Shown: one piece after another, positions 1 to 64,000 of the stretch
How the letters are laid out: each line of letters begins with the position of its first letter
How positions within the stretch are numbered: position 1 is the stretch's first letter
DNA from: an uncultured beta proteobacterium
GTDB lineage: Bacteria; Pseudomonadota; Gammaproteobacteria; Burkholderiales; SG8-41
Assembly: GCA_903889565.1 (NCBI GenBank)
Contig: CAISYC010000058.1
Coordinates: forward strand, 1 to 64,000
DNA: 64,000 nucleotides
Direction: 5' to 3'
Program-made: the position numbers and the translations under genes
The notes under the pieces: model-generated
Seen by the model: only the letters and a program-made list of their open reading frames with translations
What the model was told of the DNA's origin: nothing
Databases searched by the model: none

Positions 1-93
1 ATTCAGAACTTGCAGGTTCGAGAGACTGACATTGCCGCGCTGGCGCGGCAGGCAATCCTCGATCAGGCGATATTGCTCTTTGGTGATCTCCAT
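1..93 (-). CDS. IS5-family transposase, N-terminal fragment (cut by window edge)
   Basis: Starts at ATG 93-91 and stays open to the window edge, giving 31 residues beginning MEITKEQYRLIEDCLPRQRG. The following NVSLSNLQVLN is typical of the DUF4096 N-terminal domain of IS5/IS427-group transposases, which cut and paste the element. The DDE catalytic domain lies outside the window, so activity cannot be judged. Confidence 0.8.
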   Translation of the reverse strand, partial: MEITKEQYRLIEDCLPRQRGNVSLSNLQVLN

Positions 94-138
94 GCCAATA
101 GCATATCATATCCACCAATTAGTGTGAACACGCCCTAG
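1..138 (-). mobile_element. End of an IS5-family (IS427-like) insertion sequence
   Basis: The element runs off the left edge of the window, so only the end nearest the transposase start is visible. It holds the first 31 codons of the transposase and about 45 bp of flanking sequence. Read on the minus strand, the outer end at about 121-136 resembles the conserved terminus of IS427-type elements (AGGGCGTGTTCACACT). A CTAG at 135-138 could contain the target duplication. The other terminus is needed to fix the exact boundary. Confidence 0.7.
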
Positions 139-436
139 TTCAGGAAGCAGGCTCACTACCGTTCAGAATAAAACTACCGGATGAAACCTTTTTCAACGAA
201 GGTGACTATCTGAGGTCTCGACCCTAGTCGAAGTTGATGATGCATTCGTCTTACTTTGTGCGGAGGTAACTCATGCCGTTTCGGTTTCGATCCAATCGGA
301 AAGCCGACATGATGCATAACCGTCGATTCTTGGCCGACGCGTGCCGCGCGGCAAAACCGGAACGTTAATTCCCCAAGCCCCCCCATTCCGCATCACCGGC
401 CCTGCCCCACTCCATTCAACGGGAGCATCATTTCGC
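139..436. other. Intergenic region; one doubtful 31-codon ORF
   Basis: About 300 bp separate the insertion sequence from the esterase gene. The only gene-like signal is a strong Shine-Dalgarno (ggaggt, 262-267) five bases before an ATG at 273, opening a 31-codon frame that ends with TAA at 366-368. The peptide is rich in Arg and Lys and matches nothing I recognise. It may be a leader peptide, a remnant or chance. No terminator or clear promoter was seen. Confidence 0.3.
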
Positions 437-1375
437 ATGCGCACCCCCGGCAGACTTTTCATTCTCGCAGTCCTCGCCGCCGCGACGGGCCTCGCCTGCA
501 GCGCCGTTGCCGCGGACGCCGATGGCCGCGCATCCGCCCCGCGGCAAACCCTGATCCACGACGGCATCGAGCGCAGCTATGTGCTGCGCGTGCCCGCCGG
601 TGCAGCCGGGGGCAACGCGCGTGTCGCGCTGGTGGTGGTTCTGCACGGCGGCGGCGGCAATGCCGACAACGCCGAACAGATGACGGGCTTCACCGACAAA
701 TCCCGCAGCGAGGGCTTTATCGTTGTCTACCCCGAGGGCAGCGGCCGCCGGAAAGACCGCCTGCTGACGTGGAACGCGGGGCATTGCTGCGGCTACGCGA
801 TGGAGCGGCGCATTGATGACGTCGGTTTTATCGGCGCCCTCGTCGACCGGCTGATCGCCGCCTACCCGATCGACCCCGCGCGGGTATACGCCACCGGCAT
901 GTCGAACGGCGCCATGATGGCGCACCGTCTGGGCATCGAACGCTCCGGCAAATTCGCCGCGATCGCGCCGGTGGTCGGCACGCTGTTCGGCGACGAGAAA
1001 AAGCCGCCGCATCCGGTGTCGGCGCTCATGATCAACGGCCTGCTCGACAAATCGGTGCCTGACCGCGGCGGCCCGCCGGGCGGGCGCTTTACCGGCGCAT
1101 GGGACGGCACGCCGACCCGGCCCGCGCTCGATCAGGCGGCATTCTGGGCGGAGGTTGACGGCTGCAGCGGCGTGCCGGCGAAGGATGCGCCCGCCGCGTT
1201 CACGCGATGGCAGTATCAATGCCCGGCGAATCGCGCAGTCGAACTTTATCTGGTCAACGACAACGGCCACGCCTGGCCGGGCGGGCATCGCGGCAGCTGG
1301 ATGGGCGACCGGCCGGCTTCGTCACCCGATGCAACCGATGTGATCTGGAATTTTTTCAAGGCGCACCCGAAATAG
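437..1375 (+). CDS. Secreted PHB-depolymerase-family esterase (LpqC/feruloyl-esterase type)
   Basis: A 312-residue alpha/beta hydrolase of the polyhydroxybutyrate depolymerase/LpqC family, which hydrolyses ester bonds in polymers or aryl esters outside the cytoplasm. I chose ATG 437 because gggag lies 11-15 bases upstream and the next residues (MRTPGRLFILAVLAAATG) form a signal peptide ending near SAVAADA. The oxyanion region is VVLHGGGGNADN, the nucleophile elbow is GMSNGAMM, and the catalytic His is probably in DNGHAWPGG. A CC pair (HCCGY) fits an exported, disulphide-bearing protein. It stands alone on the plus strand and is convergent with the next gene. The substrate cannot be told from sequence. 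Confidence 0.85.
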   Translation: MRTPGRLFILAVLAAATGLACSAVAADADGRASAPRQTLIHDGIERSYVLRVPAGAAGGNARVALVVVLHGGGGNADNAEQMTGFTDKSRSEGFIVVYPEGSGRRKDRLLTWNAGHCCGYAMERRIDDVGFIGALVDRLIAAYPIDPARVYATGMSNGAMMAHRLGIERSGKFAAIAPVVGTLFGDEKKPPHPVSALMINGLLDKSVPDRGGPPGGRFTGAWDGTPTRPALDQAAFWAEVDGCSGVPAKDAPAAFTRWQYQCPANRAVELYLVNDNGHAWPGGHRGSWMGDRPASSPDATDVIWNFFKAHPK

Positions 1376-1400
1376 CGGCGGCGCCGGCGATCCTGCGGCG

Positions 1401-2375
1401 TTAACGAACAACCGCCGCCGGTTGCCCGCTCTGCATCGATTGCACGATCGCTTCGAAGGCGCCCACCGTTTCGACCATCTGCGCAGGCGTGACCGGATAC
1501 GCGGCATTTCCGGCAACCGCCCCGGCGAAGGCTTCGAGTTCAGCGCGCAATGCATCGACTGCCTCGAAGCTCAGGCGCTGCGCCGCAGCGCCGGATTTGC
1601 GCAGCACCAGTTCGGTGGCGCCGATCGCCTCGGCCGAGCCCCTGGTGCCGAACACGTGCGCGCGCCAGTACTGTGGCGTGGCGCGTATGGTGCTGAGCAC
1701 TCCAGAGATGCCGTTGGCGAATTCGAACAGCACCGACACCGTGTCGAGCACATCGGGCGGCGGCCGCCGCGTTAGCAACTGCGCCTGCACGCGTTTCACC
1801 GGCCCGATCAAACCGACGAAAGCATCGACCATGTGGATACCGGTGCCGGTCATGCCGCCGCCGGGCGCTTCGTCGGGCGAGGCGCGCCACGACGCAAAAC
1901 TGGTGCGCGAGGTTTCGTTGCTGTTGTGGCCTTCGATATGCAGAATCTCGCCGAGCTCGCCGCCAGCGACGATGCGCGCGAGTTCGCGCATCGACGGCCA
2001 GAAACGCTTGTCGTGGCCGACGGCGAGGACGACGCCGGCCGCATTGCAGGCATCGACCGCGCGCTGCGCGTCGGCGCGCTTGAGCGTGAGCGGCTTCTCG
2101 CAATAGACGGGTTTGCCGGCGGCGGCGGCGGCAATGATCTGCCCGGCATGCAGCGAATGCGGCGTCGCCAATGCCACCGCCTGCACCGCCGGATCGGCAA
2201 GCGTTGCCGCGAAATCATCGGACAAGGCAATGCCATGCTGCGCGGCGTATTCGCGCGCGGGCGCCGGGTTGCGCACCACCGCGCGCACGAAACGCAGGTG
2301 TTCGCTTTTACCCTGCACCGAATTGACGAGGTTCTGTCCCCAGCGGCCGAGGCCGACGATCGCGGCGTCGATCAC
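1401..2375 (-). CDS. Gfo/Idh/MocA-family NAD(P)-dependent oxidoreductase
   Basis: A 324-residue cytoplasmic oxidoreductase with an N-terminal Rossmann fold (GLGRWGQN from residue 8), the family EKP motif (CEKPLTLKRADA) and a C-terminal mixed alpha/beta domain. Members oxidise or reduce sugars, inositols or hydroxy acids. The start is GTG 2375-2373, only 2 bp after the stop codon of the upstream Bug gene, so the two are almost certainly one operon with coupled translation. This suggests the enzyme acts on the compound bound by that transporter component. The substrate is not predictable. Confidence 0.85.
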   Translation of the reverse strand: MIDAAIVGLGRWGQNLVNSVQGKSEHLRFVRAVVRNPAPAREYAAQHGIALSDDFAATLADPAVQAVALATPHSLHAGQIIAAAAAGKPVYCEKPLTLKRADAQRAVDACNAAGVVLAVGHDKRFWPSMRELARIVAGGELGEILHIEGHNSNETSRTSFASWRASPDEAPGGGMTGTGIHMVDAFVGLIGPVKRVQAQLLTRRPPPDVLDTVSVLFEFANGISGVLSTIRATPQYWRAHVFGTRGSAEAIGATELVLRKSGAAAQRLSFEAVDALRAELEAFAGAVAGNAAYPVTPAQMVETVGAFEAIVQSMQSGQPAAVVR

Positions 2376-2377
2376 GT

Positions 2378-3358
2378 TTACTCCGGCTTGATGCCGGCGT
2401 CCCTGATCACCTTCGCGAAGCGCGCGTTCTCGCTCCGGATGAAGGCGGCGAACTGCTCCGGCGTGCTGCTCATCGGCTCGATGCCGGCGGCCGTCAGGCG
2501 CTCCTTCAATTCGTTCGAGGTCAGCGCCTTGACGAGTTCCGCGTGCAGCCGCGCGGCGATGTCTTTCGGCGTGCCGGCGGTGGTGAGGATGCCGTACCAG
2601 ATCGGCACCTCAAGCCCGTCGATGCCGGCCTCTTTGGTGGTCGGCACGTCGGGCAGCGCGGTCGCGCGCTTGTCTGACAGCACGGCGAGCGCGCGCACCT
2701 TGCCGCTTTGCACCTGCGGCGCCGAGGCCGGCACCGCCATGATCAGCACATCGACATCGCCGCCCATCAGGCCGACCAGCGCCTGGCCCGAACCTTTGTA
2801 CGGCACGTGCACGATGTTGGTTTTGGTCAGGCTCTTCATCAATTCCGGCGCGAGGTGCGTGGTGGTGCCCACACCGCCCGAGCCATAGGAAAGTTTGCCC
2901 GGATTGCTGCGTGCAATCTGAATCAGGTCTTTCAGAGTTTTCGCCGGTACGCTCGGGTGCACCAGCAGCACATTCTGAATCGTCGCCACCAGCGACAGCG
3001 GCTGCAAATCCCTGAACGGGTCGTAATTGAGTTTCGAATACAGCAGCGGTGCGAGCGCGATCAGCGGCGAGGACAGCACGAGGGTGTAGCCGTCGGCGGG
3101 CGACTTCGCAGTCAGGTCGAGGCCGAGATTGCCGCCGGCACCGGGTTTGTTGTCGGCGACCACCGGCTGGCCCATCTGCTCCGAGAGTTTCTGCGCGATT
3201 GCGCGGCCCAGCAGATCGGTCGGCCCGCCCGGCGGAAACGGAAAAATCAGTCTGATCGGTTTGGACGGATAAGGCTGCGCCAGCGCCGGCCCCGCACTCA
3301 TCGCCGTCATCAAGGACATCACCACCGCCGGCATCAGCCGCACAAGCAAAGCGCGCAT
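2378..3358 (-). CDS. Bug-family TTT periplasmic substrate-binding protein
   Basis: A 326-residue binding protein of the Bug/TctC family: a two-lobed periplasmic receptor that delivers carboxylates to a TctAB membrane complex. The signal peptide ends near ALAQ before PYPSKPIRLIFPFPPGG. Family hallmarks are SPADGYTLVLSS and HVPYKGSGQ. ATG 3358 is preceded only by a weak purine stretch. The gene lies directly upstream of, and 2 bp from, the Gfo/Idh/MocA gene, which hints at a sugar-acid or polyol-like ligand. No membrane subunits are nearby. Confidence 0.9.
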   Translation of the reverse strand: MRALLVRLMPAVVMSLMTAMSAGPALAQPYPSKPIRLIFPFPPGGPTDLLGRAIAQKLSEQMGQPVVADNKPGAGGNLGLDLTAKSPADGYTLVLSSPLIALAPLLYSKLNYDPFRDLQPLSLVATIQNVLLVHPSVPAKTLKDLIQIARSNPGKLSYGSGGVGTTTHLAPELMKSLTKTNIVHVPYKGSGQALVGLMGGDVDVLIMAVPASAPQVQSGKVRALAVLSDKRATALPDVPTTKEAGIDGLEVPIWYGILTTAGTPKDIAARLHAELVKALTSNELKERLTAAGIEPMSSTPEQFAAFIRSENARFAKVIRDAGIKPE

Positions 3359-3484
3359 ATCGAATCCACAATCCGGTTAATCGTGAGAGCGGCGCCGATT
3401 ATACCCGCGCCGCGTAATGCCTCCGTCGCGCTCCCATGAGAGCGGGGCTGTCAACGTCGCGGCAATGCAATAAAATGCGCGCAC

Positions 3485-4462
3485 ATGCTGACCGTTGAGT
3501 ATCTGACAGACCCGCCGGACGGATTTCTTGACCGCGCCGGCGAGGGCCGCGGCTTCTACGCCGCTTACAGCGCCGCCGGCATGGAAAACTTCACGCTCGG
3601 TTATTTCGCGGTCAGCCGCGACGGCAAAATCGTCACGGTGGCGCCGTGCTTTCTCACGCTGTATTCGGCCGACACGCTGGTCGAAAACCGCCGCCTGAAA
3701 CCGCTGTTCGCGTGGATCGGCTTTCACGTCGCCTGCATCGGCCATCCGTCGGCCGACCTCGGTTACATCGAAGGCGAGGTCTCGTCCGAAGTGCTCGCCG
3801 CGCTCAACGCCGAATTGTTCAAGCGCGCGCCGGTGGCTGCCTACGTCAATTTCAGCGAAGCACTGCCGCTGCCGCCGACCTTTTCGCGCGTCGCCTCGCT
3901 GCCGGTGGCGGTGCTCGAGGTCCGTCCGGATTATTACGCCTCGCTCGGCCGCCGCACGCGGCGCAATCTGCGACTCAAGCTGCGCGATTCTGCGGCGCTG
4001 CGCCACGAAGAATACTCCGGCTTTCCGCAACAATACGCCGACACCATCTATGCGCACTACCTGAATATCTACGGCAAGGCCGACATGCAATTCGAGCGTG
4101 TCACGCCGCGGTTTTTCGAAAACATGGGCAAGGTCGGCAAGTACATCCTCTACCGGGACGGCGACGACCTGATCGGCTTCACGCTGCTGGTCTGCCGCGG
4201 CGATACGGTCTACGCCAAGTACATGGGCATGGATCTCGCGCGCGGGCGCCGGCACGGGCTGTATTTCCGCATGTTCATCGACGCGATCGACATTTGCATT
4301 CGCGACGGCTACCGCAAGCTGCAGACCGGACAGTCGTCCTACCAGTTCAAGCGCCGCCTCGGCAGCAGGCTGGTGCCGAACTGGATCAGTTTCAGCGCGC
4401 GCAACCGTCTGCTGCATCCGCTGCTCGCGCTGCTGATGTGGTTGACCGCCTATCGCGAATAG
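3485..4462 (+). CDS. GNAT/FemAB-like N-acyltransferase
   Basis: A 325-residue cytoplasmic protein without signal peptide. The region from about residue 155 (LGRRTRRNLRLKLRD) to 300 resembles the Acetyltransf_6 (BioF2-like) GNAT domain: basic helix, then a core strand (YILYRDGDDLIGFTLLV), then KYMGMDLARGRRHGLYFRM, where acyl-CoA would bind. The end (TGQSSYQFKRRLGS) matches the conserved tail of such proteins. Relatives transfer acyl or aminoacyl groups to amines, for example in cell-envelope synthesis. The start is ATG 3485 with a poor ribosome-binding site. It is convergent with the next gene and its role is unknown. Confidence 0.7.
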   Translation: MLTVEYLTDPPDGFLDRAGEGRGFYAAYSAAGMENFTLGYFAVSRDGKIVTVAPCFLTLYSADTLVENRRLKPLFAWIGFHVACIGHPSADLGYIEGEVSSEVLAALNAELFKRAPVAAYVNFSEALPLPPTFSRVASLPVAVLEVRPDYYASLGRRTRRNLRLKLRDSAALRHEEYSGFPQQYADTIYAHYLNIYGKADMQFERVTPRFFENMGKVGKYILYRDGDDLIGFTLLVCRGDTVYAKYMGMDLARGRRHGLYFRMFIDAIDICIRDGYRKLQTGQSSYQFKRRLGSRLVPNWISFSARNRLLHPLLALLMWLTAYRE

Positions 4463-4484
4463 CGCCGCGCAACCGCGTCCGCGC

Positions 4485-5135
4485 TCAGGGCAGCGGCAGC
4501 AGCGGCACCTGGTCGGGCGCGACCTGCTGGTCGAGCGCGGCGAAAATCACTGACGTCATGGTGTAGTTCGACATCAGCGCGATCATGTGCACGAGGGCAC
4601 GCTCGCCGAGCGCCTGCAGGGCCCGGGCATAGGTCGCGGCACTCACTTTTTTATCGCGAAACAGCTCGCGGCCGAAGGCGATGATGGCGGCTTCGGTTGC
4701 GGCCACACCTTCAAGCGGCTTGCGGTGCTTGATGATGTCGATCACGGCAGGATCGACGCCGGCATTCAGCGCGTGCAACTCGTGCGCGGTCCATTCCTTC
4801 TGGCAATCGTTGGCGCGCGCGGTGACGAGGATGGTCAATTCGCGCAATGGCCGCGCGAGGCCGAATTCGCGATTGCGCAGGCTCCAGTTGAGTTCGCGCA
4901 CATGACCGATCACCTCCGGCAGATGCAGCCAGAAACCGGTCGGCCCTCGAAGGCTCGCGCGCAGCTTGCTGCCGCTGTCGGTGACGGTGTCATAAGCGCG
5001 CTGCCCGGCAGCGTCGAGTTCTTCGCGCCTGACCGGCGGCTGGCGCGACGACGAATCGCGATTGACATCGGCCGGATAGGCGCGCGTGGTTGGCGTGTCC
5101 GGTGTCGGTTCGTTGCCCCATACGCGCGGTTCCAT
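4485..5135 (-). CDS. Carboxymuconolactone-decarboxylase/AhpD-family protein
   Basis: A 216-residue protein of the CMD/AhpD superfamily. The core includes RPLRELTILVTARANDCQKE followed by WTAHELHA and, later, an all-helical segment. It has the C-x3-W-x2-H pattern rather than the redox C-x-x-C of AhpD, so it belongs to the poorly characterised subgroup and is probably not a peroxidase reductase. The start is ATG 5135 with cggag seven bases upstream. It is divergent from the following Bug gene, so the roughly 110 bp between them probably carry both promoters. It may be a decarboxylase-like enzyme in aromatic or lactone catabolism. Confidence 0.75.
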   Translation of the reverse strand: MEPRVWGNEPTPDTPTTRAYPADVNRDSSSRQPPVRREELDAAGQRAYDTVTDSGSKLRASLRGPTGFWLHLPEVIGHVRELNWSLRNREFGLARPLRELTILVTARANDCQKEWTAHELHALNAGVDPAVIDIIKHRKPLEGVAATEAAIIAFGRELFRDKKVSAATYARALQALGERALVHMIALMSNYTMTSVIFAALDQQVAPDQVPLLPLP

Positions 5136-5245
5136 GCGTTTACTCCGGATTTATTGACGCGAAAGTGTAGCACTGCGTCTGCGTTGCGCCGGTTGCAGGT
5201 GCGTGATTCAATCGCAAGCTCATCAATCGTCATGTTGGATTAAAC

Positions 5246-6277
5246 GTGCTCACTCAATTTACCGCGTTAATTTGTGCAGGCGGGTCGCCTGCGCTACAAA
5301 ACCGCACTGTAGCAGCGCAGGCGACCCGCCTGCATTACAGCGCCGGCACAATCGCAATCTCCGCGTTACTCGCCTTCCCCGCCCACGCGCAAACCTATCC
5401 CGCCAAACCCGTCCGCATCATCACCTCGGGGGTCGGCGGCGCCGGCGACGTCGCCTCGCGCATCGTCGCGCAGGGCCTTGCCGCCGTGCTCGGCCAGCAG
5501 GTGATTGTCGATAACCGCGCCAGCGGCCCGCTTCCGGTGGAAGTCACGCTCAAATCGCCGGCCGATGGCTATACGCTGATGCTCTACGGCAGCACCGTGT
5601 GGCTGGGACCTTATCTGCGCAACAATGCGCCCGATCCGCTCAAGGATTTCGCGCCGATCACGCTGGCGGCGACCGCGCCCAATATCCTCGTCGTGCATCC
5701 CTCGCTGCCGGTGAAGAACGTGAAGGAACTCATCGCGCTCGCCACAATCCATCCCGGCGCGCTCAATTACGCCACCACCGGCATCGGCTCATCGCCGCAT
5801 CTGGCGGCGGAACTGTTTCAGGCGATGGCGCATGTGCAGTTCGTGCGCATCAGCTACAAGGGCGCCGGCGCCGCGCTCACCGATCTGATCGGCGGACAGA
5901 TCCAGCTCACGTTTGCCACCGCGAGTTCGGTCTCGCCGCATCTGAAAACGGGCCGCCTGCGCGCGCTTGGCGTGTCCAGCGCGCATGAGTCGGTCCTGCT
6001 GCCGGGGCTCACCACCATCGCCGCCGCGGGGCTGCCCGGTTATGAATCGAGTTCGCTGCAGGGCGTGTTCGCGCCGGCCGGCGTGCCCGCGACGATCCTG
6101 CAAAAGCTCAGTCAGGAACTCATGCGCTATCTGCACAGCGCCGAGGCAAAAGAAAAATTTCTCGCCGTCGGCGCCGAAACCGTTGGCAGCACGCCGGAAC
6201 AATTCGCGGCGGCGATGAAAGCGGAGATGACGCGGATGGGCAAGGTCATCCGCGACGCCGGCATCCGCGAGGATTGA
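5246..6277 (+). CDS. Bug-family TTT binding protein with repeat-derived N-terminus
   Basis: The mature part (AQTYPAKPVRIITSGVGGAG onward) is a normal Bug protein with SPADGYTLMLYG, RISYKGAGA and the usual C-terminal helix. The N-terminus is odd. The only upstream start in frame is GTG 5246 without a good ribosome-binding site, and codons 11-30 are read through an inverted-repeat element (5276-5333). A hydrophobic stretch (IAISALLAFPAHAQ) remains, so a signal peptide may still form, perhaps from a non-standard start such as CTG 5330. Expression and export may be impaired. It is divergent from the AhpD-like gene. Confidence 0.75.
   Translation: MLTQFTALICAGGSPALQNRTVAAQATRLHYSAGTIAISALLAFPAHAQTYPAKPVRIITSGVGGAGDVASRIVAQGLAAVLGQQVIVDNRASGPLPVEVTLKSPADGYTLMLYGSTVWLGPYLRNNAPDPLKDFAPITLAATAPNILVVHPSLPVKNVKELIALATIHPGALNYATTGIGSSPHLAAELFQAMAHVQFVRISYKGAGAALTDLIGGQIQLTFATASSVSPHLKTGRLRALGVSSAHESVLLPGLTTIAAAGLPGYESSSLQGVFAPAGVPATILQKLSQELMRYLHSAEAKEKFLAVGAETVGSTPEQFAAAMKAEMTRMGKVIRDAGIRED
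5276..5333. repeat. Inverted REP-like element pair
   Basis: Two inverted copies of a roughly 20-bp palindromic unit, 5276-5296 (gcaggcgggtcgcctgcgct...) and 5314-5333, lie about 17 bp apart and could form a long hairpin. The same unit recurs alone at 43641-43661 between two convergent genes, so it is a dispersed genomic repeat. Here it lies inside the 5' end of a coding frame rather than between genes. Confidence 0.8.
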
Positions 6278-6304
6278 AGCGACGGCGATCGACCGCCGGC
6301 CGGC

Positions 6305-7579
6305 TCAGAATTTGGCGACGAAGGCCTTGGTCAATTCTTTCACCGAGGTGACTCCGCACTGCTGCATCGCTGCGCGCGTCTCGATGCGCATCAACTCCAG
6401 CACGCGCTCCACGCCTGCCTGACCGAAGGCGCCGAGGCCCCACAGGTAGGGCCGGCCGATGCCGGCGGCGGTGGCGCCCATCGCCAGCGCCTTGACGACA
6501 TCGGTGCCGCGACGGAAACCGCTGTCCACCAGCACCGGCATGCGGCCTTTTACCGCCTCGATGATTTCCGGCAGCGCCTCGATGGTGCCGCGGCCGTTGT
6601 CTTCGCCGCGGCCGCCGTGGTTCGACACCAGTATGGCGTCGGCGCCGTGTTCGACCGCGAGCTTGCCATCTTCGGGCGTGACGATGCCCTTCAGCACGAT
6701 TTTCATTTTCGTTTTGTCGCGCAACTGGCGGATGAAATCCCAGGTCAGGTTGTCGGACTGCATGCTGCGAACTTTCGACAGATCGATGCCGTCGTAATTC
6801 GGCCGCCGCGCGCGGTCGCCGCCGGAGCCGCCGCCGTCGCCGGACTCATGACAGACACGGCATTCGCGGTAATCGGTGCGGCGCAGCCGCAGCAGCGCCT
6901 CCTGATTGCGGCCGCCGACGCGATCGACCGTGACCACCACCGCCTGGGAGCCGGCGTTCTCGGCGCGTTTGGTCAGCGCGTAGGCGACATCGCGATCGGT
7001 GGTGGCGTAGAGCTGGAACCACACCGGCGCGCCGCGCGCGGTGACTGCATCGTTGATCGAGGTGGTCGCCGCAGTGGACAGCATCTGCAAATGATTGCCG
7101 ACCTTGGCGGCGCGCGACACCGCCATTTCGCCGTCGGCGTGATAGGCCTTGTTGCCGCCGGTGGGTGAAATGAAAATCGGGTTGTCGTATTTGATGCCGA
7201 AAATCTCGACGCTCATGTCCACCTTCGACACATCGACCATGCGCCGCGGACGCAGATAAAACTTGAGGAAGGCCTCGCGATTGGCGCGCAGCGTAACGTC
7301 GTCGTCGATGCCGGCGGCCATGTAACCGAAGTGCGCCGGCGGCACGCGCGAGCGCGCCACGGCTTCGAAGTCGAACACGTTGATCGCCTCTTTGGGATTC
7401 GCGATCAATTTGTCGAGCGTGCGCGGCGCCCACATCACCGGGTCGGGCAGGCGGTTGGGCGCGTAGACCGGATTTTCCGCAGCAAGGCTGGCAACGCCGG
7501 GCATCGCCAGCAGCGGGCTCGCCGACATCCATTTCAGCAACTGGCGGCGGCGCGCGATCGTCTCATCGAACGATGACAT
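6305..7579 (-). CDS. FMN-dependent 2-hydroxyacid dehydrogenase, Tat-like signal, with a CxxCH insert
   Basis: A 424-residue member of the glycolate oxidase/L-lactate dehydrogenase (LldD) family, which oxidises L-2-hydroxyacids to 2-oxoacids using FMN. Visible motifs are ISPTGGNKAYHADGE, the catalytic LVSNHGGR (His321, Arg324) and the substrate/FMN-binding DSGFRRGTDVVKALAMGA. The N-terminus (ARRRQLLKWMSASPLLAMPG) looks like a twin-arginine signal, which is unusual for the family. The loop-4 region holds Cys240-Arg-Val-Cys243-His244, a c-type haem attachment motif, before a Gly-rich stretch. ATG 7579 has a strong ggaggag. It is last in the run behind the amidohydrolase and Bug genes, so a hydroxyacid made or imported by them is a reasonable substrate. 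Confidence 0.85.
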   Translation of the reverse strand: MSSFDETIARRRQLLKWMSASPLLAMPGVASLAAENPVYAPNRLPDPVMWAPRTLDKLIANPKEAINVFDFEAVARSRVPPAHFGYMAAGIDDDVTLRANREAFLKFYLRPRRMVDVSKVDMSVEIFGIKYDNPIFISPTGGNKAYHADGEMAVSRAAKVGNHLQMLSTAATTSINDAVTARGAPVWFQLYATTDRDVAYALTKRAENAGSQAVVVTVDRVGGRNQEALLRLRRTDYRECRVCHESGDGGGSGGDRARRPNYDGIDLSKVRSMQSDNLTWDFIRQLRDKTKMKIVLKGIVTPEDGKLAVEHGADAILVSNHGGRGEDNGRGTIEALPEIIEAVKGRMPVLVDSGFRRGTDVVKALAMGATAAGIGRPYLWGLGAFGQAGVERVLELMRIETRAAMQQCGVTSVKELTKAFVAKF

Positions 7580-7654
7580 GGTATTCTCCTCCGTGGTTTT
7601 ATTGTGCTGCTTTTGCGCATCATAACCGCATCGGCGACGATGCAGGATGCGCCG

Positions 7655-8539
7655 TCAGAAGCCGTAGAGCCGCGCCGGATTGTAGACGAGGATTTTCTGC
7701 CGCAGCGCGGCGTCCGGGATCCACGCCGGCAGCAGATCGACGAGGTCGCCATCGTTCGGCATCGCGCAGCTCAGCGTGGTATGCGGCCAGTCGCTCGCCC
7801 ACAGCATGCGGTCGGGGTTGGCGGCGACCAGCGCGTGCACGAAGGGCGTCACGTCCGGATAGGGATAATCCCGCGCCGACATGCGCATCGGCGCCGACAG
7901 CTTGACCCAGCAGCGCCCGCTCCGCGCGAGCTCGAGAATCGCGCCGAAGGCGGCGCCGTGCAAGCCGTCGCCAACCGCGACCTGGCCGATGTGATCAATC
8001 ACGTAATCGACCGGCAGCGCGCGCAGCATCGGCCCGATCGAAACAAAATCCTGCGGATTGATGCGGAACTGCAAATGCCATCCGAGCGGCGCGATGCGCG
8101 CGGCGATGCGCGGCGCGAGATCTCCCGGCACGCCGTTGGCGTTGCGCAGATTGAGCCGCAGGCCGCGCACACCCAATGCGTGCATGCGCGCGAGTTCGGC
8201 ATCGGTCACACCGTCGTTGACTACCGCCACCGCGCGGAACGGAAACTTGTTTTCAGCGAGCGCATCGAGGATCACCGCATTGTCCGTCATGTAAACGCTG
8301 GGCTGCACCAGCACCGCGCGCTCGACACCAATGGTTCGCAGCATTTTGATGTAATCGCCGGCGGTGGCATCCGGCGGCGTGTAACGGCGGTCGGCGGCAT
8401 ACGCGTATTTCGTCTGCGGGCCGAACAGATGGGCGTGGCAATCGCAGGCGCCGTGCGGCATGCTGAACGCCGGTTTGCGCGTGTCGGCGATCGGGCCGGC
8501 TATGGTGGGTGCGACCAGCGAAGGACTATTCGTGCTCAT
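7655..8539 (-). CDS. Amidohydrolase, 2-pyrone-4,6-dicarboxylate lactonase (LigI)-like
   Basis: A 294-residue TIM-barrel hydrolase of COG3618, the group of 2-pyrone-4,6-dicarboxylate lactonase and related lactonases or decarboxylases. Metal and active-site motifs are ACDCHAHLFG near residue 32, the central VIDHIGQ, and WASDWPH near residue 245. There is no signal peptide, so it is cytoplasmic. The start is ATG 8539, 12 bp after the upstream Bug gene, pointing to one transcript. A role in opening a lactone of an aromatic-derived dicarboxylate fits both the family and the TTT neighbour, but the ligand is not proven. Confidence 0.85.
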   Translation of the reverse strand: MSTNSPSLVAPTIAGPIADTRKPAFSMPHGACDCHAHLFGPQTKYAYAADRRYTPPDATAGDYIKMLRTIGVERAVLVQPSVYMTDNAVILDALAENKFPFRAVAVVNDGVTDAELARMHALGVRGLRLNLRNANGVPGDLAPRIAARIAPLGWHLQFRINPQDFVSIGPMLRALPVDYVIDHIGQVAVGDGLHGAAFGAILELARSGRCWVKLSAPMRMSARDYPYPDVTPFVHALVAANPDRMLWASDWPHTTLSCAMPNDGDLVDLLPAWIPDAALRQKILVYNPARLYGF

Positions 8540-8551
8540 GCAATGGCTCCG

Positions 8552-9505
8552 TTATTCATTCGTGATGCCGGCAGCGGCAACGACCATGCCCCACTTTGCC
8601 AGTTCGGCGACGATCAATGCGGCAAACTCGTCGGGCGTGTAACGTGCCGGCTCGAGCCCCTGCGCAAGCAGTTTTTCTTTCAGATCCGGCGCGCGCAAGG
8701 CGCCCTGCAATTCGCTGGCGATGCGCGTAACAATGGCCGGCGGCGTGCCGGCGGGTGCGAGCACACCGTACCAGGCGCTGCCGTCATAGCCCGGCACGGT
8801 TTCGGCGATCGACGGAATGTCCGGCAGCGCGCCGACGCGCTTCGCGCTGGTCACCCCGAGCGCGCGCAGCTTCGCGCTCTGCACATGCGGCAGCGCCGAC
8901 GGCACGGTCGGAAACGACATCGCCGTCTGGCCGGCGATCAGATCGGTCATTGCCTGCGCATTGCCCTTGTACGGCACGTGGCCGATCTGCGTGCGCGTCA
9001 TCAGCTTGAAGAGCTCCGCGGCCAGATGCGGCGGCGTGCCGTTGCCGGCCGAGGCATACAGCAGCCGGCCCGGCTGTCCGCGCGCAATCGCGATCAATTC
9101 GCGCACGCTGCGCGCCGGCAGCGACGGATGCACCACCAGCAGCCCCGGCCCCGTCACCAGCATGCCTACCGGCGCGAAATCGCGCACGCTGTCGTACGGC
9201 AGTTTTTTGTACAGGCCCGGATTGATGGTGTGGCTGCCGCTCACTACCACCAGCGTATAGCCGTCGGGCGCCGCCTTCGCCGCAAGCTCGGTGCCGATGG
9301 TGCCGCCGGCGCCGCCGCGGTTGTCGAGAATGAACGTCGCGCCGCTGCGTTCCGAGACTTTCTGAAACACCATGCGCGCGACGATATCGGTGCCGCCGCC
9401 AGGCGGAAAAGTCACGATCACGCGCACCGGGCGCTCCGGATATTCGGCCGCATGCGCCATCGTTGCCGGCAACAGGAGCGCGAGCGCAGCAACGGCGACG
9501 CGCAT
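8552..9505 (-). CDS. Bug-family TTT binding protein
   Basis: A 317-residue periplasmic receptor with signal peptide MRVAVAALALLLPATMAHAA before EYPERPVRVIVTFPPGG, plus APDGYTLVVVSG and HVPYKGNAQ. An open frame extends about 100 codons upstream, but it is the antisense-like continuation through the selenoprotein gene. ATG 9505 is the sensible start, because it follows the selenoprotein stop by only 2 bp and gives a normal signal peptide. No separate ribosome-binding site is visible, so translation is probably coupled to the selenoprotein gene. Confidence 0.9.
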   Translation of the reverse strand: MRVAVAALALLLPATMAHAAEYPERPVRVIVTFPPGGGTDIVARMVFQKVSERSGATFILDNRGGAGGTIGTELAAKAAPDGYTLVVVSGSHTINPGLYKKLPYDSVRDFAPVGMLVTGPGLLVVHPSLPARSVRELIAIARGQPGRLLYASAGNGTPPHLAAELFKLMTRTQIGHVPYKGNAQAMTDLIAGQTAMSFPTVPSALPHVQSAKLRALGVTSAKRVGALPDIPSIAETVPGYDGSAWYGVLAPAGTPPAIVTRIASELQGALRAPDLKEKLLAQGLEPARYTPDEFAALIVAELAKWGMVVAAAGITNE

Positions 9506-9507
9506 GC

Positions 9508-11124
9508 TCAGGCGTCGATGCGGCGCGACACCGCGCGCGTCTGGCCGAAGGTCGGCACATAGACCGAATGCGTGCCGGGACCGCCGGCAACGACGATGCC
9601 GATCTCCGCGGGCGTCGGCGAAATCGGCACCGGCGTATCCGGAGAAAAACCGCCCAACTCCTTGCTCCGCGTGTGTTCGGCGCGATCGTAATCCTTGCGC
9701 GCAAAGCGGTGCGCCGGCATTTTCGACTGCTCCCACAGTTGCTGTTTGATGTCGTCCTTCGAATAGCCGCCGCGACTCAACACCTCGGCATGTTCCGGCG
9801 ACAGAATGAGCCAAGGCTCACCCGCGAAGTGATAATCGTTGCTGGTCGGATACACCAGGCTCGTGGCAAGCACACGCAGCAGATCGACCGCATCCTTCGA
9901 ATGCGTATTGAGATTGAGCGTGCCGGCGGCGCCGACCACGGTCACCACGCTGTCGCCGGCGGCAAAGCCACGCTCGACGTGCAGCGGCGTCCACGGATTG
10001 GCGGCCTCGTTTTCGGCGCAGCAGAAGCTGTACTTGCCGGGCTGGCCGTGGGTGGCGCGGTCCATCTCGCCGGGCAGCGCGCCGCCGATGTTCTGCAGAA
10101 TCAGCCGCAGCGCGCGCCCCAGCGTGGCGTTGGCGCGGTGGCCCTGACCGAGACAGTTGAGTCCGGCGTTGACGCCGAGCGCGGCGGCGGCGGGACCGTT
10201 GACGATGATCCACGGCGTAGCCGAATTGGTGGTCGCCTGAATGCCCTGAATATTGAGTTGCTGATCGGCCACCGCCTCGACCGCCGCGATCAGCGCCGCC
10301 AAATAGGCCGGCCGGCAGCCGGCCATCACCGCATTGATGGCGATGCGTTCCACCGTGGCGGCGCCGAAGCCCGGCGCAACGTGGGCGACGATTTCATCAC
10401 GCCCGCGTTTGCTCGCGGCAAGCATGGCGGTGACACGCTCCGGCGTCGGCGGAATCAGCGGCAGGCCGTCCGACCAGCGGCGTTGTTCGCAAGCCTCGTT
10501 GAAGGCGATCAGATCGGCCGGCAGTGCGATCTCGACGGCGCGCGTTTCTGCTTTGTTCGCAGTTACCGCGGCCGCGCCGGTTTTGTCGGCGCCACCCAGC
10601 GCAAGGCGCACGACTTCGTGAACCAGCGTTTCGGCGAGTTCGCGCACCTGCGCGCGCGTGCGCACGCCGAAGGGATGCGGCATCAGCGCGATCGGCAGAT
10701 CGGCGCAGCCCAGCGCCTTTAACTGCGAACGGCCGAGAGTGACGAAGGCCGTCGAACAAACGACCATTGCGGTAAGCCCCAGCTTCGCAGCCTGCACACT
10801 GTCGTGGACACTCCACGACGTGCAGCCCCCTCAGTCGCCGGAACCGGTGATGACGAGATCGCATTCCTTCTGGATGTCGGCGAAGACTTCGCGCGAGGCC
10901 GACACCGAGGCGGTCGGCTTGCGGTGGCGCACGACGCGCGCGACACCATGCTTCGCCATCAGCAGTTCGGCGAGATCGTCGGCGAGCAGACTGAAATTCG
11001 GTTTCGAGTTGTCGATGAAAGCAACCACCTTGCCCTGCAGGGTGGCGAGCGGACGGAAGGACTGCGCTGCCGCGGCAACACCGGCCGGCGCGACGGGATC
11101 GAGTATGTTTTGCATGGCGTTCAT
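9508..11124 (-). CDS. UGSC-family selenoprotein (in-frame TGA = Sec98)
   Basis: One 538-codon gene, not two. ATG 11124 has a strong ggaggag and opens a 97-codon frame that meets TGA at 10833-10831. The same frame continues for 440 codons to a TGA stop at 9508. Across the TGA the product reads GSGD-U-GGCTSWSVHDS, matching the redox signature and following WSxHD of the UGSC (seleno)protein family. Before it stand VVAFIDNSKPNFSLLADDL and CDLVITG, typical of the family N-terminus. Residues about 98-170 finish that domain (TAFVTLG, LPHPFG-like MPHPFG). The last 350 residues form a second domain that I cannot assign, rich in Gly, Ala and Asn with a CC pair. A hairpin immediately 3' of the TGA fits a SECIS. 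No sel genes are in the window. The alternative is a nonsense-mutated gene, which is less likely. Confidence 0.9.
10792..10825 (-). promoter_or_regulatory. Putative bacterial SECIS hairpin of the UGSC gene
   Basis: In the mRNA, five bases after the UGA, CUGCAC-GUCGUGGA pairs perfectly with UCCACGAC-(AGU bulge)-GUGCAG. This gives 14 base pairs with a GUG apical loop that begins 20 nt after the UGA. Bacterial SECIS elements recognised by SelB typically have the loop 16-37 nt from the UGA, a G in the first two loop positions and often a bulge. All three hold here. The hairpin lies within coding sequence. Confidence 0.88.
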
Positions 11125-11169
11125 TGTGTGCTCCTCCGATTTCGATCATCGCCGCTATGGCGGCCCGGG

Positions 11170-12057
11170 TCAACCGACTGCATTTGCGTGTTTGACTCGC
11201 GCCACCACCGGCGCCCAGCGCGCGCGTTCGGCCGTCATGAATTGCGCGAACGCTTCCGGCGATCCACCGCGGGCGGCGATGCCCTGCGCGTCGAGCAGCG
11301 CGGCGACCTGCGTTGAATGCAGCGCCGCATCGACCGCCGCGCTTAAATGTTCGACGACGTGACGGGGCGTCGCCGGCGGCGCGACGAGTCCGGTCCAGTT
11401 GCTCATCTCGTAACCGGCGACGCCGGCTTCGGCGATCGCCGGAATATCCGGCGCAGCGGTGCTGCGCTGCGCCGACGACAGGCCCAGCGCGATCAGGGCG
11501 CCGCGCCGGCAACGCGGCAGCATGGACGCGATATTGTTGAAACTCAGCGCGACGCGGCCGGCCTCGAGGTCGGCATAGAGTTTTTCGGTTTCGTCATAGC
11601 GCAAATGACGCATGCGCGTGCCGGTCAGCGACATGAACAGTTCCGCCGCCAGATGCGGCGCGCCGCCGATGGCGGATGTCGCATACGTGAGCTGATCGTT
11701 CTGCGCAGACGCGCGCGCAATCAGATCGGCGACGGAACGAATGCCGAGCGACGGATGGCAGGCCAGCAGCATCGGCGACTGCGTGAGCAAGGCCACCGGG
11801 GCGAAATCGCGCAGCGGATCATAAGGCGCCGGCGCGTTGAGCAGCGGCGCGATCGCATGCGTGCCAAGTGTGGCCATGAACACCGTGTCGCCGTCGGGCG
11901 CGGCGGCGGCCGCCGCGCGCGCGGCAGCGATGCCGTTCTCGCCGAGGCGGCGTTCGATCGTCACCGCAATGCCGCACACCTCATGCAGAGCGGCGGCGAG
12001 TATGCGCGCAATGTCGTCCGACATGCTGCCCGGCGAAAAGCCGATGACGAGTTTCAT
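11170..12057 (-). CDS. Bug-like binding protein without signal peptide
   Basis: A 295-residue Bug/TctC-fold protein that begins directly at the first strand of the mature fold (MKLVIGFSPGSMSDDIARIL). ATG 12057 overlaps the TGA of the preceding Bug gene as ATGA, which fixes the start and implies coupling. Family traits include APYDPLRDFAPVALL and the C-terminal EAFAQFMTAERARWAPVVARV. Where most paralogues have HVPYKG it has MRHLRYDE, so the ligand pocket differs. Lacking a leader, it should stay in the cytoplasm unless carried along by another protein. It lies 45 bp upstream of the selenoprotein gene. Conversion to a cytoplasmic sensor, or decay, are both possible. Confidence 0.8.
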   Translation of the reverse strand: MKLVIGFSPGSMSDDIARILAAALHEVCGIAVTIERRLGENGIAAARAAAAAAPDGDTVFMATLGTHAIAPLLNAPAPYDPLRDFAPVALLTQSPMLLACHPSLGIRSVADLIARASAQNDQLTYATSAIGGAPHLAAELFMSLTGTRMRHLRYDETEKLYADLEAGRVALSFNNIASMLPRCRRGALIALGLSSAQRSTAAPDIPAIAEAGVAGYEMSNWTGLVAPPATPRHVVEHLSAAVDAALHSTQVAALLDAQGIAARGGSPEAFAQFMTAERARWAPVVARVKHANAVG

Positions 12058-13022
12058 TGCGCGGCGATGCCCGCTTGTTTGACCACCGCCGCCCATTTCA
12101 CGATCTCGCTTTTGATATAGGCGGCGAAATGCTCCGGCGTGTTGGTCATCGGTTCCGCGCCCTGCGCGATCATTTTTTCGCGCATGTCGGCGGCCTGCAT
12201 GATCTCGACAAGTTCGCCGTTGAGGCGGGTGACGATGGCGCGCGGCGTGCCGGCCGGCGCCACTGCGCCGATCCATGTCACCGCCTCGAAGCCCGGAAAG
12301 CCCGATTCGGCAATAGTCGGCACCTCGGGCGCGGCAAGCGCTCGCGCGAGACCGGTCACGCCGAGCGCGCGCAGACGGTTCGAGCGCACCAGCGGCAGCG
12401 CCGCCGGCAGGCTGCTGAAATAGAGCGTGACCTGCCCGGCAACAAGATCGATCAGCGCCGCGCCGCCGCCCTTGTACGGGACGTGGATCAGATCAATGTT
12501 GGCGCGGCTCTTGAAGAACTCGGCAGCCAGTTGCGTAGTGCTGCCGGCGCCGGCCGAGGCGTAGGTCAGCTGGCCCGGTTTCGTGCGCGCGAGCGCGATC
12601 AGCTGCGGCAGGTTGGTTGCGGGCACCGACGGATGCAGCACCAGAATATTGGGAAACGATGCGAGCAGGGTGATCGGCGCGAAATCTTTTACCGGATCGT
12701 AATTGAGTTTCTTGTAGACGCTGACATTGATTGCCATCGGCGCCACATTCGCCATCAACAGCGTGAGACCGTCGGGCGCGGCGTGGGCGACGATCTCGGT
12801 GCCGAGGCTGCCGCCGGCGCCGGCGCGGTTATCGACCACCACCGTCTGGCCGAGGCGCGCGGTGAGACGCTGCGCGACCTCGCGGATGATCATGTCGCCG
12901 CCGCCGCCGGCGGTGAACGGCACGATAAACCGCAAGGGACGCGATGGATAGTCCTGCGCAGCCGCAGCAATGGCGATCAGCGCACAGACTGCGACCGCAA
13001 GGGGTTTAATCGACAGACGCAC
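12054..13022 (-). CDS. Bug-family TTT binding protein
   Basis: A 322-residue receptor with signal peptide MRLSIKPLAVAVCALIAIAA ending before QDYPSRPLRFIVPFTAGGGG, then HAAPDGLTLLMANVA (a Leu in place of the usual Tyr) and HVPYKGGGA. The start is GTG 13022, inside the last 17 bp of the upstream Bug gene. Its stop overlaps the start of the leaderless Bug gene. It is the middle member of three chained Bug genes leading into the selenoprotein. Confidence 0.88.
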   Translation of the reverse strand: MRLSIKPLAVAVCALIAIAAAAQDYPSRPLRFIVPFTAGGGGDMIIREVAQRLTARLGQTVVVDNRAGAGGSLGTEIVAHAAPDGLTLLMANVAPMAINVSVYKKLNYDPVKDFAPITLLASFPNILVLHPSVPATNLPQLIALARTKPGQLTYASAGAGSTTQLAAEFFKSRANIDLIHVPYKGGGAALIDLVAGQVTLYFSSLPAALPLVRSNRLRALGVTGLARALAAPEVPTIAESGFPGFEAVTWIGAVAPAGTPRAIVTRLNGELVEIMQAADMREKMIAQGAEPMTNTPEHFAAYIKSEIVKWAAVVKQAGIAAQ

Positions 13023-13971
13023 GGGATTCCTTCACGACACGGCTCCAGCGCTGCATTTCGGCGCGCACGAAAAGATCGAACTCCTCAGGCGTGCTGCCGA
13101 TGATGTCGAAGCCCTGATTGATCAAACGCTCGCGCACGTCGGGCAACTTGAGCGCCTGTGTGAACACCGCATGCAGGCGCTTGACCACCGCGGGCGACGC
13201 GCCTTTCGGCAGGCTCACGCCGAACCAGGTGGTTGCTTCGAAGCCGGGCATGCCCTGCTCGGCGAAGGTCGGCAGATCGGGCGCGAGCGGCGAACGCCGC
13301 GCGCTGGCGATCGCCAGCGGCTTGACGCGCCCGCCCGCGATCAGCGGCAGCAGACCTGCAACCGTGAAGAAACTCATCTGCACCTGGCCGGCGACGAGAT
13401 CGGTCGCAATCGCGGCGGCCCCCTTGTACGGCACATGACGGATATCGACGCCGTTCAGGGTCTTGAACATTTCCATCGCCAGATGGCTGGGCCCGCCGTT
13501 GCCCGACGAGGCATACACGAACTGGCCCGGCCTCGATTTCGCCAGCGCCGCCAGTTCGCGCACGTTCGACACGCCGAGCGATGGATGGATGACCAGTGCG
13601 AACGGAATCGACGCCAGCTGCGTGACGTGAACGAAATCGCGCTCGAGGTCGTAGCCAAGCTTGCGATAGAGCGAGGCGCTGATCGCATGCGCGATATTCG
13701 ATTGCAGCAGGGTGTAGCCGTCGGGCGCCGCCTTCGCCGCCGCTTCGGCCGCGATATTGCCGCCAGCACCGGTGCGGTTGTCGATCACAATCTGCTGCCC
13801 CAGCGATTCGCCGGCCACCGCGCTAACGATGCGCGCCAATGCATCCGCGCCGCCGCCGGGGGGAAATGGAATCAGATATCGGAGAGGGCGTTCGGGATAA
13901 GTTGCAGCCTGCGCGATGACGCAAGCAATGCAAAGTAATGCTGCGAAAAATCCGCGAATTCGATGAACCAA
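13006..13971 (-). CDS. Bug-family TTT binding protein (probable TTG start)
   Basis: The frame is open back to 14259, but the upstream part runs through an intergenic repeat and encodes no sensible leader. Starting at TTG 13971 gives about 321 residues with signal peptide VHRIRGFFAALLCIACVIAQ, cleaved before AATYPERPLRYLIPFPPGGG. Other hallmarks are APDGYTLLQSN and HVPYKGAAA. No clear ribosome-binding site precedes this TTG, so the exact start is uncertain. The 3' end overlaps the next Bug gene by 17 bp. Confidence 0.82.
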   Translation of the reverse strand: MVHRIRGFFAALLCIACVIAQAATYPERPLRYLIPFPPGGGADALARIVSAVAGESLGQQIVIDNRTGAGGNIAAEAAAKAAPDGYTLLQSNIAHAISASLYRKLGYDLERDFVHVTQLASIPFALVIHPSLGVSNVRELAALAKSRPGQFVYASSGNGGPSHLAMEMFKTLNGVDIRHVPYKGAAAIATDLVAGQVQMSFFTVAGLLPLIAGGRVKPLAIASARRSPLAPDLPTFAEQGMPGFEATTWFGVSLPKGASPAVVKRLHAVFTQALKLPDVRERLINQGFDIIGSTPEEFDLFVRAEMQRWSRVVKESRASVD

Positions 13972-14019
13972 GCAAAATTCATCGTAAATTGTTTTGATAA
14001 AAGTTCGCCGGGGGCGGCC

Positions 14020-14255
14020 CGGCAGCCGGTTACTTTTCTTGTCTCGCCAAGAAAAGTAACCAAAAGAAGGAGACCCCCGCTTCACCGGCCCTTCGGGCTC
14101 CCCTGCGCTGCTCGCAACGCCGGGCGGCTGCGGAACTCGCCCTCGCAAAATACGCGAGGGCTCAGACAGTCCTCGCCGACTGCCCCCGGCGCCACTGCGC
14201 TGCTCGGCGGCTCTCAGGGGGAACCGAAACCACGTGCCACTGGTCAATTCAGTTC
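14020..14255. repeat. Dispersed intergenic repeat with GTTACTTTTCTTG palindrome
   Basis: At 14029-14060 a perfect 13-bp inverted repeat (gttacttttcttg / caagaaaagtaac, 6-nt loop) is followed by about 190 bp of GC-rich sequence ending near ctctcaggggga. Elements beginning with this palindrome and continuing accaaaagaagg are scattered between genes in many beta- and gammaproteobacteria. It separates the 15231-14263 gene from the Bug gene at 13971 and may act on transcript stability or termination between two sub-operons. Confidence 0.75.
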
Positions 14256-14262
14256 GCATGAA

Positions 14263-15231
14263 TTAATCCGCCTTGATCCCGGCATCCTTAACCACCCGCC
14301 CCCACTTCGCGATGTCATCGCGTATCACCGTCGCGAATTCCGCCGGACTGCCGCCGCGCGGATCGAGCCCCTGCACGGCAAGTTTATCGCGCAGGTCGGC
14401 GCCGGCCAGCGCGCGATTGATCGCGGCGGCGAGTTGATCGACGCGCGCGCGCGGCGCGGCGGCGGTCACCAGCGCGCCATACCAGGCTTCCACTTCATAG
14501 CCCGGCACGCCGGCTTCGGCGATGGTCGGCAGTTGCGGTGCAACGACGGCGCGCTTCGACGACGTCACCGCCAGCGCGCGCAAACGGCCGGCGCGCACGT
14601 GCGTAAGGGTCTGCGGCGGACCGGCGATGGTCATCTGCACCGCGCCGGCAATCAGATCGGGAATGCCGTTGGTACCCTTGTACGGCACGTGCACGATATC
14701 GACGCCGGCCATGCTCTTGAACAATTCGCAGGCGAGATGCAGCGCGCTGCCGGCACCGGCCGAGGCGTAATTGAGTTTGCCTGGTTGCACTTTGGCCAGC
14801 GCGATCAGTTCCTTCACCGATTGCGCCGCCACCGAAGGATGGACCACCAGCAGATAAGGCGACGAACTCGCCAGCGCGACCGGCGCGAAATCTTCGACCG
14901 GGCGATAACTCAAATTCGCATAAAGTGCGGGCTGGATGGTGAAACTCGACGAAGCGATCAACACCGTATATGCGTCGGCAGCGGATCTGACCACGAGTTC
15001 GCTGGCGAGATTGCCGCCGGCGCCGGGCCGGTTATCGACCACCACCGGCTGGCTCCAGGTTTCGCCGAGTTTCTGGCCGAGCAGGCGCGCCACCATGTCG
15101 GAGCCGCCGCCGGGCGTGAAACCGACGATGAACCGCACCGGCTTCGCCGGATAGGTTTCGGCGGCCAGTGCAGCGGTCGCTGCGGCGAACACCGCGGCGA
15201 TCGTGCAGACAGGCGGCATGCGCGCGTTCAT
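14263..15231 (-). CDS. Bug-family TTT binding protein
   Basis: A 322-residue receptor. ATG 15231 overlaps the TGA of the MmgE/PrpD gene (ATGA), so translation is coupled. The signal peptide ends near AALAA before ETYPAKPVRFIVGFTPGGGS. It carries SAADAYTVLIASS, where the usual GYT is AYT, and HVPYKGTNG. Its tight link to an MmgE/PrpD-type dehydratase suggests a branched tricarboxylate or a related hydroxy-acid ligand. It is last before the dispersed repeat. Confidence 0.9.
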   Translation of the reverse strand: MNARMPPVCTIAAVFAAATAALAAETYPAKPVRFIVGFTPGGGSDMVARLLGQKLGETWSQPVVVDNRPGAGGNLASELVVRSAADAYTVLIASSSFTIQPALYANLSYRPVEDFAPVALASSSPYLLVVHPSVAAQSVKELIALAKVQPGKLNYASAGAGSALHLACELFKSMAGVDIVHVPYKGTNGIPDLIAGAVQMTIAGPPQTLTHVRAGRLRALAVTSSKRAVVAPQLPTIAEAGVPGYEVEAWYGALVTAAAPRARVDQLAAAINRALAGADLRDKLAVQGLDPRGGSPAEFATVIRDDIAKWGRVVKDAGIKAD

Positions 15232-16604
15232 CCGGCAGCACCGAGAAACTGCGCCAGTTCACGCGCATCGGCCAGCGCATCTACATTCAAAATCATCTCG
15301 CACGCCTTCGCTGCATGCGCGGCGCTGACCGCGCGCTCTGCGTTGCCCATGAACTTGGCAACGATGCCGTCGGCGGCGACCGGCTTGTCGGCGGCGCCGA
15401 GATTGACCTGTTCGCGATGCGCGATGCGGCGGCCGTCTTTCAGCGTGACGATGACTTCGCCGGAAAAATGTTTCGGATAGCCGGTGTGCGGATCGACGCG
15501 ATACTCAACCTTGTCGGCGAGACCAAGAATGTCGGCGTCGCCGTGCCGTTCGAGTTCGGCGAGCCCGAAGCGGCGATGAATCAGCGCGCAGGCCACCGCA
15601 TACTGGATGCTGAACTGCGCGGCGTATGCGCTTGCCGGGCGTTTCTTTTCTGCGACGGGTTCGCAGACAATGGCGACGGCATGCGGCGCCACCAGCGCCT
15701 CGACATTCGCGATGTCCGTTGCATTCAGATTGTGTTCGCTGGCGAGCTGTATCGCGGCATCGATGCAGGCAATGCTGAGCTGGCAGGCCGGAAACGGTTT
15801 GATCGCCACCTCTGCAGTCTCCCAGACTTCGCCCAGCGCGTGCGTTGCCGCACCGCGATCCCATTTCGCCGGATCGATGTTGAGATGGGTCGCAAAAAGC
15901 CCAAAGCGTCCTTCATAGGCTGAGCGTGCGCCGGTAAAACCGCTGGCGGCGAGCCGCGCCGCGGTAATGCCGCAGACGCCGGCCCAGCCCGGATGCATGC
16001 GCTTGGTCGAGGCGCCGTTGCTGCTGTATTCGCGTGTGCCCGCCGCCATGCTGAGTGCGATGCCCTGCGCCATCACCAATTGTTCGCGCGTCAGCCGCGC
16101 CAGACGCCCGGCGATCAGCGCGCAGGCAAAGGCGGCGATCACGCCGGTCGGATGAAAACCGATCTGGTTCATTTCCCCTTTGGCGACAGCGCCGAGCCGG
16201 GCTGCCGTCTCCATGCCGATCACATAAGCGGTCAGCATGTCGCGGCCGGAACGGGCACCCGCCCAAGCCGTGCCGAGCGCGGTCGGAAAACAGCTGGCGG
16301 TGGCGTGTACCACGCCGACCAGATGGGTGTCGTCGAAATCGAGCCCGTGCACGAGGATGCCGTTGACCATCACCGCGTCGCGCAGCGCCAGCGTCTTGCG
16401 CATGCCGATCATCGGACAATCGCCGCCCTCGAAAGTGGAAAGCGCGGCGACCGTCTGCCGCGCGAAATCGAAGGTGGTCGAGGCGTAGGCGATGCCGGCG
16501 CCGTCAAGCATCAGGTGCGCGGCGCGGCGGCGCACCGCAGGCGGAATCGCGCCGTCGTCAAGATCGGCGGCAAAGGCGGCCAGCTTTTCGGCAATCAGCG
16601 TCAT
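15228..16604 (-). CDS. MmgE/PrpD-family protein (2-methylcitrate dehydratase-like)
   Basis: About 458 residues from ATG 16604 (MTLIAEKLAAFAADLD). The frame extends to a TTG at 16637 but AAGG lies about ten bases before the ATG. The family includes 2-methylcitrate dehydratase, cis-aconitate decarboxylase and epimerases of iminodisuccinate. Visible signatures are GLDFDDTHLVGVVHATAS (conserved DDTH-type active-site segment), GFHPTGV and SSNGASTKRMHPGWA with the expected Lys-Arg-Met-His. It is soluble and has a complete length for the family. It lies between two Bug genes in a block with CoA ligase and MaoC genes, consistent with processing an imported carboxylate. The exact reaction is unknown. 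Confidence 0.87.
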   Translation of the reverse strand: MTLIAEKLAAFAADLDDGAIPPAVRRRAAHLMLDGAGIAYASTTFDFARQTVAALSTFEGGDCPMIGMRKTLALRDAVMVNGILVHGLDFDDTHLVGVVHATASCFPTALGTAWAGARSGRDMLTAYVIGMETAARLGAVAKGEMNQIGFHPTGVIAAFACALIAGRLARLTREQLVMAQGIALSMAAGTREYSSNGASTKRMHPGWAGVCGITAARLAASGFTGARSAYEGRFGLFATHLNIDPAKWDRGAATHALGEVWETAEVAIKPFPACQLSIACIDAAIQLASEHNLNATDIANVEALVAPHAVAIVCEPVAEKKRPASAYAAQFSIQYAVACALIHRRFGLAELERHGDADILGLADKVEYRVDPHTGYPKHFSGEVIVTLKDGRRIAHREQVNLGAADKPVAADGIVAKFMGNAERAVSAAHAAKACEMILNVDALADARELAQFLGAAG

Positions 16605-16642
16605 CGGCACGGCCTTTTTCGATCGGTATGCGGACAAGCCCG

Positions 16643-17626
16643 CTAATCCACGTGCGCCCCGGAAATCCTGACAACCTTCGCGTAGCGCGCGGTTTCCGCG
16701 TCGATATAAGCGGCGAATTCCTCCGGCGCCATCAGCATCGGCTCGACGCCGGCGCCGGCGAGGCGTTCGATCACGTCCGGCATTTTCATGACCACGGCGA
16801 TCTCGGCATAAAGCTTGGCAATAATTTCGCGCGGCGTGCCCGCCGGCACCAGTATGCCGTTCCAGGAACTCGCCTCGACACCCTTCGCGCCCTGCTCGGC
16901 GGTGGTCGGCAAATCGGGCAGCAGCGTCGAGCGCTTCACGCTCGCCACCGCCAGCGCGCGCAGCCGCCCGCCCTTGACTTGCGGCAGCGCCGGCGGAATG
17001 GTCGTGAACATGAATTGCAGATGGCCGGCGAGCAGGTCGGTGATCGCCGGCCCGCCGCCCTTGTATGGCACATGCACGGTTTTCAGGCCGGCGACCTGAT
17101 TCAGCATTTCCGCACCCAGCTGATTGTTGCTGCCATTGCCGGGCGAGCCGAAGAAAAGTTCACCGGGACGTTTCTTCGCCAGCGCGATGAAATCCCTCAG
17201 CGTTGCCGCCGGCAGCGACGGGTGGACGACGATGATCTGCGGCAATACCGCGACGAGCGCAACCGGCGCGAAGTCCCTGACCGGATCGTACGGGAGTTTC
17301 TTCATGAGGCTCGCATTGATGGCATGCGTGGTCGCGGTGCCGAGCAGCCAGGTGTAGCCGTCGGCCGGCGACTTTGCCGCAAGATCGGCGCCGATCACGG
17401 TGCCGCCGCCGCCCCGGTTGTCGACCAGCACCTGCTGGCCGAGGCCTCTGGACAGGCGTTCGGCGATAATGCGCGCGACCACATCGGCGCCGCCGCCGGG
17501 CGCGAGCGGCACGATGAAACGAACCGGGCGGTTCGGATAACTCGACGGCTGCGCGAACGCAATCGTCGCGGTGAACGCCGTTGCCGCCAACAGAACAGCC
17601 GCGAGCCGCGGCCAACGCGATGCCAT
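16643..17626 (-). CDS. Bug-family TTT binding protein
   Basis: About 327 residues. Two adjacent ATGs (17629, 17626) follow ggaggag. The second has the better spacing. The signal peptide ends near TIAFAQ before PSSYPNRPVRFIVPLAPGGG. It carries SPADGYTWLLGTAT and HVPYKGGGP. It lies between the isochorismatase-fold gene (70 bp upstream) and the MmgE/PrpD gene (38 bp downstream), all on one strand. Confidence 0.9.
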   Translation of the reverse strand: MASRWPRLAAVLLAATAFTATIAFAQPSSYPNRPVRFIVPLAPGGGADVVARIIAERLSRGLGQQVLVDNRGGGGTVIGADLAAKSPADGYTWLLGTATTHAINASLMKKLPYDPVRDFAPVALVAVLPQIIVVHPSLPAATLRDFIALAKKRPGELFFGSPGNGSNNQLGAEMLNQVAGLKTVHVPYKGGGPAITDLLAGHLQFMFTTIPPALPQVKGGRLRALAVASVKRSTLLPDLPTTAEQGAKGVEASSWNGILVPAGTPREIIAKLYAEIAVVMKMPDVIERLAGAGVEPMLMAPEEFAAYIDAETARYAKVVRISGAHVD

Positions 17627-17695
17627 CATGCTCCTCCAGTTACGCTGTGCCGGATGATTCCGGTTTGTTGTTCACTGCGACAGCGATTGGGTTTG

Positions 17696-18286
17696 CTACG
17701 CTTCTTCCCTGAATGTCACCGCGGCCGCCGTCACCACGGTGGTCATGCGCTTGACCTGGTCAATCACCGCCTGGTGCTGCGCCTCGGTCAGCGCGCAGCA
17801 GCAATCGTCGAGCACGAACACATCGTAACCGCGGTCGTGGCCGTCTTTCGCCGCCGACAGCACCGCGCCGCTTGACGATACGCCCGACACATAGAGCCGC
17901 TGTATCTGCTGCGCGTGCAGAATCGCCTCGAGACTGGTCGCATAAAACGGGCTGACGCGATGCTTGATGATGTCGAAGTCGCACGGCTGCGGCGCCAGCA
18001 GCGGATGCACCTCGGTGCCCCAGCCGCCGAGCTTGAACATGCCGGCCTTCTTCGCGCCCTGAAAAATGCGCGAGTTCGGCGGGCACTCCCGGTAGTCCGG
18101 CGAGAATCCAATCCGCACATAACCGATCGTGGCGCCGGCTTCGCGTGCTTTGCGGATTGCCTCGGCCGTATTCGCCACGGTGTTGCGACGCGCCAGTTCC
18201 GGCCCGTACGTCTTTGCACTCGGACCGTCTTCGTGCACCAGATCGTTGATCATGTCGCACACCAGATACATCGCGTTGCCAGCCAT
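17696..18286 (-). CDS. Isochorismatase-fold (cysteine-hydrolase family) protein lacking the nucleophile Cys
   Basis: A 196-residue Rossmann-like hydrolase of the isochorismatase superfamily. Asp11 (VCDMINDL) and Lys108 (IIKHRVSPF) of the usual Asp-Lys-Cys triad are present. The GVxTxxC motif reads GVSSSGAV, placing Ala141 where nicotinamidases and carbamoylases have Cys. This subgroup therefore cannot use the standard amidase mechanism and may act like true isochorismatases on vinyl ethers, or have another role. ATG 18286 has ggaggt seven bases upstream. It is cytoplasmic and lies between the MaoC and Bug genes. Confidence 0.82.
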   Translation of the reverse strand: MAGNAMYLVCDMINDLVHEDGPSAKTYGPELARRNTVANTAEAIRKAREAGATIGYVRIGFSPDYRECPPNSRIFQGAKKAGMFKLGGWGTEVHPLLAPQPCDFDIIKHRVSPFYATSLEAILHAQQIQRLYVSGVSSSGAVLSAAKDGHDRGYDVFVLDDCCCALTEAQHQAVIDQVKRMTTVVTAAAVTFREEA

Positions 18287-18319
18287 GGGAATCGACCTCC
18301 TCCTTGTTGATCTTTACAT

Positions 18320-18390
18320 CATTCGCATCAGCGAATGCTGTCTGTCCTCGCCCTCTCCCTCGGGGAGAGGGCGGGGTGAGGGCGCATTCC
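18320..18390. repeat. Intergenic palindromes (CCCTCTCC...GGAGAGGG type)
   Basis: Between the MaoC stop and the isochorismatase start are two hairpins: CATTCGC-atca-GCGAATG at 18320-18337 and CCCTCTCC-ctcgg-GGAGAGGG at 18351-18371, followed by gcggggtgaggg. The second is a widely dispersed proteobacterial intergenic repeat. Neither has a U-tract, so they are not clear terminators. Confidence 0.6.
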
Positions 18391-18426
18391 GGGCGTGATC
18401 AATCGCTCAGCGCCCGGAAACAAAGT

Positions 18427-19629
18427 TTAACGCAGCGTCGGCAGTTCCAGATCGCAAACAGTACCGTTGATCGGAATTTTCGTATTGATGTCCTTCGCCG
18501 GCAGCATCACGGTGGCGAAACCGGGCGAGCTCAGTTTGCCTTCCTGATTCACACCCTTCATTTCGATGTCCACCAGCGGACAGCCGTCCTTGATATATTT
18601 CTTGACCACCTTGCCGCTGATAAAGGTGGTGTCGCCCTGCAGGTTGAACAGGCGCGCCTCCATGCGAATCCGCTTCAACACGCCGTCGTCGCCCATCCAG
18701 TTGGTGATGGCGGTGGCGAACCACGACGCGCGCTGCGGCAGGTAATCATACATGCCGGGCACGCCGACCTTTTTCGCGAAGTCTTCGCGATGATGGCCGA
18801 TGCCGGTGTACTCGACGCCGCCGCCGCCTTCCTTGTTGCGGATGTAATGCTTGGGGTGCTTGGCGGCGTGTTTGAGCAGGGCGCCGTGGGCGGCGCCGCG
18901 ACCCGAGGCAATAACAAAGGCCATGGTGTCGGACATCGACAGCGGGCCGCGCGCGATTTCATCGATCGCGTCGCCGACCTTGACGTCGTCCCAGTAACGC
19001 GTTTCCGCGCCGCGGATGCGCGACGGCTCGGTCATCACCTTCTCGTCGATCGCATCGCGCTCGGCGTCGGTGTAGACGTAGGTTTTGACGTCCTTGTACT
19101 TGTTCTTCTCGCGCGAGGCCTTGCGCTCGTGGCGCGCGGTCAGGCCGAGCGCGCGGCAGATCACTTCGTCGCGCTGATTGGTGTAGGTCGATTCGAGGTA
19201 CTGCATGGCCATCTTGCCGGAGAATTTCGACTGCTTCTCCTCGATGCCGAGCACGCGGTTCCAGATATTGATGCGGTCGCCGGGTCGCACGTTGCGGAAG
19301 TACTCGCAATCGATGGTCACGCCGAATCCGTGCACGCCGGGCAGGCCCCAGTACGAGCGGCCGGGCCAGTGGTGGGTCCACGGAAAGCAGGGATGCGCGA
19401 TGAGACCGCCGAAACGCGTCCAGCGCGTGTATTCCTGGTCGCGGTAGAGCGGATTCAGGTCGCCGATGCCGTTCGAGAAAATGATGATCGAATCGGCGCT
19501 GGCGTCACGCAGATACTGTTCGGGGCGCAGCTTGCAGCCGATCAGGTCGCGAGCGGCCGACATGCTCGCTTCGTTGATCAGGCCTTCGGCCGCTTCTTCG
19601 GTAATATTCAGTTCGACGCGCTCGCTCAT
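18427..19629 (-). CDS. MaoC-family double-hotdog (FAS1-like dehydratase domain) protein
   Basis: A 400-residue cytoplasmic protein with two hotdog-like halves. The N-terminal half carries the MaoC N-terminal (FAS1-like dehydratase) pattern: SNGIGDLNPLYRDQEYTRWT, FGGLIAHPCFPW, then VRPGDRINIWNRVLGIEEKQ. The second half (YWDDVKVGDAIDEIARGPLS and onward) repeats the fold. Relatives hydrate enoyl-CoA thioesters, for example mesaconyl-CoA or (methyl)maleyl-CoA hydratases. ATG 19629 lies 41 bp after the CoA-ligase alpha gene. Together with the ligase this suggests CoA activation followed by hydration or dehydration of a dicarboxylate. The specific substrate is inference. Confidence 0.8.
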   Translation of the reverse strand: MSERVELNITEEAAEGLINEASMSAARDLIGCKLRPEQYLRDASADSIIIFSNGIGDLNPLYRDQEYTRWTRFGGLIAHPCFPWTHHWPGRSYWGLPGVHGFGVTIDCEYFRNVRPGDRINIWNRVLGIEEKQSKFSGKMAMQYLESTYTNQRDEVICRALGLTARHERKASREKNKYKDVKTYVYTDAERDAIDEKVMTEPSRIRGAETRYWDDVKVGDAIDEIARGPLSMSDTMAFVIASGRGAAHGALLKHAAKHPKHYIRNKEGGGGVEYTGIGHHREDFAKKVGVPGMYDYLPQRASWFATAITNWMGDDGVLKRIRMEARLFNLQGDTTFISGKVVKKYIKDGCPLVDIEMKGVNQEGKLSSPGFATVMLPAKDINTKIPINGTVCDLELPTLR

Positions 19630-19670
19630 GTCATGCTCCGTTACAAAAAGTTGAATAGTTTGAACCCGAA

Positions 19671-20558
19671 TCAGGCTGCTGCTTTGACCCGCGCCAGCGC
19701 CTGCCGCATTGAATCGACCAGATCGCCAAGACCGTTGGCGACGAAAACACCCGCATCGCGCAACATCTTCTGCTTGGCGGCGTGCCCCTCGGCTTTGGAG
19801 CCGATCAGCGCCGCCGCGTGACCCATCTTCTTGCCGGCCGGCGCCGTCTTGCCGACGATCAGCGCCGCCACCGGCTTGGCCCCCTTGCGCGAGGCGTACT
19901 CGGCGACGAAGGTTTCTTCTGAACCGCCGATTTCGCCCAGATACAGCACCGCGGTGGTTTCCGGATCCTTGTGAAAACGCTCGAGCGCCTCGGCCGCGGT
20001 GGTGCCCTTGACCGGATCACCGCCGATGCCGACCACCGTCGATTGGCCGATGCCGGCCAACGTGATGCGCTTGCAGCCTTCGTACGACAGCGAACCGCTG
20101 CGCGAAATCACACCGACCGAACCCTGCGTGTAGCAGAACGACGGCATGAAACCCATCTTCGCCTTGCCCGGCGAAATCAGTCCCGGCGTATTCGGGCCGA
20201 CAAACACCGCGCCGTTGGCGCGCGCCGCGGCGCGCACTTCGATCGCATCGAGCACCGGCATTTCATCGGCGGTGGCGACCACCAGGCGGCAACCCGATTC
20301 GATCGCCTCGATGGCAGCACCCAGCACCGCCGATGGCGGCACGAACACCATCGCCGTATCCGCGCCGGTTTCCTTGCACGCCGTGGCGACACTGGCAAAC
20401 ACCGGCACGTCGCCGACGCGCGTGCCCGCACGCCCGGGCGACACGCCGGCCACCATGTTGGTGCCGTACTTGCGCGCGTCCTCGACGAAGAACTGCCCCA
20501 TCTGTCCAGTCACGCCCTGGATCAGCACCTTGTTGCTGCGGTCGAGCAGGATGCTCAT
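19671..20558 (-). CDS. Succinate/malate-CoA ligase-type alpha subunit
   Basis: A 295-residue SucD/MtkB-like subunit with an N-terminal CoA-binding Rossmann domain (VLIQGVTGQMGQFFVEDAR, FVPPSAV, GPNTPGLISPGKAKMGFMP) and a ligase domain. The phosphohistidine loop is MGHAAALIGSKAEGHA, the equivalent of GHAGA in SucD. Together with the beta subunit it would form acyl-CoA from a dicarboxylate, CoA and NTP. ATG 20558 overlaps the beta-subunit stop as ATGA. Catabolic context rather than TCA-cycle neighbours makes malate-, itaconate- or other dicarboxylate-CoA ligase activity as likely as succinate. Confidence 0.87.
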   Translation of the reverse strand: MSILLDRSNKVLIQGVTGQMGQFFVEDARKYGTNMVAGVSPGRAGTRVGDVPVFASVATACKETGADTAMVFVPPSAVLGAAIEAIESGCRLVVATADEMPVLDAIEVRAAARANGAVFVGPNTPGLISPGKAKMGFMPSFCYTQGSVGVISRSGSLSYEGCKRITLAGIGQSTVVGIGGDPVKGTTAAEALERFHKDPETTAVLYLGEIGGSEETFVAEYASRKGAKPVAALIVGKTAPAGKKMGHAAALIGSKAEGHAAKQKMLRDAGVFVANGLGDLVDSMRQALARVKAAA

Positions 20559-21685
20559 TGCGCGCCTCCGGCGAGGTTGACCGCTTCCTGAACCGCGGTT
20601 TCGAGTGTGGCGTGATTGTGCGCGCCGAATTCAGCGAAGATGCCCGGCACCTGATCGACGTTGGTGCCGTCGAGCCGGTAGACCACCGGTTTTTTCCCTT
20701 TGCGTTCGGCCATCACTTCCTTCATCGAATTGGCCACGCGCTGCATCTGCGTGCCGCCGCCGAACACGCTGACCAGAATCACTTTAACCGCCGGGTCGGC
20801 ATCGAGCATTTCAAACGCCGGGCGGTAACCGCGTGTCGAGGTCGGCCCCGGACTGCAATCGAGAAAGCAGGCCGGGCGACCGCCGTATTCGGCGATCATG
20901 TCCATCGCGCCCATCGTCATGCCGGCACCGCCGGAAATAACGCCGATATCGCCGTCGAGCTTCACATACATATGCTGCATGTCGAGGCAGGCGCGCAGAT
21001 AGGGATCGGCACGGCCTTTTTCAGCTTCGCGTTCGGCATTGATCTCCGCATTGCGGAAATGCGCCCACTCGTCGCGCGCCACCTTGGCGTCGGCCGCGAT
21101 CAGCGTGCCGTCGCTTTGTTTGACCAGCGGATTGATTTCAATGGTGGTGCAATCGAGCGCGGCGGCGCTGCGCACCAGACGCTGCGCCAGCACGATGACC
21201 TTTTCGCGCCACTGGTAGTCGGATTCGACCTGCTCGAGAATTTCACGCAGGCGGTGCACCCGGAAATTCCACGGCGCGCCGACTTCGTAGCGCACCGGCG
21301 GCGCGCCGTCTTCGATGTCCATCCCGCCCTGCGGCGAATACAGCACGACATAACCTTCGGCGCGGCCGTCGACCGCCACCGACAAATAGCACTCGCGATC
21401 GATCGCCAGCCACGGCTCGATCAGCAGCGCATCGGGTTTCTCGCCGCCGAAATCGATCTCGAACAGTTTTTTCGCGGCGGCTTCGAGCGCGGCGCGATCG
21501 GCGACCTTGACGACACCACCCTGCTTGCCGCGGCCGCCGCTTCTGACCTGCGCCTTGACCGCAACGGGATAGGCATCGACTTTCACGCCGGCGGCGGCTT
21601 CGCCGCGGCGCCAGACCGTGCCCGCCGGCGCATTGACTCCGACCGACGCCAGCAATCGCTTGGCATCGCACTCCAGCATCATCAT
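20555..21685 (-). CDS. Succinate/malate-CoA ligase-type beta subunit (ATP-grasp)
   Basis: 376 residues from ATG 21685, the first of three consecutive ATGs with ggagg nine bases upstream. It has an ATP-grasp fold: LLASVGVNAPAGTVW, then VKAQVRSGGRGKQGGV (nucleotide loop), EINPLV near residue 195, and the ligase domain with GGAGMTMGAMDMIAEYGG and FGGGTQMQRVANS. The usual GRGKAGGV motif is GRGKQGGV. It is the first gene of the minus-strand block, and its promoter region faces that of the LysR gene, which is the natural candidate regulator. Confidence 0.87.
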   Translation of the reverse strand: MMMLECDAKRLLASVGVNAPAGTVWRRGEAAAGVKVDAYPVAVKAQVRSGGRGKQGGVVKVADRAALEAAAKKLFEIDFGGEKPDALLIEPWLAIDRECYLSVAVDGRAEGYVVLYSPQGGMDIEDGAPPVRYEVGAPWNFRVHRLREILEQVESDYQWREKVIVLAQRLVRSAAALDCTTIEINPLVKQSDGTLIAADAKVARDEWAHFRNAEINAEREAEKGRADPYLRACLDMQHMYVKLDGDIGVISGGAGMTMGAMDMIAEYGGRPACFLDCSPGPTSTRGYRPAFEMLDADPAVKVILVSVFGGGTQMQRVANSMKEVMAERKGKKPVVYRLDGTNVDQVPGIFAEFGAHNHATLETAVQEAVNLAGGAQ

Positions 21686-21787
21686 TGTTTTATTCCTCCG
21701 TATCGCCGTGCCTGCGCGCAGGCGCGCCCACACCACGAACGCGTGACTATACGGAGTCCGCCCTATGCCGGCAAGAGATGATAATTT

Positions 21788-21809
21788 ATACTTCCATTAC
21801 TTTTAGTAT
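21788..21809. promoter_or_regulatory. Possible LysR-type operator (ATACT-N12-AGTAT)
   Basis: In the 147-bp divergent region between the CoA-ligase and LysR genes, an AT-rich patch holds the dyad ATACT (21788-21792) and AGTAT (21805-21809). It ends 23 bp before the regulator's start codon. LysR proteins usually bind such dyads in divergent promoters. CysB-type members have loosely conserved sites, so the match is only suggestive. Confidence 0.45.
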
Positions 21810-21832
21810 GATCTGACCGAGGGGCAAAACCG

Positions 21833-22804
21833 ATGACGCTGCAGCAACTGCGCTACTTCTGCGAGGTCGCGCGCCAGGACATGAACATCTCGCAGGCCGC
21901 CGCCGCGCTGCACATCACCCAGCCGGGCCTCAGCCGGCAGCTGCGGCTGCTCGAGGAGGAACTCAAGGTCGGGCTGTTCGTGCGCAACCGCACGCGGCTG
22001 GTGCGCCTGTCCGACGCCGGCCGCGAACTCGTCGCGATGGCGCAGCACACGCTCGAAGCGGCCGACAACATCCGGAAGGCCGCCGGCGAGCATGCCACCC
22101 AGCACGAAGGCGCGTTGACCATCGCAACCACGCACACGCAGGCGCGTTACGCCTTGCCTGACATACTTCGCCGTTTCAAGCAGCGTTATCCGCAGGTGAC
22201 ATTGAGCCTGCGCCAGGGCACGCCGGCCGAGGTGTCGTATCTGGTGGCCAGCGGCAATGCCGACCTCTCGATCGCGACCGAGCCGCCGGAACTGCCTGAA
22301 ACGATGGTGATGCTGCCCTGCCATCTGCTGCAGCGCGTGGTACTGGTACCGGCCGGACACCCGCTGCTGAAGGCGCGCCGCCTGACGCTGGAGAAACTGG
22401 CCGCATATCCGCTCATCACCTACGACTACGGCTTCATCGGCTATTCAAAAACACTGAGCGCGTTCAAGACCAGGGGCATCCAACCGCACATTGCACTGAA
22501 CGCGATCGATGCCGACGTGATCAAGACCTATGTCGAATTCGGCCTCGGCATCGCGATCGTGCCCGATCTCGCCTACGACCGCGCGCGCGACAAAAAGCTG
22601 CGCGCCATTGGCGCCAGCCATCTGTTCGAACCGAACACCATCCAGATCGGCATCCGCCGCAATCATTATCTGCGCGGCTATATGTTCGCCTTCATCGAGA
22701 TGTTCGCGCCGCACCTCAAACGCGCAGCGGTCGAAAAAGCGATCACCGCGATGGCGACACGACGCGTTCAGGTCGGCGCCGCCGCGGCCGCACACCATTC
22801 CTGA
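21833..22804 (+). CDS. LysR-family transcriptional regulator, CysB/Cbl subgroup
   Basis: A 323-residue regulator. The N-terminal winged helix (MTLQQLRYFCEVARQDMNIS, QAAAALHITQPGLSRQLRLL) is followed by an effector domain with the CysB signature ATTHTQARYALP (Thr, Thr, Gln that bind N-acetylserine or sulfate in CysB), GNADLSIATE, YPLITYDYGFIG and DADVIKTYVEFGLG. This places it with CysB/Cbl rather than with generic catabolic LysR regulators, although the effector may differ. Start ATG 21833 with gagggg upstream. It is divergent from the catabolic block and probably controls it. The stop is 13 bp from the convergent selenoprotein stop. Confidence 0.9.
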   Translation: MTLQQLRYFCEVARQDMNISQAAAALHITQPGLSRQLRLLEEELKVGLFVRNRTRLVRLSDAGRELVAMAQHTLEAADNIRKAAGEHATQHEGALTIATTHTQARYALPDILRRFKQRYPQVTLSLRQGTPAEVSYLVASGNADLSIATEPPELPETMVMLPCHLLQRVVLVPAGHPLLKARRLTLEKLAAYPLITYDYGFIGYSKTLSAFKTRGIQPHIALNAIDADVIKTYVEFGLGIAIVPDLAYDRARDKKLRAIGASHLFEPNTIQIGIRRNHYLRGYMFAFIEMFAPHLKRAAVEKAITAMATRRVQVGAAAAAHHS

Positions 22805-22817
22805 TTGCGCCGGCCGC

Positions 22818-23588
22818 CTATTCGAACAGACGCTCGGGCATCGGCAGCCCGGCGAAATCGGCCGGCGTCAACGGCCTGTCCGGCTTGATGTCCATGCGTT
22901 CGAGCACCGCAATCAACTGGCGGCAATGCTGCCCGGAATGCCAGGTCACGCGCTCGAATACCTTGTGCGCGGCCGTATCGCCGTAATAGGTTTTGAGTAC
23001 GCGCGAGAGCGAACGGTCGTCGAGGCCATCCCACCAGGCCTCGAATTGCCGCCACACGCCGGCGCCGTAACGCGCGACATCGTCGCCGGACAGCATGCTG
23101 TCCGGCGGCTCGTTGTCGGCGATTCCGACCGAGTATTCAGCGCCATTCCACGTCTCAAGGAATGATTCGCCGATTCTGAAGACGTGATAGCACAGTGTTC
23201 TGATGAGTCGCGGGCGATGCGGGATCACGCGTTCACGAAAGCCCTCGGCGGTGAACTGCCGCGCATAGCGCTGGCCGGCGGCGAAAATCATTTCGTATTT
23301 TTTGTAAAGCTGCTCCGGCGACAGACGATCGGCGCCTGGCATTGGCAACCCGGCGAACTTCGCGAACGGATCGAGCATCTGACCGAACGCGTACTGGTCG
23401 CCCTTCGCCAGCACCGGCACCTTGCGCAGGCCGTATTTATTGAGCAGGAGTTCGCGGCCGCCGGCGTCGTTGAGGACGTCGATGACCACCATGTCTACAC
23501 CGTTTTTCGAAAGAAACTCTTTCGTTCGAAGGCAGCTGCTTCACCCCGGCTGGGTGAAGTAGAGGAACTTGTCGGGGGGGAATTCCAT
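22818..23588 (-). CDS. Glutaredoxin-like/DinB fusion selenoprotein (in-frame TGA = Sec16)
   Basis: 256 residues if TGA 23543-23541 is read as Sec. ATG 23588 has aggag eight bases upstream and the product begins MEFPPDKFLYFTQPG-U-SSC. This is a thioredoxin-fold first strand leading into a U-x-x-C redox motif (Sec16, Cys19), then LRTKEFLSKNGVDMVVIDVL and the cis-Pro segment RKVPVLAKGD. Residues about 95-250 resemble a DinB/DUF664 four-helix bundle (TWHSGQHCRQL holds two possible metal His). Without Sec decoding the gene would be called from the internal ATG 23492, losing the active site. It is probably a cytoplasmic thiol-dependent reductase or transferase. It is convergent with LysR and divergent from the VOC gene. 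Confidence 0.92.
23508..23524 (-). promoter_or_regulatory. Putative bacterial SECIS hairpin of the glutaredoxin-like gene
   Basis: Seventeen bases after the UGA, the mRNA can form CGAAAG-AGUUU-CUUUCG: a perfect 6-bp stem whose loop begins 23 nt from the UGA and has G as its second base. These values fall inside the bacterial SECIS range. The lower stem is irregular. The sequence also encodes RTKEFLSK, so it is constrained by coding too. Confidence 0.8.
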
Positions 23589-23768
23589 TTTATATGCTCC
23601 TGCGCAGTGAACTTCGCTCGCGTCCGGATGCGGCAACGGCGCGGCCGACCGCCATTATGCGCGCTTGCCGGAAAAAATGCGGCGCGTCTCCGAACAGGCG
23701 CGCACCTTGTTCCCCTGCGTTTCACATCACTCTAAAATGGCCCCTTCGCATTCCGACCGGAGAACAAC

Positions 23769-24137
23769 ATGATCGGCTACGTTTCGCTCGGCACCAACGA
23801 CATCCCCCGCGCCGCCGCGTTTTACGATGCGCTGCTCGGAGAAATCGGCGCCAAACGGCTGTGGGAACTCGAACGCGGCATCGCCTGGGGTCATGCCCAG
23901 GACAAACCCTGCCTCGGCATCCTCAAGCCGTTCGACGGCAAACCAGCCACCGTCGGCAACGGAGTAATGGTGGCCATCGTGGTCGATACACGCGAGAAAG
24001 TCGACCGCGTGCACAAAAAAGCGCTCGAACTCGGCGCCAAGGATGAAGGCGCGGCCGGCCCGCGCGGGGACGGCTTTTATGCCGGCTATTTCCGCGATCT
24101 CGATGGCAACAAGCTGAACGTCTTCTGCTTCGGCTGA
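23769..24137 (+). CDS. VOC-superfamily (glyoxalase/bleomycin-resistance-like) protein
   Basis: 122 residues covering two beta-alpha-beta-beta-beta modules. The first begins MIGYVSLGTNDIPRAAAFYD, a standard VOC opening with FYDALLGEIG. The second contains GAAGPRGDGFYAGYFRDLDG and ends NKLNVFCFG. In this subgroup it is usually annotated as glyoxalase-like with unknown substrate. ATG 23769 with ggagaac upstream. It is divergent from the selenoprotein gene, so it may share control with it. It is cytoplasmic. Confidence 0.87.
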   Translation: MIGYVSLGTNDIPRAAAFYDALLGEIGAKRLWELERGIAWGHAQDKPCLGILKPFDGKPATVGNGVMVAIVVDTREKVDRVHKKALELGAKDEGAAGPRGDGFYAGYFRDLDGNKLNVFCFG

Positions 24138-24202
24138 CAAAGGCAGGGCGAATTCGGCCTTCGTGCAATAGCAATCCCCGAATACGCTGCGCTGCTTCCC
24201 CG

Positions 24203-24406
24203 CTACGAAAGCTTGATCGCGTTTTCCAGCTTCATGAAGATCGGCCTTCCGTCCGGCGTATTCAACGGCACAACGGATTGCGGCGAACCGTCGGCGTTTT
24301 CAATCAGGGCGCATAGCGTCGGGCTGCTGCGCAGCGCGCCGTTGAGCTCGACTTCGACGTCGGCGATCACCAGTTTGATTTCGGACATGATGCGTTTGAT
24401 TTTCAT
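24203..24406 (-). CDS. Small 67-residue protein of unknown function
   Basis: ATG 24406 (gggag eight bases upstream) opens a 67-codon frame beginning MKIKRIMSEIKLVIADVEVE and containing LRSSPTLCALIEN, weakly reminiscent of the start of small cyclophilin-like (DUF3830-type) proteins but too short for that fold. It begins 17 bp after the stop of the Bug gene on the same strand, so it is likely co-transcribed. It could be a small subunit or a truncated remnant. Confidence 0.5.
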   Translation of the reverse strand: MKIKRIMSEIKLVIADVEVELNGALRSSPTLCALIENADGSPQSVVPLNTPDGRPIFMKLENAIKLS

Positions 24407-24423
24407 TTTGCACTCCCTCTGAT

Positions 24424-25401
24424 TCAATCCATTTTTGCGCCGGAGCGCCGCACGACGTCGCCCCACTTCGCGTATTCGCTGCGAATGAATTTCGCAAACT
24501 CCTCGGGCGTGCCGCCGGCCGGTTCGGCGCCGATCGCGGCGAGTTTCTGCTGCAGTGCCGGCTCGGCAAGCGCGCGGTTGATCTCCGCGTTGAGCCGCAG
24601 GATCATTGCGCGCGGCATGCCGGCCGGCGCGACGATGCCGTTCCAGGTGATCGCCTCGTAACCGGGCACGCCGGCTTCCGCAATGGTCGGCACCTCGGGC
24701 AGCACAGCCGCACGCTTCGCACCGCTGACGCCCAACGCACGCACGCGGCCGCTTCTGGCGTGCGGCGTGATCGAATTGAGGCTCTCCATCATCAGCTGCA
24801 CCTGACCCGATATCACGTCGGTAACGCCGGCGGCGCCGCCCTTGTACGGAATGTGCACAATCTGCGTGCCGGTCATCAGCTTGAAGAGTTCCATGCCGAC
24901 GTGGCCCGGCGTGCCGTTGCCCGATGACGCGTTCGACAGTTTGTTCGGATTGGCTTTGGCGTAATCGATCAGCTCGCGGATGTTTTTCACCGGCAGATTC
25001 GGATTCGATGCCAGCAACATCGTGTTGAACGCCGTCATGATGATGGCGGCAAAATCCCGGTTCACATCGAACGGCGGTTTGCCGGATACATTCGGACTGA
25101 TCACCAGTCCGCCGACCGGCGCGTAACCGATGGTGTAGCCGTCGGGCGCCGCGCGCGCGGTCATCTCCATGCCGATCATGAGCGCGCCGCCGGGCCGGTT
25201 ATCGACCACCACCTGCTGGCCGAGGCGCGGCGTGAGCTCCGCCGCCACCAGCCGCGCGACGGTATCCGAAGCGCTGCCGGGCGCCTGCGGCACGATCATG
25301 CGGATCGGCCGTTCCGGATAGCCGGCTGCGCCCGCCGCGGCAACACCGGTCAGGATCATCGACAGCATCATTGCGTTGGCGAAATTTGGTTTCATTCTCA
25401 T
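24424..25401 (-). CDS. Bug-family TTT binding protein
   Basis: 325 residues from ATG 25401, which overlaps the upstream Bug stop as ATGA. The leader MRMKPNFANAMMLSMILTGV ends near AAGAA before GYPERPIRMIVPQAPGSAS. Here SAS replaces the usual GGG at the ligand loop. Also present are APDGYTIGYAPV and HIPYKGGAA. A second ATG lies at 25395. It is paired with another Bug gene rather than with an enzyme, so the two may bind related ligands. Confidence 0.9.
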   Translation of the reverse strand: MRMKPNFANAMMLSMILTGVAAAGAAGYPERPIRMIVPQAPGSASDTVARLVAAELTPRLGQQVVVDNRPGGALMIGMEMTARAAPDGYTIGYAPVGGLVISPNVSGKPPFDVNRDFAAIIMTAFNTMLLASNPNLPVKNIRELIDYAKANPNKLSNASSGNGTPGHVGMELFKLMTGTQIVHIPYKGGAAGVTDVISGQVQLMMESLNSITPHARSGRVRALGVSGAKRAAVLPEVPTIAEAGVPGYEAITWNGIVAPAGMPRAMILRLNAEINRALAEPALQQKLAAIGAEPAGGTPEEFAKFIRSEYAKWGDVVRRSGAKMD

Positions 25402-26363
25402 TCCGGCCTGACCTTGCCCGCCTTGATCACCTGTGCCCATTTTGCCGTTTCCGCGCGCAGAAAGGCCGCGTATTGCTCGGGGCCGAGTCCGCTGATTTCA
25501 TAACCATCGCGAACGAGGCGCTCACGCTCCTCCGGCGCCAGCACGCGGCGCGCAATTTCGTCGTGCAGTTTGATCACGATCTCGCGCGGCGTTCCCGCCG
25601 GCGCGAGGATGCCGTTCCAGTTGGTCGATTCGAAACCCGGCAGGCCCTGCTCGGCAATCGTCGGCACCTCAGGCAGCAGAACGAAGCGCGTGAGCGAAGT
25701 CACGCCGAGCGGACGCACGCGTTGGTCTTTCACCAGTGGAATCGTCACCGGAATCGGGAACATGCGCAGATCGATCTGCCCGGCGATCATGTCGCTGATC
25801 GCCTGCGAGGCGCCCTTGTAGGGCACATGCGTCATTTTGATGCCCGTCAGCGTGCTGAAGAGTTCGATCGTCAGATGCCCGGTCGAGCCGATGCCGGAGG
25901 TGCCGTAGATCAACTGCCCGGGTCTCGCCTTCGCCAGCGTAACGAGTTCTTTGATGTTTTTCGCCGGCACGCCGGGATGCACGACGAACACGCTCGCCGT
26001 CTGTGTGACGAGTATCACCGGCGCGAACTGGCGCAGCGGTTCGTAGCCGAGCTTGTCGTAGAGACTCGGCGCAATCGTCAGCGGCGTCGGATTGCCCATC
26101 AGCAGCGTGTAACCATCGGGAGACGCCTTCGATACATATTCGGTGGCGACGATGCCGCCGGCGGCGGCGCGATTCTCGATCACCACCGGCTGGCCCCAGG
26201 CCTCGGTGAGTTTCTGCCCGATCAGGCGTGCATTGACGTCCTGCGGTCCACCCGGCGTGAACGGCACCACGATGCGGATGAGGCGCGACGGATAATTCTG
26301 CGCCGCAGCGTTCACCACACTGCCGGTCACGATTGCCGCCAACACAAACGACGTCAAACGCAC
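25398..26363 (-). CDS. Bug-family TTT binding protein (GTG start)
   Basis: 321 residues from GTG 26363, with ggaggag seven bases upstream. The signal peptide ends near VVNAAA before QNYPSRLIRIVVPFTPGGPQ. It carries SPDGYTLLMGNP and HVPYKGASQ. It is first in a two-Bug operon followed by the 67-residue ORF. It is divergent from the hydrolase gene, leaving about 200 bp for both promoters. Confidence 0.9.
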   Translation of the reverse strand: MRLTSFVLAAIVTGSVVNAAAQNYPSRLIRIVVPFTPGGPQDVNARLIGQKLTEAWGQPVVIENRAAAGGIVATEYVSKASPDGYTLLMGNPTPLTIAPSLYDKLGYEPLRQFAPVILVTQTASVFVVHPGVPAKNIKELVTLAKARPGQLIYGTSGIGSTGHLTIELFSTLTGIKMTHVPYKGASQAISDMIAGQIDLRMFPIPVTIPLVKDQRVRPLGVTSLTRFVLLPEVPTIAEQGLPGFESTNWNGILAPAGTPREIVIKLHDEIARRVLAPEERERLVRDGYEISGLGPEQYAAFLRAETAKWAQVIKAGKVRPE

Positions 26364-26560
26364 CCTGCACTCCTCCGTGATCTTGTGCGACGGCTCTGGC
26401 GGCCGCCGGCTTTGTTGGCGCGAATCTACGCTGAATTTTGCAGCGCGGCCAGCCGGCGGTTGATGCGCCCTTTACAGATAAGCATCGGCACCGTAATGTG
26501 CTCGCCTTACCCGCGACGGCTCCCGCATGCCGCCGGTCATAAAAAAGCACAGGAGAGATC

Positions 26561-27766
26561 ATGGCAGCACACAAAGTCGACAAGGCCGCCCAGTTGGCGG
26601 CGCTCCCCATCCGCGCCGACGAAGATCCCTTCGTCGTCGCCATCGGCGGCTTCTACCGCCGCTGGTTCAATCTTGTCGATGATCTGCAGCCGATGCTCGA
26701 CACCGTCGCCACACTGAAGGGCACCGAGGACGAAGACTGGGTGCCGGCGTGGAGCGCGGTGGCGGCGAAATTCGAGAAGGAAGCGGAAGACGCATTGAAG
26801 CGCGGCGACAAGGCTGCCGCGCGCAGCGGCTTCATGCATGCCAAGACCTATTACAGCCTTGCGCGCTTTCCGGCGCCCTATCACTCCGGCTCGCCGATCT
26901 GCCCGCCGGAAATGAGTGCGATCAAAAAAGAATCCTACGAGCGTTACCTCGAATGCTTTCGCCGCACCGTCGAATTGCGCGAAGGCTCGCATGAGGTGAT
27001 CAAGGTCGAACGCGACGGCAAAACGGCAGTCGGTTATCTGCGTGTGCCGAAGGGCGCCTCGGCCACCAACAAAGTGCCGGCGGTGCTGGTGATGTGCGGC
27101 GGCGACATGTACAAGGAAGACCGCGAGAAATACGCCGACGGCGCGATGAACGAAGGCATGGCCGCACTGGTGGTCGATGCGCCGGGCACCGGACAGACAT
27201 CGTTCGCGCATGCGCCCGAATCAGTGGTGGCGTGGCAATCGGCACTCGACGCGCTGCAGAAACGCCCGGAGATCGACGGCAATCGTTTGGGCGCCTTCGG
27301 CGTCAGCCGCGGCGGCTTGTGGGTGATGCGGCTCGCCGCGCACGACCCGCGCATCAAGGCGCTGATATCCTGCGCGCCGGGCGGCGTCGGTTACTGGGGC
27401 ACCGATGAGGAACGCCGCGAACTGCGCCTCGCCGCAGTCGAACGCGCGAAGAAAAACTGGTTCGGTCCGCGCGGCACGCGGCCGGTGATCACCGAAATGA
27501 GCGAAGAAGAACAGCGCCGGGAGTTCCTGCGCTGGTCGCTGAAGGACAACGGCCTGCTCGACAAACTGACCATGCCGATGTTTCTGGTCAACGGCAAGAT
27601 CGATCACCTCACGCCGATCGGCAACCTTTACCTCGCGCTGGAGTCGGGCCCGCCCGCCGGCCGCGTGGCGCGCGTGTATCCCGACGACGGCCACATCGCG
27701 GCGAAAAACGAGCGCGAATGGGGCCCGGCGGCATGGAAGTGGCTGCGCCAGCAACTGACTGCTTGA
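26561..27766 (+). CDS. Two-domain alpha/beta hydrolase (FrsA/2,6-DHPON-hydrolase-like)
   Basis: 401 residues, no signal peptide. An N-terminal helical lid (about 1-130) precedes a hydrolase core. This architecture is seen in FrsA, in 2,6-dihydroxypseudooxynicotine C-C hydrolase and in related esterases. Motifs are VLVMCGGDMYKED (oxyanion region), the nucleophile elbow GAFGVSRGGLW, FLVNGKIDHLTP (acid Asp) and PDDGHIAAK (catalytic His). ATG 26561 with aggagag. Candidate substrates are acyl-aromatic or beta-diketone-like compounds. It is monocistronic by position. Confidence 0.83.
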   Translation: MAAHKVDKAAQLAALPIRADEDPFVVAIGGFYRRWFNLVDDLQPMLDTVATLKGTEDEDWVPAWSAVAAKFEKEAEDALKRGDKAAARSGFMHAKTYYSLARFPAPYHSGSPICPPEMSAIKKESYERYLECFRRTVELREGSHEVIKVERDGKTAVGYLRVPKGASATNKVPAVLVMCGGDMYKEDREKYADGAMNEGMAALVVDAPGTGQTSFAHAPESVVAWQSALDALQKRPEIDGNRLGAFGVSRGGLWVMRLAAHDPRIKALISCAPGGVGYWGTDEERRELRLAAVERAKKNWFGPRGTRPVITEMSEEEQRREFLRWSLKDNGLLDKLTMPMFLVNGKIDHLTPIGNLYLALESGPPAGRVARVYPDDGHIAAKNEREWGPAAWKWLRQQLTA

Positions 27767-27769
27767 AAT

Positions 27770-28000
27770 GGTTGCCGTCGCTCCCCCGCAGACGGGAGCC
27801 CGGGAACCGCAGACCAGTAAGACGTCACCGCAAGATCGAAAACCGAATGCCCCCATCCTGCCTTCCCCCGCAAGCGGGGGAAGGGGATACCCGCCTGCGC
27901 GGGAATGACGGGGTTGTCCGCCAGCGGCGTCGCGTACAGCTCTCGCCCGCCGGCGCTTTCGGTGTAATCTGTCGCCTCGTTTCACCTGACCCGCGATCAA
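27770..28000. repeat. Intergenic repeat region with strong palindromes
   Basis: Between the hydrolase and kinase genes lies a perfect palindrome, ccttcccccgc-aa-gcgggggaagg (27861-27884), followed by ggatacccgcctgcgcgggaatgacgg, a common dispersed sequence in Burkholderiales. The repeat may slow 3' decay of the hydrolase transcript. No U-tract terminator is seen. Confidence 0.65.
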
Positions 28001-28003
28001 CGC

Positions 28004-29287
28004 ATGAGCACCCTCGGCACCCTCGGCAAATACGAACTGAAAGCACAGCTCGGCCGCGGTTCATCGGGCACCGTGTATCTCGCCACCGACACGTTCACGC
28101 GCACCGATGTTGCGTTGAAAGTGCTCGACAACCGGCTGCTGTCCGATCCCGAGCATCGCCGCACCTTGCAGGGCCAGTTTCTGAACGAGGCCTCGCTGGT
28201 CGGCAAACTCTCGCATCCGCACATCGTGTCCATCCTCGACGCCTCGGTCGGCGACAACTACGGCTACGTGGCGATGGAATACGTGCCCGGCGGCAATCTG
28301 CGCTCGCTGACCGATACACAGAATCTCGCGCCGGTGGAGAAAGTGGTCGAGATCGGCTTCAAGTGCTGCGGCGCGCTCGACTACGCGCACCGTCAGGGCA
28401 TCATCCACCGCGACATCAAGCCGGCCAATATCATGGTGGTCGATGACACCAACGTGAAGGTGACCGACTTCGGCGCCGCGCTGCTGAAGGACGCCGACCG
28501 CACGCAGATTCTCGACATCGGCTCGCCCGCCTATATGTCGCCCGAGCAGGTGCGCGGCGACCCGCTGACCTTCCAGAGCGACATGTTTTCGCTCGGCACC
28601 GTGCTCTATCATCTGCTCGCCGGCGAAAAACCCTTCGTCGGCAAGGTCGGCAGCGAACTGCAAAACAAGATCCTCTACGAAGAACCGGCGCCGCTGAGCT
28701 ACGTGCGCCCGGAGCTGCCGCCCGAACTCGATCTGGTGCTGATGTCGGCGCTGGCCAAAAGCCCCGCCGCGCGCTATCCGACCTGGGCCGAGTTCGCGCT
28801 CGAACTCGCCAAGATCGGCCGCCTGTCGCGCTTCGACCAGTCAATCCTCGACAGCAGCAAGTTCGATGCGCTGCGCGCGATGAGCATGCTGAAGGCCTTC
28901 AGCGATCCGGAAATCTGGGAACTGGTGAACTGCACCAACTGGACGCGCATGCCCTCACGCAGCGTGATCGTCACCGAGGACACGCCGGGCCAGAGCCTGT
29001 TCTTTCTCGCACAGGGCGAAGTCAAGGTGACCAAGGGCGGCCGCCTGCTGAGCATCCTGCGCGCCGGCGAATGCTTCGGCGAAATGAGCTTCATCAAGGC
29101 CGGCGCGACGCCGCGCCACGCCACCGTCGAAGCGATGACCGAGGTCGTCGTCGCCGAACTCGGCGCCGCCGAAGCCGCGACCGGCGTCGGCTATTTCGCG
29201 CAATCGCATCTCATGCGCGCCCTGCTCAACACGCTGGTGGACCGGCTGGCGTTCGCCGACAGCCGGATTTCGCGGGTGATCAGCTAG
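28004..29287 (+). CDS. Ser/Thr protein kinase fused to a cyclic-nucleotide-binding-like domain
   Basis: 427 residues. The Hanks-type kinase domain (about 9-275) is complete: Gly loop LGRGSSGTVYLA, Lys in VALKVLD, IIHRDIKPANIM, TDFGAAL and the activation end SPAYMSPEQVRGD. Residues about 310-400 match a cNMP-binding/Crp-like sensor fold (SVIVTEDTPGQSLFFLAQGE, LRAGECFGEMSFI). It has no transmembrane segment, so it is cytoplasmic, unlike PknB-type receptors. The fusion suggests phosphorylation gated by a small ligand. The last 63 coding bases are duplicated exactly at 35818-35882. ATG 28004 lacks a strong ribosome-binding site. Confidence 0.9.
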   Translation: MSTLGTLGKYELKAQLGRGSSGTVYLATDTFTRTDVALKVLDNRLLSDPEHRRTLQGQFLNEASLVGKLSHPHIVSILDASVGDNYGYVAMEYVPGGNLRSLTDTQNLAPVEKVVEIGFKCCGALDYAHRQGIIHRDIKPANIMVVDDTNVKVTDFGAALLKDADRTQILDIGSPAYMSPEQVRGDPLTFQSDMFSLGTVLYHLLAGEKPFVGKVGSELQNKILYEEPAPLSYVRPELPPELDLVLMSALAKSPAARYPTWAEFALELAKIGRLSRFDQSILDSSKFDALRAMSMLKAFSDPEIWELVNCTNWTRMPSRSVIVTEDTPGQSLFFLAQGEVKVTKGGRLLSILRAGECFGEMSFIKAGATPRHATVEAMTEVVVAELGAAEAATGVGYFAQSHLMRALLNTLVDRLAFADSRISRVIS

Positions 29288-29498
29288 CCTCCGGACGCGG
29301 ACAACGGCGCCCTATCCCCTGCGGTGCGATGCCAAATCGTCGTCTCCGCATCACTATGGTTGCGGGATCTGCCGCGGTGGCGCGGTTTGCCTCAGTGTTT
29401 CTCCATTAGCTGGCGCCCGCCGGCAAACCCGGCCGGCAGATGCGGGTACCGGGATGCCATAAAGCTGTCACGCCCGACCGGTAAGCTGGGCGGTGACC

Positions 29499-30380
29499 AT
29501 GGGCGTGCTTGTCAATTTTTCTCCTGAAATCCGCGACTGGATTCTGCACAATCTCGACCGCGGTTGCGCCGGTGCTGACCTTGTCGAGAGCATGATTTCG
29601 CACAACTTCGAGCCGGCGATCGCGCGCGGACTGGTCGATGCCTTCATGCGGGCGCGCCGCGAAGGCGCGGCGCCGCCGCAGGAGGCGGTGATGATCGAAG
29701 ACGTTGTTGCAGAATACCGCTACGAAGCTTCGCGCCTCGCGCCGGGCACGGTGATTCACACGGCCGATCGCGAGATTGCGGTCTTCGCGCGGCTGGAGCG
29801 GCCGGTGATCGCGTTGCTGGGCGGGGTGATGAGCGACGAGGAATGCGAACAACTGATCGAGCTGGCGCGCCCGCGCCTGCAACCCTCCACCGTGGTCGAG
29901 CCATTGACGGGCGAAAACAAGATTGCAACCCACCGCAACAGCGACGGCATGTTTTTCAGGCTCGAAGAAACGCCGCTGATCGCCCGGCTCGACCGGCGCA
30001 TCTCCGAACTGATGAACTGTCCGCTCGAAAACGGCGAAGGCCTGCAGGTCTTGCGCTACGGGCCCGGCGCGCAAAACACCCCGCATTTCGATTTTCTGAT
30101 TTCGACGAACGCCGCCAACCGGGAATCAATTGCCCGAAGCGGCCAGCGCATCAGTTCGCTGGTCGTTTATCTCAACAATGTTGAAAGCGGCGGCGAGACG
30201 GTATTTCCGGAAGCCGGGCTTGCGGTGGCACCGCACCGTGGCAACGCCGTGTATTTCGAGTACAGCAACAGCCGGCAGGAAGTCGATCACAAATCGGTGC
30301 ACGCGGGCGGCCCTGTCCACCGGGGCGAAAAATGGGCGGTCACCAAGTGGATGCGCGAACGCCGTTTCATTTCGGCCTGA
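29499..30380 (+). CDS. 2OG-Fe(II) oxygenase, prolyl-4-hydroxylase type
   Basis: 293 residues from ATG 29499. A GTG two codons upstream is an alternative. The catalytic domain covers about residues 110-290. Iron ligands appear as His and Asp in TPHFDFL and the distal His in DHKSVHAGGPV, with the 2-oxoglutarate-binding Lys in GEKWAVTKWMRER. GGETVFPEAG is the usual jelly-roll strand. The first 70 residues (FSPEIRDWILHNLDRGCAGA) form a helical extension common in bacterial relatives. It probably hydroxylates a peptide or a small molecule. Not obviously in an operon. Confidence 0.85.
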   Translation: MGVLVNFSPEIRDWILHNLDRGCAGADLVESMISHNFEPAIARGLVDAFMRARREGAAPPQEAVMIEDVVAEYRYEASRLAPGTVIHTADREIAVFARLERPVIALLGGVMSDEECEQLIELARPRLQPSTVVEPLTGENKIATHRNSDGMFFRLEETPLIARLDRRISELMNCPLENGEGLQVLRYGPGAQNTPHFDFLISTNAANRESIARSGQRISSLVVYLNNVESGGETVFPEAGLAVAPHRGNAVYFEYSNSRQEVDHKSVHAGGPVHRGEKWAVTKWMRERRFISA

Positions 30381-30419
30381 CATCCGGCAACGTGCAGGCT
30401 CGGTATCCCGTAGCAAGAC

Positions 30420-31067
30420 CTATTCCCAGGGATTGATCGCGCCCCAGCCTCCATCCGACAAGCGCATGCGCTGCTGCAGCGGCATGGTGCCCTCGCCCTT
30501 GAGCAAGCGGCTGATCATCGGAAACACCTTGCCTATTTCAGGATCGCGGGCCCAGAGTGCGGCTTCAAATTTATAGGTGTAACTGATCGTGACTTCGATC
30601 ACCTTGTCCACGTTTGCCGCAGCAGGCGGTTCCCATTTGACGATTCTGCCAAGACTGATTTTCCCGGCGCAAAGATCGCCGCGACGGGTCACCGTTGTGC
30701 CAACCGGCGACGCGCTTGGTATATCACGTTCAAGGAAATACTTGCGCCCCGCGTCGGTCAACGAATAGCGCGAGACTTCAACGGTCACTTCCGTTTCGCC
30801 AACTTTGCGCGTCGCGGTGGCAGCGACCGACTCAACAAGGCCAAGCTTTTCGAGCACCGGCATCTGCACGGCGTCCCTGGTGTGGCCAACGTCGCTTGGG
30901 GCGACGTCGATCGGCCAGTCATATTTGCCAAGGCAGAAATCGCCGCGCTGCGCCAGATAGCGCGTCAGGGCAACGCTAAGCTGTTGCGGATCAGGATCGG
31001 TGCCGCCGCAAAATGCCGCACCGGAAAAAAACAGGCCTGCGATGGAAACAACGTGCGCGATTTTCAC
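30420..31067 (-). CDS. Exported hypothetical protein
   Basis: 215 residues from GTG 31067 (gagggg five bases upstream). An in-frame TTG further up is less likely. A signal peptide (MKIAHVVSIAGLFFSGAAFC) precedes a domain with two similar Cys-containing pieces, RGDFCLGKYDWPIDV and RGDLCAGKISLGRIV, that may form a disulphide or mark an internal duplication. The C-terminus (LKGEGTMPLQQRMRLSDGGW) is also distinctive. I do not recognise a characterised family. Confidence 0.7.
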   Translation of the reverse strand: MKIAHVVSIAGLFFSGAAFCGGTDPDPQQLSVALTRYLAQRGDFCLGKYDWPIDVAPSDVGHTRDAVQMPVLEKLGLVESVAATATRKVGETEVTVEVSRYSLTDAGRKYFLERDIPSASPVGTTVTRRGDLCAGKISLGRIVKWEPPAAANVDKVIEVTISYTYKFEAALWARDPEIGKVFPMISRLLKGEGTMPLQQRMRLSDGGWGAINPWE

Positions 31068-31118
31068 GAAACCCCTCTTCCGTCCCAAAAGAATTAAAAA
31101 CGGCCATGGCGGTTTGCA

Positions 31119-32345
31119 TTACTGCGGCGGCTGATAACCGTCGGTCAGCGTGTTGAGGAACGCCTCCAGATCCGCCAGATCCTGATCGCTCATCGGCGGT
31201 TGACTGCCCGCCGCTCTGCCGTCAAGCGGCACCTGCGTATCGATATTGTTGCGATACATCGCCGGCAGATCGTTGAATTTCTGCACTACTCCGTTGACGG
31301 TCGGATACCACAGTTCAGGATTGGTATCGCGGGTATTGTAAAAACGCAGCGCATCCTTCAGCGACTTGATCTGGCCGTTGTGGAAAAACACGCTGCGTGT
31401 CGCCACGTTGCGCAGCGTCGGCGTCTTGAACATGCCGCAATATTGCGCGCTCGCCGGGCGCGGATGATCGGGCCGGCTGCAGATTCCCATATCAAATGAC
31501 ACCGGCAGGCCGTTGACGAGACGATTGGCCGGAATGTCGGTGGTATTGCGCGGCACACCGATCGCTTCATAGGAAAAATCGGTAAACAGCGCGACGCTGC
31601 CGTTGGCACCCGCACCGCTGTAGTGGCAGGCGAAGCAATTGCCGCGGTTGGGATCCATGAACACGGCGAGGCCGCGCGCCTCGGATGCGGTCAGATCGCC
31701 GCCGATTTTGTTGCTGTCGTAGAGGTCGAACTTGCTGGTATAGGGGTGAAAGCTGGTGTCTTCCAGCTGATAAGCCTGCAGCGCCGCCTGAGCGCTGGCG
31801 AAAGCGGTCGGCACGTCGCCGAACACGGTGCTGCCGAAGATCTGTTGAAACAGTCCGGCGTATGAAGCGTTCTGAATCTTGTTGACCACATCGGCCATGC
31901 CGGCGTTGGCCATTTCGTTGAAGGACAGCAGCGGAATCTGCGTCTGCGCCGCGAGCGTCGGCGCGCGGCCATCCTGGGTAAATCCACCGCCCGGTCCCGG
32001 TGCACTGACGCCGTCAGGATTGTCGGCAAGATCGGCGTACGGCGGCGTGTAGTCCTTGTAATTCAGCGACGGCACGGCGCGGGTGCCCGGTTGATTGAGA
32101 TTGGGGCCGCCAAGCTGGACGGCAAGCGAATTCGCCGGCGCGTAATGATGCGCTGGATCGTGGCAGGTCGCGCAGGACATCTTGCCCGACGCCGAAAGAC
32201 TGGTGTCAAAAAACAGCATTTTCCCGACCTGTGCGGTCGGACTGAGAGCATTGGCATCGAAGGCGGCACCGCCGAGCAGGCCGAGCACCATCAATATGTT
32301 CATCAGCGGCGAGCTGCGCGGCGCGCGGAGCAATATACGGCACAT
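31119..32345 (-). CDS. Di-haem cytochrome c peroxidase (MauG/CcpA superfamily)
   Basis: 408 residues from ATG 32345. The frame runs further up but lacks a leader there. A signal peptide ends near ANALS, then the protein has two haem-binding motifs, SCATCHDPAHHY near residue 60 and NCFACHYSG near residue 240, plus TPTLRNVATRSVFFHNGQIK, a segment conserved in the family. Such periplasmic enzymes reduce H2O2 or oxidise protein side chains. It lies 135 bp downstream of the phosphoesterase gene on the same strand, so the two may be co-transcribed. Confidence 0.88.
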   Translation of the reverse strand: MCRILLRAPRSSPLMNILMVLGLLGGAAFDANALSPTAQVGKMLFFDTSLSASGKMSCATCHDPAHHYAPANSLAVQLGGPNLNQPGTRAVPSLNYKDYTPPYADLADNPDGVSAPGPGGGFTQDGRAPTLAAQTQIPLLSFNEMANAGMADVVNKIQNASYAGLFQQIFGSTVFGDVPTAFASAQAALQAYQLEDTSFHPYTSKFDLYDSNKIGGDLTASEARGLAVFMDPNRGNCFACHYSGAGANGSVALFTDFSYEAIGVPRNTTDIPANRLVNGLPVSFDMGICSRPDHPRPASAQYCGMFKTPTLRNVATRSVFFHNGQIKSLKDALRFYNTRDTNPELWYPTVNGVVQKFNDLPAMYRNNIDTQVPLDGRAAGSQPPMSDQDLADLEAFLNTLTDGYQPPQ

Positions 32346-32480
32346 GTCTATTTCCCAAAAAATACAGGCACGGGTTCCGGTTGAACGACGAGCAGGGCGA
32401 ACCGATGAAGATTCGCCCTGTCGCAGCCACAACGAATCGCGGACGCGGGCGGGGATGCTGCCGCCGACCGCTACCGCGAC

Positions 32481-34691
32481 TTATTTCAGCGACCAGAGGT
32501 TGGTCTGGGTCGCATCCGGCCCGACCTGCGGCGATCCGGTCACGTCGGTCGATTGTTTGTGCGTGGTGCCCGCCGGAAACACATAGGCATGGTTCATCGG
32601 ACGCACTGAATCGAAATGCGTGTCCGCGCTGCCCTGGAACTCGGGCAGGTTGAGGATGTTTGCCGCAATGAACGACTCGGTATATTTCGAGCGGTTCATG
32701 TACGAACCGGGCGCCGCCGGATCGGACAGCCCGAACATGTCCTGCAACGTGCGCACGAACGAGAAGTGGCTGTAGTAATCGCTGTCCACTATCCCCTTGG
32801 GCGCATTCGGCTGGTTGGTCAGCACGCCGAATACGCTTTCGCCATGGCCGCGGTTGCCCGACTGGTAGCCGACAATCGAAGTATCCGGCGAGAACGAACC
32901 GTCCGGATTCTGCTTCAGCGGATTGACCACCACCGGCGTCGAGGCCTTGTCCGAATTCCAGCCGCAACAGGAGTTGAAGCCCGCGGTCGCAGTGCCTTCG
33001 TCGAACATGATGACGATGGCTACGCGCTTGTTCGGGTTGTTCCACAACGGCGACGCCTGGATTTTCTTGATCACGTTGTCGGTGTAGTTGTCGCCGCGCG
33101 TGATATTGGCACTGCCCGTGCAATCGCTTGCCGTGACGTTCGAACCGACGCCGTTGACCTTGCCCTGCAGCGTAATGCCGTGCATGTCATCGCACTGATC
33201 CGGCACCAGAAAGTTCAGATGGCCGACATCGCCGCTTTGCAGATCGCTGCTGAACTGGTCGATATTGTAGTTCGCGGGCGGCGTGTATTTCGTCGAACTC
33301 AGCAGAACCGCGTCCCACTGGCCGCCGCCGAGCGTGCGGTTGCTGGTGCTGAACTCGACCGCACTGCGCACGTTCTGGTAGGCCATGCCGGGATGGTGCT
33401 TGGTTTTGTAGAGGCTCGCCGGCAGCGGCAGTTGCAGTGCCGGGTTGCCGATCTGCGACGCATTGTTGCCCAGGGTGCCGGGCGGATAAACATTGTCCAA
33501 AGCATACACGCCGGGATCACCCACGCTGTCGGTGCGGAAATCCTGGCCGGGATTCATCGACTCGCTGTAGGTGCGCCAGGTCATGCCGTTGCTGGTCAGC
33601 GCATTGAACAGATTGGATTTGCCGACGATGTTGTGATTGGTCGCCTGATTGCAGGGATTGGTAAAAGGCGAACTTCCCAGTCCAGGCACGGAATTGGTCG
33701 GGATAACGAGATCCTGCAGCGCGTTGGCGCCGGTTGCGCCGCAGTTCCACTGGTTGTCGTCGGTGATGCCGAAGTCGTCGGCGCCACCGAGTGCGGTGTA
33801 GTTCGGCTCGCTGGGGTTGCCGGTGGCGAAATAGCTGACAAACTGGTTGCCGGCATTCAGCCAGCCGTTGATCTTCGGCGCGTAAACAGAGCCCTTGATC
33901 GAACTGGTGGCTTTGTTCTCGAGCATGATGATGAAGATATTGTCGTAGCGCGGAATACCCTCGATGTTCATTGCCGTCTGCTGGGCCGCCGGTACCGAGG
34001 CGACGTCACCACGGTCCGCCATCTTGGCCGCAAAACCGAAGCGGTTGGTGAGGATGACCGATTCCTCCAGCACCGCGGATTTCGCGACCGGATCGGCGAT
34101 GGTGTTCGGATCGCTCAGCACCTGGTCGGTAGTCACGCCCAGGCGACTGGCCAGATTCTGCCGCACGGTGTAGAAATTGCCCTCGCCGTCTTCCATCATG
34201 CGCACCGCCTCGGTGGACAGCGGGGTCACAGCGATATTCGCCGGCACCAGCGGCGAGGTGGTAACCGCCGCGATCTGGTCGGCGGCGACACGGAACACGT
34301 TACGCTGCGTCACGACATGCCCGCCGTTGGTCGAGGCCGTCGAGATTTCCGCGGCCAGCGGGCCGGACGTTTTGCTCGCGAGCAGGAAGGAACCGTCGCT
34401 CTTTGTCATCACGAAAGGTTCACCGCTGTCGCAGGCTGCGTTATCGTTCAGATCGACGCAGACCTTGACCGATTGATAGACCGACGCCATCGTGCTCGAT
34501 GCGTGAGCCGAGGAGGGGTTATCGGAATTGACCGGCGGCATGAAATAGCTGCCGGCGACCACGCCTTTGACCGTCATCGTGGCGCTGGACGCGATTCCAG
34601 AGTAGGACAGCAGGAGCGCACTGGCCACGGCGGCCGAAAGCGCGGAGGAGCGAAACACGTTACGCGCGGATGCGCAGGGGATTTTTTTCAT
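32481..34691 (-). CDS. Exported AcpA/phospholipase-C-type phosphoesterase
   Basis: 736 residues with a cleavable signal (ALSAAVASALLLSYSGIASS). Residues about 40-150 form an extra N-terminal region with carboxypeptidase-regulatory or dockerin-like traits (VCVDLNDNAACDSGEPFVMT). The catalytic alkaline-phosphatase-superfamily domain starts near 245 with YDNIFIIMLENKATSS and continues with VAIVIMFDEGT and NRGHGESVFGVLTN, which supply metal and nucleophile-region residues. Relatives are acid phosphatase A and phospholipase C. It ends in a Cys-poor, Ser/Thr-rich tail. It precedes the peroxidase and follows the PEP-CTERM gene on the same strand. Confidence 0.85.
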   Translation of the reverse strand: MKKIPCASARNVFRSSALSAAVASALLLSYSGIASSATMTVKGVVAGSYFMPPVNSDNPSSAHASSTMASVYQSVKVCVDLNDNAACDSGEPFVMTKSDGSFLLASKTSGPLAAEISTASTNGGHVVTQRNVFRVAADQIAAVTTSPLVPANIAVTPLSTEAVRMMEDGEGNFYTVRQNLASRLGVTTDQVLSDPNTIADPVAKSAVLEESVILTNRFGFAAKMADRGDVASVPAAQQTAMNIEGIPRYDNIFIIMLENKATSSIKGSVYAPKINGWLNAGNQFVSYFATGNPSEPNYTALGGADDFGITDDNQWNCGATGANALQDLVIPTNSVPGLGSSPFTNPCNQATNHNIVGKSNLFNALTSNGMTWRTYSESMNPGQDFRTDSVGDPGVYALDNVYPPGTLGNNASQIGNPALQLPLPASLYKTKHHPGMAYQNVRSAVEFSTSNRTLGGGQWDAVLLSSTKYTPPANYNIDQFSSDLQSGDVGHLNFLVPDQCDDMHGITLQGKVNGVGSNVTASDCTGSANITRGDNYTDNVIKKIQASPLWNNPNKRVAIVIMFDEGTATAGFNSCCGWNSDKASTPVVVNPLKQNPDGSFSPDTSIVGYQSGNRGHGESVFGVLTNQPNAPKGIVDSDYYSHFSFVRTLQDMFGLSDPAAPGSYMNRSKYTESFIAANILNLPEFQGSADTHFDSVRPMNHAYVFPAGTTHKQSTDVTGSPQVGPDATQTNLWSLK

Positions 34692-34745
34692 AACTGATTC
34701 TCCAGATAAGTTTTCCAGGAAACGGGATCGACCGCAATAGACGGT

Positions 34746-35312
34746 TCAGGCCTTGCGGCGGCGCGCGACGCCACCGAGTAAACCGAGCCCTGCGAGCAGC
34801 ATCGCGTAGGTTTCCGGCTCCGGAACCGGCGCGGCGACCAATGTCCAGCTCGTCGGAACAGTGGGCTCATAACCGAACGGCGCGTTCCCATTCGCATCCG
34901 AGCCGTTGAAGTTGATCGCAAGCGTCTGCCCGCCGGTCATGTAGAAATAATTGGTTGCGTCGTACGGATTGTTCGCGACATCGGCATCGGCAAAAACGAA
35001 ATTGTTCTGCGTTGCGACGGTGGAAATCACCGGCGCGATCGTATTGTCCCAGTTGCCCGTCGTCGTGTTCCACGCTTCGATCAGGAGGGGGCCCGCAAAC
35101 GCGACGCCGTTGAGGAAGACCTGAACGTTGGAAACGTTGTTGATGAACGAGCCGCTCTGGGTACCGATCAGCGAACCCGTGACGACGAGCGGATTGCCGT
35201 CGCCGGTATTGTTGGTGTTGAAGCTGTAGGAGAAATTGAAGCTGTCCGCATTCGCCGCCAGTGGCGTTAACGCAAGCGACGCGGAGATGAGTGCCGCCTT
35301 GAGGATGTTCAT
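34746..35312 (-). CDS. PEP-CTERM sorting-domain protein
   Basis: 188 residues. Signal peptide MNILKAALISASLALTPLAANA, a central Asn/Thr-rich secreted domain (YSFNTNNTGDGNPLVVTGSL), and a canonical C-terminal sorting signal: VPEPETYAML, a hydrophobic helix LLAGLGLLGGVA, and the basic tail RRRKA. An exosortase (EpsH/XrtA type) encoded elsewhere would cleave at PEP and release or anchor the protein, often with exopolysaccharide. It is upstream of the phosphoesterase gene by 54 bp. Confidence 0.93.
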   Translation of the reverse strand: MNILKAALISASLALTPLAANADSFNFSYSFNTNNTGDGNPLVVTGSLIGTQSGSFINNVSNVQVFLNGVAFAGPLLIEAWNTTTGNWDNTIAPVISTVATQNNFVFADADVANNPYDATNYFYMTGGQTLAINFNGSDANGNAPFGYEPTVPTSWTLVAAPVPEPETYAMLLAGLGLLGGVARRRKA

Positions 35313-35488
35313 CGTCGTACCCTTTCATTCGCAATGGGGTGGAAATTTATTTCGATCTTTTTTGTCGGCTCAATCTTTCGAATGAAGGCGACATCGCGAA
35401 GTTAAATCAGCGTCGTTTCAATGTGACTTATTCACGGTTTCCGTTTTGTAGTCCATTCGGCCCCTTTCAGCTCTCGGAACCGACTTCT

Positions 35489-35588
35489 GCAAGTTTGGCG
35501 TAAGTCTTTGAAAAGATTTCCCGCATGAATGCGTCATTTTGTAAGTTTGATGTAAGGTTCAAAAAGGCCCTGCGCATGAGTACGTCAT
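35489..35588. repeat. Imperfect tandem repeat, two ~49-bp units
   Basis: Unit 1 (35489-35537) and unit 2 (35541-35588) share g[c/t]aagttt-ga/gg-[t/c]gtaag near the start and gcatga-[t/g]cgtcat at the end, with a period of 52 bp. They sit 177-276 bp upstream of the PEP-CTERM start. They may be paired regulator-binding sites. Confidence 0.55.
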
Positions 35589-35789
35589 ACATGCGCGGGC
35601 CGCGGGCGCGTACTTGCCGCGACGGCGTAGCGCGACCGGTTTGCAGCGCTCGAATTTGTTGTGCGGCAGGAATGCCCAGAGTGTTCGGATTCCATCCGCA
35701 TCAAGCCGGGATGAAACGAGTCAGCCGGTTGGAATTTTTTTACTCAACGGGAAAACAACTCCCCGCAAATGGCGGAGGCGGGGCAGGCG

Positions 35790-35882
35790 TTCGCACGATC
35801 GCGTTTGATGCGCGCGTTGCTCAACACGCTGGTGGACCGGCTGGCGTTCGCCGACAGCCGGATTTCGCGGGTGATCAGCTAG
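35790..35882 (+). pseudogene. Remnant copy of the 3' end of the Ser/Thr kinase gene
   Basis: In one frame this reads FARSRLMRALLNTLVDRLAF, followed by ADSRISRVIS and TAG, equal to the last 30 residues of the kinase at 28004-29287. From 35818 to 35884, 67 bp are identical to 29223-29289, including the stop codon and two bases after it. Similarity then ends abruptly. Upstream similarity fades within 30 bp. It is a fragment left by duplication and deletion or by gene conversion. Confidence 0.85.
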
Positions 35883-35941
35883 CCCGTCAGCAACCGCGTT
35901 TTGCGCGCGCGACTGCTGTTGCTGCGCGGCAGGCAGCGCCG

Positions 35942-38104
35942 CTAATTCGGCATCAGACGGGAACCGGGGCTGACCCGCGCAGCGAGACCGGCGACGGTTT
36001 TCAGAATCGCCACTTCGTCACCCATGATGCGGACGGCCTCGTTCAACAAAACATCCTTGGCATTTTTCCGCGCTTTCTCGGCGGCCAGTTCCTTCGCCAG
36101 CCCGCGTTCGTCGGCCTGCAGGCCGTCGTCGCGGCGCGGCGCGGCGTCGGCCGCGCTTTCAGCCGCGCCGCGTTCGGCGCTGCGCTGCGCTTCGCGCAAC
36201 TTGAGCCGCGCGTCCTCTGCATCGCGCTCCTTGCGCCGCACTGCCTCGTTCAGTGACAGCAGGTTTTTTTCGCGCAGGCGTTTGAATTCGGCGATGTCTT
36301 CCTGCAGGTCCTGGAAATCGCGGTCCTTCTTCACGCGGGCCTCATGCCGCGCCGACAGCAGCGGCAGCAAACCCTTCAGATCGCCGGCGGGCGCATAGTC
36401 GGCGGGCTTGATTTGCACCCAGGGCAATGCGTTATCGAAACCGGATTCGCCGAGGTTTTCCGCATCGGCCAAGCTGGGGAAGGCAATGTCCGGGGTCACA
36501 CCGCGCAATTGGGTGGTGCCGCCGTTGACCCGGAAAAACTGCGCCACGGTCATCTTGAGTTCGCCGAATTTCGGCTTGTCGTTTTTCGCGAGCTGATCGA
36601 GATCGATCATGGTTTGCACCGTGCCTTTGCCGAAGCTCGGTTCGCCGATAATCACGCCGCGGCCGTAATCCTGAATGGCGGCGGCAAAAATCTCCGACGC
36701 CGAAGCCGAACTGCGATTGATCAGCACGCCCAGCGGCCCGTCCCATGCGACGCCGGCCTGGGTGTCGCTGCCCGTCGTAATCTCGCCGCCGGCATTGCGC
36801 TGCTGCACCACCGGCCCCTTGTCGATGAACAGCCCGGTCAGCTCGATCGCCTCCATCAGCGATCCGCCGCCGTTGTTGCGCAAATCGATCAGCAGGCCGT
36901 CGACCTTTTCCTTGCGCAGCTCGTCGAGCAGACGGGCCACGTCACGCGTCGCGCTTTTGAAATTCGGCAGGCCTTTTTGCCTGGCTTCGAAATCCTCGTA
37001 GAAAGTCGGCAGCGAAATGACGCCAATGCGGCGGGTATTCCTGCCGTCGGTTACGGACTGGATCGATTTCTTGGCGGCCTGCTCTTCCAGACTGATTTTT
37101 TTGCGAACGAGTGTAACCAGCTTGTGTTGGCCATCCGGCCCGCTGTCGGCCGGCAGGATGTCGAGGACGACGACGGAGTCGGCGGCGCCGCGAATGATGG
37201 CAACGGTGTCGTCGAGGCGCCAGCCCATGACGTCAACCATGACGCCGCCCTCGCCCTGCGCCACGCCGACGATGCGGTCGCCGACCTTCAGTTCGCCGGA
37301 CAGGCCCGCGGGCCCGCCCGCGACCAGTTCGCGGATGGTTGTGTATTCGTCGATCTCCGCCAGCACCGCGCCGATGCCGACCAGCGAGAGGCGCATCGAA
37401 ATATCGAAATCCTCGGCCTGCCGCGGTCCCATGTAGTTGGTATGGGGCTCAATCGCCATGGTGTAGGCGTTCATGTAAGTCTGAAAAGCGTCCGCGCTTT
37501 TGAGCTGGCCGATGCGTTTGACGAAATTCGCGTAGCGCTTGTCGAGTACTTCAACGATGTTGGCGTCGTCCTTCCCGGCGAGTTTGAGCCTGAGCCAGTC
37601 GTTCTTGACGCGCTTGCGCCACAAATCGAGCATTTCAGATTCGGTTTTCGGCCACGCCGCCTTGTCGCGCACGAACTGATAGCTTTCGTTATCCTGGAAA
37701 TCGAAACCCTTTTTGAGCAGCCCGCGGGCGTAAGCGAAACGCTCGGTCACGCGCTGCTCGTACAAATTGAAAATCGCAAACGGAATCGTCAGGTCTTCCT
37801 TGCGGATGGCGTCGTCGAGCCTACTGCGATCGGCGGCCAGGCGGTCGATATCGGATTGCACGAAAAAGAGTTTCTCGGCATCGAGCGATTTCAGGTATTG
37901 ATCGAACACCCGCTCGGACAGCGCGTCGTCGATGGCGACCTTCTTGTAATGGAATCGCGCCAGCACCTCGGCCGCCAGATGTGAGGCCTGCGCCTCCTGC
38001 TGATCCGGCGCCAGCTCCGGCGGATGCAGGGTCGCGGTGTCGGGCGCAGCGCCCTGCGCCGCGGTTGCCAGCGCGAAGACGATCCACAACAGTTTCTGTT
38101 TCAT
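35942..38104 (-). CDS. prc: Tail-specific (carboxy-terminal processing) protease Prc
   Basis: 720 residues, the long Prc/Tsp form (peptidase family S41A). Signal peptide to about residue 19, N-terminal helical domain, PDZ domain about 235-330 (LVGIGAVLAEIDEYTTIREL, GLSGELKVGDRIVGV), protease core with RNNGGGSLMEAIELTGLFI, catalytic Ser468 in NRSSASASEIFAAAI and Lys493 in GEPSFGKGTVQ, spaced 25 as in E. coli Prc. The C-terminal third has a DUF3340-like Arg/Lys/Glu-rich helical part. It degrades periplasmic proteins from the C-terminus and trims penicillin-binding protein 3. ATG 38104. The gene is complete. Confidence 0.95.
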   Translation of the reverse strand: MKQKLLWIVFALATAAQGAAPDTATLHPPELAPDQQEAQASHLAAEVLARFHYKKVAIDDALSERVFDQYLKSLDAEKLFFVQSDIDRLAADRSRLDDAIRKEDLTIPFAIFNLYEQRVTERFAYARGLLKKGFDFQDNESYQFVRDKAAWPKTESEMLDLWRKRVKNDWLRLKLAGKDDANIVEVLDKRYANFVKRIGQLKSADAFQTYMNAYTMAIEPHTNYMGPRQAEDFDISMRLSLVGIGAVLAEIDEYTTIRELVAGGPAGLSGELKVGDRIVGVAQGEGGVMVDVMGWRLDDTVAIIRGAADSVVVLDILPADSGPDGQHKLVTLVRKKISLEEQAAKKSIQSVTDGRNTRRIGVISLPTFYEDFEARQKGLPNFKSATRDVARLLDELRKEKVDGLLIDLRNNGGGSLMEAIELTGLFIDKGPVVQQRNAGGEITTGSDTQAGVAWDGPLGVLINRSSASASEIFAAAIQDYGRGVIIGEPSFGKGTVQTMIDLDQLAKNDKPKFGELKMTVAQFFRVNGGTTQLRGVTPDIAFPSLADAENLGESGFDNALPWVQIKPADYAPAGDLKGLLPLLSARHEARVKKDRDFQDLQEDIAEFKRLREKNLLSLNEAVRRKERDAEDARLKLREAQRSAERGAAESAADAAPRRDDGLQADERGLAKELAAEKARKNAKDVLLNEAVRIMGDEVAILKTVAGLAARVSPGSRLMPN

Positions 38105-38358
38105 GTGTGCTCCATTTCAAGACGCCCGCTTGCGCCGCCGGCATCGCGTACCTGCTGCAAGGGACCGGGAGTTCAGTGGCGCGCGTCCAAACGCTTATGC
38201 GGGGTCAGCCATACTAACATCGCGCACAGCCGCGAAATCGTAACGACATGTAAATGTCGCCGTGCAGGGCCGCGTTGGCCTGGCGCGGGTATGCCCTGCA
38301 ATGCCGGGCGGACGGGTTCAGGGGTCAGTCAACCCGCCGCCGCGGCACGCTTGCCCAA

Positions 38359-39486
38359 CTAGCGCACGTTCTTTGCGGTCCACTGCTCGATAAATGCCGC
38401 GATGTCGAGACTGTTTTTCTCGATCATCAGCATGTGGCCGTTGCCGTGTATGCCGACATCGCCCAGGCGCACGAACGTATTGGGCACCCCGGCCTGCGCG
38501 AGATATTTCGAGGTGCAGTGATCGTAGACTGCGTGATACGACGATTCGGTGGTGACAATCAGAATCGGAATGCCGGCGAGTGTGGGCATGCGGCGCGCGG
38601 GTGCGGCCTGCATCCGGCAGCGTTCGAGATCGGGACCGTCGGCCGCTGCCTGTTGCACGACGGCAAGCTGGCTTGCATCGCTGACCGGCGGATCGTAGGT
38701 CATCGGAATGTCGGTGACGCCCCACAGCCGCGACGGGCTGCTGGTAAACACCGCATCCGCAAACGGCGGGCCGCTGGGCTCGGCGGCAATGATGCCCTTG
38801 ACCAGTTTGGGACGCGCGTCCGCGATCGGCCAGCCGATCGCGCCCGACTGCGAGTGGGTCATGATGATGGCCGGACCGATTTTATCGAGCAGTGCCGCGC
38901 CCGCATCGCGATTGAGTTCCTGCGTCGTCGCGTTGCTGCCGATATATTGCACCTGCGACGCATAAAACTGGTCGAACACCGGATCGCCGCGCTGGCCCTT
39001 GCCGGGTCCTTCGCCCGGCCACTGCGTATGCAGTTTCGCCTGCGGCCACAGGTTGAATTTCTCGTGCGCGGTAAAACGCTGCTCGAGTTGCGCCGCTGAA
39101 AATCGAATGTTCGCGCCGAGTGCCTCGCGGTAGGCCGACCGCCCGCGCGCGGGTTGATCGACCACGTAGACCGCGTAACCGTGCTCGACGAAATACTGCG
39201 CCCAGCCCTTGCGGCCGTCGGGCGTGCCGGTGAAATTGGTGCCGGTCTGCGCCGCGCCGTGAATCATGACAACCGGATACGGTTGCGTCTGCTTGACCGG
39301 GAAGAAGTATTCGACATACATCTGCCGCTCCATCAGCGGCCCCTTGTCGGTTTCGACGTAGCGCCCGCCGACAAAGAAATAACCCTGACGCGGCTTGTCC
39401 GCCTGCGCCTGGGCAAACGCGAAATTCAATGTACAGGCCAGAACCAGCGCCAGGCCCTGTGTCGCCATGCTTAGCGTATTTTTCAT
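38359..39486 (-). CDS. Exported alpha/beta-hydrolase (esterase-like)
   Basis: 375 residues. Signal peptide MKNTLSMATQGLALVLACTL ending near FAQAQA. The fold begins with YPVVMIHGAAQTGTNFTGTP (oxyanion loop), nucleophile elbow MTHSQSGAIGW near residue 210, and a late His in GIHGNGHMLMIEKNS. It resembles periplasmic esterases of unknown substrate. ATG 39486 with aggaggag. It is 72 bp downstream of the Bug gene on the same strand, so hydrolysis in the periplasm may supply that receptor's ligand. Confidence 0.83.
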   Translation of the reverse strand: MKNTLSMATQGLALVLACTLNFAFAQAQADKPRQGYFFVGGRYVETDKGPLMERQMYVEYFFPVKQTQPYPVVMIHGAAQTGTNFTGTPDGRKGWAQYFVEHGYAVYVVDQPARGRSAYREALGANIRFSAAQLEQRFTAHEKFNLWPQAKLHTQWPGEGPGKGQRGDPVFDQFYASQVQYIGSNATTQELNRDAGAALLDKIGPAIIMTHSQSGAIGWPIADARPKLVKGIIAAEPSGPPFADAVFTSSPSRLWGVTDIPMTYDPPVSDASQLAVVQQAAADGPDLERCRMQAAPARRMPTLAGIPILIVTTESSYHAVYDHCTSKYLAQAGVPNTFVRLGDVGIHGNGHMLMIEKNSLDIAAFIEQWTAKNVR

Positions 39487-39558
39487 ATCTCCTCCTGTTT
39501 TGACTTCAACAATCGTCGATGCATTCTATTCGGTGAACGCCGGCAGCAGCAGCATTAC

Positions 39559-40527
39559 TCAATCGACCTTCGCGCCCGACGACTTGACCACCCGGCTGTA
39601 TTTTTCCGCCTCACCGCGTATGAAGGTGGTGAACTCCGCGGCGCTGCTGCCGACCGGATCGTAACCCTGGCTTTCGAACTGCGCCTTCAGTTCGGGCGCG
39701 CGCACGACGTTCACCAGCAATTCGTTCAAGCGCCTGACGATGGTCGCGGATGTTTTCGCCGGCGCGAGCAGGCCGAACCAGGTTACCGATTCGTAGCCGG
39801 GCACACCGGACTCGGCGACGGTCGGCACCTCCGGCAGTTGCGGCGAGCGTTTTGCGCTCGACACGCCGAGCATGCGCAGGCGCCCGGCCTTGATGTGCTG
39901 GAGCACCGGCGGAATCGAATTGAACATCAGACTCACGCCGCTGCCGCCGATCAAATCGGTGATGGCCTGCGGCGCGCCCTTGTATGGAATATGCGTAATG
40001 TTCGCGCCCGACAGGCTTTTGAATAATTCCATCGCCAGATGATTGGCCGCGCCGTTGCCGGCCGAGGCGTAATTGAGTTTGCCCGGCTCGGTCCTGGCGA
40101 GCGCGAGCAGTTCCTTCACTGATTTCACCGGCAGCGACGGATGCGTGATCAGCAGGAAGGGCCCGATCGCGACGAGGCTGACCGGCGCGAAATCGCGCAG
40201 CGTGTCGTAAGCGACCTGCTTTTGCAGATAAGGCAGGATCACCAGCGCGCCCGGACTGCTGAAAAAAAGCGTGTAACCGTCGGGCACGGCTTTCGCAGCG
40301 AGTTCGGCGCCGATCAAGCCACCGGCGCCGCCGCGATTGTCGATCACCAGTTGCTGGCCGAGCAGGCTGCCCAGCCCGGGCAATACCATGCGCGCCACCA
40401 CGTCCGGCGTACCGCCGGCCGGCACCGGCACGATCACGCGCACCGGTTTGTCCGGATAGGTTTGCGCCGTTGCCATCGGCACGCTGGCGAAAATGACGGT
40501 TGCAACAATCAACGAGATCAGGCGCAA
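39559..40527 (-). CDS. Bug-family TTT binding protein
   Basis: About 322 residues. I prefer TTG 40527, which has ggag seven bases upstream and gives MRLISLIVATVIFASVPMATAQ before TYPDKPVRVIVPVPAGGTP. A TTG at 40545 would add six residues without a ribosome-binding site. Also present are VPDGYTLFFSSP and HIPYKGAPQ. It is upstream of the exported hydrolase gene and divergent from the DUF3124 gene. Confidence 0.88.
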   Translation of the reverse strand: MRLISLIVATVIFASVPMATAQTYPDKPVRVIVPVPAGGTPDVVARMVLPGLGSLLGQQLVIDNRGGAGGLIGAELAAKAVPDGYTLFFSSPGALVILPYLQKQVAYDTLRDFAPVSLVAIGPFLLITHPSLPVKSVKELLALARTEPGKLNYASAGNGAANHLAMELFKSLSGANITHIPYKGAPQAITDLIGGSGVSLMFNSIPPVLQHIKAGRLRMLGVSSAKRSPQLPEVPTVAESGVPGYESVTWFGLLAPAKTSATIVRRLNELLVNVVRAPELKAQFESQGYDPVGSSAAEFTTFIRGEAEKYSRVVKSSGAKVD

Positions 40528-40702
40528 GCTCAGGCTCCGTTGCAATTCAAATCAAAAAGTCGCGCCCTCGCCTACGGGCTCTGTCCGCGGGGAAAGAAAC
40601 GTCCCCGGCAACCCGTCCGGCGGATTCGGGAGTCGACGATGCTACCGGATGCATCGCGCGCGATCAAAGTCATTTTTCGCGCGATGGATTAGACTAGCGG
40701 CT

Positions 40703-41206
40703 ATGTGCAACGCTTCGTACAGGCCTTACCGATTGTTTGGTTGCCGGCTGCTGGCCGCCGTCTGCCTGTTGGCTGCCGGTATCGCGCAGGCGCAACCGGC
40801 AGTGAGCGGCGGCCAGACGCTCTATCTGCCGGTCTATTCGCATGTCTATCATGGCGACACCGATGCAAAGGGCGTGCCGCAGCAAACGCTGGTCTCGGCA
40901 CTGGTCAGTATCCGCAACACCGACCTCACGCGCAGCATCCGCGTAACCTCGGCGGTCTACTACGACACCAACGGCAAAAAGCTGCGTGAATATCTGCCCA
41001 AGCCGGTCATCGTCGCGCCGATGGGCACGCATGAAATTTTCGTGCCGCGCAGCGAATCGGCCGGCGGCTCGGGCGCCAATTTCGTCATCGTCTGGCAGTC
41101 CGACGAACCGGCCAACGCGCCGGTGGTCGAGGCGCTGCATCTCAATCTGCCGACCGGCCGCGCGATCGCATTCATGACTACTGCACGACCGATCGCGACA
41201 CGTTAG
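40703..41206 (+). CDS. DUF3124 exported protein
   Basis: 167 residues with a signal peptide (LLAAVCLLAAGIAQAQ). The domain matches DUF3124: YLPVYSHVYHGDTDAKGVPQ, LVSIRNTDLTRSIRVTSAVY, APMGTHEIFVP and SAGGSGANFVIVW. The function is unknown, and it is presumed to be a periplasmic beta-sandwich protein. I use ATG 40703. The frame is open further upstream but without a leader. It lies about 50 bp upstream of the SDR and multicopper oxidase genes and could lead that operon. Confidence 0.85.
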   Translation: MCNASYRPYRLFGCRLLAAVCLLAAGIAQAQPAVSGGQTLYLPVYSHVYHGDTDAKGVPQQTLVSALVSIRNTDLTRSIRVTSAVYYDTNGKKLREYLPKPVIVAPMGTHEIFVPRSESAGGSGANFVIVWQSDEPANAPVVEALHLNLPTGRAIAFMTTARPIATR

Positions 41207-41257
41207 TCGCGCGCAGCAACTTTCGAAAAAAACAGGCAACACCCTGAGGAGAACCGC

Positions 41258-42028
41258 ATGACCATACCCGGCAACGCATACGCCAAGGGCAACGAACTCG
41301 CCGGCAAAGTCGCACTGGTGACGGGGGCGGCCAAAAATATCGGCCGCGCCACGGCGCTCGCGCTTGCCGCCGGCGGCGCCGCTGTCGCCATCAATACGAA
41401 ATCGTCGAAAGAGGACGCCGAAAAAGTCGCGCAGGAAATCCGCGCCGGCGGCGGCAGGGCCGGGGTTTATGTCGCCGACATCGCCGACGGCAAGCAGGTC
41501 AAGTCGATGTGCGATGCCATCCTCGCCGAATTCGGCCGCATCGACATCCTCGTGCTCAATGCCTCGGTGCGCAGCGAAAAGCCGTTCACCGAACTGACCT
41601 ACGACGAATGGCGGCTGCCGCTCGGCATCACGCTCGACGGCGCCTTCTTCTGCGCGCAAGCCTGCCTGCCCTCGATGCTCGCCAACGGCGGCGGCGCCAT
41701 CGTCACGCTGGGCGGCATGCAATCACTGTCGGGGGCAGCCAAGCGCGTCAACGGCTCGGTGGCCAAACACGGTCTGGTCGGATTCACGCGCGGCATCGCG
41801 CGCGAATTCGGCGACCGCAACATCCGCGCGAACTGCATCGCGCCGGGCACCATGAACACCACGCGCGCCGCCGGCCGTTCGGCGCGGCCGGAGCCGACCG
41901 GCATTCCGCTCAAGCGCTACGGCGAAGCCGAAGAGATCGCCAGCGTGGTGCGTTTTCTCGCCGGGCCGGGGGCCAGCTTTCTGACCGGGCAGTCGATCCA
42001 GGTCAACGGCGGACAGATGATGTTCTAG
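41258..42028 (+). CDS. SDR-family oxidoreductase with substituted catalytic Tyr
   Basis: 256 residues with classical short-chain dehydrogenase layout: cofactor motif TGAAKNIG (22-29), LVLNASVRSEKP (NAG-like segment), substrate-site GGMQSLSG, and IAPGTMNT. The catalytic Y-x-x-x-K reads G166-S-V-A-K170, so the proton-donating Tyr is missing while Lys is kept. Either catalysis is altered or the protein has a binding role. ATG 41258 with gaggag. The next gene begins 15 bp after the stop. It is cytoplasmic. Confidence 0.85.
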   Translation: MTIPGNAYAKGNELAGKVALVTGAAKNIGRATALALAAGGAAVAINTKSSKEDAEKVAQEIRAGGGRAGVYVADIADGKQVKSMCDAILAEFGRIDILVLNASVRSEKPFTELTYDEWRLPLGITLDGAFFCAQACLPSMLANGGGAIVTLGGMQSLSGAAKRVNGSVAKHGLVGFTRGIAREFGDRNIRANCIAPGTMNTTRAAGRSARPEPTGIPLKRYGEAEEIASVVRFLAGPGASFLTGQSIQVNGGQMMF

Positions 42029-42043
42029 CGAGCAACACCCGAC

Positions 42044-43624
42044 ATGACGCAGATGAACCGGCGCAGTTTTCTCGCCACCGGCATCGCCGCGCTGGGCACG
42101 GCGGCAGCGTGGCGCGCAGCGAATGTGCGCGCCGCTGCGCCATTGCCGGAAATTGCCGGCGGCCCGACGGTTCCGATCGCCGCGCTGCGCCGGCTGATCG
42201 TCGAACGCATCGATCCGGTATCGGGACGTTGCCGCTATCTCGCCGACACCGGCGGACAGATCATCGCCGACCCGATCTTCATCGCGCGCCGTGGCGATCG
42301 CGTCGATACGGTAATCGACAACCGCCTGCCGCAACCGACCAGCATTCACTTTCACGGCCTCACGTTGCCGGAGAAGCAGGACGGCGCGGGCTTCGACCCG
42401 ATTGCGCCGCGCTCGACCAAGGCGCTGTCCTTCGAGGTCAGAAACCGCGGCGGGCTGTACTGGTTTCACGCCCATCCGCAGGGCTTTACCGCCGAGCAGG
42501 TGCACGCCGGCCTCGCCGGACTGCTGGTCGTCAGCGACGACGAAGACCGCGCGCTCGATCAGGCACTCGCGCTGGCGCCGGGCAACCGCCTCGCGCTGGC
42601 AATGGGTGACGTGCGCGTCGCCAACGAGGTGCTGCGCCCGTATGCGCCCTCGCCCGACGACTGTGTGCACGGCTGGTTCGGCAACCGCGCCCGCGTCAAT
42701 GGCGCACTCGATTACAGCGCCGATGTCGCGCCGGGCTGGGTGCGCCTGCAAATACTCAACGGCAGCAACGCGCGCGGCATGCTGCTCGCCTTCCGCGACG
42801 CTAGCACCCTGCTGCCGTTTCACCTGCTCGGCACCGACGGCGGCCTGCTCGCCGCGCCGGCGGCGCTGGACCGCGTGTTTTTATATCCGGCCGAGCGTAT
42901 CGACGTTGCCATCGATGTCAGCGGACACAGCGCCGTTTCCGCCGTCAGCATCGCCTTCGATCCGCGCCATCAGGTGCGCGGCGGCACACTGGCACGCCTG
43001 CATCCGGAACGCGACCAGTTTCCGCCGCTGTCGGGTTCGGCGGTATGCGCCCCCTTCAACACCGGCGCGCCGGGCGATGTGGTGGCCGAGGGCGCCGAAT
43101 TCCCGTTGTTCAATTTGCGCGTCAGTGGCGCCGCGCGCGCGGCGGCGCCGATGCCGCAGCGCCTGTCGGCGCTGGACGCGCCGCCACCGCCCGCAGAGGC
43201 AACGCGACGCCTGCGCCTGGATTTCGATGAACGCATCGGTTATCTGATCGACCAGACGCGCTACCGCCCCGACGAAGTTGCCTTCAGCATCGCGCGCGGC
43301 ACGCGCGAGGTTTGGGAAGTGCGCAACAGCCCGCTGTCGATGCCGCACCCGATGCACCTGCACGGCTTCGGCTTTCGCGTGCTGCGCCGCCAGGGCACTT
43401 TCGGACCCGCACGCGCGCTGGCCACCGCCGCCAACGGTATGCTGCCGACCGATCTCGGCGTCAAAGACACGGTGGTCCTATGGCCAAACGAAACGCTGTG
43501 GCTGGCCGTTGATTTCACGCTGCCGGAGGACGGCGACTTCAGTGGTCGGCAGCGCTACATGTTTCACTGCCACAACCTCGAGCACGAGGATGGCATGATG
43601 ATGCGGAATTTTGCGGTCAGCTAG
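42044..43624 (+). CDS. Tat-exported multicopper oxidase
   Basis: 526 residues, three cupredoxin domains. Twin-arginine signal MTQMNRRSFLATGIAALGTA. Copper motifs: TSIHFHGLTLP and YWFHAHPQGF in domain 1, then HPMHLHGFGF and FHCHNLEHEDGMMM (type-1/type-3 ligands with axial Met) at the C-terminus. Such enzymes oxidise Cu(I), Fe(II), Mn(II) or phenols with reduction of oxygen. There is no Met-rich insert as in CueO, so metal detoxification is not specifically indicated. It follows the SDR gene in the same transcript and is convergent with the beta-propeller gene. Confidence 0.92.
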   Translation: MTQMNRRSFLATGIAALGTAAAWRAANVRAAAPLPEIAGGPTVPIAALRRLIVERIDPVSGRCRYLADTGGQIIADPIFIARRGDRVDTVIDNRLPQPTSIHFHGLTLPEKQDGAGFDPIAPRSTKALSFEVRNRGGLYWFHAHPQGFTAEQVHAGLAGLLVVSDDEDRALDQALALAPGNRLALAMGDVRVANEVLRPYAPSPDDCVHGWFGNRARVNGALDYSADVAPGWVRLQILNGSNARGMLLAFRDASTLLPFHLLGTDGGLLAAPAALDRVFLYPAERIDVAIDVSGHSAVSAVSIAFDPRHQVRGGTLARLHPERDQFPPLSGSAVCAPFNTGAPGDVVAEGAEFPLFNLRVSGAARAAAPMPQRLSALDAPPPPAEATRRLRLDFDERIGYLIDQTRYRPDEVAFSIARGTREVWEVRNSPLSMPHPMHLHGFGFRVLRRQGTFGPARALATAANGMLPTDLGVKDTVVLWPNETLWLAVDFTLPEDGDFSGRQRYMFHCHNLEHEDGMMMRNFAVS

Positions 43625-43640
43625 CGACCGTCCAAGAGTA

Positions 43641-43661
43641 GCGCAGGCGACCCGCCTGCGC
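43641..43661. repeat. REP-like palindrome between convergent genes
   Basis: GCGCAGGCG-acc-CGCCTGCGC, a perfect 9-bp hairpin of the same sequence as the paired element at 5276-5333. It sits in the 42 bp separating two convergent stop codons and probably works as a bidirectional transcript-end structure. Confidence 0.75.
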
Positions 43662-43666
43662 AGCAC

Positions 43667-44620
43667 TCAATCCAGAACCTGCACGCCCCACGGCGCCTGA
43701 CCGACCGGCACGGTGGTGATGACGGCGTTCTTGAGCGTATCGATCACCGTCACGCTGTTCGAGCGGCCGTTGGCTACATAAAGCTTTTTGCCGTCGCGCG
43801 TGATCGACATGTTCCACGGCCGCTGGCCGACCGGGATCGTCGCCGTGACCTCGTCGCGCGCGGTGTCGATCACCATCACATTGCCGTCGCCGCCGTTGCT
43901 GACGTAGACATGCTTGCCGTCGGGATTCATGGTGAGGCCATTGGAGCGCAGGCCGGCCTTGATGCTGCGCAGAACCTTGTGTTCCCGCGCATCGAGCACG
44001 AACACGGTATCGGCGCGTTCGCAGGCTACGTAGGCCTTGGCGCCGTCCGGCGTGAAGGCGATGCCGCGCGGCCGCATGGCGAGCGTCAACTGCGCGATCG
44101 ATTTGCGCGCGGCGACGTCGATGATTTCCACCTTGTCGTCTTCTTCCGCGCTGACGTAAACAAAACGTCCGTCCGGCGAAAACACCGCATGCTCCGGATT
44201 TTCGGCGCGTATCTTGACGCGGAATGCGACTGCGCCGCTGGCGGTATCGACGAACACCACGCTGTTATCGAGTTCCACCGCCGCCGAGACCAGGCTGCCG
44301 TCGCGCGAAATGTAGACGCCCTCGGGCGATTCGCCCAGATCGACCTCCCTGACCACGCTGCGCTTTTCGACATCGATGATCAACAGTCCGTTACTCGACT
44401 GCTCGGAAACGTAGGCGAACTTGCGCGCGGCATTCACCGCGGCGCCGCGCGGCTTGCCGCCGGTTTTGATCTCGCCGATCACCGTGTCGGATGCGGTATC
44501 GATCAGCGACAGGCTGCCGCTGCCCTCGTTGCTGACGAGCGCGACGCCCGCCGATGCCGGCGCCGCCAACATTGCCGCGAGCAAAAAGAGCATGACGGTC
44601 GTGCCGGTGCGAATGTCCAT
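43667..44620 (-). CDS. Periplasmic YVTN beta-propeller protein (PQQ-associated type)
   Basis: 317 residues from ATG 44620 (ggag nine bases upstream). Signal peptide to about ASAG, then seven repeats of a YncE/YVTN-type blade, for example ALVSNEGSGSLSLIDTASDT, KFAYVSEQSSNGLLIIDVEK and KLYVANGRSNSVTVIDTLKN. The protein closely follows the pattern of beta-propellers encoded with PQQ-dependent alcohol oxidation genes (TIGR03866-like). It is the last gene of the alcohol-oxidation module. It may be a scaffold or a ligand-binding accessory. Confidence 0.87.
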   Translation of the reverse strand: MDIRTGTTVMLFLLAAMLAAPASAGVALVSNEGSGSLSLIDTASDTVIGEIKTGGKPRGAAVNAARKFAYVSEQSSNGLLIIDVEKRSVVREVDLGESPEGVYISRDGSLVSAAVELDNSVVFVDTASGAVAFRVKIRAENPEHAVFSPDGRFVYVSAEEDDKVEIIDVAARKSIAQLTLAMRPRGIAFTPDGAKAYVACERADTVFVLDAREHKVLRSIKAGLRSNGLTMNPDGKHVYVSNGGDGNVMVIDTARDEVTATIPVGQRPWNMSITRDGKKLYVANGRSNSVTVIDTLKNAVITTVPVGQAPWGVQVLD

Positions 44621-44633
44621 GTTCAAGTCTCCA

Positions 44634-45182
44634 TCAGGTAACCGGGCGGCGCCATGCCCACATGCGCCGCAGAATGCCGTCGCGATCGACAAAGCGATGC
44701 TTCAGCGCGGCGGCAATGTGCAGCGTGATCAGCCCGATCAGCAGGCTCGCCGTGCTCAGATGCACCACACTGCACAGGTCTTTGAGTTCCGGCGCATCCC
44801 AGCCCCAGTATGGCAGCTTGTTGCCGAAATAAACGATCGGATATTTGGTGAATGACGAGCCGAGAAAACCGCTCACCGGCATCAGCACCATGCACAGGTA
44901 GAGCAGATGATGGTTGGCGGCGGCAGCGATCCGCGCCCAGCGCGGCATGCTCGCCGGCAGCGGCGGCGCGCGATGCGTGAAACGCCAGCCGACACGCACC
45001 AGGATCAGCAGGCCCAGCGTCAGACCGATCGACTTGTGAATATTGAACCACCACGCGCGAACGCCCGGCGGATCTTTCGGAATGCCGATCATCCACAGGC
45101 CCAGCGCGATCTGCGCGATGACGCAGAATGCGATCAACCAGTGCAGGACGACCGCAGTGCGGGTGTAAGCCGGTTCTTGCAT
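44634..45182 (-). CDS. Cytochrome b561-type membrane protein
   Basis: 182 residues from ATG 45182, with an in-frame TTG 21 bp earlier. Four transmembrane helices with haem-ligand His in VVLHWLIAFCVIAQ, FNIHKSIGLTLGL, ANHHLLYLCMVLM and STASLLIGLITLHIAAALKH. The family transfers electrons between the quinone pool and periplasmic partners. Here it lies between cytochrome c and the beta-propeller in the PQQ module, so it may link alcohol oxidation to quinones. Confidence 0.88.
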   Translation of the reverse strand: MQEPAYTRTAVVLHWLIAFCVIAQIALGLWMIGIPKDPPGVRAWWFNIHKSIGLTLGLLILVRVGWRFTHRAPPLPASMPRWARIAAAANHHLLYLCMVLMPVSGFLGSSFTKYPIVYFGNKLPYWGWDAPELKDLCSVVHLSTASLLIGLITLHIAAALKHRFVDRDGILRRMWAWRRPVT

Positions 45183-45255
45183 GGCATTCGATCGGTCAAC
45201 CAAAGTCGGGAAATATACAACGGGGCACGACCCGCTTGCTGATTACCGAAGCAGG

Positions 45256-45582
45256 TTATTTTTTCTCGCCCGCCATCACATATGACCACAGCGCCTCGAT
45301 TTCATCTGCCTGGAACAGGTCGCCCCACGGCGGCATCTGGTTCTTGCCCCGGGTCACCGAATTCAGAAAACGGCTTTTCTGCTCCGGCGGAAAAGTGCGC
45401 AGGTCGAAAGCGCCCTGCGGATCCGCCATGTGCGGGCCGTGACAGGGCGCGCAGTTCTGCGAAAAAATCGACGCCCCGCGCTTGATCTGCTCGGGCGCGA
45501 ACTGCTCCTCGGCCACTGCGCTTGCCGGAGCCCGCACCATCGCCAGCAGAAGCGCGCCCGCTGCAAACGTGGCGCGCGTCAT
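45256..45582 (-). CDS. Small periplasmic cytochrome c
   Basis: 108 residues. Signal peptide MTRATFAAGALLLAMVRAPA, then one haem site QNCAPCHGPHM and a distal Met in QMPPWGDLF. ATG 45582 overlaps the stop of the third PQQ dehydrogenase (ATGA), so translation is coupled and it is the likely electron acceptor of these dehydrogenases. It is a class-I monohaem cytochrome of cytochrome c-L-like role rather than sequence. Confidence 0.9.
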   Translation of the reverse strand: MTRATFAAGALLLAMVRAPASAVAEEQFAPEQIKRGASIFSQNCAPCHGPHMADPQGAFDLRTFPPEQKSRFLNSVTRGKNQMPPWGDLFQADEIEALWSYVMAGEKK

Positions 45583-47249
45583 TCCGGCATCAGCGCAAAG
45601 GTCCAGACCGATCCGCCAAGCGGAACGTCGGGCAGGCCGCGGCGCTGCGACGTGGTGCCGCCGATGCCCGACAGAATGGTCACGTACTGGCGACCGTTGC
45701 GGGTCCAGGTCACCGGCTGCGCATTGACGCCGGAGGGCGTGCGGAAGCTCCACAGCTGGGTGCCGTTGTCGGCGTCCACCGCGACGACTTCGCCCGAATG
45801 CTTGCCGGTAAACAGCAGTCCGCCGCCGGTCACCAGCACGGCCGAGCCCGGCAGTTCACCCATGATCGGCACGCTCCACTTCGGCTTGGCCGTCAGCGGG
45901 TCGATCGCTTCGATGTGCCCGCCGACCGTCGTCGGCGTCACCGGCGAGTAAGTGGCCTCGACCGCCTGATAGCGCAAACCCGGTTTGAACGGTTCGATCG
46001 GAATCAATTTGTAATTCGAGTAACCCTCGTTGGTGTTGGCATACAGGAGACCGGTGTTCGGATTGAACGCCGCATGCATCCAGTTTTTGCCGCCGCGCAC
46101 GCTCGGATACAACTGGATCTGCTCGCCGGCACGCAGCTTCTTCGCCACCTCCGATTCGACCGGACGGCCGGTCTTCATATCGACGTGCGTAGCCCAGTTG
46201 ACCCTGGCGAAGGGCTTGGCCGACAGCAGTTCGCCGGTTACGCGATCAAGCACATAGAGAAAACCGTTGCGGTTCATCTGCATCGCCACTTTGCGCAGCT
46301 TGCCATCGACGTTGATGTCGGCGAGGATGATTTCCCATACCGAGTCCCAATCGAAGATTTCGTTCGGCGCCGCCTGGTAATGCCAGACGATCTCGCCGGT
46401 CTTCGGCCGCATTGCCAGAATGGACGACGTATAGAGATTGTCACCCTTGCGGTTTTCCGGGTTGTATGGCGCGGCGTTGCCGGTGCCCCAGTACATCAGA
46501 TCGAGCTCGGGATCATACGAACCGGTGATCCAGGTGCTCGCACCGCCGTGCAGGTAGGCGTCGTTGGCGGGCCAGGTCTCGCTGCCCTTTTCGCCCGGAC
46601 CCGGAATCGTGTAGCGGCGCCACAGGTGTTCGCCGGTGTCAGGATTCCAGCCGTCAAGAAAACAGCGCGCGCCGAATTCGGCGCCCGAACAACCGGTGAC
46701 CAGCACGCCGTTGGCCACCAGCGGCGCCATCGTCAGCGAATAGCCCTGTTTCCATTCGGCGACCTTCTGCTTCCACAATTCCTTGCCGGTCTTCTGGTCG
46801 AGCGCGAGCACGTAGGCGTCGATGGTGGTGCGCAGCACCTTGCCGTTATAGAGCGCAACGCCCTTGTTGGAAACGCCGCAACACACCACGCGCGGCGTGT
46901 CGGCATCGAAGTTCACTGCCGTGCGCCACAATTGTTTGCCGCTCACGGCATCGATGGCGAGCGTCCATTTGGCGTCACTCACGTACATCACGCCGTCATA
47001 GATCATCGGTTGCGCCTGTTCACCGAAGTCGTTCTCCAGACCGAGCGTCCACACCGGCACCAGCTTCTTCACGTTCGCCTTGTTGATCTGCGCCAGCGGG
47101 CTGTAGCGGTTCTGCGCATAGCCCATGCCGTAGGTCAGGATGTTGTCGGTGTTGCTGCCGTCGCTCTTGAGGTCGCCCGCGGTCGGGCCGAACTGCGCGC
47201 AGCCCGCGCACGCCAGCAGTACGACAAGGGCGATCAATGCTTTGCTCAT
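45579..47249 (-). CDS. PQQ-dependent alcohol dehydrogenase 3, predicted lanthanide type
   Basis: 556 residues, eight-bladed propeller of the methanol/ethanol dehydrogenase family. Vicinal disulphide Cys123-Cys124 (VVCCGVSNKG), metal ligands Glu191 (GAEFG) and Asn258 (GTGNAAPYN), catalytic Asp300 with a second Asp302 (FDWDSVW). The second Asp replaces the Ala or Ser of calcium enzymes and marks lanthanide-dependent XoxF/PedH types. The leader (LVVLLACAGC) may be a lipoprotein signal, unlike the other two copies. ATG 47249. No fused haem domain, so it needs a separate cytochrome, supplied by the next gene. Confidence 0.9.
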   Translation of the reverse strand: MSKALIALVVLLACAGCAQFGPTAGDLKSDGSNTDNILTYGMGYAQNRYSPLAQINKANVKKLVPVWTLGLENDFGEQAQPMIYDGVMYVSDAKWTLAIDAVSGKQLWRTAVNFDADTPRVVCCGVSNKGVALYNGKVLRTTIDAYVLALDQKTGKELWKQKVAEWKQGYSLTMAPLVANGVLVTGCSGAEFGARCFLDGWNPDTGEHLWRRYTIPGPGEKGSETWPANDAYLHGGASTWITGSYDPELDLMYWGTGNAAPYNPENRKGDNLYTSSILAMRPKTGEIVWHYQAAPNEIFDWDSVWEIILADINVDGKLRKVAMQMNRNGFLYVLDRVTGELLSAKPFARVNWATHVDMKTGRPVESEVAKKLRAGEQIQLYPSVRGGKNWMHAAFNPNTGLLYANTNEGYSNYKLIPIEPFKPGLRYQAVEATYSPVTPTTVGGHIEAIDPLTAKPKWSVPIMGELPGSAVLVTGGGLLFTGKHSGEVVAVDADNGTQLWSFRTPSGVNAQPVTWTRNGRQYVTILSGIGGTTSQRRGLPDVPLGGSVWTFALMPE

Positions 47250-47283
47250 GATTTTCTCCCCGCTCCGTTCGCGCGTATTCTGC

Positions 47284-48960
47284 CTACTGGTCCATTACCG
47301 CAAACGCCCATACCGAGCCGCCGCGCGGAATGTTTTTGAGTTCGCCCGCCATCCGGATCTGATTGACGCCGCCGAGACCCGACTGAATCACCACATACTG
47401 GCGGCCCTTGAAGGTGAACGTGATCGGCTGCGCGTTGATGCCGGAGCCGGTCTGGAACTGCCACAGCGTCTTGCCGGTATCGATGTCGAGCGCCTGGAAT
47501 TCGCCGGTTTCCTTGCCGGTGAACAGCAGGCCGCCGGCGCTCGCCAGTACCGCGGCGTAATTCGGAATGTCGTAGATCGGCGCACGCCACTTCGGCGCGC
47601 CCGACAGCGGGTCGATCGCCTCGACGTGGGCAACCGGCTCGCCGGCGACCTGCGGCACGCGCTTGTTCTCGACGCCGACGTAACGCTGGCCGGGCTTGAA
47701 TTCAGCGGGTATGAAGCGGTAGGTGTGCGCAATGTGCATCGTGTTGGCGTAGAGCAGCCCGGTTTCAGGATTGAACGCCGCGTGCGGCCAGTTCTTCGCG
47801 CCCCACGGGCTCGGCCACACCTCGACCGTTTCGCCCGCGCGCACGCGCTTGGATACTTCGGATTCGACCGGCCGGCCGGTGGCCATATCGACATGCGTCG
47901 CCCACGTTACCTTTTCGAAGGGCTTCGCCGACAGCAGCTTGCCGTTGACGCGATCGAGTACGTAGAGAAAGCCGTTGCGGTTCATCTGCATGACGACCTT
48001 GCGCTTGGCGCCTTCGACGGCGATGTCGGCAAGTATCATTTCCCAGTTCGCATCCCAGTCGTACATCTCGTTGGGCGAGAACTGGTAGTGCCAGACGATC
48101 TCGCCGGTCTTCGGCCGGAACGCGAGCACCGATGCGGTGTAGAGATTGTCGCCGGGCCGCGTCTGCGGATTCCACGGGCCGGCGTTGCCGGTGCCCCAGT
48201 AGACGAGATCGAGTTCCGGGTCGTACGAGCCGGTGATCCAGGTCGAACCGCCGCCGTGCAGATAGGCGTCGCCGGCGGGCCACGTTTCATTGCCCTTTTC
48301 GCCGGGCCCCGGCACCGTGTAACGCCGCCACAATTGCTTGCCCGTGTCCGGGTCCCAGCCGTCGAGCCACAGGCGCGTGCCGAATTCGGCGCCCGACATG
48401 CCGGTGATCAGCACGCCGTTGGCGACCAGCGGCGCGCCGGTGATGGTAAAGCCCTCCTTCCAGTCGGCCGCCTTCTGCCGCCACAATTCCTTGCCGGTCT
48501 TCTGGTCGAGCGCGATGACGAACGCATCGAGCGTGCCGCGAAACAGTTTGCCGTTGTAGAGCGCCGGCCCCTTGTTGGATATGCCGCAGCAGACCACGCG
48601 CGGCGTCGCCGGATCCCATTCCACCGGGGTGCGCCACAACTGCTTGCCGGTTGCGATATCGATCGCCAGCGTTGCATCGGCGTCGGTCACGTACATGACG
48701 CCGTTGTAGACGAGCGGCTGCCCCTGCTCGCCGTAGTTGCTGCCGGTCGATACGTTCCAGATCGGCACCAGCCGCTTTACCGTCTGCTTGTTGACCTGCT
48801 TGAGCGCGCTGTAGCGGTTCTGGTTGTAACCCATGCCGTAGGTCAGCACGTTTTCGGTGCTGCCGCCCTTGCCGTCGCTCTTCAGTTCGGCATCGGTTTG
48901 CGCGAACGCCGGCAACTGCATCGCCGCCAGGGTGATCGCCGTCAAAAATATTTTTTTCAT
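47284..48960 (-). CDS. PQQ-dependent alcohol dehydrogenase 2, predicted lanthanide type
   Basis: 558 residues. Signal peptide MKKIFLTAITLAAMQLPAFA. Cys124-Cys125 pair, Glu192, Asn259 and Asp301/Asp303 (YDWDANW) align with the copies on both sides. It differs most from the other two in the second half (VENKRVPQVAGEPVAHVEAI), so substrate range may differ. ATG 48960, 53 bp after the first copy's stop. The three genes are clearly tandem duplicates that have diverged. Confidence 0.92.
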   Translation of the reverse strand: MKKIFLTAITLAAMQLPAFAQTDAELKSDGKGGSTENVLTYGMGYNQNRYSALKQVNKQTVKRLVPIWNVSTGSNYGEQGQPLVYNGVMYVTDADATLAIDIATGKQLWRTPVEWDPATPRVVCCGISNKGPALYNGKLFRGTLDAFVIALDQKTGKELWRQKAADWKEGFTITGAPLVANGVLITGMSGAEFGTRLWLDGWDPDTGKQLWRRYTVPGPGEKGNETWPAGDAYLHGGGSTWITGSYDPELDLVYWGTGNAGPWNPQTRPGDNLYTASVLAFRPKTGEIVWHYQFSPNEMYDWDANWEMILADIAVEGAKRKVVMQMNRNGFLYVLDRVNGKLLSAKPFEKVTWATHVDMATGRPVESEVSKRVRAGETVEVWPSPWGAKNWPHAAFNPETGLLYANTMHIAHTYRFIPAEFKPGQRYVGVENKRVPQVAGEPVAHVEAIDPLSGAPKWRAPIYDIPNYAAVLASAGGLLFTGKETGEFQALDIDTGKTLWQFQTGSGINAQPITFTFKGRQYVVIQSGLGGVNQIRMAGELKNIPRGGSVWAFAVMDQ

Positions 48961-49012
48961 GATTTCCGTTCCCTCTTAAAATCGTCCGCCTGCCGCGAGA
49001 TGCCGCCCGGCG

Positions 49013-50686
49013 TTATTTGTCGAACAGCGCGAAGGTCCATACCGAACCGCCGACCGGCACGTCCTTCAATGCCGCGCGGTTGCGCGTGCCGTAAAGCCCG
49101 CCGAGGCCCGACAGCACCGTCAGGTACTGTTTGCCGTTGAGCGTCCAGGTAACCGGCATTGCGTTGATGCCCGAACTGGTGCGGAACTCCCACAGCGTCT
49201 CACCGGTATCCGCATCGAGCGCGAAGAATTCGCCGGTGTGCTTGCCGCTGAACAGCAGGCCGCCGCCGGTGGCCAGCATCGCCGAGGCAATCTGGTAATC
49301 CTTCACCGGCACGCGCCATTTGGCCTGCGCGGTCAAGGGATCGATCGCCTCGATGTGACCGACGATGTCGCCAGGATTGACCGGCGGATAGTTATTGTCG
49401 ACGCCGACATAGCGCTGGCCGGCCTTGAACGGCACGAGATCGATCAGCTTGATCGTCGAGTAGCCGTGGTTGGTGTTTGCGTACAACAGGCCCGTGTTCG
49501 GATTGAACGCGGCGTGCGGCCAGTTCTTGGCGCCGCGCGTGCTCGGCCACATTTCAAACGGCTCACCGGCGCGGTATTTTTTGGCGCCTTCCGACTCCAC
49601 CGGACGACCGGTGGCCATATCAACATGAGTCGCCCAGGTGATCTTGCCATAGGCCTTGGCCGAAATAAGCTGGCCGTTGGTGCGATCGAGCACGTAGAGA
49701 AAGCCGTTGCGATTCATCTGCATCGCAACCTTGCGCAATTTGCCGCCGACATTGATGTCGGCGAGGATCACTTCCCACACCGCATCCCAGTCATAGATGT
49801 CGTTCGGCGTGGCCTGGTAATGCCAGACGATCTCGCCGGTCTTCGGGCGCACCGCGATGATCGATGCGGTATACAGATTGTCGCCCTTGCGCACCGACGG
49901 ATTCCACGGCCCGCCGTTGCCGGTGCCCCAGTACATGAGGTCGAGTTCGGGATCGTAGGAGCCCGTCACCCAGGTGCTGCCGCCGCCGTGCAGATGCGCC
50001 TCGCGCGGCTCCCAGGTTTCGTAGCCCTTGTCGCCGGGTCCGGCCGTCGTGTAGCGGCGCCACAGATGCTTGCCCGTGTCCGGGTCCCAGCCGTCGAGAA
50101 AGCCGCGCACGCCGAACTCGGCGCCGGAAATGCCCGTCACCAGCACGCCGTTGGCAATCAGCGGCGCGACCGTCTGCGAATAGCCCTCTTTCCATTCGGC
50201 CGCCTTCTGTTTCCACAATTCCTTGCCGGTCTTCTGGTCGAGCGCGACGACAAACGCATTGAGCGTGGTGCGGAAAACCTTGCCGTTATAGACGGCCACC
50301 CCCTTGTTGGACACGCCGCAGCAGACGACGCGCGGCACTTCCGGTTCGAAATTGACCGCCGTGCGCCAGAGCTGGCGGCCGCTCAGCGCATCGATCGCAA
50401 CCGTCCATTTCGCATTGCTGACATACATGACGCCGTTGAAAACAATCGGCTGCGCCTGCTCGCCGAAATCGTTTTCGAGTCCGGCCGTCCACACCGGCAC
50501 CAGCTTTTTCACGTTCGATTTGTTGATCTGCGCGAGCGGGCTGTAGCGGTTCTGCGCATAGCCCATGCCGTAGGTGAGCACGTTGTCGCTGTTGCGGCCG
50601 TCACTCTTCAGATCGGCGTCGGTCTGCGCATACGCGCCGCCGGCAAATGCCAACCCCAGCAGCAACGCTGTCGAAATCGTCTTCAT
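49013..50686 (-). CDS. PQQ-dependent alcohol dehydrogenase 1, predicted lanthanide type
   Basis: 557 residues from ATG 50686 with ggagg upstream. An open extension to 50725 lacks a leader. Signal peptide MKTISTALLLGLAFAGGAYA. Cys122-Cys123, Glu190, Asn257, Asp299/Asp301 (YDWDAVW), numbers almost equal to those of XoxF methanol dehydrogenases. It is more like copy 3 than copy 2. It lies 155 bp downstream of the TonB receptor gene and is the first dehydrogenase of the module. Confidence 0.92.
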   Translation of the reverse strand: MKTISTALLLGLAFAGGAYAQTDADLKSDGRNSDNVLTYGMGYAQNRYSPLAQINKSNVKKLVPVWTAGLENDFGEQAQPIVFNGVMYVSNAKWTVAIDALSGRQLWRTAVNFEPEVPRVVCCGVSNKGVAVYNGKVFRTTLNAFVVALDQKTGKELWKQKAAEWKEGYSQTVAPLIANGVLVTGISGAEFGVRGFLDGWDPDTGKHLWRRYTTAGPGDKGYETWEPREAHLHGGGSTWVTGSYDPELDLMYWGTGNGGPWNPSVRKGDNLYTASIIAVRPKTGEIVWHYQATPNDIYDWDAVWEVILADINVGGKLRKVAMQMNRNGFLYVLDRTNGQLISAKAYGKITWATHVDMATGRPVESEGAKKYRAGEPFEMWPSTRGAKNWPHAAFNPNTGLLYANTNHGYSTIKLIDLVPFKAGQRYVGVDNNYPPVNPGDIVGHIEAIDPLTAQAKWRVPVKDYQIASAMLATGGGLLFSGKHTGEFFALDADTGETLWEFRTSSGINAMPVTWTLNGKQYLTVLSGLGGLYGTRNRAALKDVPVGGSVWTFALFDK

Positions 50687-50840
50687 TGGAACCTCCTCCG
50701 GTGTAGCCGCAAGCCGCGGCGTCATGGCGCCGGCCCGTCGATTGTTTTTGTTCTGGATGACGGCTAAATCTTAACAGTTACACCCGCGCCGCGCCAATGC
50801 GGCGATTTGCCGGCGAAGCCTGTTATCCAACTGAAACCGC

Positions 50841-52997
50841 CTAAAACCGGTAGGCCGCTCTCACGCCGGCCAGCCAGTTGCGGCCCGGCGCGCTTTCATA
50901 AAACTGGCTGGCGGACTGATTGACGATCAGCGACCCGACGTAGGCGCGATCGAGCAGATTGTCGATGCGCGCAAATTCGGTGAGCGACCAGCCGCTGATG
51001 CTCTGCCGCGCAACCGCGCGCAGGTTCATGATGCCGTAGCCGCCCGCGTACGCCGCATTGACGTCGTTGGCGGCGATGCTGCCGGCGGCGCGGCCTTCGA
51101 GCGCGAATTCAAGCGACTTGTCGCTCTTGCGCCACATAATTTCGGCAAACAAGCCCTGGTCCGGCACACCGGGAATGCGGTTGCCGCTGACCACCGCGGT
51201 GGCGGTGCCGTTGACATTCAGCAGGCTGTAGGTTTCCACCACCTTTGCGCTCAGCCAGGTATAGGCGACGCTCGCCTGCAACTGCCACGGCAACTGCGTT
51301 TGCGCGCTGAGCTCGAGCCCCTGCCGCTCGGTTTTCGGCGCATTGGTGTAGGCGGTGCGGCCGCCGTTGCTGATGGCGACCACGATGTCGTTGGTGGTGA
51401 CGGCATCGAACAGCGCGATGTTGGCCTGCGTCGTTGCCGACAATTCGCTCTTGAGGCCGACCTCGACCTGCCGCGTGCGCGCAGCCTGCAGGCCGATGTT
51501 GCCGGTGTTCGGGCCGGGCACCGTAAGCAGGCTCGACGGGCTGTAAAAAACCTGGTTCAGCGTCGGCGTATCGAAGCCGGTACCCAGCGACAAATAGACA
51601 TTGGTCTTGTCCTGCAGGTAATACTGCAGCGACGCCATGCCGGTGGTTGCGCTGTAGCTATGGGTGCCGGGGCTCTGCGACGGCGTCAGATTGCTGAACG
51701 AACTGAGCAGGGTCTGCGACTGGCGCAGGCCCGCATTCAGTGCCAGCCGCTCGGCCGGCAGCCACTCCGCCTGCACGAAGCCGTCGCGGCTGCGCGCCAG
51801 CATGCTGTAGTTCTGCGTCGCCGCGCCGGTGAGATTGCCGCCGGTATTCAGAAACGCGAGCCGGTGGTCGTCGTTTTCATTGCCCTCGATGCCGGTGACG
51901 ACCTTGAACGGCATCCCGGCCAGCGTGCCCGTATGCAGCCAGTTGCCGTTGAGACCGAAGTAGTCGCGCTTCAGATCAATCACGCCATTGGCCCCCGTCG
52001 CCAGATACTGCAGGGTATGGCGGTCGCCGTAATAGGGGGTGAGCGTCAGCGTATCGTTGCCGCCCAAACGCTGCGTCAGGATCAGCGCCCCCTGCGACTG
52101 GTCGACGCTCTTGCGCGCATTGAACGCAATCGAGTTGGTGCCGGCGCCGGCGGCGTAGGTTTGCAACTGCGCAGCGGTCAAGCCCAGCGGATCGAGCGCG
52201 CGCAGGCTGACGTCGTTGGCGACCACGGTAAGCGTTGTATCGGCGCCCAGCTTGAGGCCGAGCTTGACGTTGTCGTTCTGGCGGTCGGCATTGCTGTGAT
52301 CGCGATAACCGCTGGTGTGCAGGGTGCCGGCATCGAGCACGTAATTCATGTTGCCCTGTTCGCCGTCGAACTTGACGCCGTACTTGCGCTGACCGAAGGA
52401 ACCGGCGGAAAAATACGGCGTCGCGTTGGCCCCCGGGCCGCCGTTCTCCGTAAACACATTGATGACGCCGCCGGCCGAATTGCCATACAGCGCCGAGAAC
52501 GGACCGCGCATGACTTCGATGCGGTCGGCGGAGGCGAGATCGATGTGCGAGATCTGGCCCTGCCCATCGGCCATGGTGCCGGGGATGCCATCGACGTAGA
52601 TCCTGATGCCGCGCGCACCGAAGGTTGAATTGGCGCCGAAGCCGCGCGAGGAAATCAGCAGATCCTGCGCATAGTTCTGGCGGTTCAGCGCGAAGATGCC
52701 GGGCGCGCGCGCCAGCGGTTCGGACAGATTCTGCTCGGGCTGACCGTCATGTATCTGCGATCCATTGACGACGTTGATCGAGGCCGCCGTATCCATCACG
52801 CGCTGTTCGCTGCGGCTCGCCGAGGTCACCACCTCGTCGAGCAGGGCCGGCGTCTCCGCCGCCGCGACCGGCGGCGCCAGCGCGCCGGCGGCGCACAGCA
52901 GCAATATCAGGCCCCGGCACAACAACCTGTGCTCGCTCGTATTCAATCTGATCGTCCTCGTCGAAACCGCGCAACCGCCCGATTCTTTTAGTCTCAT
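50841..52997 (-). CDS. TonB-dependent outer-membrane receptor
   Basis: About 718 residues from ATG 52997. Two further in-frame starts lie upstream. Leader LILLLCAAGALAPPVAAAE, TonB-box-like LLDEVVTSASR, plug domain with INVVNGSQI, RGFGANSTFGARGIRIYVDG and RIEVMRGPFSALYGNSAGGV, then a 22-strand barrel ending in Phe (NWLAGVRAAYRF). It transports a scarce complexed ligand such as a metal chelate. Its position directly upstream of three lanthanide-type dehydrogenases suggests lanthanophore or PQQ uptake, by analogy with receptors in lanthanide-utilisation clusters. This is inference. Confidence 0.88.
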   Translation of the reverse strand: MRLKESGGCAVSTRTIRLNTSEHRLLCRGLILLLCAAGALAPPVAAAETPALLDEVVTSASRSEQRVMDTAASINVVNGSQIHDGQPEQNLSEPLARAPGIFALNRQNYAQDLLISSRGFGANSTFGARGIRIYVDGIPGTMADGQGQISHIDLASADRIEVMRGPFSALYGNSAGGVINVFTENGGPGANATPYFSAGSFGQRKYGVKFDGEQGNMNYVLDAGTLHTSGYRDHSNADRQNDNVKLGLKLGADTTLTVVANDVSLRALDPLGLTAAQLQTYAAGAGTNSIAFNARKSVDQSQGALILTQRLGGNDTLTLTPYYGDRHTLQYLATGANGVIDLKRDYFGLNGNWLHTGTLAGMPFKVVTGIEGNENDDHRLAFLNTGGNLTGAATQNYSMLARSRDGFVQAEWLPAERLALNAGLRQSQTLLSSFSNLTPSQSPGTHSYSATTGMASLQYYLQDKTNVYLSLGTGFDTPTLNQVFYSPSSLLTVPGPNTGNIGLQAARTRQVEVGLKSELSATTQANIALFDAVTTNDIVVAISNGGRTAYTNAPKTERQGLELSAQTQLPWQLQASVAYTWLSAKVVETYSLLNVNGTATAVVSGNRIPGVPDQGLFAEIMWRKSDKSLEFALEGRAAGSIAANDVNAAYAGGYGIMNLRAVARQSISGWSLTEFARIDNLLDRAYVGSLIVNQSASQFYESAPGRNWLAGVRAAYRF

Positions 52998-53243
52998 CGT
53001 TCCACCGCGCCGGGCGGCCGCTGACAGATTGCGTTTCAACCCGCATCATAAACCCTTGCGGTCGCGCTGACAGCCGTCAACACATGCGAATATGGCCATG
53101 AGACCGGCAGGGGATTCGCCGGCGTTTGTAAGCCGGCGCCGACCGGCGCATACTCCGGAAAAAATCCTGCGCCTGCGGTTCCGCCCCTCGCAACCGGCTT
53201 ACGCACGAGCGCATTCAATCGCAAAAGTACTGGAGGAGTGATC

Positions 53244-54908
53244 ATGTCGTCGATACGCAGCCTGCTTGCCGCAGGCTTGGTTCTGTTTTTTCTGCACGTT
53301 CCCGTAGCCGCCATCGCCGCGGATGCCGCGCCCGCCCTCACCGGCACCGTCAGTTCCGCCGAGGAAGGCGCGATGGAAGGCGTGCTGGTCAGCGCCAAAA
53401 AGTCGGGCTCCAACATCACCATCACCGTGGTCAGCGATGCGCAGGGCCGTTACCGCTTCCCGGCCTCAAAACTCGAGCCCGGCCAGTACGCGGTGCGCAT
53501 CCGCGCCATCGGCTACGATCTCGACGGCCGCGTCAATGCCGACATTGCCGCGCAGAAAACCGTCACCGCCGATCTCAAACTGCGCCGCACGCTGGACCTC
53601 GCCGCGCAGATGTCGAATGCCGAATGGCTCTACAGCATGCCCGGCGAGCAGAAGCAGAAGAATACCCTGCTCGGCTGCGTCGGCTGCCACAGCCTCGAGC
53701 GCATCGTGCGCTCGAAGTACGACACCGACGGCTTTCTGGCAACCGTGCAGCGGATGTCAACGTATGCCAACCAAACGACGCCGCTGCATCCGCAGAAGCG
53801 CCTGACCACGCGCAATACCGAACTCGTCGGCGAAGACCGCATCCGCGTGCAGCGCGCGCAGGCCGAATTTCTCGCCAGCATCAATCTGAGCCAGACGTCG
53901 AGCTGGGATTACGCGCTGAAGACCTTCCCGCGCCCCAAAGGCAAGGCGACGCAGGTCGTCTACACCGAATACGACCTGCCGCGCCCGACGATCGAGCCGC
54001 ACGATGTGATTCTCGATGCGAACGGCATCGCCTGGTATTCGAATTTCGGCGAACAGAATTTCGGCAAGCTCGATCCGAAGACCGGCAAGGTCACCGAATT
54101 TGCGGTCCCCGAACTCAAAAAGGGCTCACCGCAGGGCGCGCTGTCGATTCGCGGCGATCGCGACGGCAACCTGTGGCTGGGCATGATGTATCAGGCGTCG
54201 GTGGCGAAATTCGATCCGAAGACCGAGAAATTCCAGACCTGGACGATTCCGGCCGATCTGAACGCGGACAACACCCAGCTCAACATGACCAGCCCGTGGA
54301 ACATCGGCGTCGATGGCAAGCTGTGGCTGGAGAACAACGGCTTCGCCGGCGTGCACCGCATCGACCTGAAAACCGGCAAATGGGAGACCTTCGAGCCATT
54401 CAAGAAATCGCCGCAGGGCCACAACATCTACGACGTGATTTCCGATTCGCAGAACAACGCCTATTTCACCGACATCGGCTTCGAGCATATCGGCCGCGTC
54501 GATGCGAAAAGCGGCGAGATCACGATGTTCACGATACCGACCAAGGACTCGGGACCGCGCCGCGGCATGATGGACGCGCAGGACAGACTGTGGTTCGGCG
54601 AATACCGCGGCAATGCGGTGGGCATGTTCGACACCAAAACCCGCGAATTCAAGGAATGGAAACTGCCGACGCCGTGGACCAGCCCCTACGACGTGACGAT
54701 CGACAAAAACCTCAATGCGTGGACCGGCTCGATGCTGAGCGACCGCATATCGCGTGTCGATACGAAGAGCGGTGAAATCACCGACTACCTGTTGCCGCGC
54801 CAGACCAACATCCGGCGCGTGTTCGTGGACAACACGACGACCCCGGTGACCTTCTGGGTCGGCAGCAACCACGGCGCATCCATCATCAAGCTCGAAACGC
54901 TCGAGTAG
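53244..54908 (+). CDS. Exported fusion: carboxypeptidase-regulatory domain, c-haem motif, Vgb-like propeller
   Basis: 554 residues from ATG 53244 (ggaggag six bases upstream). Signal peptide to about AIAADA. Residues 30-115 form a beta-sandwich of the carboxypeptidase regulatory-like type (LTGTVSSAEEGAMEGVLVSA). A single haem site Cys145-Val-Gly-Cys148-His149 follows. Residues about 215-554 carry repeats typical of virginiamycin B lyase/streptogramin-lyase propellers (EPHDVILDANGIAWYSNFGE, DAQDRLWFGEYRGNAVGMFD). It is divergent from the TonB receptor and may be an accessory electron carrier or sugar-related enzyme of the neighbouring oxidation module. The true reaction is unknown. Confidence 0.83.
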   Translation: MSSIRSLLAAGLVLFFLHVPVAAIAADAAPALTGTVSSAEEGAMEGVLVSAKKSGSNITITVVSDAQGRYRFPASKLEPGQYAVRIRAIGYDLDGRVNADIAAQKTVTADLKLRRTLDLAAQMSNAEWLYSMPGEQKQKNTLLGCVGCHSLERIVRSKYDTDGFLATVQRMSTYANQTTPLHPQKRLTTRNTELVGEDRIRVQRAQAEFLASINLSQTSSWDYALKTFPRPKGKATQVVYTEYDLPRPTIEPHDVILDANGIAWYSNFGEQNFGKLDPKTGKVTEFAVPELKKGSPQGALSIRGDRDGNLWLGMMYQASVAKFDPKTEKFQTWTIPADLNADNTQLNMTSPWNIGVDGKLWLENNGFAGVHRIDLKTGKWETFEPFKKSPQGHNIYDVISDSQNNAYFTDIGFEHIGRVDAKSGEITMFTIPTKDSGPRRGMMDAQDRLWFGEYRGNAVGMFDTKTREFKEWKLPTPWTSPYDVTIDKNLNAWTGSMLSDRISRVDTKSGEITDYLLPRQTNIRRVFVDNTTTPVTFWVGSNHGASIIKLETLE

Positions 54909-54921
54909 CCTGATGAATTGA

Positions 54922-54953
54922 AAAGGTTTGCCGGCCATGCGGCCGGCAAACCG
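54922..54953 (-). terminator. Rho-independent terminator of the D-2-hydroxyacid dehydrogenase gene
   Basis: GGTTTGCCGGCC-(4-nt loop)-GGCCGGCAAACC is a perfect 12-bp hairpin at 54926-54953. On the minus strand it is followed by TTTT (54925-54922), as a terminator for the gene ending at 55005 should be. It lies between convergent genes and may also stop plus-strand transcripts. Confidence 0.8.
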
Positions 54954-55004
54954 CAACGCGCCCCGGCGCGCGGCGATGGCGGACTGGAACGACAAACCTG
55001 TTCG

Positions 55005-55988
55005 CTATTTTTTTGCCAGCACTTCCAGATTGAGCACGTTGACCGGCGCGCCCGCCGCGTAGGCAAGAATCTGCTCGACGCCGCCGGCATAGACGCCTTC
55101 ATAGCTGATTTTCTCGTTGTAGCCGAGATGCGGCGTGCACAACACGTTTTTCATTTTCAGCAGCGGATGATTGGCGCCGAGCACCGGCTCTTCTTCGAAC
55201 ACGTCGATCGCCGCAAACCCCGGCCGGCCCTTTTTCAATGCCTCGACCAGCGCGCCGTCCTCGATGATGGGCGCGCGGCTGGTGTTGACCAGCAAGGCGG
55301 TGGTCTTCATGCGCGCAAGGTCGGCGGCGGTGATGATGCCGCGCGTGGCGTCATTGGACAGAATGTGCAGGCTGACGATATCGGAATTTTCAAAAAAGGC
55401 TTCGCGGCTCGCCGCGATTTCGAAACCTTCTTCTTTTGCCCTCGCGAGCGAACTTTCGCGCCCCCAGCAGACGACGTGCATGCCGAAAGCGCGGCCGACG
55501 CGCGCAACACCGCTGCCGATGCGGCCGAAGGAATAGATGCCCAGCGTGCTGCCGTGCAGACGTGTGCCGACGGTCGTGTGCCAGTGCCCCTGCTTCAACT
55601 GCTCGACTTCATAGGGCAGGTGGCGCAGCGAAGCGAGGATCAGCGCCCACGCCAGCTCGCCGGTGACGGTGTAGGGGCTCTTGCCTTCGTGGCCGCCCGC
55701 CGAAACCGGAATGCCGAGTTCGGTGCAGGCTTTGACATCAAGGTGACTGACATTGCGCCCGGTCTGGCTGATGAATTTCAATTGCGGCAGCTGTTTGAGG
55801 ATGTCGCGTGTGATGTTGACGCGCTGCTGCGTCAGCAACAGGATATCGAAGCCTTTGACCTGTTCGACCACACGCGCGGGATCGGTGTACGGGTCGTTGT
55901 AGATGACGACCTCGTGGCCGGCGAGTTTCGGAAAAGCGCGCGTCTTGCGCAGCGCGTCGGCGTAATCGTGTATGACGGCGATTCTCAT
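55005..55988 (-). CDS. D-2-hydroxyacid dehydrogenase family protein
   Basis: 327 residues from ATG 55988 (gaggaac upstream). NAD-binding domain with GSTLGIYSFGRIGSGVARVG (the usual GxGxxG is SFGRIG), then NTSRAPIIEDGALVEALKKG (active-site Arg region), a Glu in FEEEP and catalytic His in CTPHLGY. Members reduce 2-oxoacids to D-2-hydroxyacids or act on glyoxylate, 3-phosphoglycerate or formate-like compounds. The leader-like residues encoded upstream of ATG are not a signal, so it is cytoplasmic. It is divergent from a Bug gene. Confidence 0.9.
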   Translation of the reverse strand: MRIAVIHDYADALRKTRAFPKLAGHEVVIYNDPYTDPARVVEQVKGFDILLLTQQRVNITRDILKQLPQLKFISQTGRNVSHLDVKACTELGIPVSAGGHEGKSPYTVTGELAWALILASLRHLPYEVEQLKQGHWHTTVGTRLHGSTLGIYSFGRIGSGVARVGRAFGMHVVCWGRESSLARAKEEGFEIAASREAFFENSDIVSLHILSNDATRGIITAADLARMKTTALLVNTSRAPIIEDGALVEALKKGRPGFAAIDVFEEEPVLGANHPLLKMKNVLCTPHLGYNEKISYEGVYAGGVEQILAYAAGAPVNVLNLEVLAKK

Positions 55989-56106
55989 GTCAGCGTTCCT
56001 CGGGTGGCGGCGAGCGGCAAGCTTAGCGATGCCGTCGCACGCGGTCAAACCTGCGATGCGCCTGTGCTAGCATGAATAAAAAACGCGCAACATCGGAGGA
56101 GCGCGC

Positions 56107-57066
56107 ATGGCTATTGTCCGCTGCATGATCCTGCTCGCCGCGATGCTGGCGGGCGCGCATGCGCAGAACTTTCCGTCGCGCCCGATCCGGCTGGTGATTC
56201 CGTTTTCACCGGGCGGCGCGACCGACGTGCCGGGCCGCCTCATCGCGCAAAAACTCGCCGACGCCTTCGGCCAGCAGATCATCGTCGATAACCGGCCGGG
56301 CGCCGGCAGCGCGATCGGCTCGGAGATCGTCGCCCGTGGCCAGCCCGACGGCTATACGCTGCTGCTGACCGGCACGCCGTTTGCCGTGATTGGCGCGCTC
56401 TATCCGCAACTCGCATTTGACCCGGCGCGCGATTTCGCGCCCGTCATGCAGGTCGCACTTGCGCCCAATGTGCTGGTGGTGCATCCGTCGCTGCCGGTGC
56501 GTTCGCTGAAAGAACTGATCGCGCTGGCGCGCGCACAACCGGGCGAGATCAATTACGCCTCCGGCGGCAGCGGCGGTGCGCAGCATCTGTTTGCGGCCCT
56601 CTTGACGAGCATGGCGAAGATCAATCTCACGCACATTCCGTACAAAGGCAGCGGGCCGGCCACCGCCGATCTGCTGGGCGGTCACGTCAAGGTCGGTCTG
56701 CCCGGCATCACCATCGTGATTCCGCACGCGAAAGCGGGCCGCCTCGTTCCGCTTGCGGTGACCAGCGCGAAACGCGCGCCGCAGATTCCCGAGGTGCCGA
56801 CCATCGATGAAGCCGGCGTGCCGGGATATGACGCAGCAGTGTGGTTCGGCATTTTTGCGCCGCGCGGCACGCCCGCAGCGGTGATTGCGCGCCTGCACGC
56901 GGCGATCGAGCGCGTGGTCCGCCTGCCCGAGGTCGAGAACGGCTATCTTGCCTCCGGCAATCTCGCCGTCACTTCGACGCCGCCGGAATTCGGCGCCTTC
57001 ATCCGCAACGACATCGCAAAATGGAGCGCCGTTGTGCGCGAAGCAAAAATCCGGGGCGAGCAGTAA
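56107..57066 (+). CDS. Bug-family TTT binding protein
   Basis: 319 residues from ATG 56107 with ggaggag eight bases upstream. The signal peptide ends near AHAQ before NFPSRPIRLVIPFSPGGATD. It carries QPDGYTLLLTGT and HIPYKGSGP. It is divergent from the D-2-hydroxyacid dehydrogenase gene, so a 2-hydroxy- or 2-oxoacid ligand is reasonable. Its stop lies 14 bp from the convergent amidohydrolase stop. Confidence 0.9.
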   Translation: MAIVRCMILLAAMLAGAHAQNFPSRPIRLVIPFSPGGATDVPGRLIAQKLADAFGQQIIVDNRPGAGSAIGSEIVARGQPDGYTLLLTGTPFAVIGALYPQLAFDPARDFAPVMQVALAPNVLVVHPSLPVRSLKELIALARAQPGEINYASGGSGGAQHLFAALLTSMAKINLTHIPYKGSGPATADLLGGHVKVGLPGITIVIPHAKAGRLVPLAVTSAKRAPQIPEVPTIDEAGVPGYDAAVWFGIFAPRGTPAAVIARLHAAIERVVRLPEVENGYLASGNLAVTSTPPEFGAFIRNDIAKWSAVVREAKIRGEQ

Positions 57067-57080
57067 ACGGGCAATGCGCC

Positions 57081-58163
57081 TCAGGCCTTCAGCCGCGGGA
57101 TCAGACGCAGCGCGTTCTCGCGATCGATTGCGCGCAGTTCCGCCGCGTTGAAACCGTAGCTGGTCAGGCCCTCGACCACCTCGGCGCCCGGACGGTACGG
57201 ATAATCGGTGCCGAACATCAACTGTGAGACCGAGACAAGTTTCAGCAACGCCGCCAGCGCGCCGGGCGAATTGGCCTGCGCGGTGTCATAGTAAAAGCGC
57301 CTGATTTCGTGCAGCACGCCGTTAGGCAGCAGTTCCAGCCGGTTCTTGTAGGTGGCCTCCTGCCGGATGTAGCGCTGCCACAGCATCGGCATGGTGCCGC
57401 CGCCGTGCGAATGGATCCACTTGATGTCCGGAAAGCGCGCCGCCGCGCCGCTGAACAACAGGCTCGCAATCGTGCGTGAGGTGTCGGTCGCATATTCGAT
57501 CCCGGAATTCACCATGTACTGCGGAATCGGGTTGCGGCAGCATTCGATCGACAGCGGGTGGTTATAGACCACCGCCTTGCGGCGGTTGAGTTCCTCGAGC
57601 ACCGGCCAGAATGCCGGGTCGCCGAGGTATTTGCCGGCGTAACTCGTCATCAGGCCGAAGCCGTCGGCTTTCAGCGTGTCGAGCGCGTAGGCGATTTCTT
57701 TCAGGCTGCCCTCTGTATCGGGCAGCGGCAGTGTGGCGAAAATGCCGAAGCGCGTCGGATGATCACGCACCACGCTGGCGGCGTAATCGTTCGATTCGCG
57801 CGCGAGCCGGCGGCCCAGCGCGACGTCGCCGAACCAGACCTGCGGCTGCATCAGGCTCAGCATCGACATTGCGATGCCGTTCCTGTCCATGTCTTCGAGC
57901 GAACGCGCCGGCGTCCAGTTGGTCGGCGGGCTTTCGCCCTTGATCAGCGTCGGCAGTTCGGCCACGTACTTCGGCGGCAGCAGATGATGATGAATGTCGA
58001 TGCGCTGCGGCGCGGCGGCGACCGCCGACTTGCCGGTGGTTTCACAGCCAGGCAGCAACGACGCCGCGCCAAGTGCCGCCGTGCCCCGCAGGAAGCGCCG
58101 CCGCGGTACAGCGAGAAAATCCGCGAAAAGGCCGTCGAGACTGCCGTGCTCTTCCTGGTTCAT
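57081..58163 (-). CDS. Tat-exported lipoprotein amidohydrolase (ACMSD-like), copy 2
   Basis: 360 residues. Twin-arginine leader VPRRRFLRGTAALGAASLLPGCE ends in a lipobox (LPGC), so the enzyme is predicted to fold in the cytoplasm and be anchored in the periplasm. The catalytic domain is of the aminocarboxymuconate-semialdehyde-decarboxylase family: metal motif RIDIHHHLLPP, central YNHPLS, IHSHGGG and FGTDYPY. Members decarboxylate or hydrolyse aromatic-derived acids. It is 22 bp downstream of a close paralogue. Confidence 0.87.
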   Translation of the reverse strand: MNQEEHGSLDGLFADFLAVPRRRFLRGTAALGAASLLPGCETTGKSAVAAAPQRIDIHHHLLPPKYVAELPTLIKGESPPTNWTPARSLEDMDRNGIAMSMLSLMQPQVWFGDVALGRRLARESNDYAASVVRDHPTRFGIFATLPLPDTEGSLKEIAYALDTLKADGFGLMTSYAGKYLGDPAFWPVLEELNRRKAVVYNHPLSIECCRNPIPQYMVNSGIEYATDTSRTIASLLFSGAAARFPDIKWIHSHGGGTMPMLWQRYIRQEATYKNRLELLPNGVLHEIRRFYYDTAQANSPGALAALLKLVSVSQLMFGTDYPYRPGAEVVEGLTSYGFNAAELRAIDRENALRLIPRLKA

Positions 58164-58185
58164 TCAAGCCCCCCTGAAAATTCGG

Positions 58186-59259
58186 TCAGGCTTTGAGCCG
58201 CGGCATCAGGCGCAGCGCATTGCCGCGTTCGATCGCCATGCGCTCACTTGCACTGAAACGATAATTCGCCAACCCTTCGTTGACCTCGGCGCCGTCGCGG
58301 TACGGAAAATCGGTGCCATAGAGCACCTGCGAAATCGGCACCATGCGCATCAGCGCGTCGAGCGCGCCGGGATGATTGCCCTGCGCGGTTTCGTAATAGA
58401 ACCTGCGGTATTCATGCATCACGCCGTTGGGCATTCGCTTGATCGCCTCGCCCTTCATGTCCTGCTCCTGGCGGATGAAACGCGACAGCAGAAACGGCGT
58501 GGTGCCGCCGCTGTGCGAAAAGATCCAGCGGATATCCGGATATTTCGCGGCCCCGCCGCCGAACACCAGACTCGCCATCGTGCGGGTCGAATCGACGGCG
58601 TATTCGATGGTGCCGACGCTGACGTCGGGCAGGATGGCCGCGCAGCACTGCGGCGCCAGCGGATGCACATAGACAATCGCCTTGCGGCGGTTGAGTTCCT
58701 CAAGCACCGGAAAAAACGCCGGGTCGCCGAGATACTTGCCGGAATAGCTCGTCATCAGACAAAAGCCCTCGGCCTGCAATGTGTCGAGCGCGTATTCGAT
58801 TTCCTTCAGCGCGCCCGCCGTATCGGTGAACGGAATCGTCGCATACGAGCCGAAGCGTCCGGGATAATCGCGCGCGAGTTTGGCGGCGTATTCGTTGGCC
58901 TCGCGCGACAGGCGGCGGTTGGTTTCAACTTCGCCGATGGCCATCGCCGGCTGGATCAATGACGTCAGCGACGTTGCAATGCCGCTCCTGTCCATATCCT
59001 CAAGCGATTTCTGCACCGACCAGCCGATGTGGCCCTGCCCGCGCGCCTTCAGTGCCGCCGAATAGGTCGGCGCAACAAAGTGGTGGTGGACATCGATGCG
59101 GTAGGGCGCGCCCGGCGCGACGCCGGTCGAGGCGCAGCCGGGCAACAATGTGCTCGCGCCGAGGGCGCCGAGGCCGGCCAGAAAACCGCGGCGCGAAATG
59201 CCGGCAAACGGTGCCGCGCCCTGCACAGCACGATCGACGATGTGGTTGGATGACGTCAT
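58186..59259 (-). CDS. Tat-exported lipoprotein amidohydrolase (ACMSD-like), copy 1
   Basis: 357 residues. Leader ISRRGFLAGLGALGASTLLP then GC gives a Tat lipoprotein like the neighbour. Matching motifs are YRIDVHHHFVAP, YVHPLAPQCC, IFSHSGG and YGTDFPYRDGAEVNEGL. The pair arose by tandem duplication. Conserved metal residues in both suggest both are active, perhaps on different substrates. It follows a roughly 140-bp gap after the Ldh-family gene on the same strand. Confidence 0.87.
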   Translation of the reverse strand: MTSSNHIVDRAVQGAAPFAGISRRGFLAGLGALGASTLLPGCASTGVAPGAPYRIDVHHHFVAPTYSAALKARGQGHIGWSVQKSLEDMDRSGIATSLTSLIQPAMAIGEVETNRRLSREANEYAAKLARDYPGRFGSYATIPFTDTAGALKEIEYALDTLQAEGFCLMTSYSGKYLGDPAFFPVLEELNRRKAIVYVHPLAPQCCAAILPDVSVGTIEYAVDSTRTMASLVFGGGAAKYPDIRWIFSHSGGTTPFLLSRFIRQEQDMKGEAIKRMPNGVMHEYRRFYYETAQGNHPGALDALMRMVPISQVLYGTDFPYRDGAEVNEGLANYRFSASERMAIERGNALRLMPRLKA

Positions 59260-59396
59260 GAACTCCGCTCCCCGCAGCCGCGCTCGGCGGCCGTTTTATT
59301 TTTATCCCGCTGCAATCACAGTCCGCCAGCGTGCGCGGACCGAAGGGCAATGTAGACGATTCATCCGGCAGCCGCAAGCCGCCAGGCTGCGCGCGC

Positions 59397-60413
59397 TCAG
59401 GTCTTTTCGGGCAGACGGCCCTGCGGCAGCGCGTTCAAGGCCTCGTAAATGTGGCGGTCGATAACGATGCCCTCGCGCCGGTTGCGCGCGCGCTCGGCAA
59501 ACGCGCGTTCAGACGGCAAGCGGATTTCAGCAACGCCGGGCAATCGCGGCGTGGCCTTGATCTCAGCCAGTGTCGCGCTCATGTCGCGCCGGTAATCCTC
59601 GAGGGACATCAGGAGATCCGGTTTGATCGCGATGACAAGGTAACCGTAACTCTTTTCGATGTCGCTGCCGGAACCGGCCAGCACGCCAAAGCCCTGCATC
59701 ATCAGCGCCAGCGCAAAACCCTTGTAGCCGCCGAACGGCAGAATCGCGCCTTCAAGCGCCCGCGCCGGATCACGCGTCGGATTGCCGTCGGCATCGATCG
59801 CCACGCCCGCGGGCAAAAGTTCGCCGCGGCGCTGACGAAACAACAGATCGGTCGACATGAACGCCGAGGTGCCCATGTCGATGACGAAGGCCTCACCTTC
59901 GGTCGGAAACGCGCAGGCGATCGGATTGGTGCCGAAGGTCGCCGCGGCGCCGCCCGGGGGTGCCACGTGCCGCGTCGAACTCACGGTATGCAGGCCGATC
60001 AAACCGGCGTCGGCGATCATCTCGACGTAGTGCGCGCCGCGCCCGCTGACCCAGCTGTTGTTGACGCCGACGATCGCGAAGCCGTGTTCGCCGGCCTTGG
60101 CGATCGCGCTTTGCGCGGCGTGATACATGCTTACCATGCCGACGTTGTTGCCGCCGTCGAACATCGCCGACACCGGCGTTTCACGCAGGGCGCGCATCGC
60201 GCGCCGCGGTTGCCGCAGGCGGCGGTGCTCGGCGACATTCAATATTTTCGGCAAGCCCGAATATTCGTAGCCGCACAGCGCGGCATCGAGCACATGCGCG
60301 GCGATGATGCGCGCCTCTTCGGCATCGTAGCCGATGCGTTGCAATGAGGTTTCCGACAGCGCGCGCGCTTCGTCTGCCGCAAGATGAACGCGATCGCCTT
60401 CGAGCTGTTTCAT
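59397..60413 (-). CDS. Ldh-family (malate/L-sulfolactate dehydrogenase-like) oxidoreductase
   Basis: 338 residues, NAD(P)-dependent 2-hydroxyacid dehydrogenase fold of the YlbC/ComC/AllD group. Recognisable parts are FGTNPIACAFPT, VIDMGTSAFM and LPFGGYKGFALALM. The catalytic N-S-x-H-x-G segment reads NSWVSGRG, so the usual His is Val, and the SHG near residue 50 is YSG. It therefore belongs to a variant subgroup whose chemistry is uncertain. ATG 60413, 11 bp after the Bug gene, implies one operon. Confidence 0.83.
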   Translation of the reverse strand: MKQLEGDRVHLAADEARALSETSLQRIGYDAEEARIIAAHVLDAALCGYEYSGLPKILNVAEHRRLRQPRRAMRALRETPVSAMFDGGNNVGMVSMYHAAQSAIAKAGEHGFAIVGVNNSWVSGRGAHYVEMIADAGLIGLHTVSSTRHVAPPGGAAATFGTNPIACAFPTEGEAFVIDMGTSAFMSTDLLFRQRRGELLPAGVAIDADGNPTRDPARALEGAILPFGGYKGFALALMMQGFGVLAGSGSDIEKSYGYLVIAIKPDLLMSLEDYRRDMSATLAEIKATPRLPGVAEIRLPSERAFAERARNRREGIVIDRHIYEALNALPQGRLPEKT

Positions 60414-60424
60414 GTTGATTCCGT

Positions 60425-61426
60425 TCAGTCGGGTTTGGCGCCTGAGGCCCTGATCACCGGCGCCCAGCGCGCGAGTTCGCTTTTGATGAATGCGCTGAAT
60501 TCATCGGGCAGCATGCCGCTCGGCTCAGAGCCATCGGCGCGCAGGCGCTCGCCGAGGTCCGGCATGCGCAGCGCGCGATTGACCGCGGCGTGCAACTTCA
60601 TCACCACCGCCTGCGACGTGCCGGCCGGCGCCAGCACGCCGTACCACATGGTCGATTCGTAACCCGGCACACCGGATTCGGCGATCGTCGGCAGATCGGG
60701 AAAGCTCGCCACGCGCTGCGCGCCGGTGACACCGAGTCCGCGCAGGCGCCCGCTGCGGATCTGCGGCGCGGTGCTCGGCACGCCGCCGAACACCAGTTGG
60801 ATCTGCCCGGCCAGCAAATCGATCTGCGCCGGACCGACACCCTTGTACGGGATGTGCGTGAGATTGATCTTCGCCAGCATCTTCAGCATCTCGCCGGAAA
60901 TATGCGCGCCGCTGCCGTTGCCGCCGGAACCATAGGCAAGCTCGCCCGGCTTGGCTTTGGCCAGCGCGATCAGCTGGCGCACGTTCTTCGCCGGCAGCGA
61001 CGGATGAGACACCAGCAGCTGCGGCGTCTTCGCGATCAGCGTCACCGGTTGCAGGTCACGCAGGGGGTCGTACGACAGTTTCGGGTAAAGCGTCGGATTA
61101 ATCGCCAGCGTCGCAATGTTGCCGATCACCAGGCTGTAGCCGTCGGCCGGCGCCTTGACCACCTGCTCAATACCGACGGTGCCGCCGGCGCCGGTGCGGT
61201 TGTCGGGAACCACCTGCTGCGCCAGCAATTCACTCAGTTTCGCCGCCATCAGGCGCCCGATCACATCGTTGGTGCCGCCGGGCGCAAAGGGAATAATGAG
61301 ACGAATCGGTTTGGCCGGATAATCCTGCGCCGCTGCGATGCCTGCGCTGAATGCCAGCGCGGCGAACGCCAGCGGCCTCAGGCAAGACGAACTTTGCGCG
61401 CGGCGCCTGTGAGCGGAGAGTTTCAA
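60425..61426 (-). CDS. Bug-family TTT binding protein (TTG start)
   Basis: 333 residues if TTG 61426 is the start. The leader RPLAFAALAFSAGIAAAQ is preceded by a basic stretch (MKLSAHRRRAQ). The mature part begins DYPAKPIRLIIPFAPGGTND. It carries PADGYSLVIGN and HIPYKGVGP. No better ATG lies near. It is first of a two-gene unit with the Ldh-family enzyme, suggesting a hydroxyacid ligand. Confidence 0.88.
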   Translation of the reverse strand: MKLSAHRRRAQSSSCLRPLAFAALAFSAGIAAAQDYPAKPIRLIIPFAPGGTNDVIGRLMAAKLSELLAQQVVPDNRTGAGGTVGIEQVVKAPADGYSLVIGNIATLAINPTLYPKLSYDPLRDLQPVTLIAKTPQLLVSHPSLPAKNVRQLIALAKAKPGELAYGSGGNGSGAHISGEMLKMLAKINLTHIPYKGVGPAQIDLLAGQIQLVFGGVPSTAPQIRSGRLRGLGVTGAQRVASFPDLPTIAESGVPGYESTMWYGVLAPAGTSQAVVMKLHAAVNRALRMPDLGERLRADGSEPSGMLPDEFSAFIKSELARWAPVIRASGAKPD

Positions 61427-61605
61427 GGTGGTCCGGAAAAATAAGCGAAGGCGCGATTATATTCTTTCGCTGCCGCACGACGCTGCTTGCAGGAATAATG
61501 TCATGAAAACACAATACCACTTAAGTCTGATGGCGCAGGCTCTCCATTATCGTGTCAACTGCCGATTGCAGTTCATTCTCCATCACCGATTGCGGCACCA
61601 AGGCC

Positions 61606-61917
61606 ATGTCAACCCGCCACACCCTGATCGCAAGCATCTGGCTCAAGAACGGCGATGTCGAACGCTATGAAGCGTTCGAACGCGCCGCCGCGCGGGTAAT
61701 GAGCAAACACGGCGGACGCATCGAGCGCGCGCTGCGCATCGGCCGCTCGAACGTGCCCGATGCGCCCTTTGAAGTGCATCTGACCAGCTTTCCCGACGCC
61801 GCTGCCTGCGCCGCTTATCAGATTGATCCGGAAACGCGCGAACTCGCCGCGCTGCGCGCCGCGGTCATCGCGCGCATGGTCATACACAGCGGCAGCGAAC
61901 TGCCGCCCTACGCCTGA
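61606..61917 (+). CDS. DUF1330-like small protein
   Basis: 103 residues from ATG 61606 (MSTRHTLIASIWLKNGDVER). A ferredoxin-like dimeric alpha/beta-barrel protein of DUF1330 type: YEAFERAAARVMSKHGGRIE, then FEVHLTSFPDAAACAAYQID. It probably has no catalytic cofactor. An in-frame start 54 bp earlier is possible but lacks support. Alone on the plus strand. Confidence 0.75.
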   Translation: MSTRHTLIASIWLKNGDVERYEAFERAAARVMSKHGGRIERALRIGRSNVPDAPFEVHLTSFPDAAACAAYQIDPETRELAALRAAVIARMVIHSGSELPPYA

Positions 61918-61978
61918 GCGGCCGACGCCGCCTGTCGTTTCGCCGCCGGCGGCCGCGCTGCGGCTATCTGACCCGAGC

Positions 61979-61992
61979 TTAATCTGGATCAA
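61979..61992. promoter_or_regulatory. Possible FNR/ANR-type box
   Basis: TTAAT-CTGG-ATCAA differs from the FNR consensus TTGAT-N4-ATCAA in one base. It lies 120 bp upstream of the P-II-like gene. A candidate -10 (tatggt) lies at 62021-62026, so the box would be near -47, slightly off the classical -41.5. Oxygen-linked control is plausible but unproven. Confidence 0.4.
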
Positions 61993-62111
61993 GTCCCGAT
62001 TGACGCCGCCGCGGCGGCGATATGGTAAATTTCTTTCGGCACGCAACGAACGCGCAACCAACTCATAACACGCGCGCGGCCGGGCGACATTTGGGGAGAA
62101 CGGGTGATCTT

Positions 62112-62411
62112 ATGAAAATGGCCTTCGTCGTACACAACGAGCACTACAGCAAGAACGTGATCGAACTGCTGAAACAGTGCGGCATCGACTATTTCACGCG
62201 CTGGGACAAGGCGGTCGGCAAAGGCCACGGCACCGATCCGCACCTGGGCAGCGGCGGCTTCCCGAGCACCAACTCCGTGTTGATGATCGGCTTCGAGGAT
62301 GAATCCGCGCTGGCCAAACTGATCGCCGGCATCGAGGCCGCCAACGCGCAGATCAAACGCCCCGACGACAAGATTCGCCTGTTTCAACTGCCGCTCGAAC
62401 GCATGGTGTAA
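62112..62411 (+). CDS. P-II-like, transporter-associated PG0541-family protein
   Basis: 99 residues from ATG 62112. The sequence (MKMAFVVHNEHYSKNVIELL, then DYFTRWDKAVGKGHGTDPHL and FPSTNSVLMIGFED) follows the P-II/CutA-like fold of the PG0541 family, usually encoded beside efflux or RND transporters. Here no such transporter is near, and it stands before a Bug gene with 60 bp between. It may be a trimeric nucleotide- or metal-responsive regulator. Frame codons upstream of this ATG are probably not translated. Confidence 0.78.
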   Translation: MKMAFVVHNEHYSKNVIELLKQCGIDYFTRWDKAVGKGHGTDPHLGSGGFPSTNSVLMIGFEDESALAKLIAGIEAANAQIKRPDDKIRLFQLPLERMV

Positions 62412-62471
62412 TACCCGCACGACGGCAGGCAGCGATCACGCCCGCTGCGATGCAAACCGGAGGAGGCGTTC

Positions 62472-63425
62472 ATGACGCCCAAGTACGCGCTTGCCTTGTT
62501 GCCGCTGCTCGCGCCGGTTCACGCCGCGGCGCAGGCATATCCGGCCAAACCGGTCCGGCTGATCATTCCGATGGCCGCCGGCGGCGCCACCGACATTTTC
62601 ATCCGCACGCTGGTGCCGCGCATGACCGAACTGCTCGGCCAGCCCGTCGTGGTCGACAATCGCGCCGGCGCCAACGGCATCATCGGCAACGAGATGGGCG
62701 TGCGCGCCGCGCCCGACGGGCATACGCTGCTCGCCAATTCGTTGTCGATTGCGATCAACCCCGGCCTCTACAAGCTCGATTACGATGTCGTGCGCGATCT
62801 CGCCGGCGTCACGCGGCTGGCGTCGATCGAACTGCTGCTCGGCGTTTATGCGCAGGCGCCGGTAAAAAGCGTCGCCGATCTGATCGCGCTGGCCAGGGCG
62901 CAGCCGGGCAAGCTCAATTACGCCTCGTTCGGCACCGGCAGCATCGCCCAGCTCGCGGCCGAGTTGTTCAAGCAGGCGACCGGCACGCAGATCGTCCACA
63001 TCGCCTACAAGAGCACGCCGCAGGCGGTGCAGGAAACCATCGCCGGGCAGACGCACTTCCTGTTCGGCGGCATTCCCTACATGCTGCCGCATGCGCGCGC
63101 CGGGCGCCTGAACGGCATTGCAGTAAGCACCTTGCAACGCTCGTTCATGGCGCCCGACATTCCGACGCTCGACGAAGCCGGCGTGCGCGGCTTCGACGTG
63201 CCGGCGTGGTTCGGACTGTGGGTGCCCGTGAAGACGCCGCGAGCAATTGTTACTCGCCTGCATGAAGTCATGGTCAAGGCGATGACCGACATGCGACCGG
63301 CGATCGAACGCCAGGGCTTCAAGCCGGGCGGCGACAAGCCGGAAGAATTCGACCGGTTCATGCGTGCCGAGGTCGAAAAATTCGCGCGCGTGATCAAGAC
63401 CGCCAACATCAAGCCTGAAGAATAA
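62472..63425 (+). CDS. Bug-family TTT binding protein
   Basis: 317 residues from ATG 62472 with ggaggagg upstream. Leader MTPKYALALLPLLAPVHAAA before QAYPAKPVRLIIPMAAGGAT. Motifs APDGHTLLANS and HIAYKSTPQ differ from the usual GYT and PYKG, so the binding pocket is a variant. It is followed 33 bp later by a different type of binding protein gene, so the two may serve related uptake. Confidence 0.9.
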   Translation: MTPKYALALLPLLAPVHAAAQAYPAKPVRLIIPMAAGGATDIFIRTLVPRMTELLGQPVVVDNRAGANGIIGNEMGVRAAPDGHTLLANSLSIAINPGLYKLDYDVVRDLAGVTRLASIELLLGVYAQAPVKSVADLIALARAQPGKLNYASFGTGSIAQLAAELFKQATGTQIVHIAYKSTPQAVQETIAGQTHFLFGGIPYMLPHARAGRLNGIAVSTLQRSFMAPDIPTLDEAGVRGFDVPAWFGLWVPVKTPRAIVTRLHEVMVKAMTDMRPAIERQGFKPGGDKPEEFDRFMRAEVEKFARVIKTANIKPEE

Positions 63426-63458
63426 CCGTCAGCGTTGCCGTAAAGGAGAATCATCACC

Positions 63459-64000
63459 ATGTTTGCCGACAGACTAAAGCGATTCGCGGCCACGCTCACG
63501 CTGGCGCTGTGCTCATCCGGCGGCGGCGCAGCAGAACCGGTGACCTTGCGCGTCAATGTTTTTCCGGGCGCGCAGAACCTGCCGCTCTACGCCGGTCTCG
63601 CGCAGGGCATATTCGCCCGCCACGGTTTCCACATCGATTTGCAGTTCACCCCCAACTCCGACGAGCAGCGCAACGGGCTCGCCGCCGGCAAATTCGAGAT
63701 CGCCCATGCCGCGGTCGATAACGCGGTGGCGATGGTCGAGGGCGCCGGACACGACGTCATCATCGTGCTGGGCGGCGACAGCAGCATGAACGAATTCCTG
63801 GTGCAGCCCGACATCAACAGCATCGCCGATCTGCGCGACCGCGAGTTGCTGGTCGATGCGCCGAATACCGCCTACGCGCTGCAGGCCAAAAAGATTCTGC
63901 TCAACAATGGTCTCAAGGCCGGCGATTACCGGCTCAAGATCGCCGGCGGCACGCTGCTGCGCTATCGCGCGATGGTCGACAACAGGGAGGGCGCGGCCTC
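63459..64000 (+). CDS. NMT1/SsuA/THI5-like ABC-type substrate-binding protein (cut by window edge)
   Basis: ATG 63459 with aaggag eleven bases upstream. At least 180 residues before the window ends. After a leader-like start (LKRFAATLTLALCSSGGGAA), the N-lobe reads VTLRVNVFPGAQNLPLYAGL, then AQGIFARHGFHIDLQFTPNS and EIAHAAVDNAVAMVEGAG. This matches periplasmic receptors for nitrate, sulfonate or pyrimidine-type ligands feeding ABC transporters. The membrane and ATPase parts would lie beyond 64000. Confidence 0.85.
   Translation, partial: MFADRLKRFAATLTLALCSSGGGAAEPVTLRVNVFPGAQNLPLYAGLAQGIFARHGFHIDLQFTPNSDEQRNGLAAGKFEIAHAAVDNAVAMVEGAGHDVIIVLGGDSSMNEFLVQPDINSIADLRDRELLVDAPNTAYALQAKKILLNNGLKAGDYRLKIAGGTLLRYRAMVDNREGAA

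Follow-up and report, generated by a model that had tools for sequence, protein, structure and literature searches.

The locus raises the question of whether an in-frame TGA near the start of a gene ends translation or is read as selenocysteine (Sec). The gene lies on the reverse strand of the window, by which is meant the whole stretch of 64,000 nucleotides that was analysed. An initial annotation had described it as a fusion of glutaredoxin with a DinB-like domain (Grx-DinB), in which TGA took the place of the first active-site cysteine. The start codon, the TGA and the TAG stop were verified in the sequence at the positions claimed, and the good ribosome-binding site reported there was found as AGGAG; the coordinates of all features are collected in Table 1.

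Table 1. Predicted features of the Grx-DinB locus and of a second Sec candidate in the window
Feature	Position	Strand	Details
Grx-DinB, predicted selenoprotein gene	22818..23588	(-)	256 residues with U16; TAG stop 22818-22820
TGA, very probably read as selenocysteine	23541..23543	(-)	residue 16, first position of UxxC motif
AGGAG, likely ribosome-binding site	23597..23601	(-)	8 nt 5' of ATG 23588
SECIS-like hairpin CGAAAGA-GUU-UCUUUCG	23508..23524	(-)	begins 16 nt past TGA
Glutaredoxin domain, residues 9-65	23394..23564	(-)	PF00462 45.6 bits, cut-off 22.9; U16, C19, P58
Cys19, presumed resolving cysteine of UxxC	23532..23534	(-)	62/62 Sec, 15/15 Cys forms
DinB-like helical domain, residues 127-225	22914..23210	(-)	PF12867 DinB_2, 22.5 bits
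His135, putative DinB metal ligand	23184..23186	(-)	62/62 Sec, 15/15 Cys forms
H217-S-G-Q-H221, putative HxxxH metal ligands	22926..22940	(-)	H217 58/62, H221 59/62 Sec; both 15/15 Cys
UGSC-family selenoprotein candidate	9508-11124	(-)	TGA 10831-10833, GDUGGC, strong hairpin, GUG loop

The reading frame and its homologues

Translation with TGA as U placed QPGUSSC near the N-terminus of the 256-residue product. Without recoding, the mechanical listing of open reading frames offered only a 224-aa ORF from Met 23492, for the DinB part; such a listing truncates Grx-DinB genes. Homologues were taken from the fetched loci as distinct, full-length rows, those that were truncated or had identical last 150 residues being dropped. 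The 77 rows that remained are a part of the family and order matches, yet include all eight stop-free rows of the order sample. Residue 16 was encoded by TGA in 62 of the 77 and by TGC or TGT in 15, although these rows are kin by descent and the counts are not independent. The cysteine of the homologues therefore aligned with the TGA, as had been claimed. U16, C19 and P58 were present in all 62 Sec rows, while Cys19, Pro58 and His135 were kept in 77/77. Homologues that begin at the internal Met, or that have neither Cys nor Sec at the site, would have refuted the initial annotation, and this was not borne out: all 15 Cys rows were open through it, with Cys at residue 16, and the four that had an annotated CDS all began upstream of that position. 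The Cys forms were annotated as plain glutaredoxin domain-containing or DinB family proteins.

Within the family of the window's genome, a match was found in 67 of 74 genomes (E ≤ 0.001). Among the matches listed, each one spanning residue 16 had a single internal TGA. Ten listed matches that fell short of residue 16 were pieces, of which eight were stop-free, one contained TAG and one had TGA elsewhere; the last two both came from one genome (G005). A paralogue in the window's own genome (G000:C59:48195-48959) was 53% identical and likewise had one internal TGA. Matches were scarce further afield, occurring in 2 of 398 genomes of a phylum sample (E ≤ 1e-8), 2 of 369 of a class sample and 36 of 399 of an order sample, the window's genome being included in each case. 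The order sample provided 53 rows that covered the site. TGA was present in 45 of them, drawn from 28 genomes, and the eight rows without a stop came from eight other genomes, so that no genome had both.

Further Cys forms were found on plasmids of Caballeronia, Variovorax, Roseomonas and Rhizobium (13 records matched, 7 read) and in the genome G583, where no selB match was seen at E ≤ 1e-60. A search of the order of G583 produced no further forms; nothing was gained because that order holds one genome. A phage origin of Grx-DinB was considered and dropped, the phage collection having given no match. One record (L003, CAMDDY010000236.1) is titled Bordetella parapertussis; its Grx-DinB clusters with betaproteobacterial metagenome-assembled genomes of the window's family, and the title looks wrong.

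The hairpin and the decoding machinery

A hairpin of 6 bp with G in its loop had been noted downstream of the TGA. CGAAAG was indeed found to start on the 17th nucleotide past the TGA, and in most relatives the stem was 7 bp with a GUU loop. When two single-base variants of the pattern in Table 1 were permitted, 61 of the 62 TGA rows had the hairpin exactly 16 nt past that codon, and none of the 15 Cys rows had it. The available part of one source (PMC13188914) gives the bacterial SECIS consensus as a loop of 3-9 nt, a stem of 4-16 bp, G in the first two loop positions, a spacing of 16-37 nt and a minimum free energy (MFE) of -7.5 or below. The hairpin fits this model with its GUU loop, 7 bp and 23 nt from UGA to loop; its MFE was -9.8 kcal/mol when 45 nt were folded, but -6.6 for 36 nt.

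Conservation of the hairpin exceeded what the protein requires. Across the 61 hairpin rows, the synonymous entropy of codons 23-27 (K E F L S) was 0.21, 0, 0, 0 and 0 of the possible value; these were the five lowest of 49 protein-conserved codon columns, the next being 0.43. Leu26 was CTT and Ser27 was TCG in 61/61, while the Cys rows used mixed codons for Lys, Glu, Phe and Leu across the same stretch. The 17-mer, with up to two mismatches, was found twice in the 5.04-Mb genome, each time in a Grx-DinB gene, and a reversed-pattern control gave no hit. Judged by codon usage, the hairpin is a signal independent of coding.

Folding energy was rejected as evidence. Relative to dinucleotide shuffles, the z-score of the window's hairpin was -0.11 (36 nt) or -0.41 (45 nt), which is ordinary; five Sec rows ranged from -0.11 (the window) to -2.30, with two of the four non-window Sec rows tested at -2.2 to -2.3, and seven Cys rows from -0.85 to +0.82. 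Covariation was also set aside because the stem hardly varies, and only the pair just outside it does (G-C, A-U or mismatch). The signals above chance are codon constraint, confinement to TGA forms and uniqueness in the genome, and not energy.

The initial annotation had taken two Sec sites in the window to indicate a working Sec system, and the machinery was present in the assembly. selB scored 432 bits by profile (cut-off 242) and tRNA-Sec 75.5 bits (gathering threshold 47), while selA was recognised from the ORF adjoining selB, its homologues adjoining selB in other genomes also. selD was found by profile, with an in-frame TGA of its own. SelD is thus itself a predicted selenoprotein (UGCK; L050, G000:C64:1542-2465), with a hairpin CCAGC-GUU-GCUGG, the loop of which is 20 nt past the UGA. 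The second Sec site in the window was judged plausible: the encoded protein of 538 aa matched PF24696 at residues 7-174 and scored 110.9 bits with NF041046, below the cut-off of 125, while the approximately 360 residues past the UGSC domain had no Pfam match at E ≤ 1e-5. The SelD and UGSC transcripts fold in like manner, into hairpins with a three-base loop beginning GU.

The apparent stop in the Grx-DinB gene is very probably decoded as Sec, a reading strongly supported by comparison of these sequences. That the TGA is instead a genuine stop, with a functional protein beginning at Met 23492 and lacking the glutaredoxin active site, can hardly be credited: although the shorter ORF is listed mechanically and a start there would retain the DinB part, the PG (mostly QPG) just before the TGA is conserved, with synonymous changes, the Cys forms continue through the site uninterrupted, TAA and TAG are absent inside the site-covering matches among those listed, and the hairpin codons are frozen in the TGA forms only.

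A tree was made from 63 rows (the 77 less 14 near-copies). The Cys rows grouped together, with one Sec row (L048) among them, and the well-supported branches needed at least two changes of state, where an earlier tree of 57 rows had needed only one. The row in question, on a long branch, comes from a single-contig genome (L048:1492-2256 (-), genome G212) that has selB. Its TGA is at the same place and is followed by a different hairpin, with an AAG loop that is off consensus; it was the only Sec row without the common hairpin. This suggests either a second gain of Sec at L048 or a Sec ancestor with subsequent losses.

Linkage to selA and selB

A link to the sel genes, which the initial annotation had not anticipated, came to light next. 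A selB match was obtained for 62 of the 67 family genomes carrying Grx-DinB. In 48 of the 62, a Grx-DinB copy was on the selB contig, always upstream on the same strand and 1.6-10 kb away; in the other 14 the two were on separate contigs. In at least one of these genomes (G064) the two genes are truly apart, since 63 kb of contig upstream of selB contains no copy. Five family genomes had selB without Grx-DinB, and five had Grx-DinB without a selB match. The latter included G060, which is 99% complete and has two TGA-bearing Grx-DinB genes with no selB match at E ≤ 1e-60, reflecting an assembly gap or a loss.

Thirteen sel loci were read, and 12 of them had the gene order grxDinB-selA-selB. Seven of the 13 were from the window's family, picked because a copy was known to lie on the selB contig, and five were from nine order-level Grx-DinB loci (families f266 and f261); the thirteenth, from G212, was selA-selB without Grx-DinB beside it. 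In f266, the selA match started 8 nt past the grxDinB stop, while several other genes separated grxDinB from selA in the sel locus of the window's genome. In 9 of the 12 linked loci, selB was followed by a gene for a thioredoxin-reductase-like flavoprotein. The flavoprotein of the window's genome (L011:454-1356 (-)) has a CADC motif and lies between selB and selC; the other 11 linked loci include 8 with such a gene after selB. It scored below the cut-off for thioredoxin reductase (237 vs 343 bits), and it could be a partner specific to Grx-DinB.

The window copy is situated outside the sel locus, on a different contig from selB. Its surroundings were compared over ten loci, two of which (L008 and L128) are the same place and several of which have short flanks, and its neighbours were not conserved, since only TctC-type genes and one isochorismatase match of 27% identity recurred. 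The neighbourhood of the window-type copy was therefore dropped as a clue to function.

It can be argued that Grx-DinB is a genuine selenoprotein but that the paralogue beside selA-selB merely hitchhikes there, with no role in selenium metabolism; the chances of this seem to us about even. There is a precedent, in that the available text of PMC1794560 describes fdhA adjoining selA-selB-selC in Sec-decoding alpha-, beta- and some gammaproteobacteria. No formate dehydrogenase was recognised among the sel-locus ORFs that were read by eye. Hitchhiking is also consistent with the remaining four of the nine order-level loci, where no selA or selB match was in reach, with the separate contigs of selB and the window copy, and with the occurrence of Cys forms outside the lineage. 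Against it, the linked copy has the same position and orientation in three GTDB families, with the short gap to selA in f266, and the flavin disulfide reductase gene recurs after selB.

Domains, proposed mechanism and known relatives

An AlphaFold2 model of Grx-DinB, made with 30 rows, had a mean pLDDT of 93.8. Foldseek matched its N-terminus to 3zit, a small thioredoxin/glutaredoxin-like protein (TM 0.88 by target), and its C-terminus to DinB/YfiT proteins, for which 6iz2 (TM 0.79 by target), 2f22 and 3di5 gave a probability of 1.00, E-values of 1.2e-3 to 3.8e-3 and TM by target of 0.69-0.79. Lower matches included 2nsf, the mycothiol-dependent maleylpyruvate isomerase (TM 0.44 by target), and 1rxq (YfiT). 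The DinB_2 profile itself just misses the Pfam cut-off (22.5 vs 24.8 bits, E = 1.7e-4). A canonical glutathione transferase had the top Foldseek E-value (8agq, 7.8e-4) but was rejected, as its TM was about 0.3 and its rmsd above 10 Å, and the C-terminus fits DinB.

The three-His pattern (H135/H217/H221) was present in most rows, one Sec group being without H217. This group comprised divergent Sec paralogues from two genomes (L052-L055, from G031 and G054; G054 has four Grx-DinB matches). These were 21-24% identical to the window protein and kept the TGA and hairpin; His217 was lost in 4/4 and His221 in 3/4. On account of these losses, the Sec/Cys redox site is read as the probable constant function, and the DinB thiol/metal site as a partner altered in some paralogues. 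A SECIS core of 17 nt that is nearly frozen among paralogues of such low identity also lends itself well to the study of SelB recognition.

From these features we infer Sec insertion, redox chemistry, metal and thiol binding, and the kind of substrate, as follows. SelB with Sec-tRNA(Sec) would bind the hairpin 16 nt past the UGA, and Sec would be inserted at residue 16. The product would have a glutaredoxin fold with a U-S-S-C site, followed by a helical domain of the DinB/YfiT type in which His...HxxxH is the putative metal site. The selenolate would attack a disulfide, a mixed thiol-disulfide or an Se-S bond, and Cys19 would resolve the adduct as a selenenylsulfide. Glutathione is the expected low-molecular-weight thiol in this bacterial group. 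The active site could be regenerated by a low-molecular-weight thiol bound close to the metal site of the DinB domain, in the manner of the bacillithiol and mycothiol transferases, or alternatively by the flavin disulfide reductase whose gene is in the sel locus. In DinB-type thiol transferases, the metal is held by His residues and the low-molecular-weight thiol is bound nearby, according to the available text of PMC10950700. The most likely function is that of a Sec-based thiol-disulfide (or selenide) oxidoreductase combined with a metal/thiol-binding DinB domain. The reading as a whole, i.e., a selenoprotein made through SelB and hairpin decoding, in which a Sec/Cys oxidoreductase is joined to a putative DinB metal site, is given a probability of roughly 0.85.

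The DinB domain might instead be the catalytic part, acting as an S-transferase or isomerase in the manner of mycothiol-dependent maleylpyruvate isomerase or BstA, with the Sec-glutaredoxin only recharging or delivering the thiol. The fold matches, with 2nsf and 1rxq among them, conservation of His135/217/221 in most rows, and the catabolic-looking neighbours of the Roseomonas Cys copy (amidase and isochorismatase genes) are in keeping with this. However, U16 and C19 persist in 62/62 Sec rows while one group has lost HxxxH, and the window-type copy has no conserved neighbourhood; a catalytic DinB domain is therefore possible but unlikely.

The oxidoreductase reading can be extended to the sel-linked copy. 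Thioredoxin is reported, in the part of PMC8538045 available, to act in selenite reduction for selenoprotein synthesis, and a selenium-handling role for the linked copy is therefore a reasonable possibility. In this extension, selenium handling would be the dedicated task of Grx-DinB, which would in this way supply the pathway that makes it: its Sec/Cys pair, with glutathione or the sel-locus flavin disulfide reductase to recharge it, would reduce selenium (e.g., glutathione-bound Se) or carry it to a Sec-containing SelD, and Sec would have been gained a second time, with a different hairpin, in the G212 lineage. We consider this scheme speculative and, taken whole, improbable. If true, the loop would reinforce itself and so maintain the Sec trait in these bacteria, where no linked formate dehydrogenase was recognised.

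Grx-DinB looks like an undescribed selenoprotein family. No NCBIfam model matched it at its cut-off. The Uxx-star model NF041212 scored 28 bits (cut-off 66), and the other Uxx-star models scored lower. A table from 2026 lists 119 families of prokaryotic selenoproteins, Sec glutaredoxins and Uxx-star among them, and no DinB fusion was seen in the available part of it (PMC13188914). Searches on combinations of selenoprotein, glutaredoxin and DinB, covering titles and the starts of abstracts and mostly papers free of subscription, returned nothing on Grx-DinB and no measurement of Sec. In one Burkholderiales lineage the family is common (67 of the 74 genomes searched), and it provides naturally occurring Sec/Cys pairs. 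How selenium reaches SelD can be approached in a new way through the copy that lies a short way upstream of selA-selB.

Its closest known counterparts are the Sec-containing glutaredoxins (PF00462), such as that of Clostridium oremlandii, which share the Grx domain and UxxC active site; Sec glutaredoxin is entered as experimentally verified in Table 1 of PMC13188914, as far as its accessible text goes. In the same text these are small oxidoreductases, whereas here a DinB domain is added and a paralogue usually stands in the sel locus. The Uxx-star proteins (NF041212, NF041211, NF041114 and NF047338) resemble it in a glutaredoxin-like N-terminus, with weak HMM similarity, but their models have 70-71 positions, against a two-domain protein of 256 aa. 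With the DinB/YfiT superfamily (BstA, mycothiol S-transferase and mycothiol-dependent maleylpyruvate isomerase) it shares the helical fold and, in most rows, residues that fit the three-His metal-site pattern described in the accessible part of PMC10950700, and it differs in the N-terminal Sec-glutaredoxin fused to that fold. The thiol would also differ, glutathione being expected here in place of the bacillithiol or mycothiol of the DinB/YfiT transferases. As in the selA-selB-selC arrangement with fdhA, a selenoprotein gene is found beside the sel genes, but the neighbour is grx-dinB rather than the fdhA described in the consulted part of PMC1794560, and this is a case of Sec machinery accompanied by a gene other than formate dehydrogenase. 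Grx-DinB is, in these terms, a new selenoprotein family composed of known parts.
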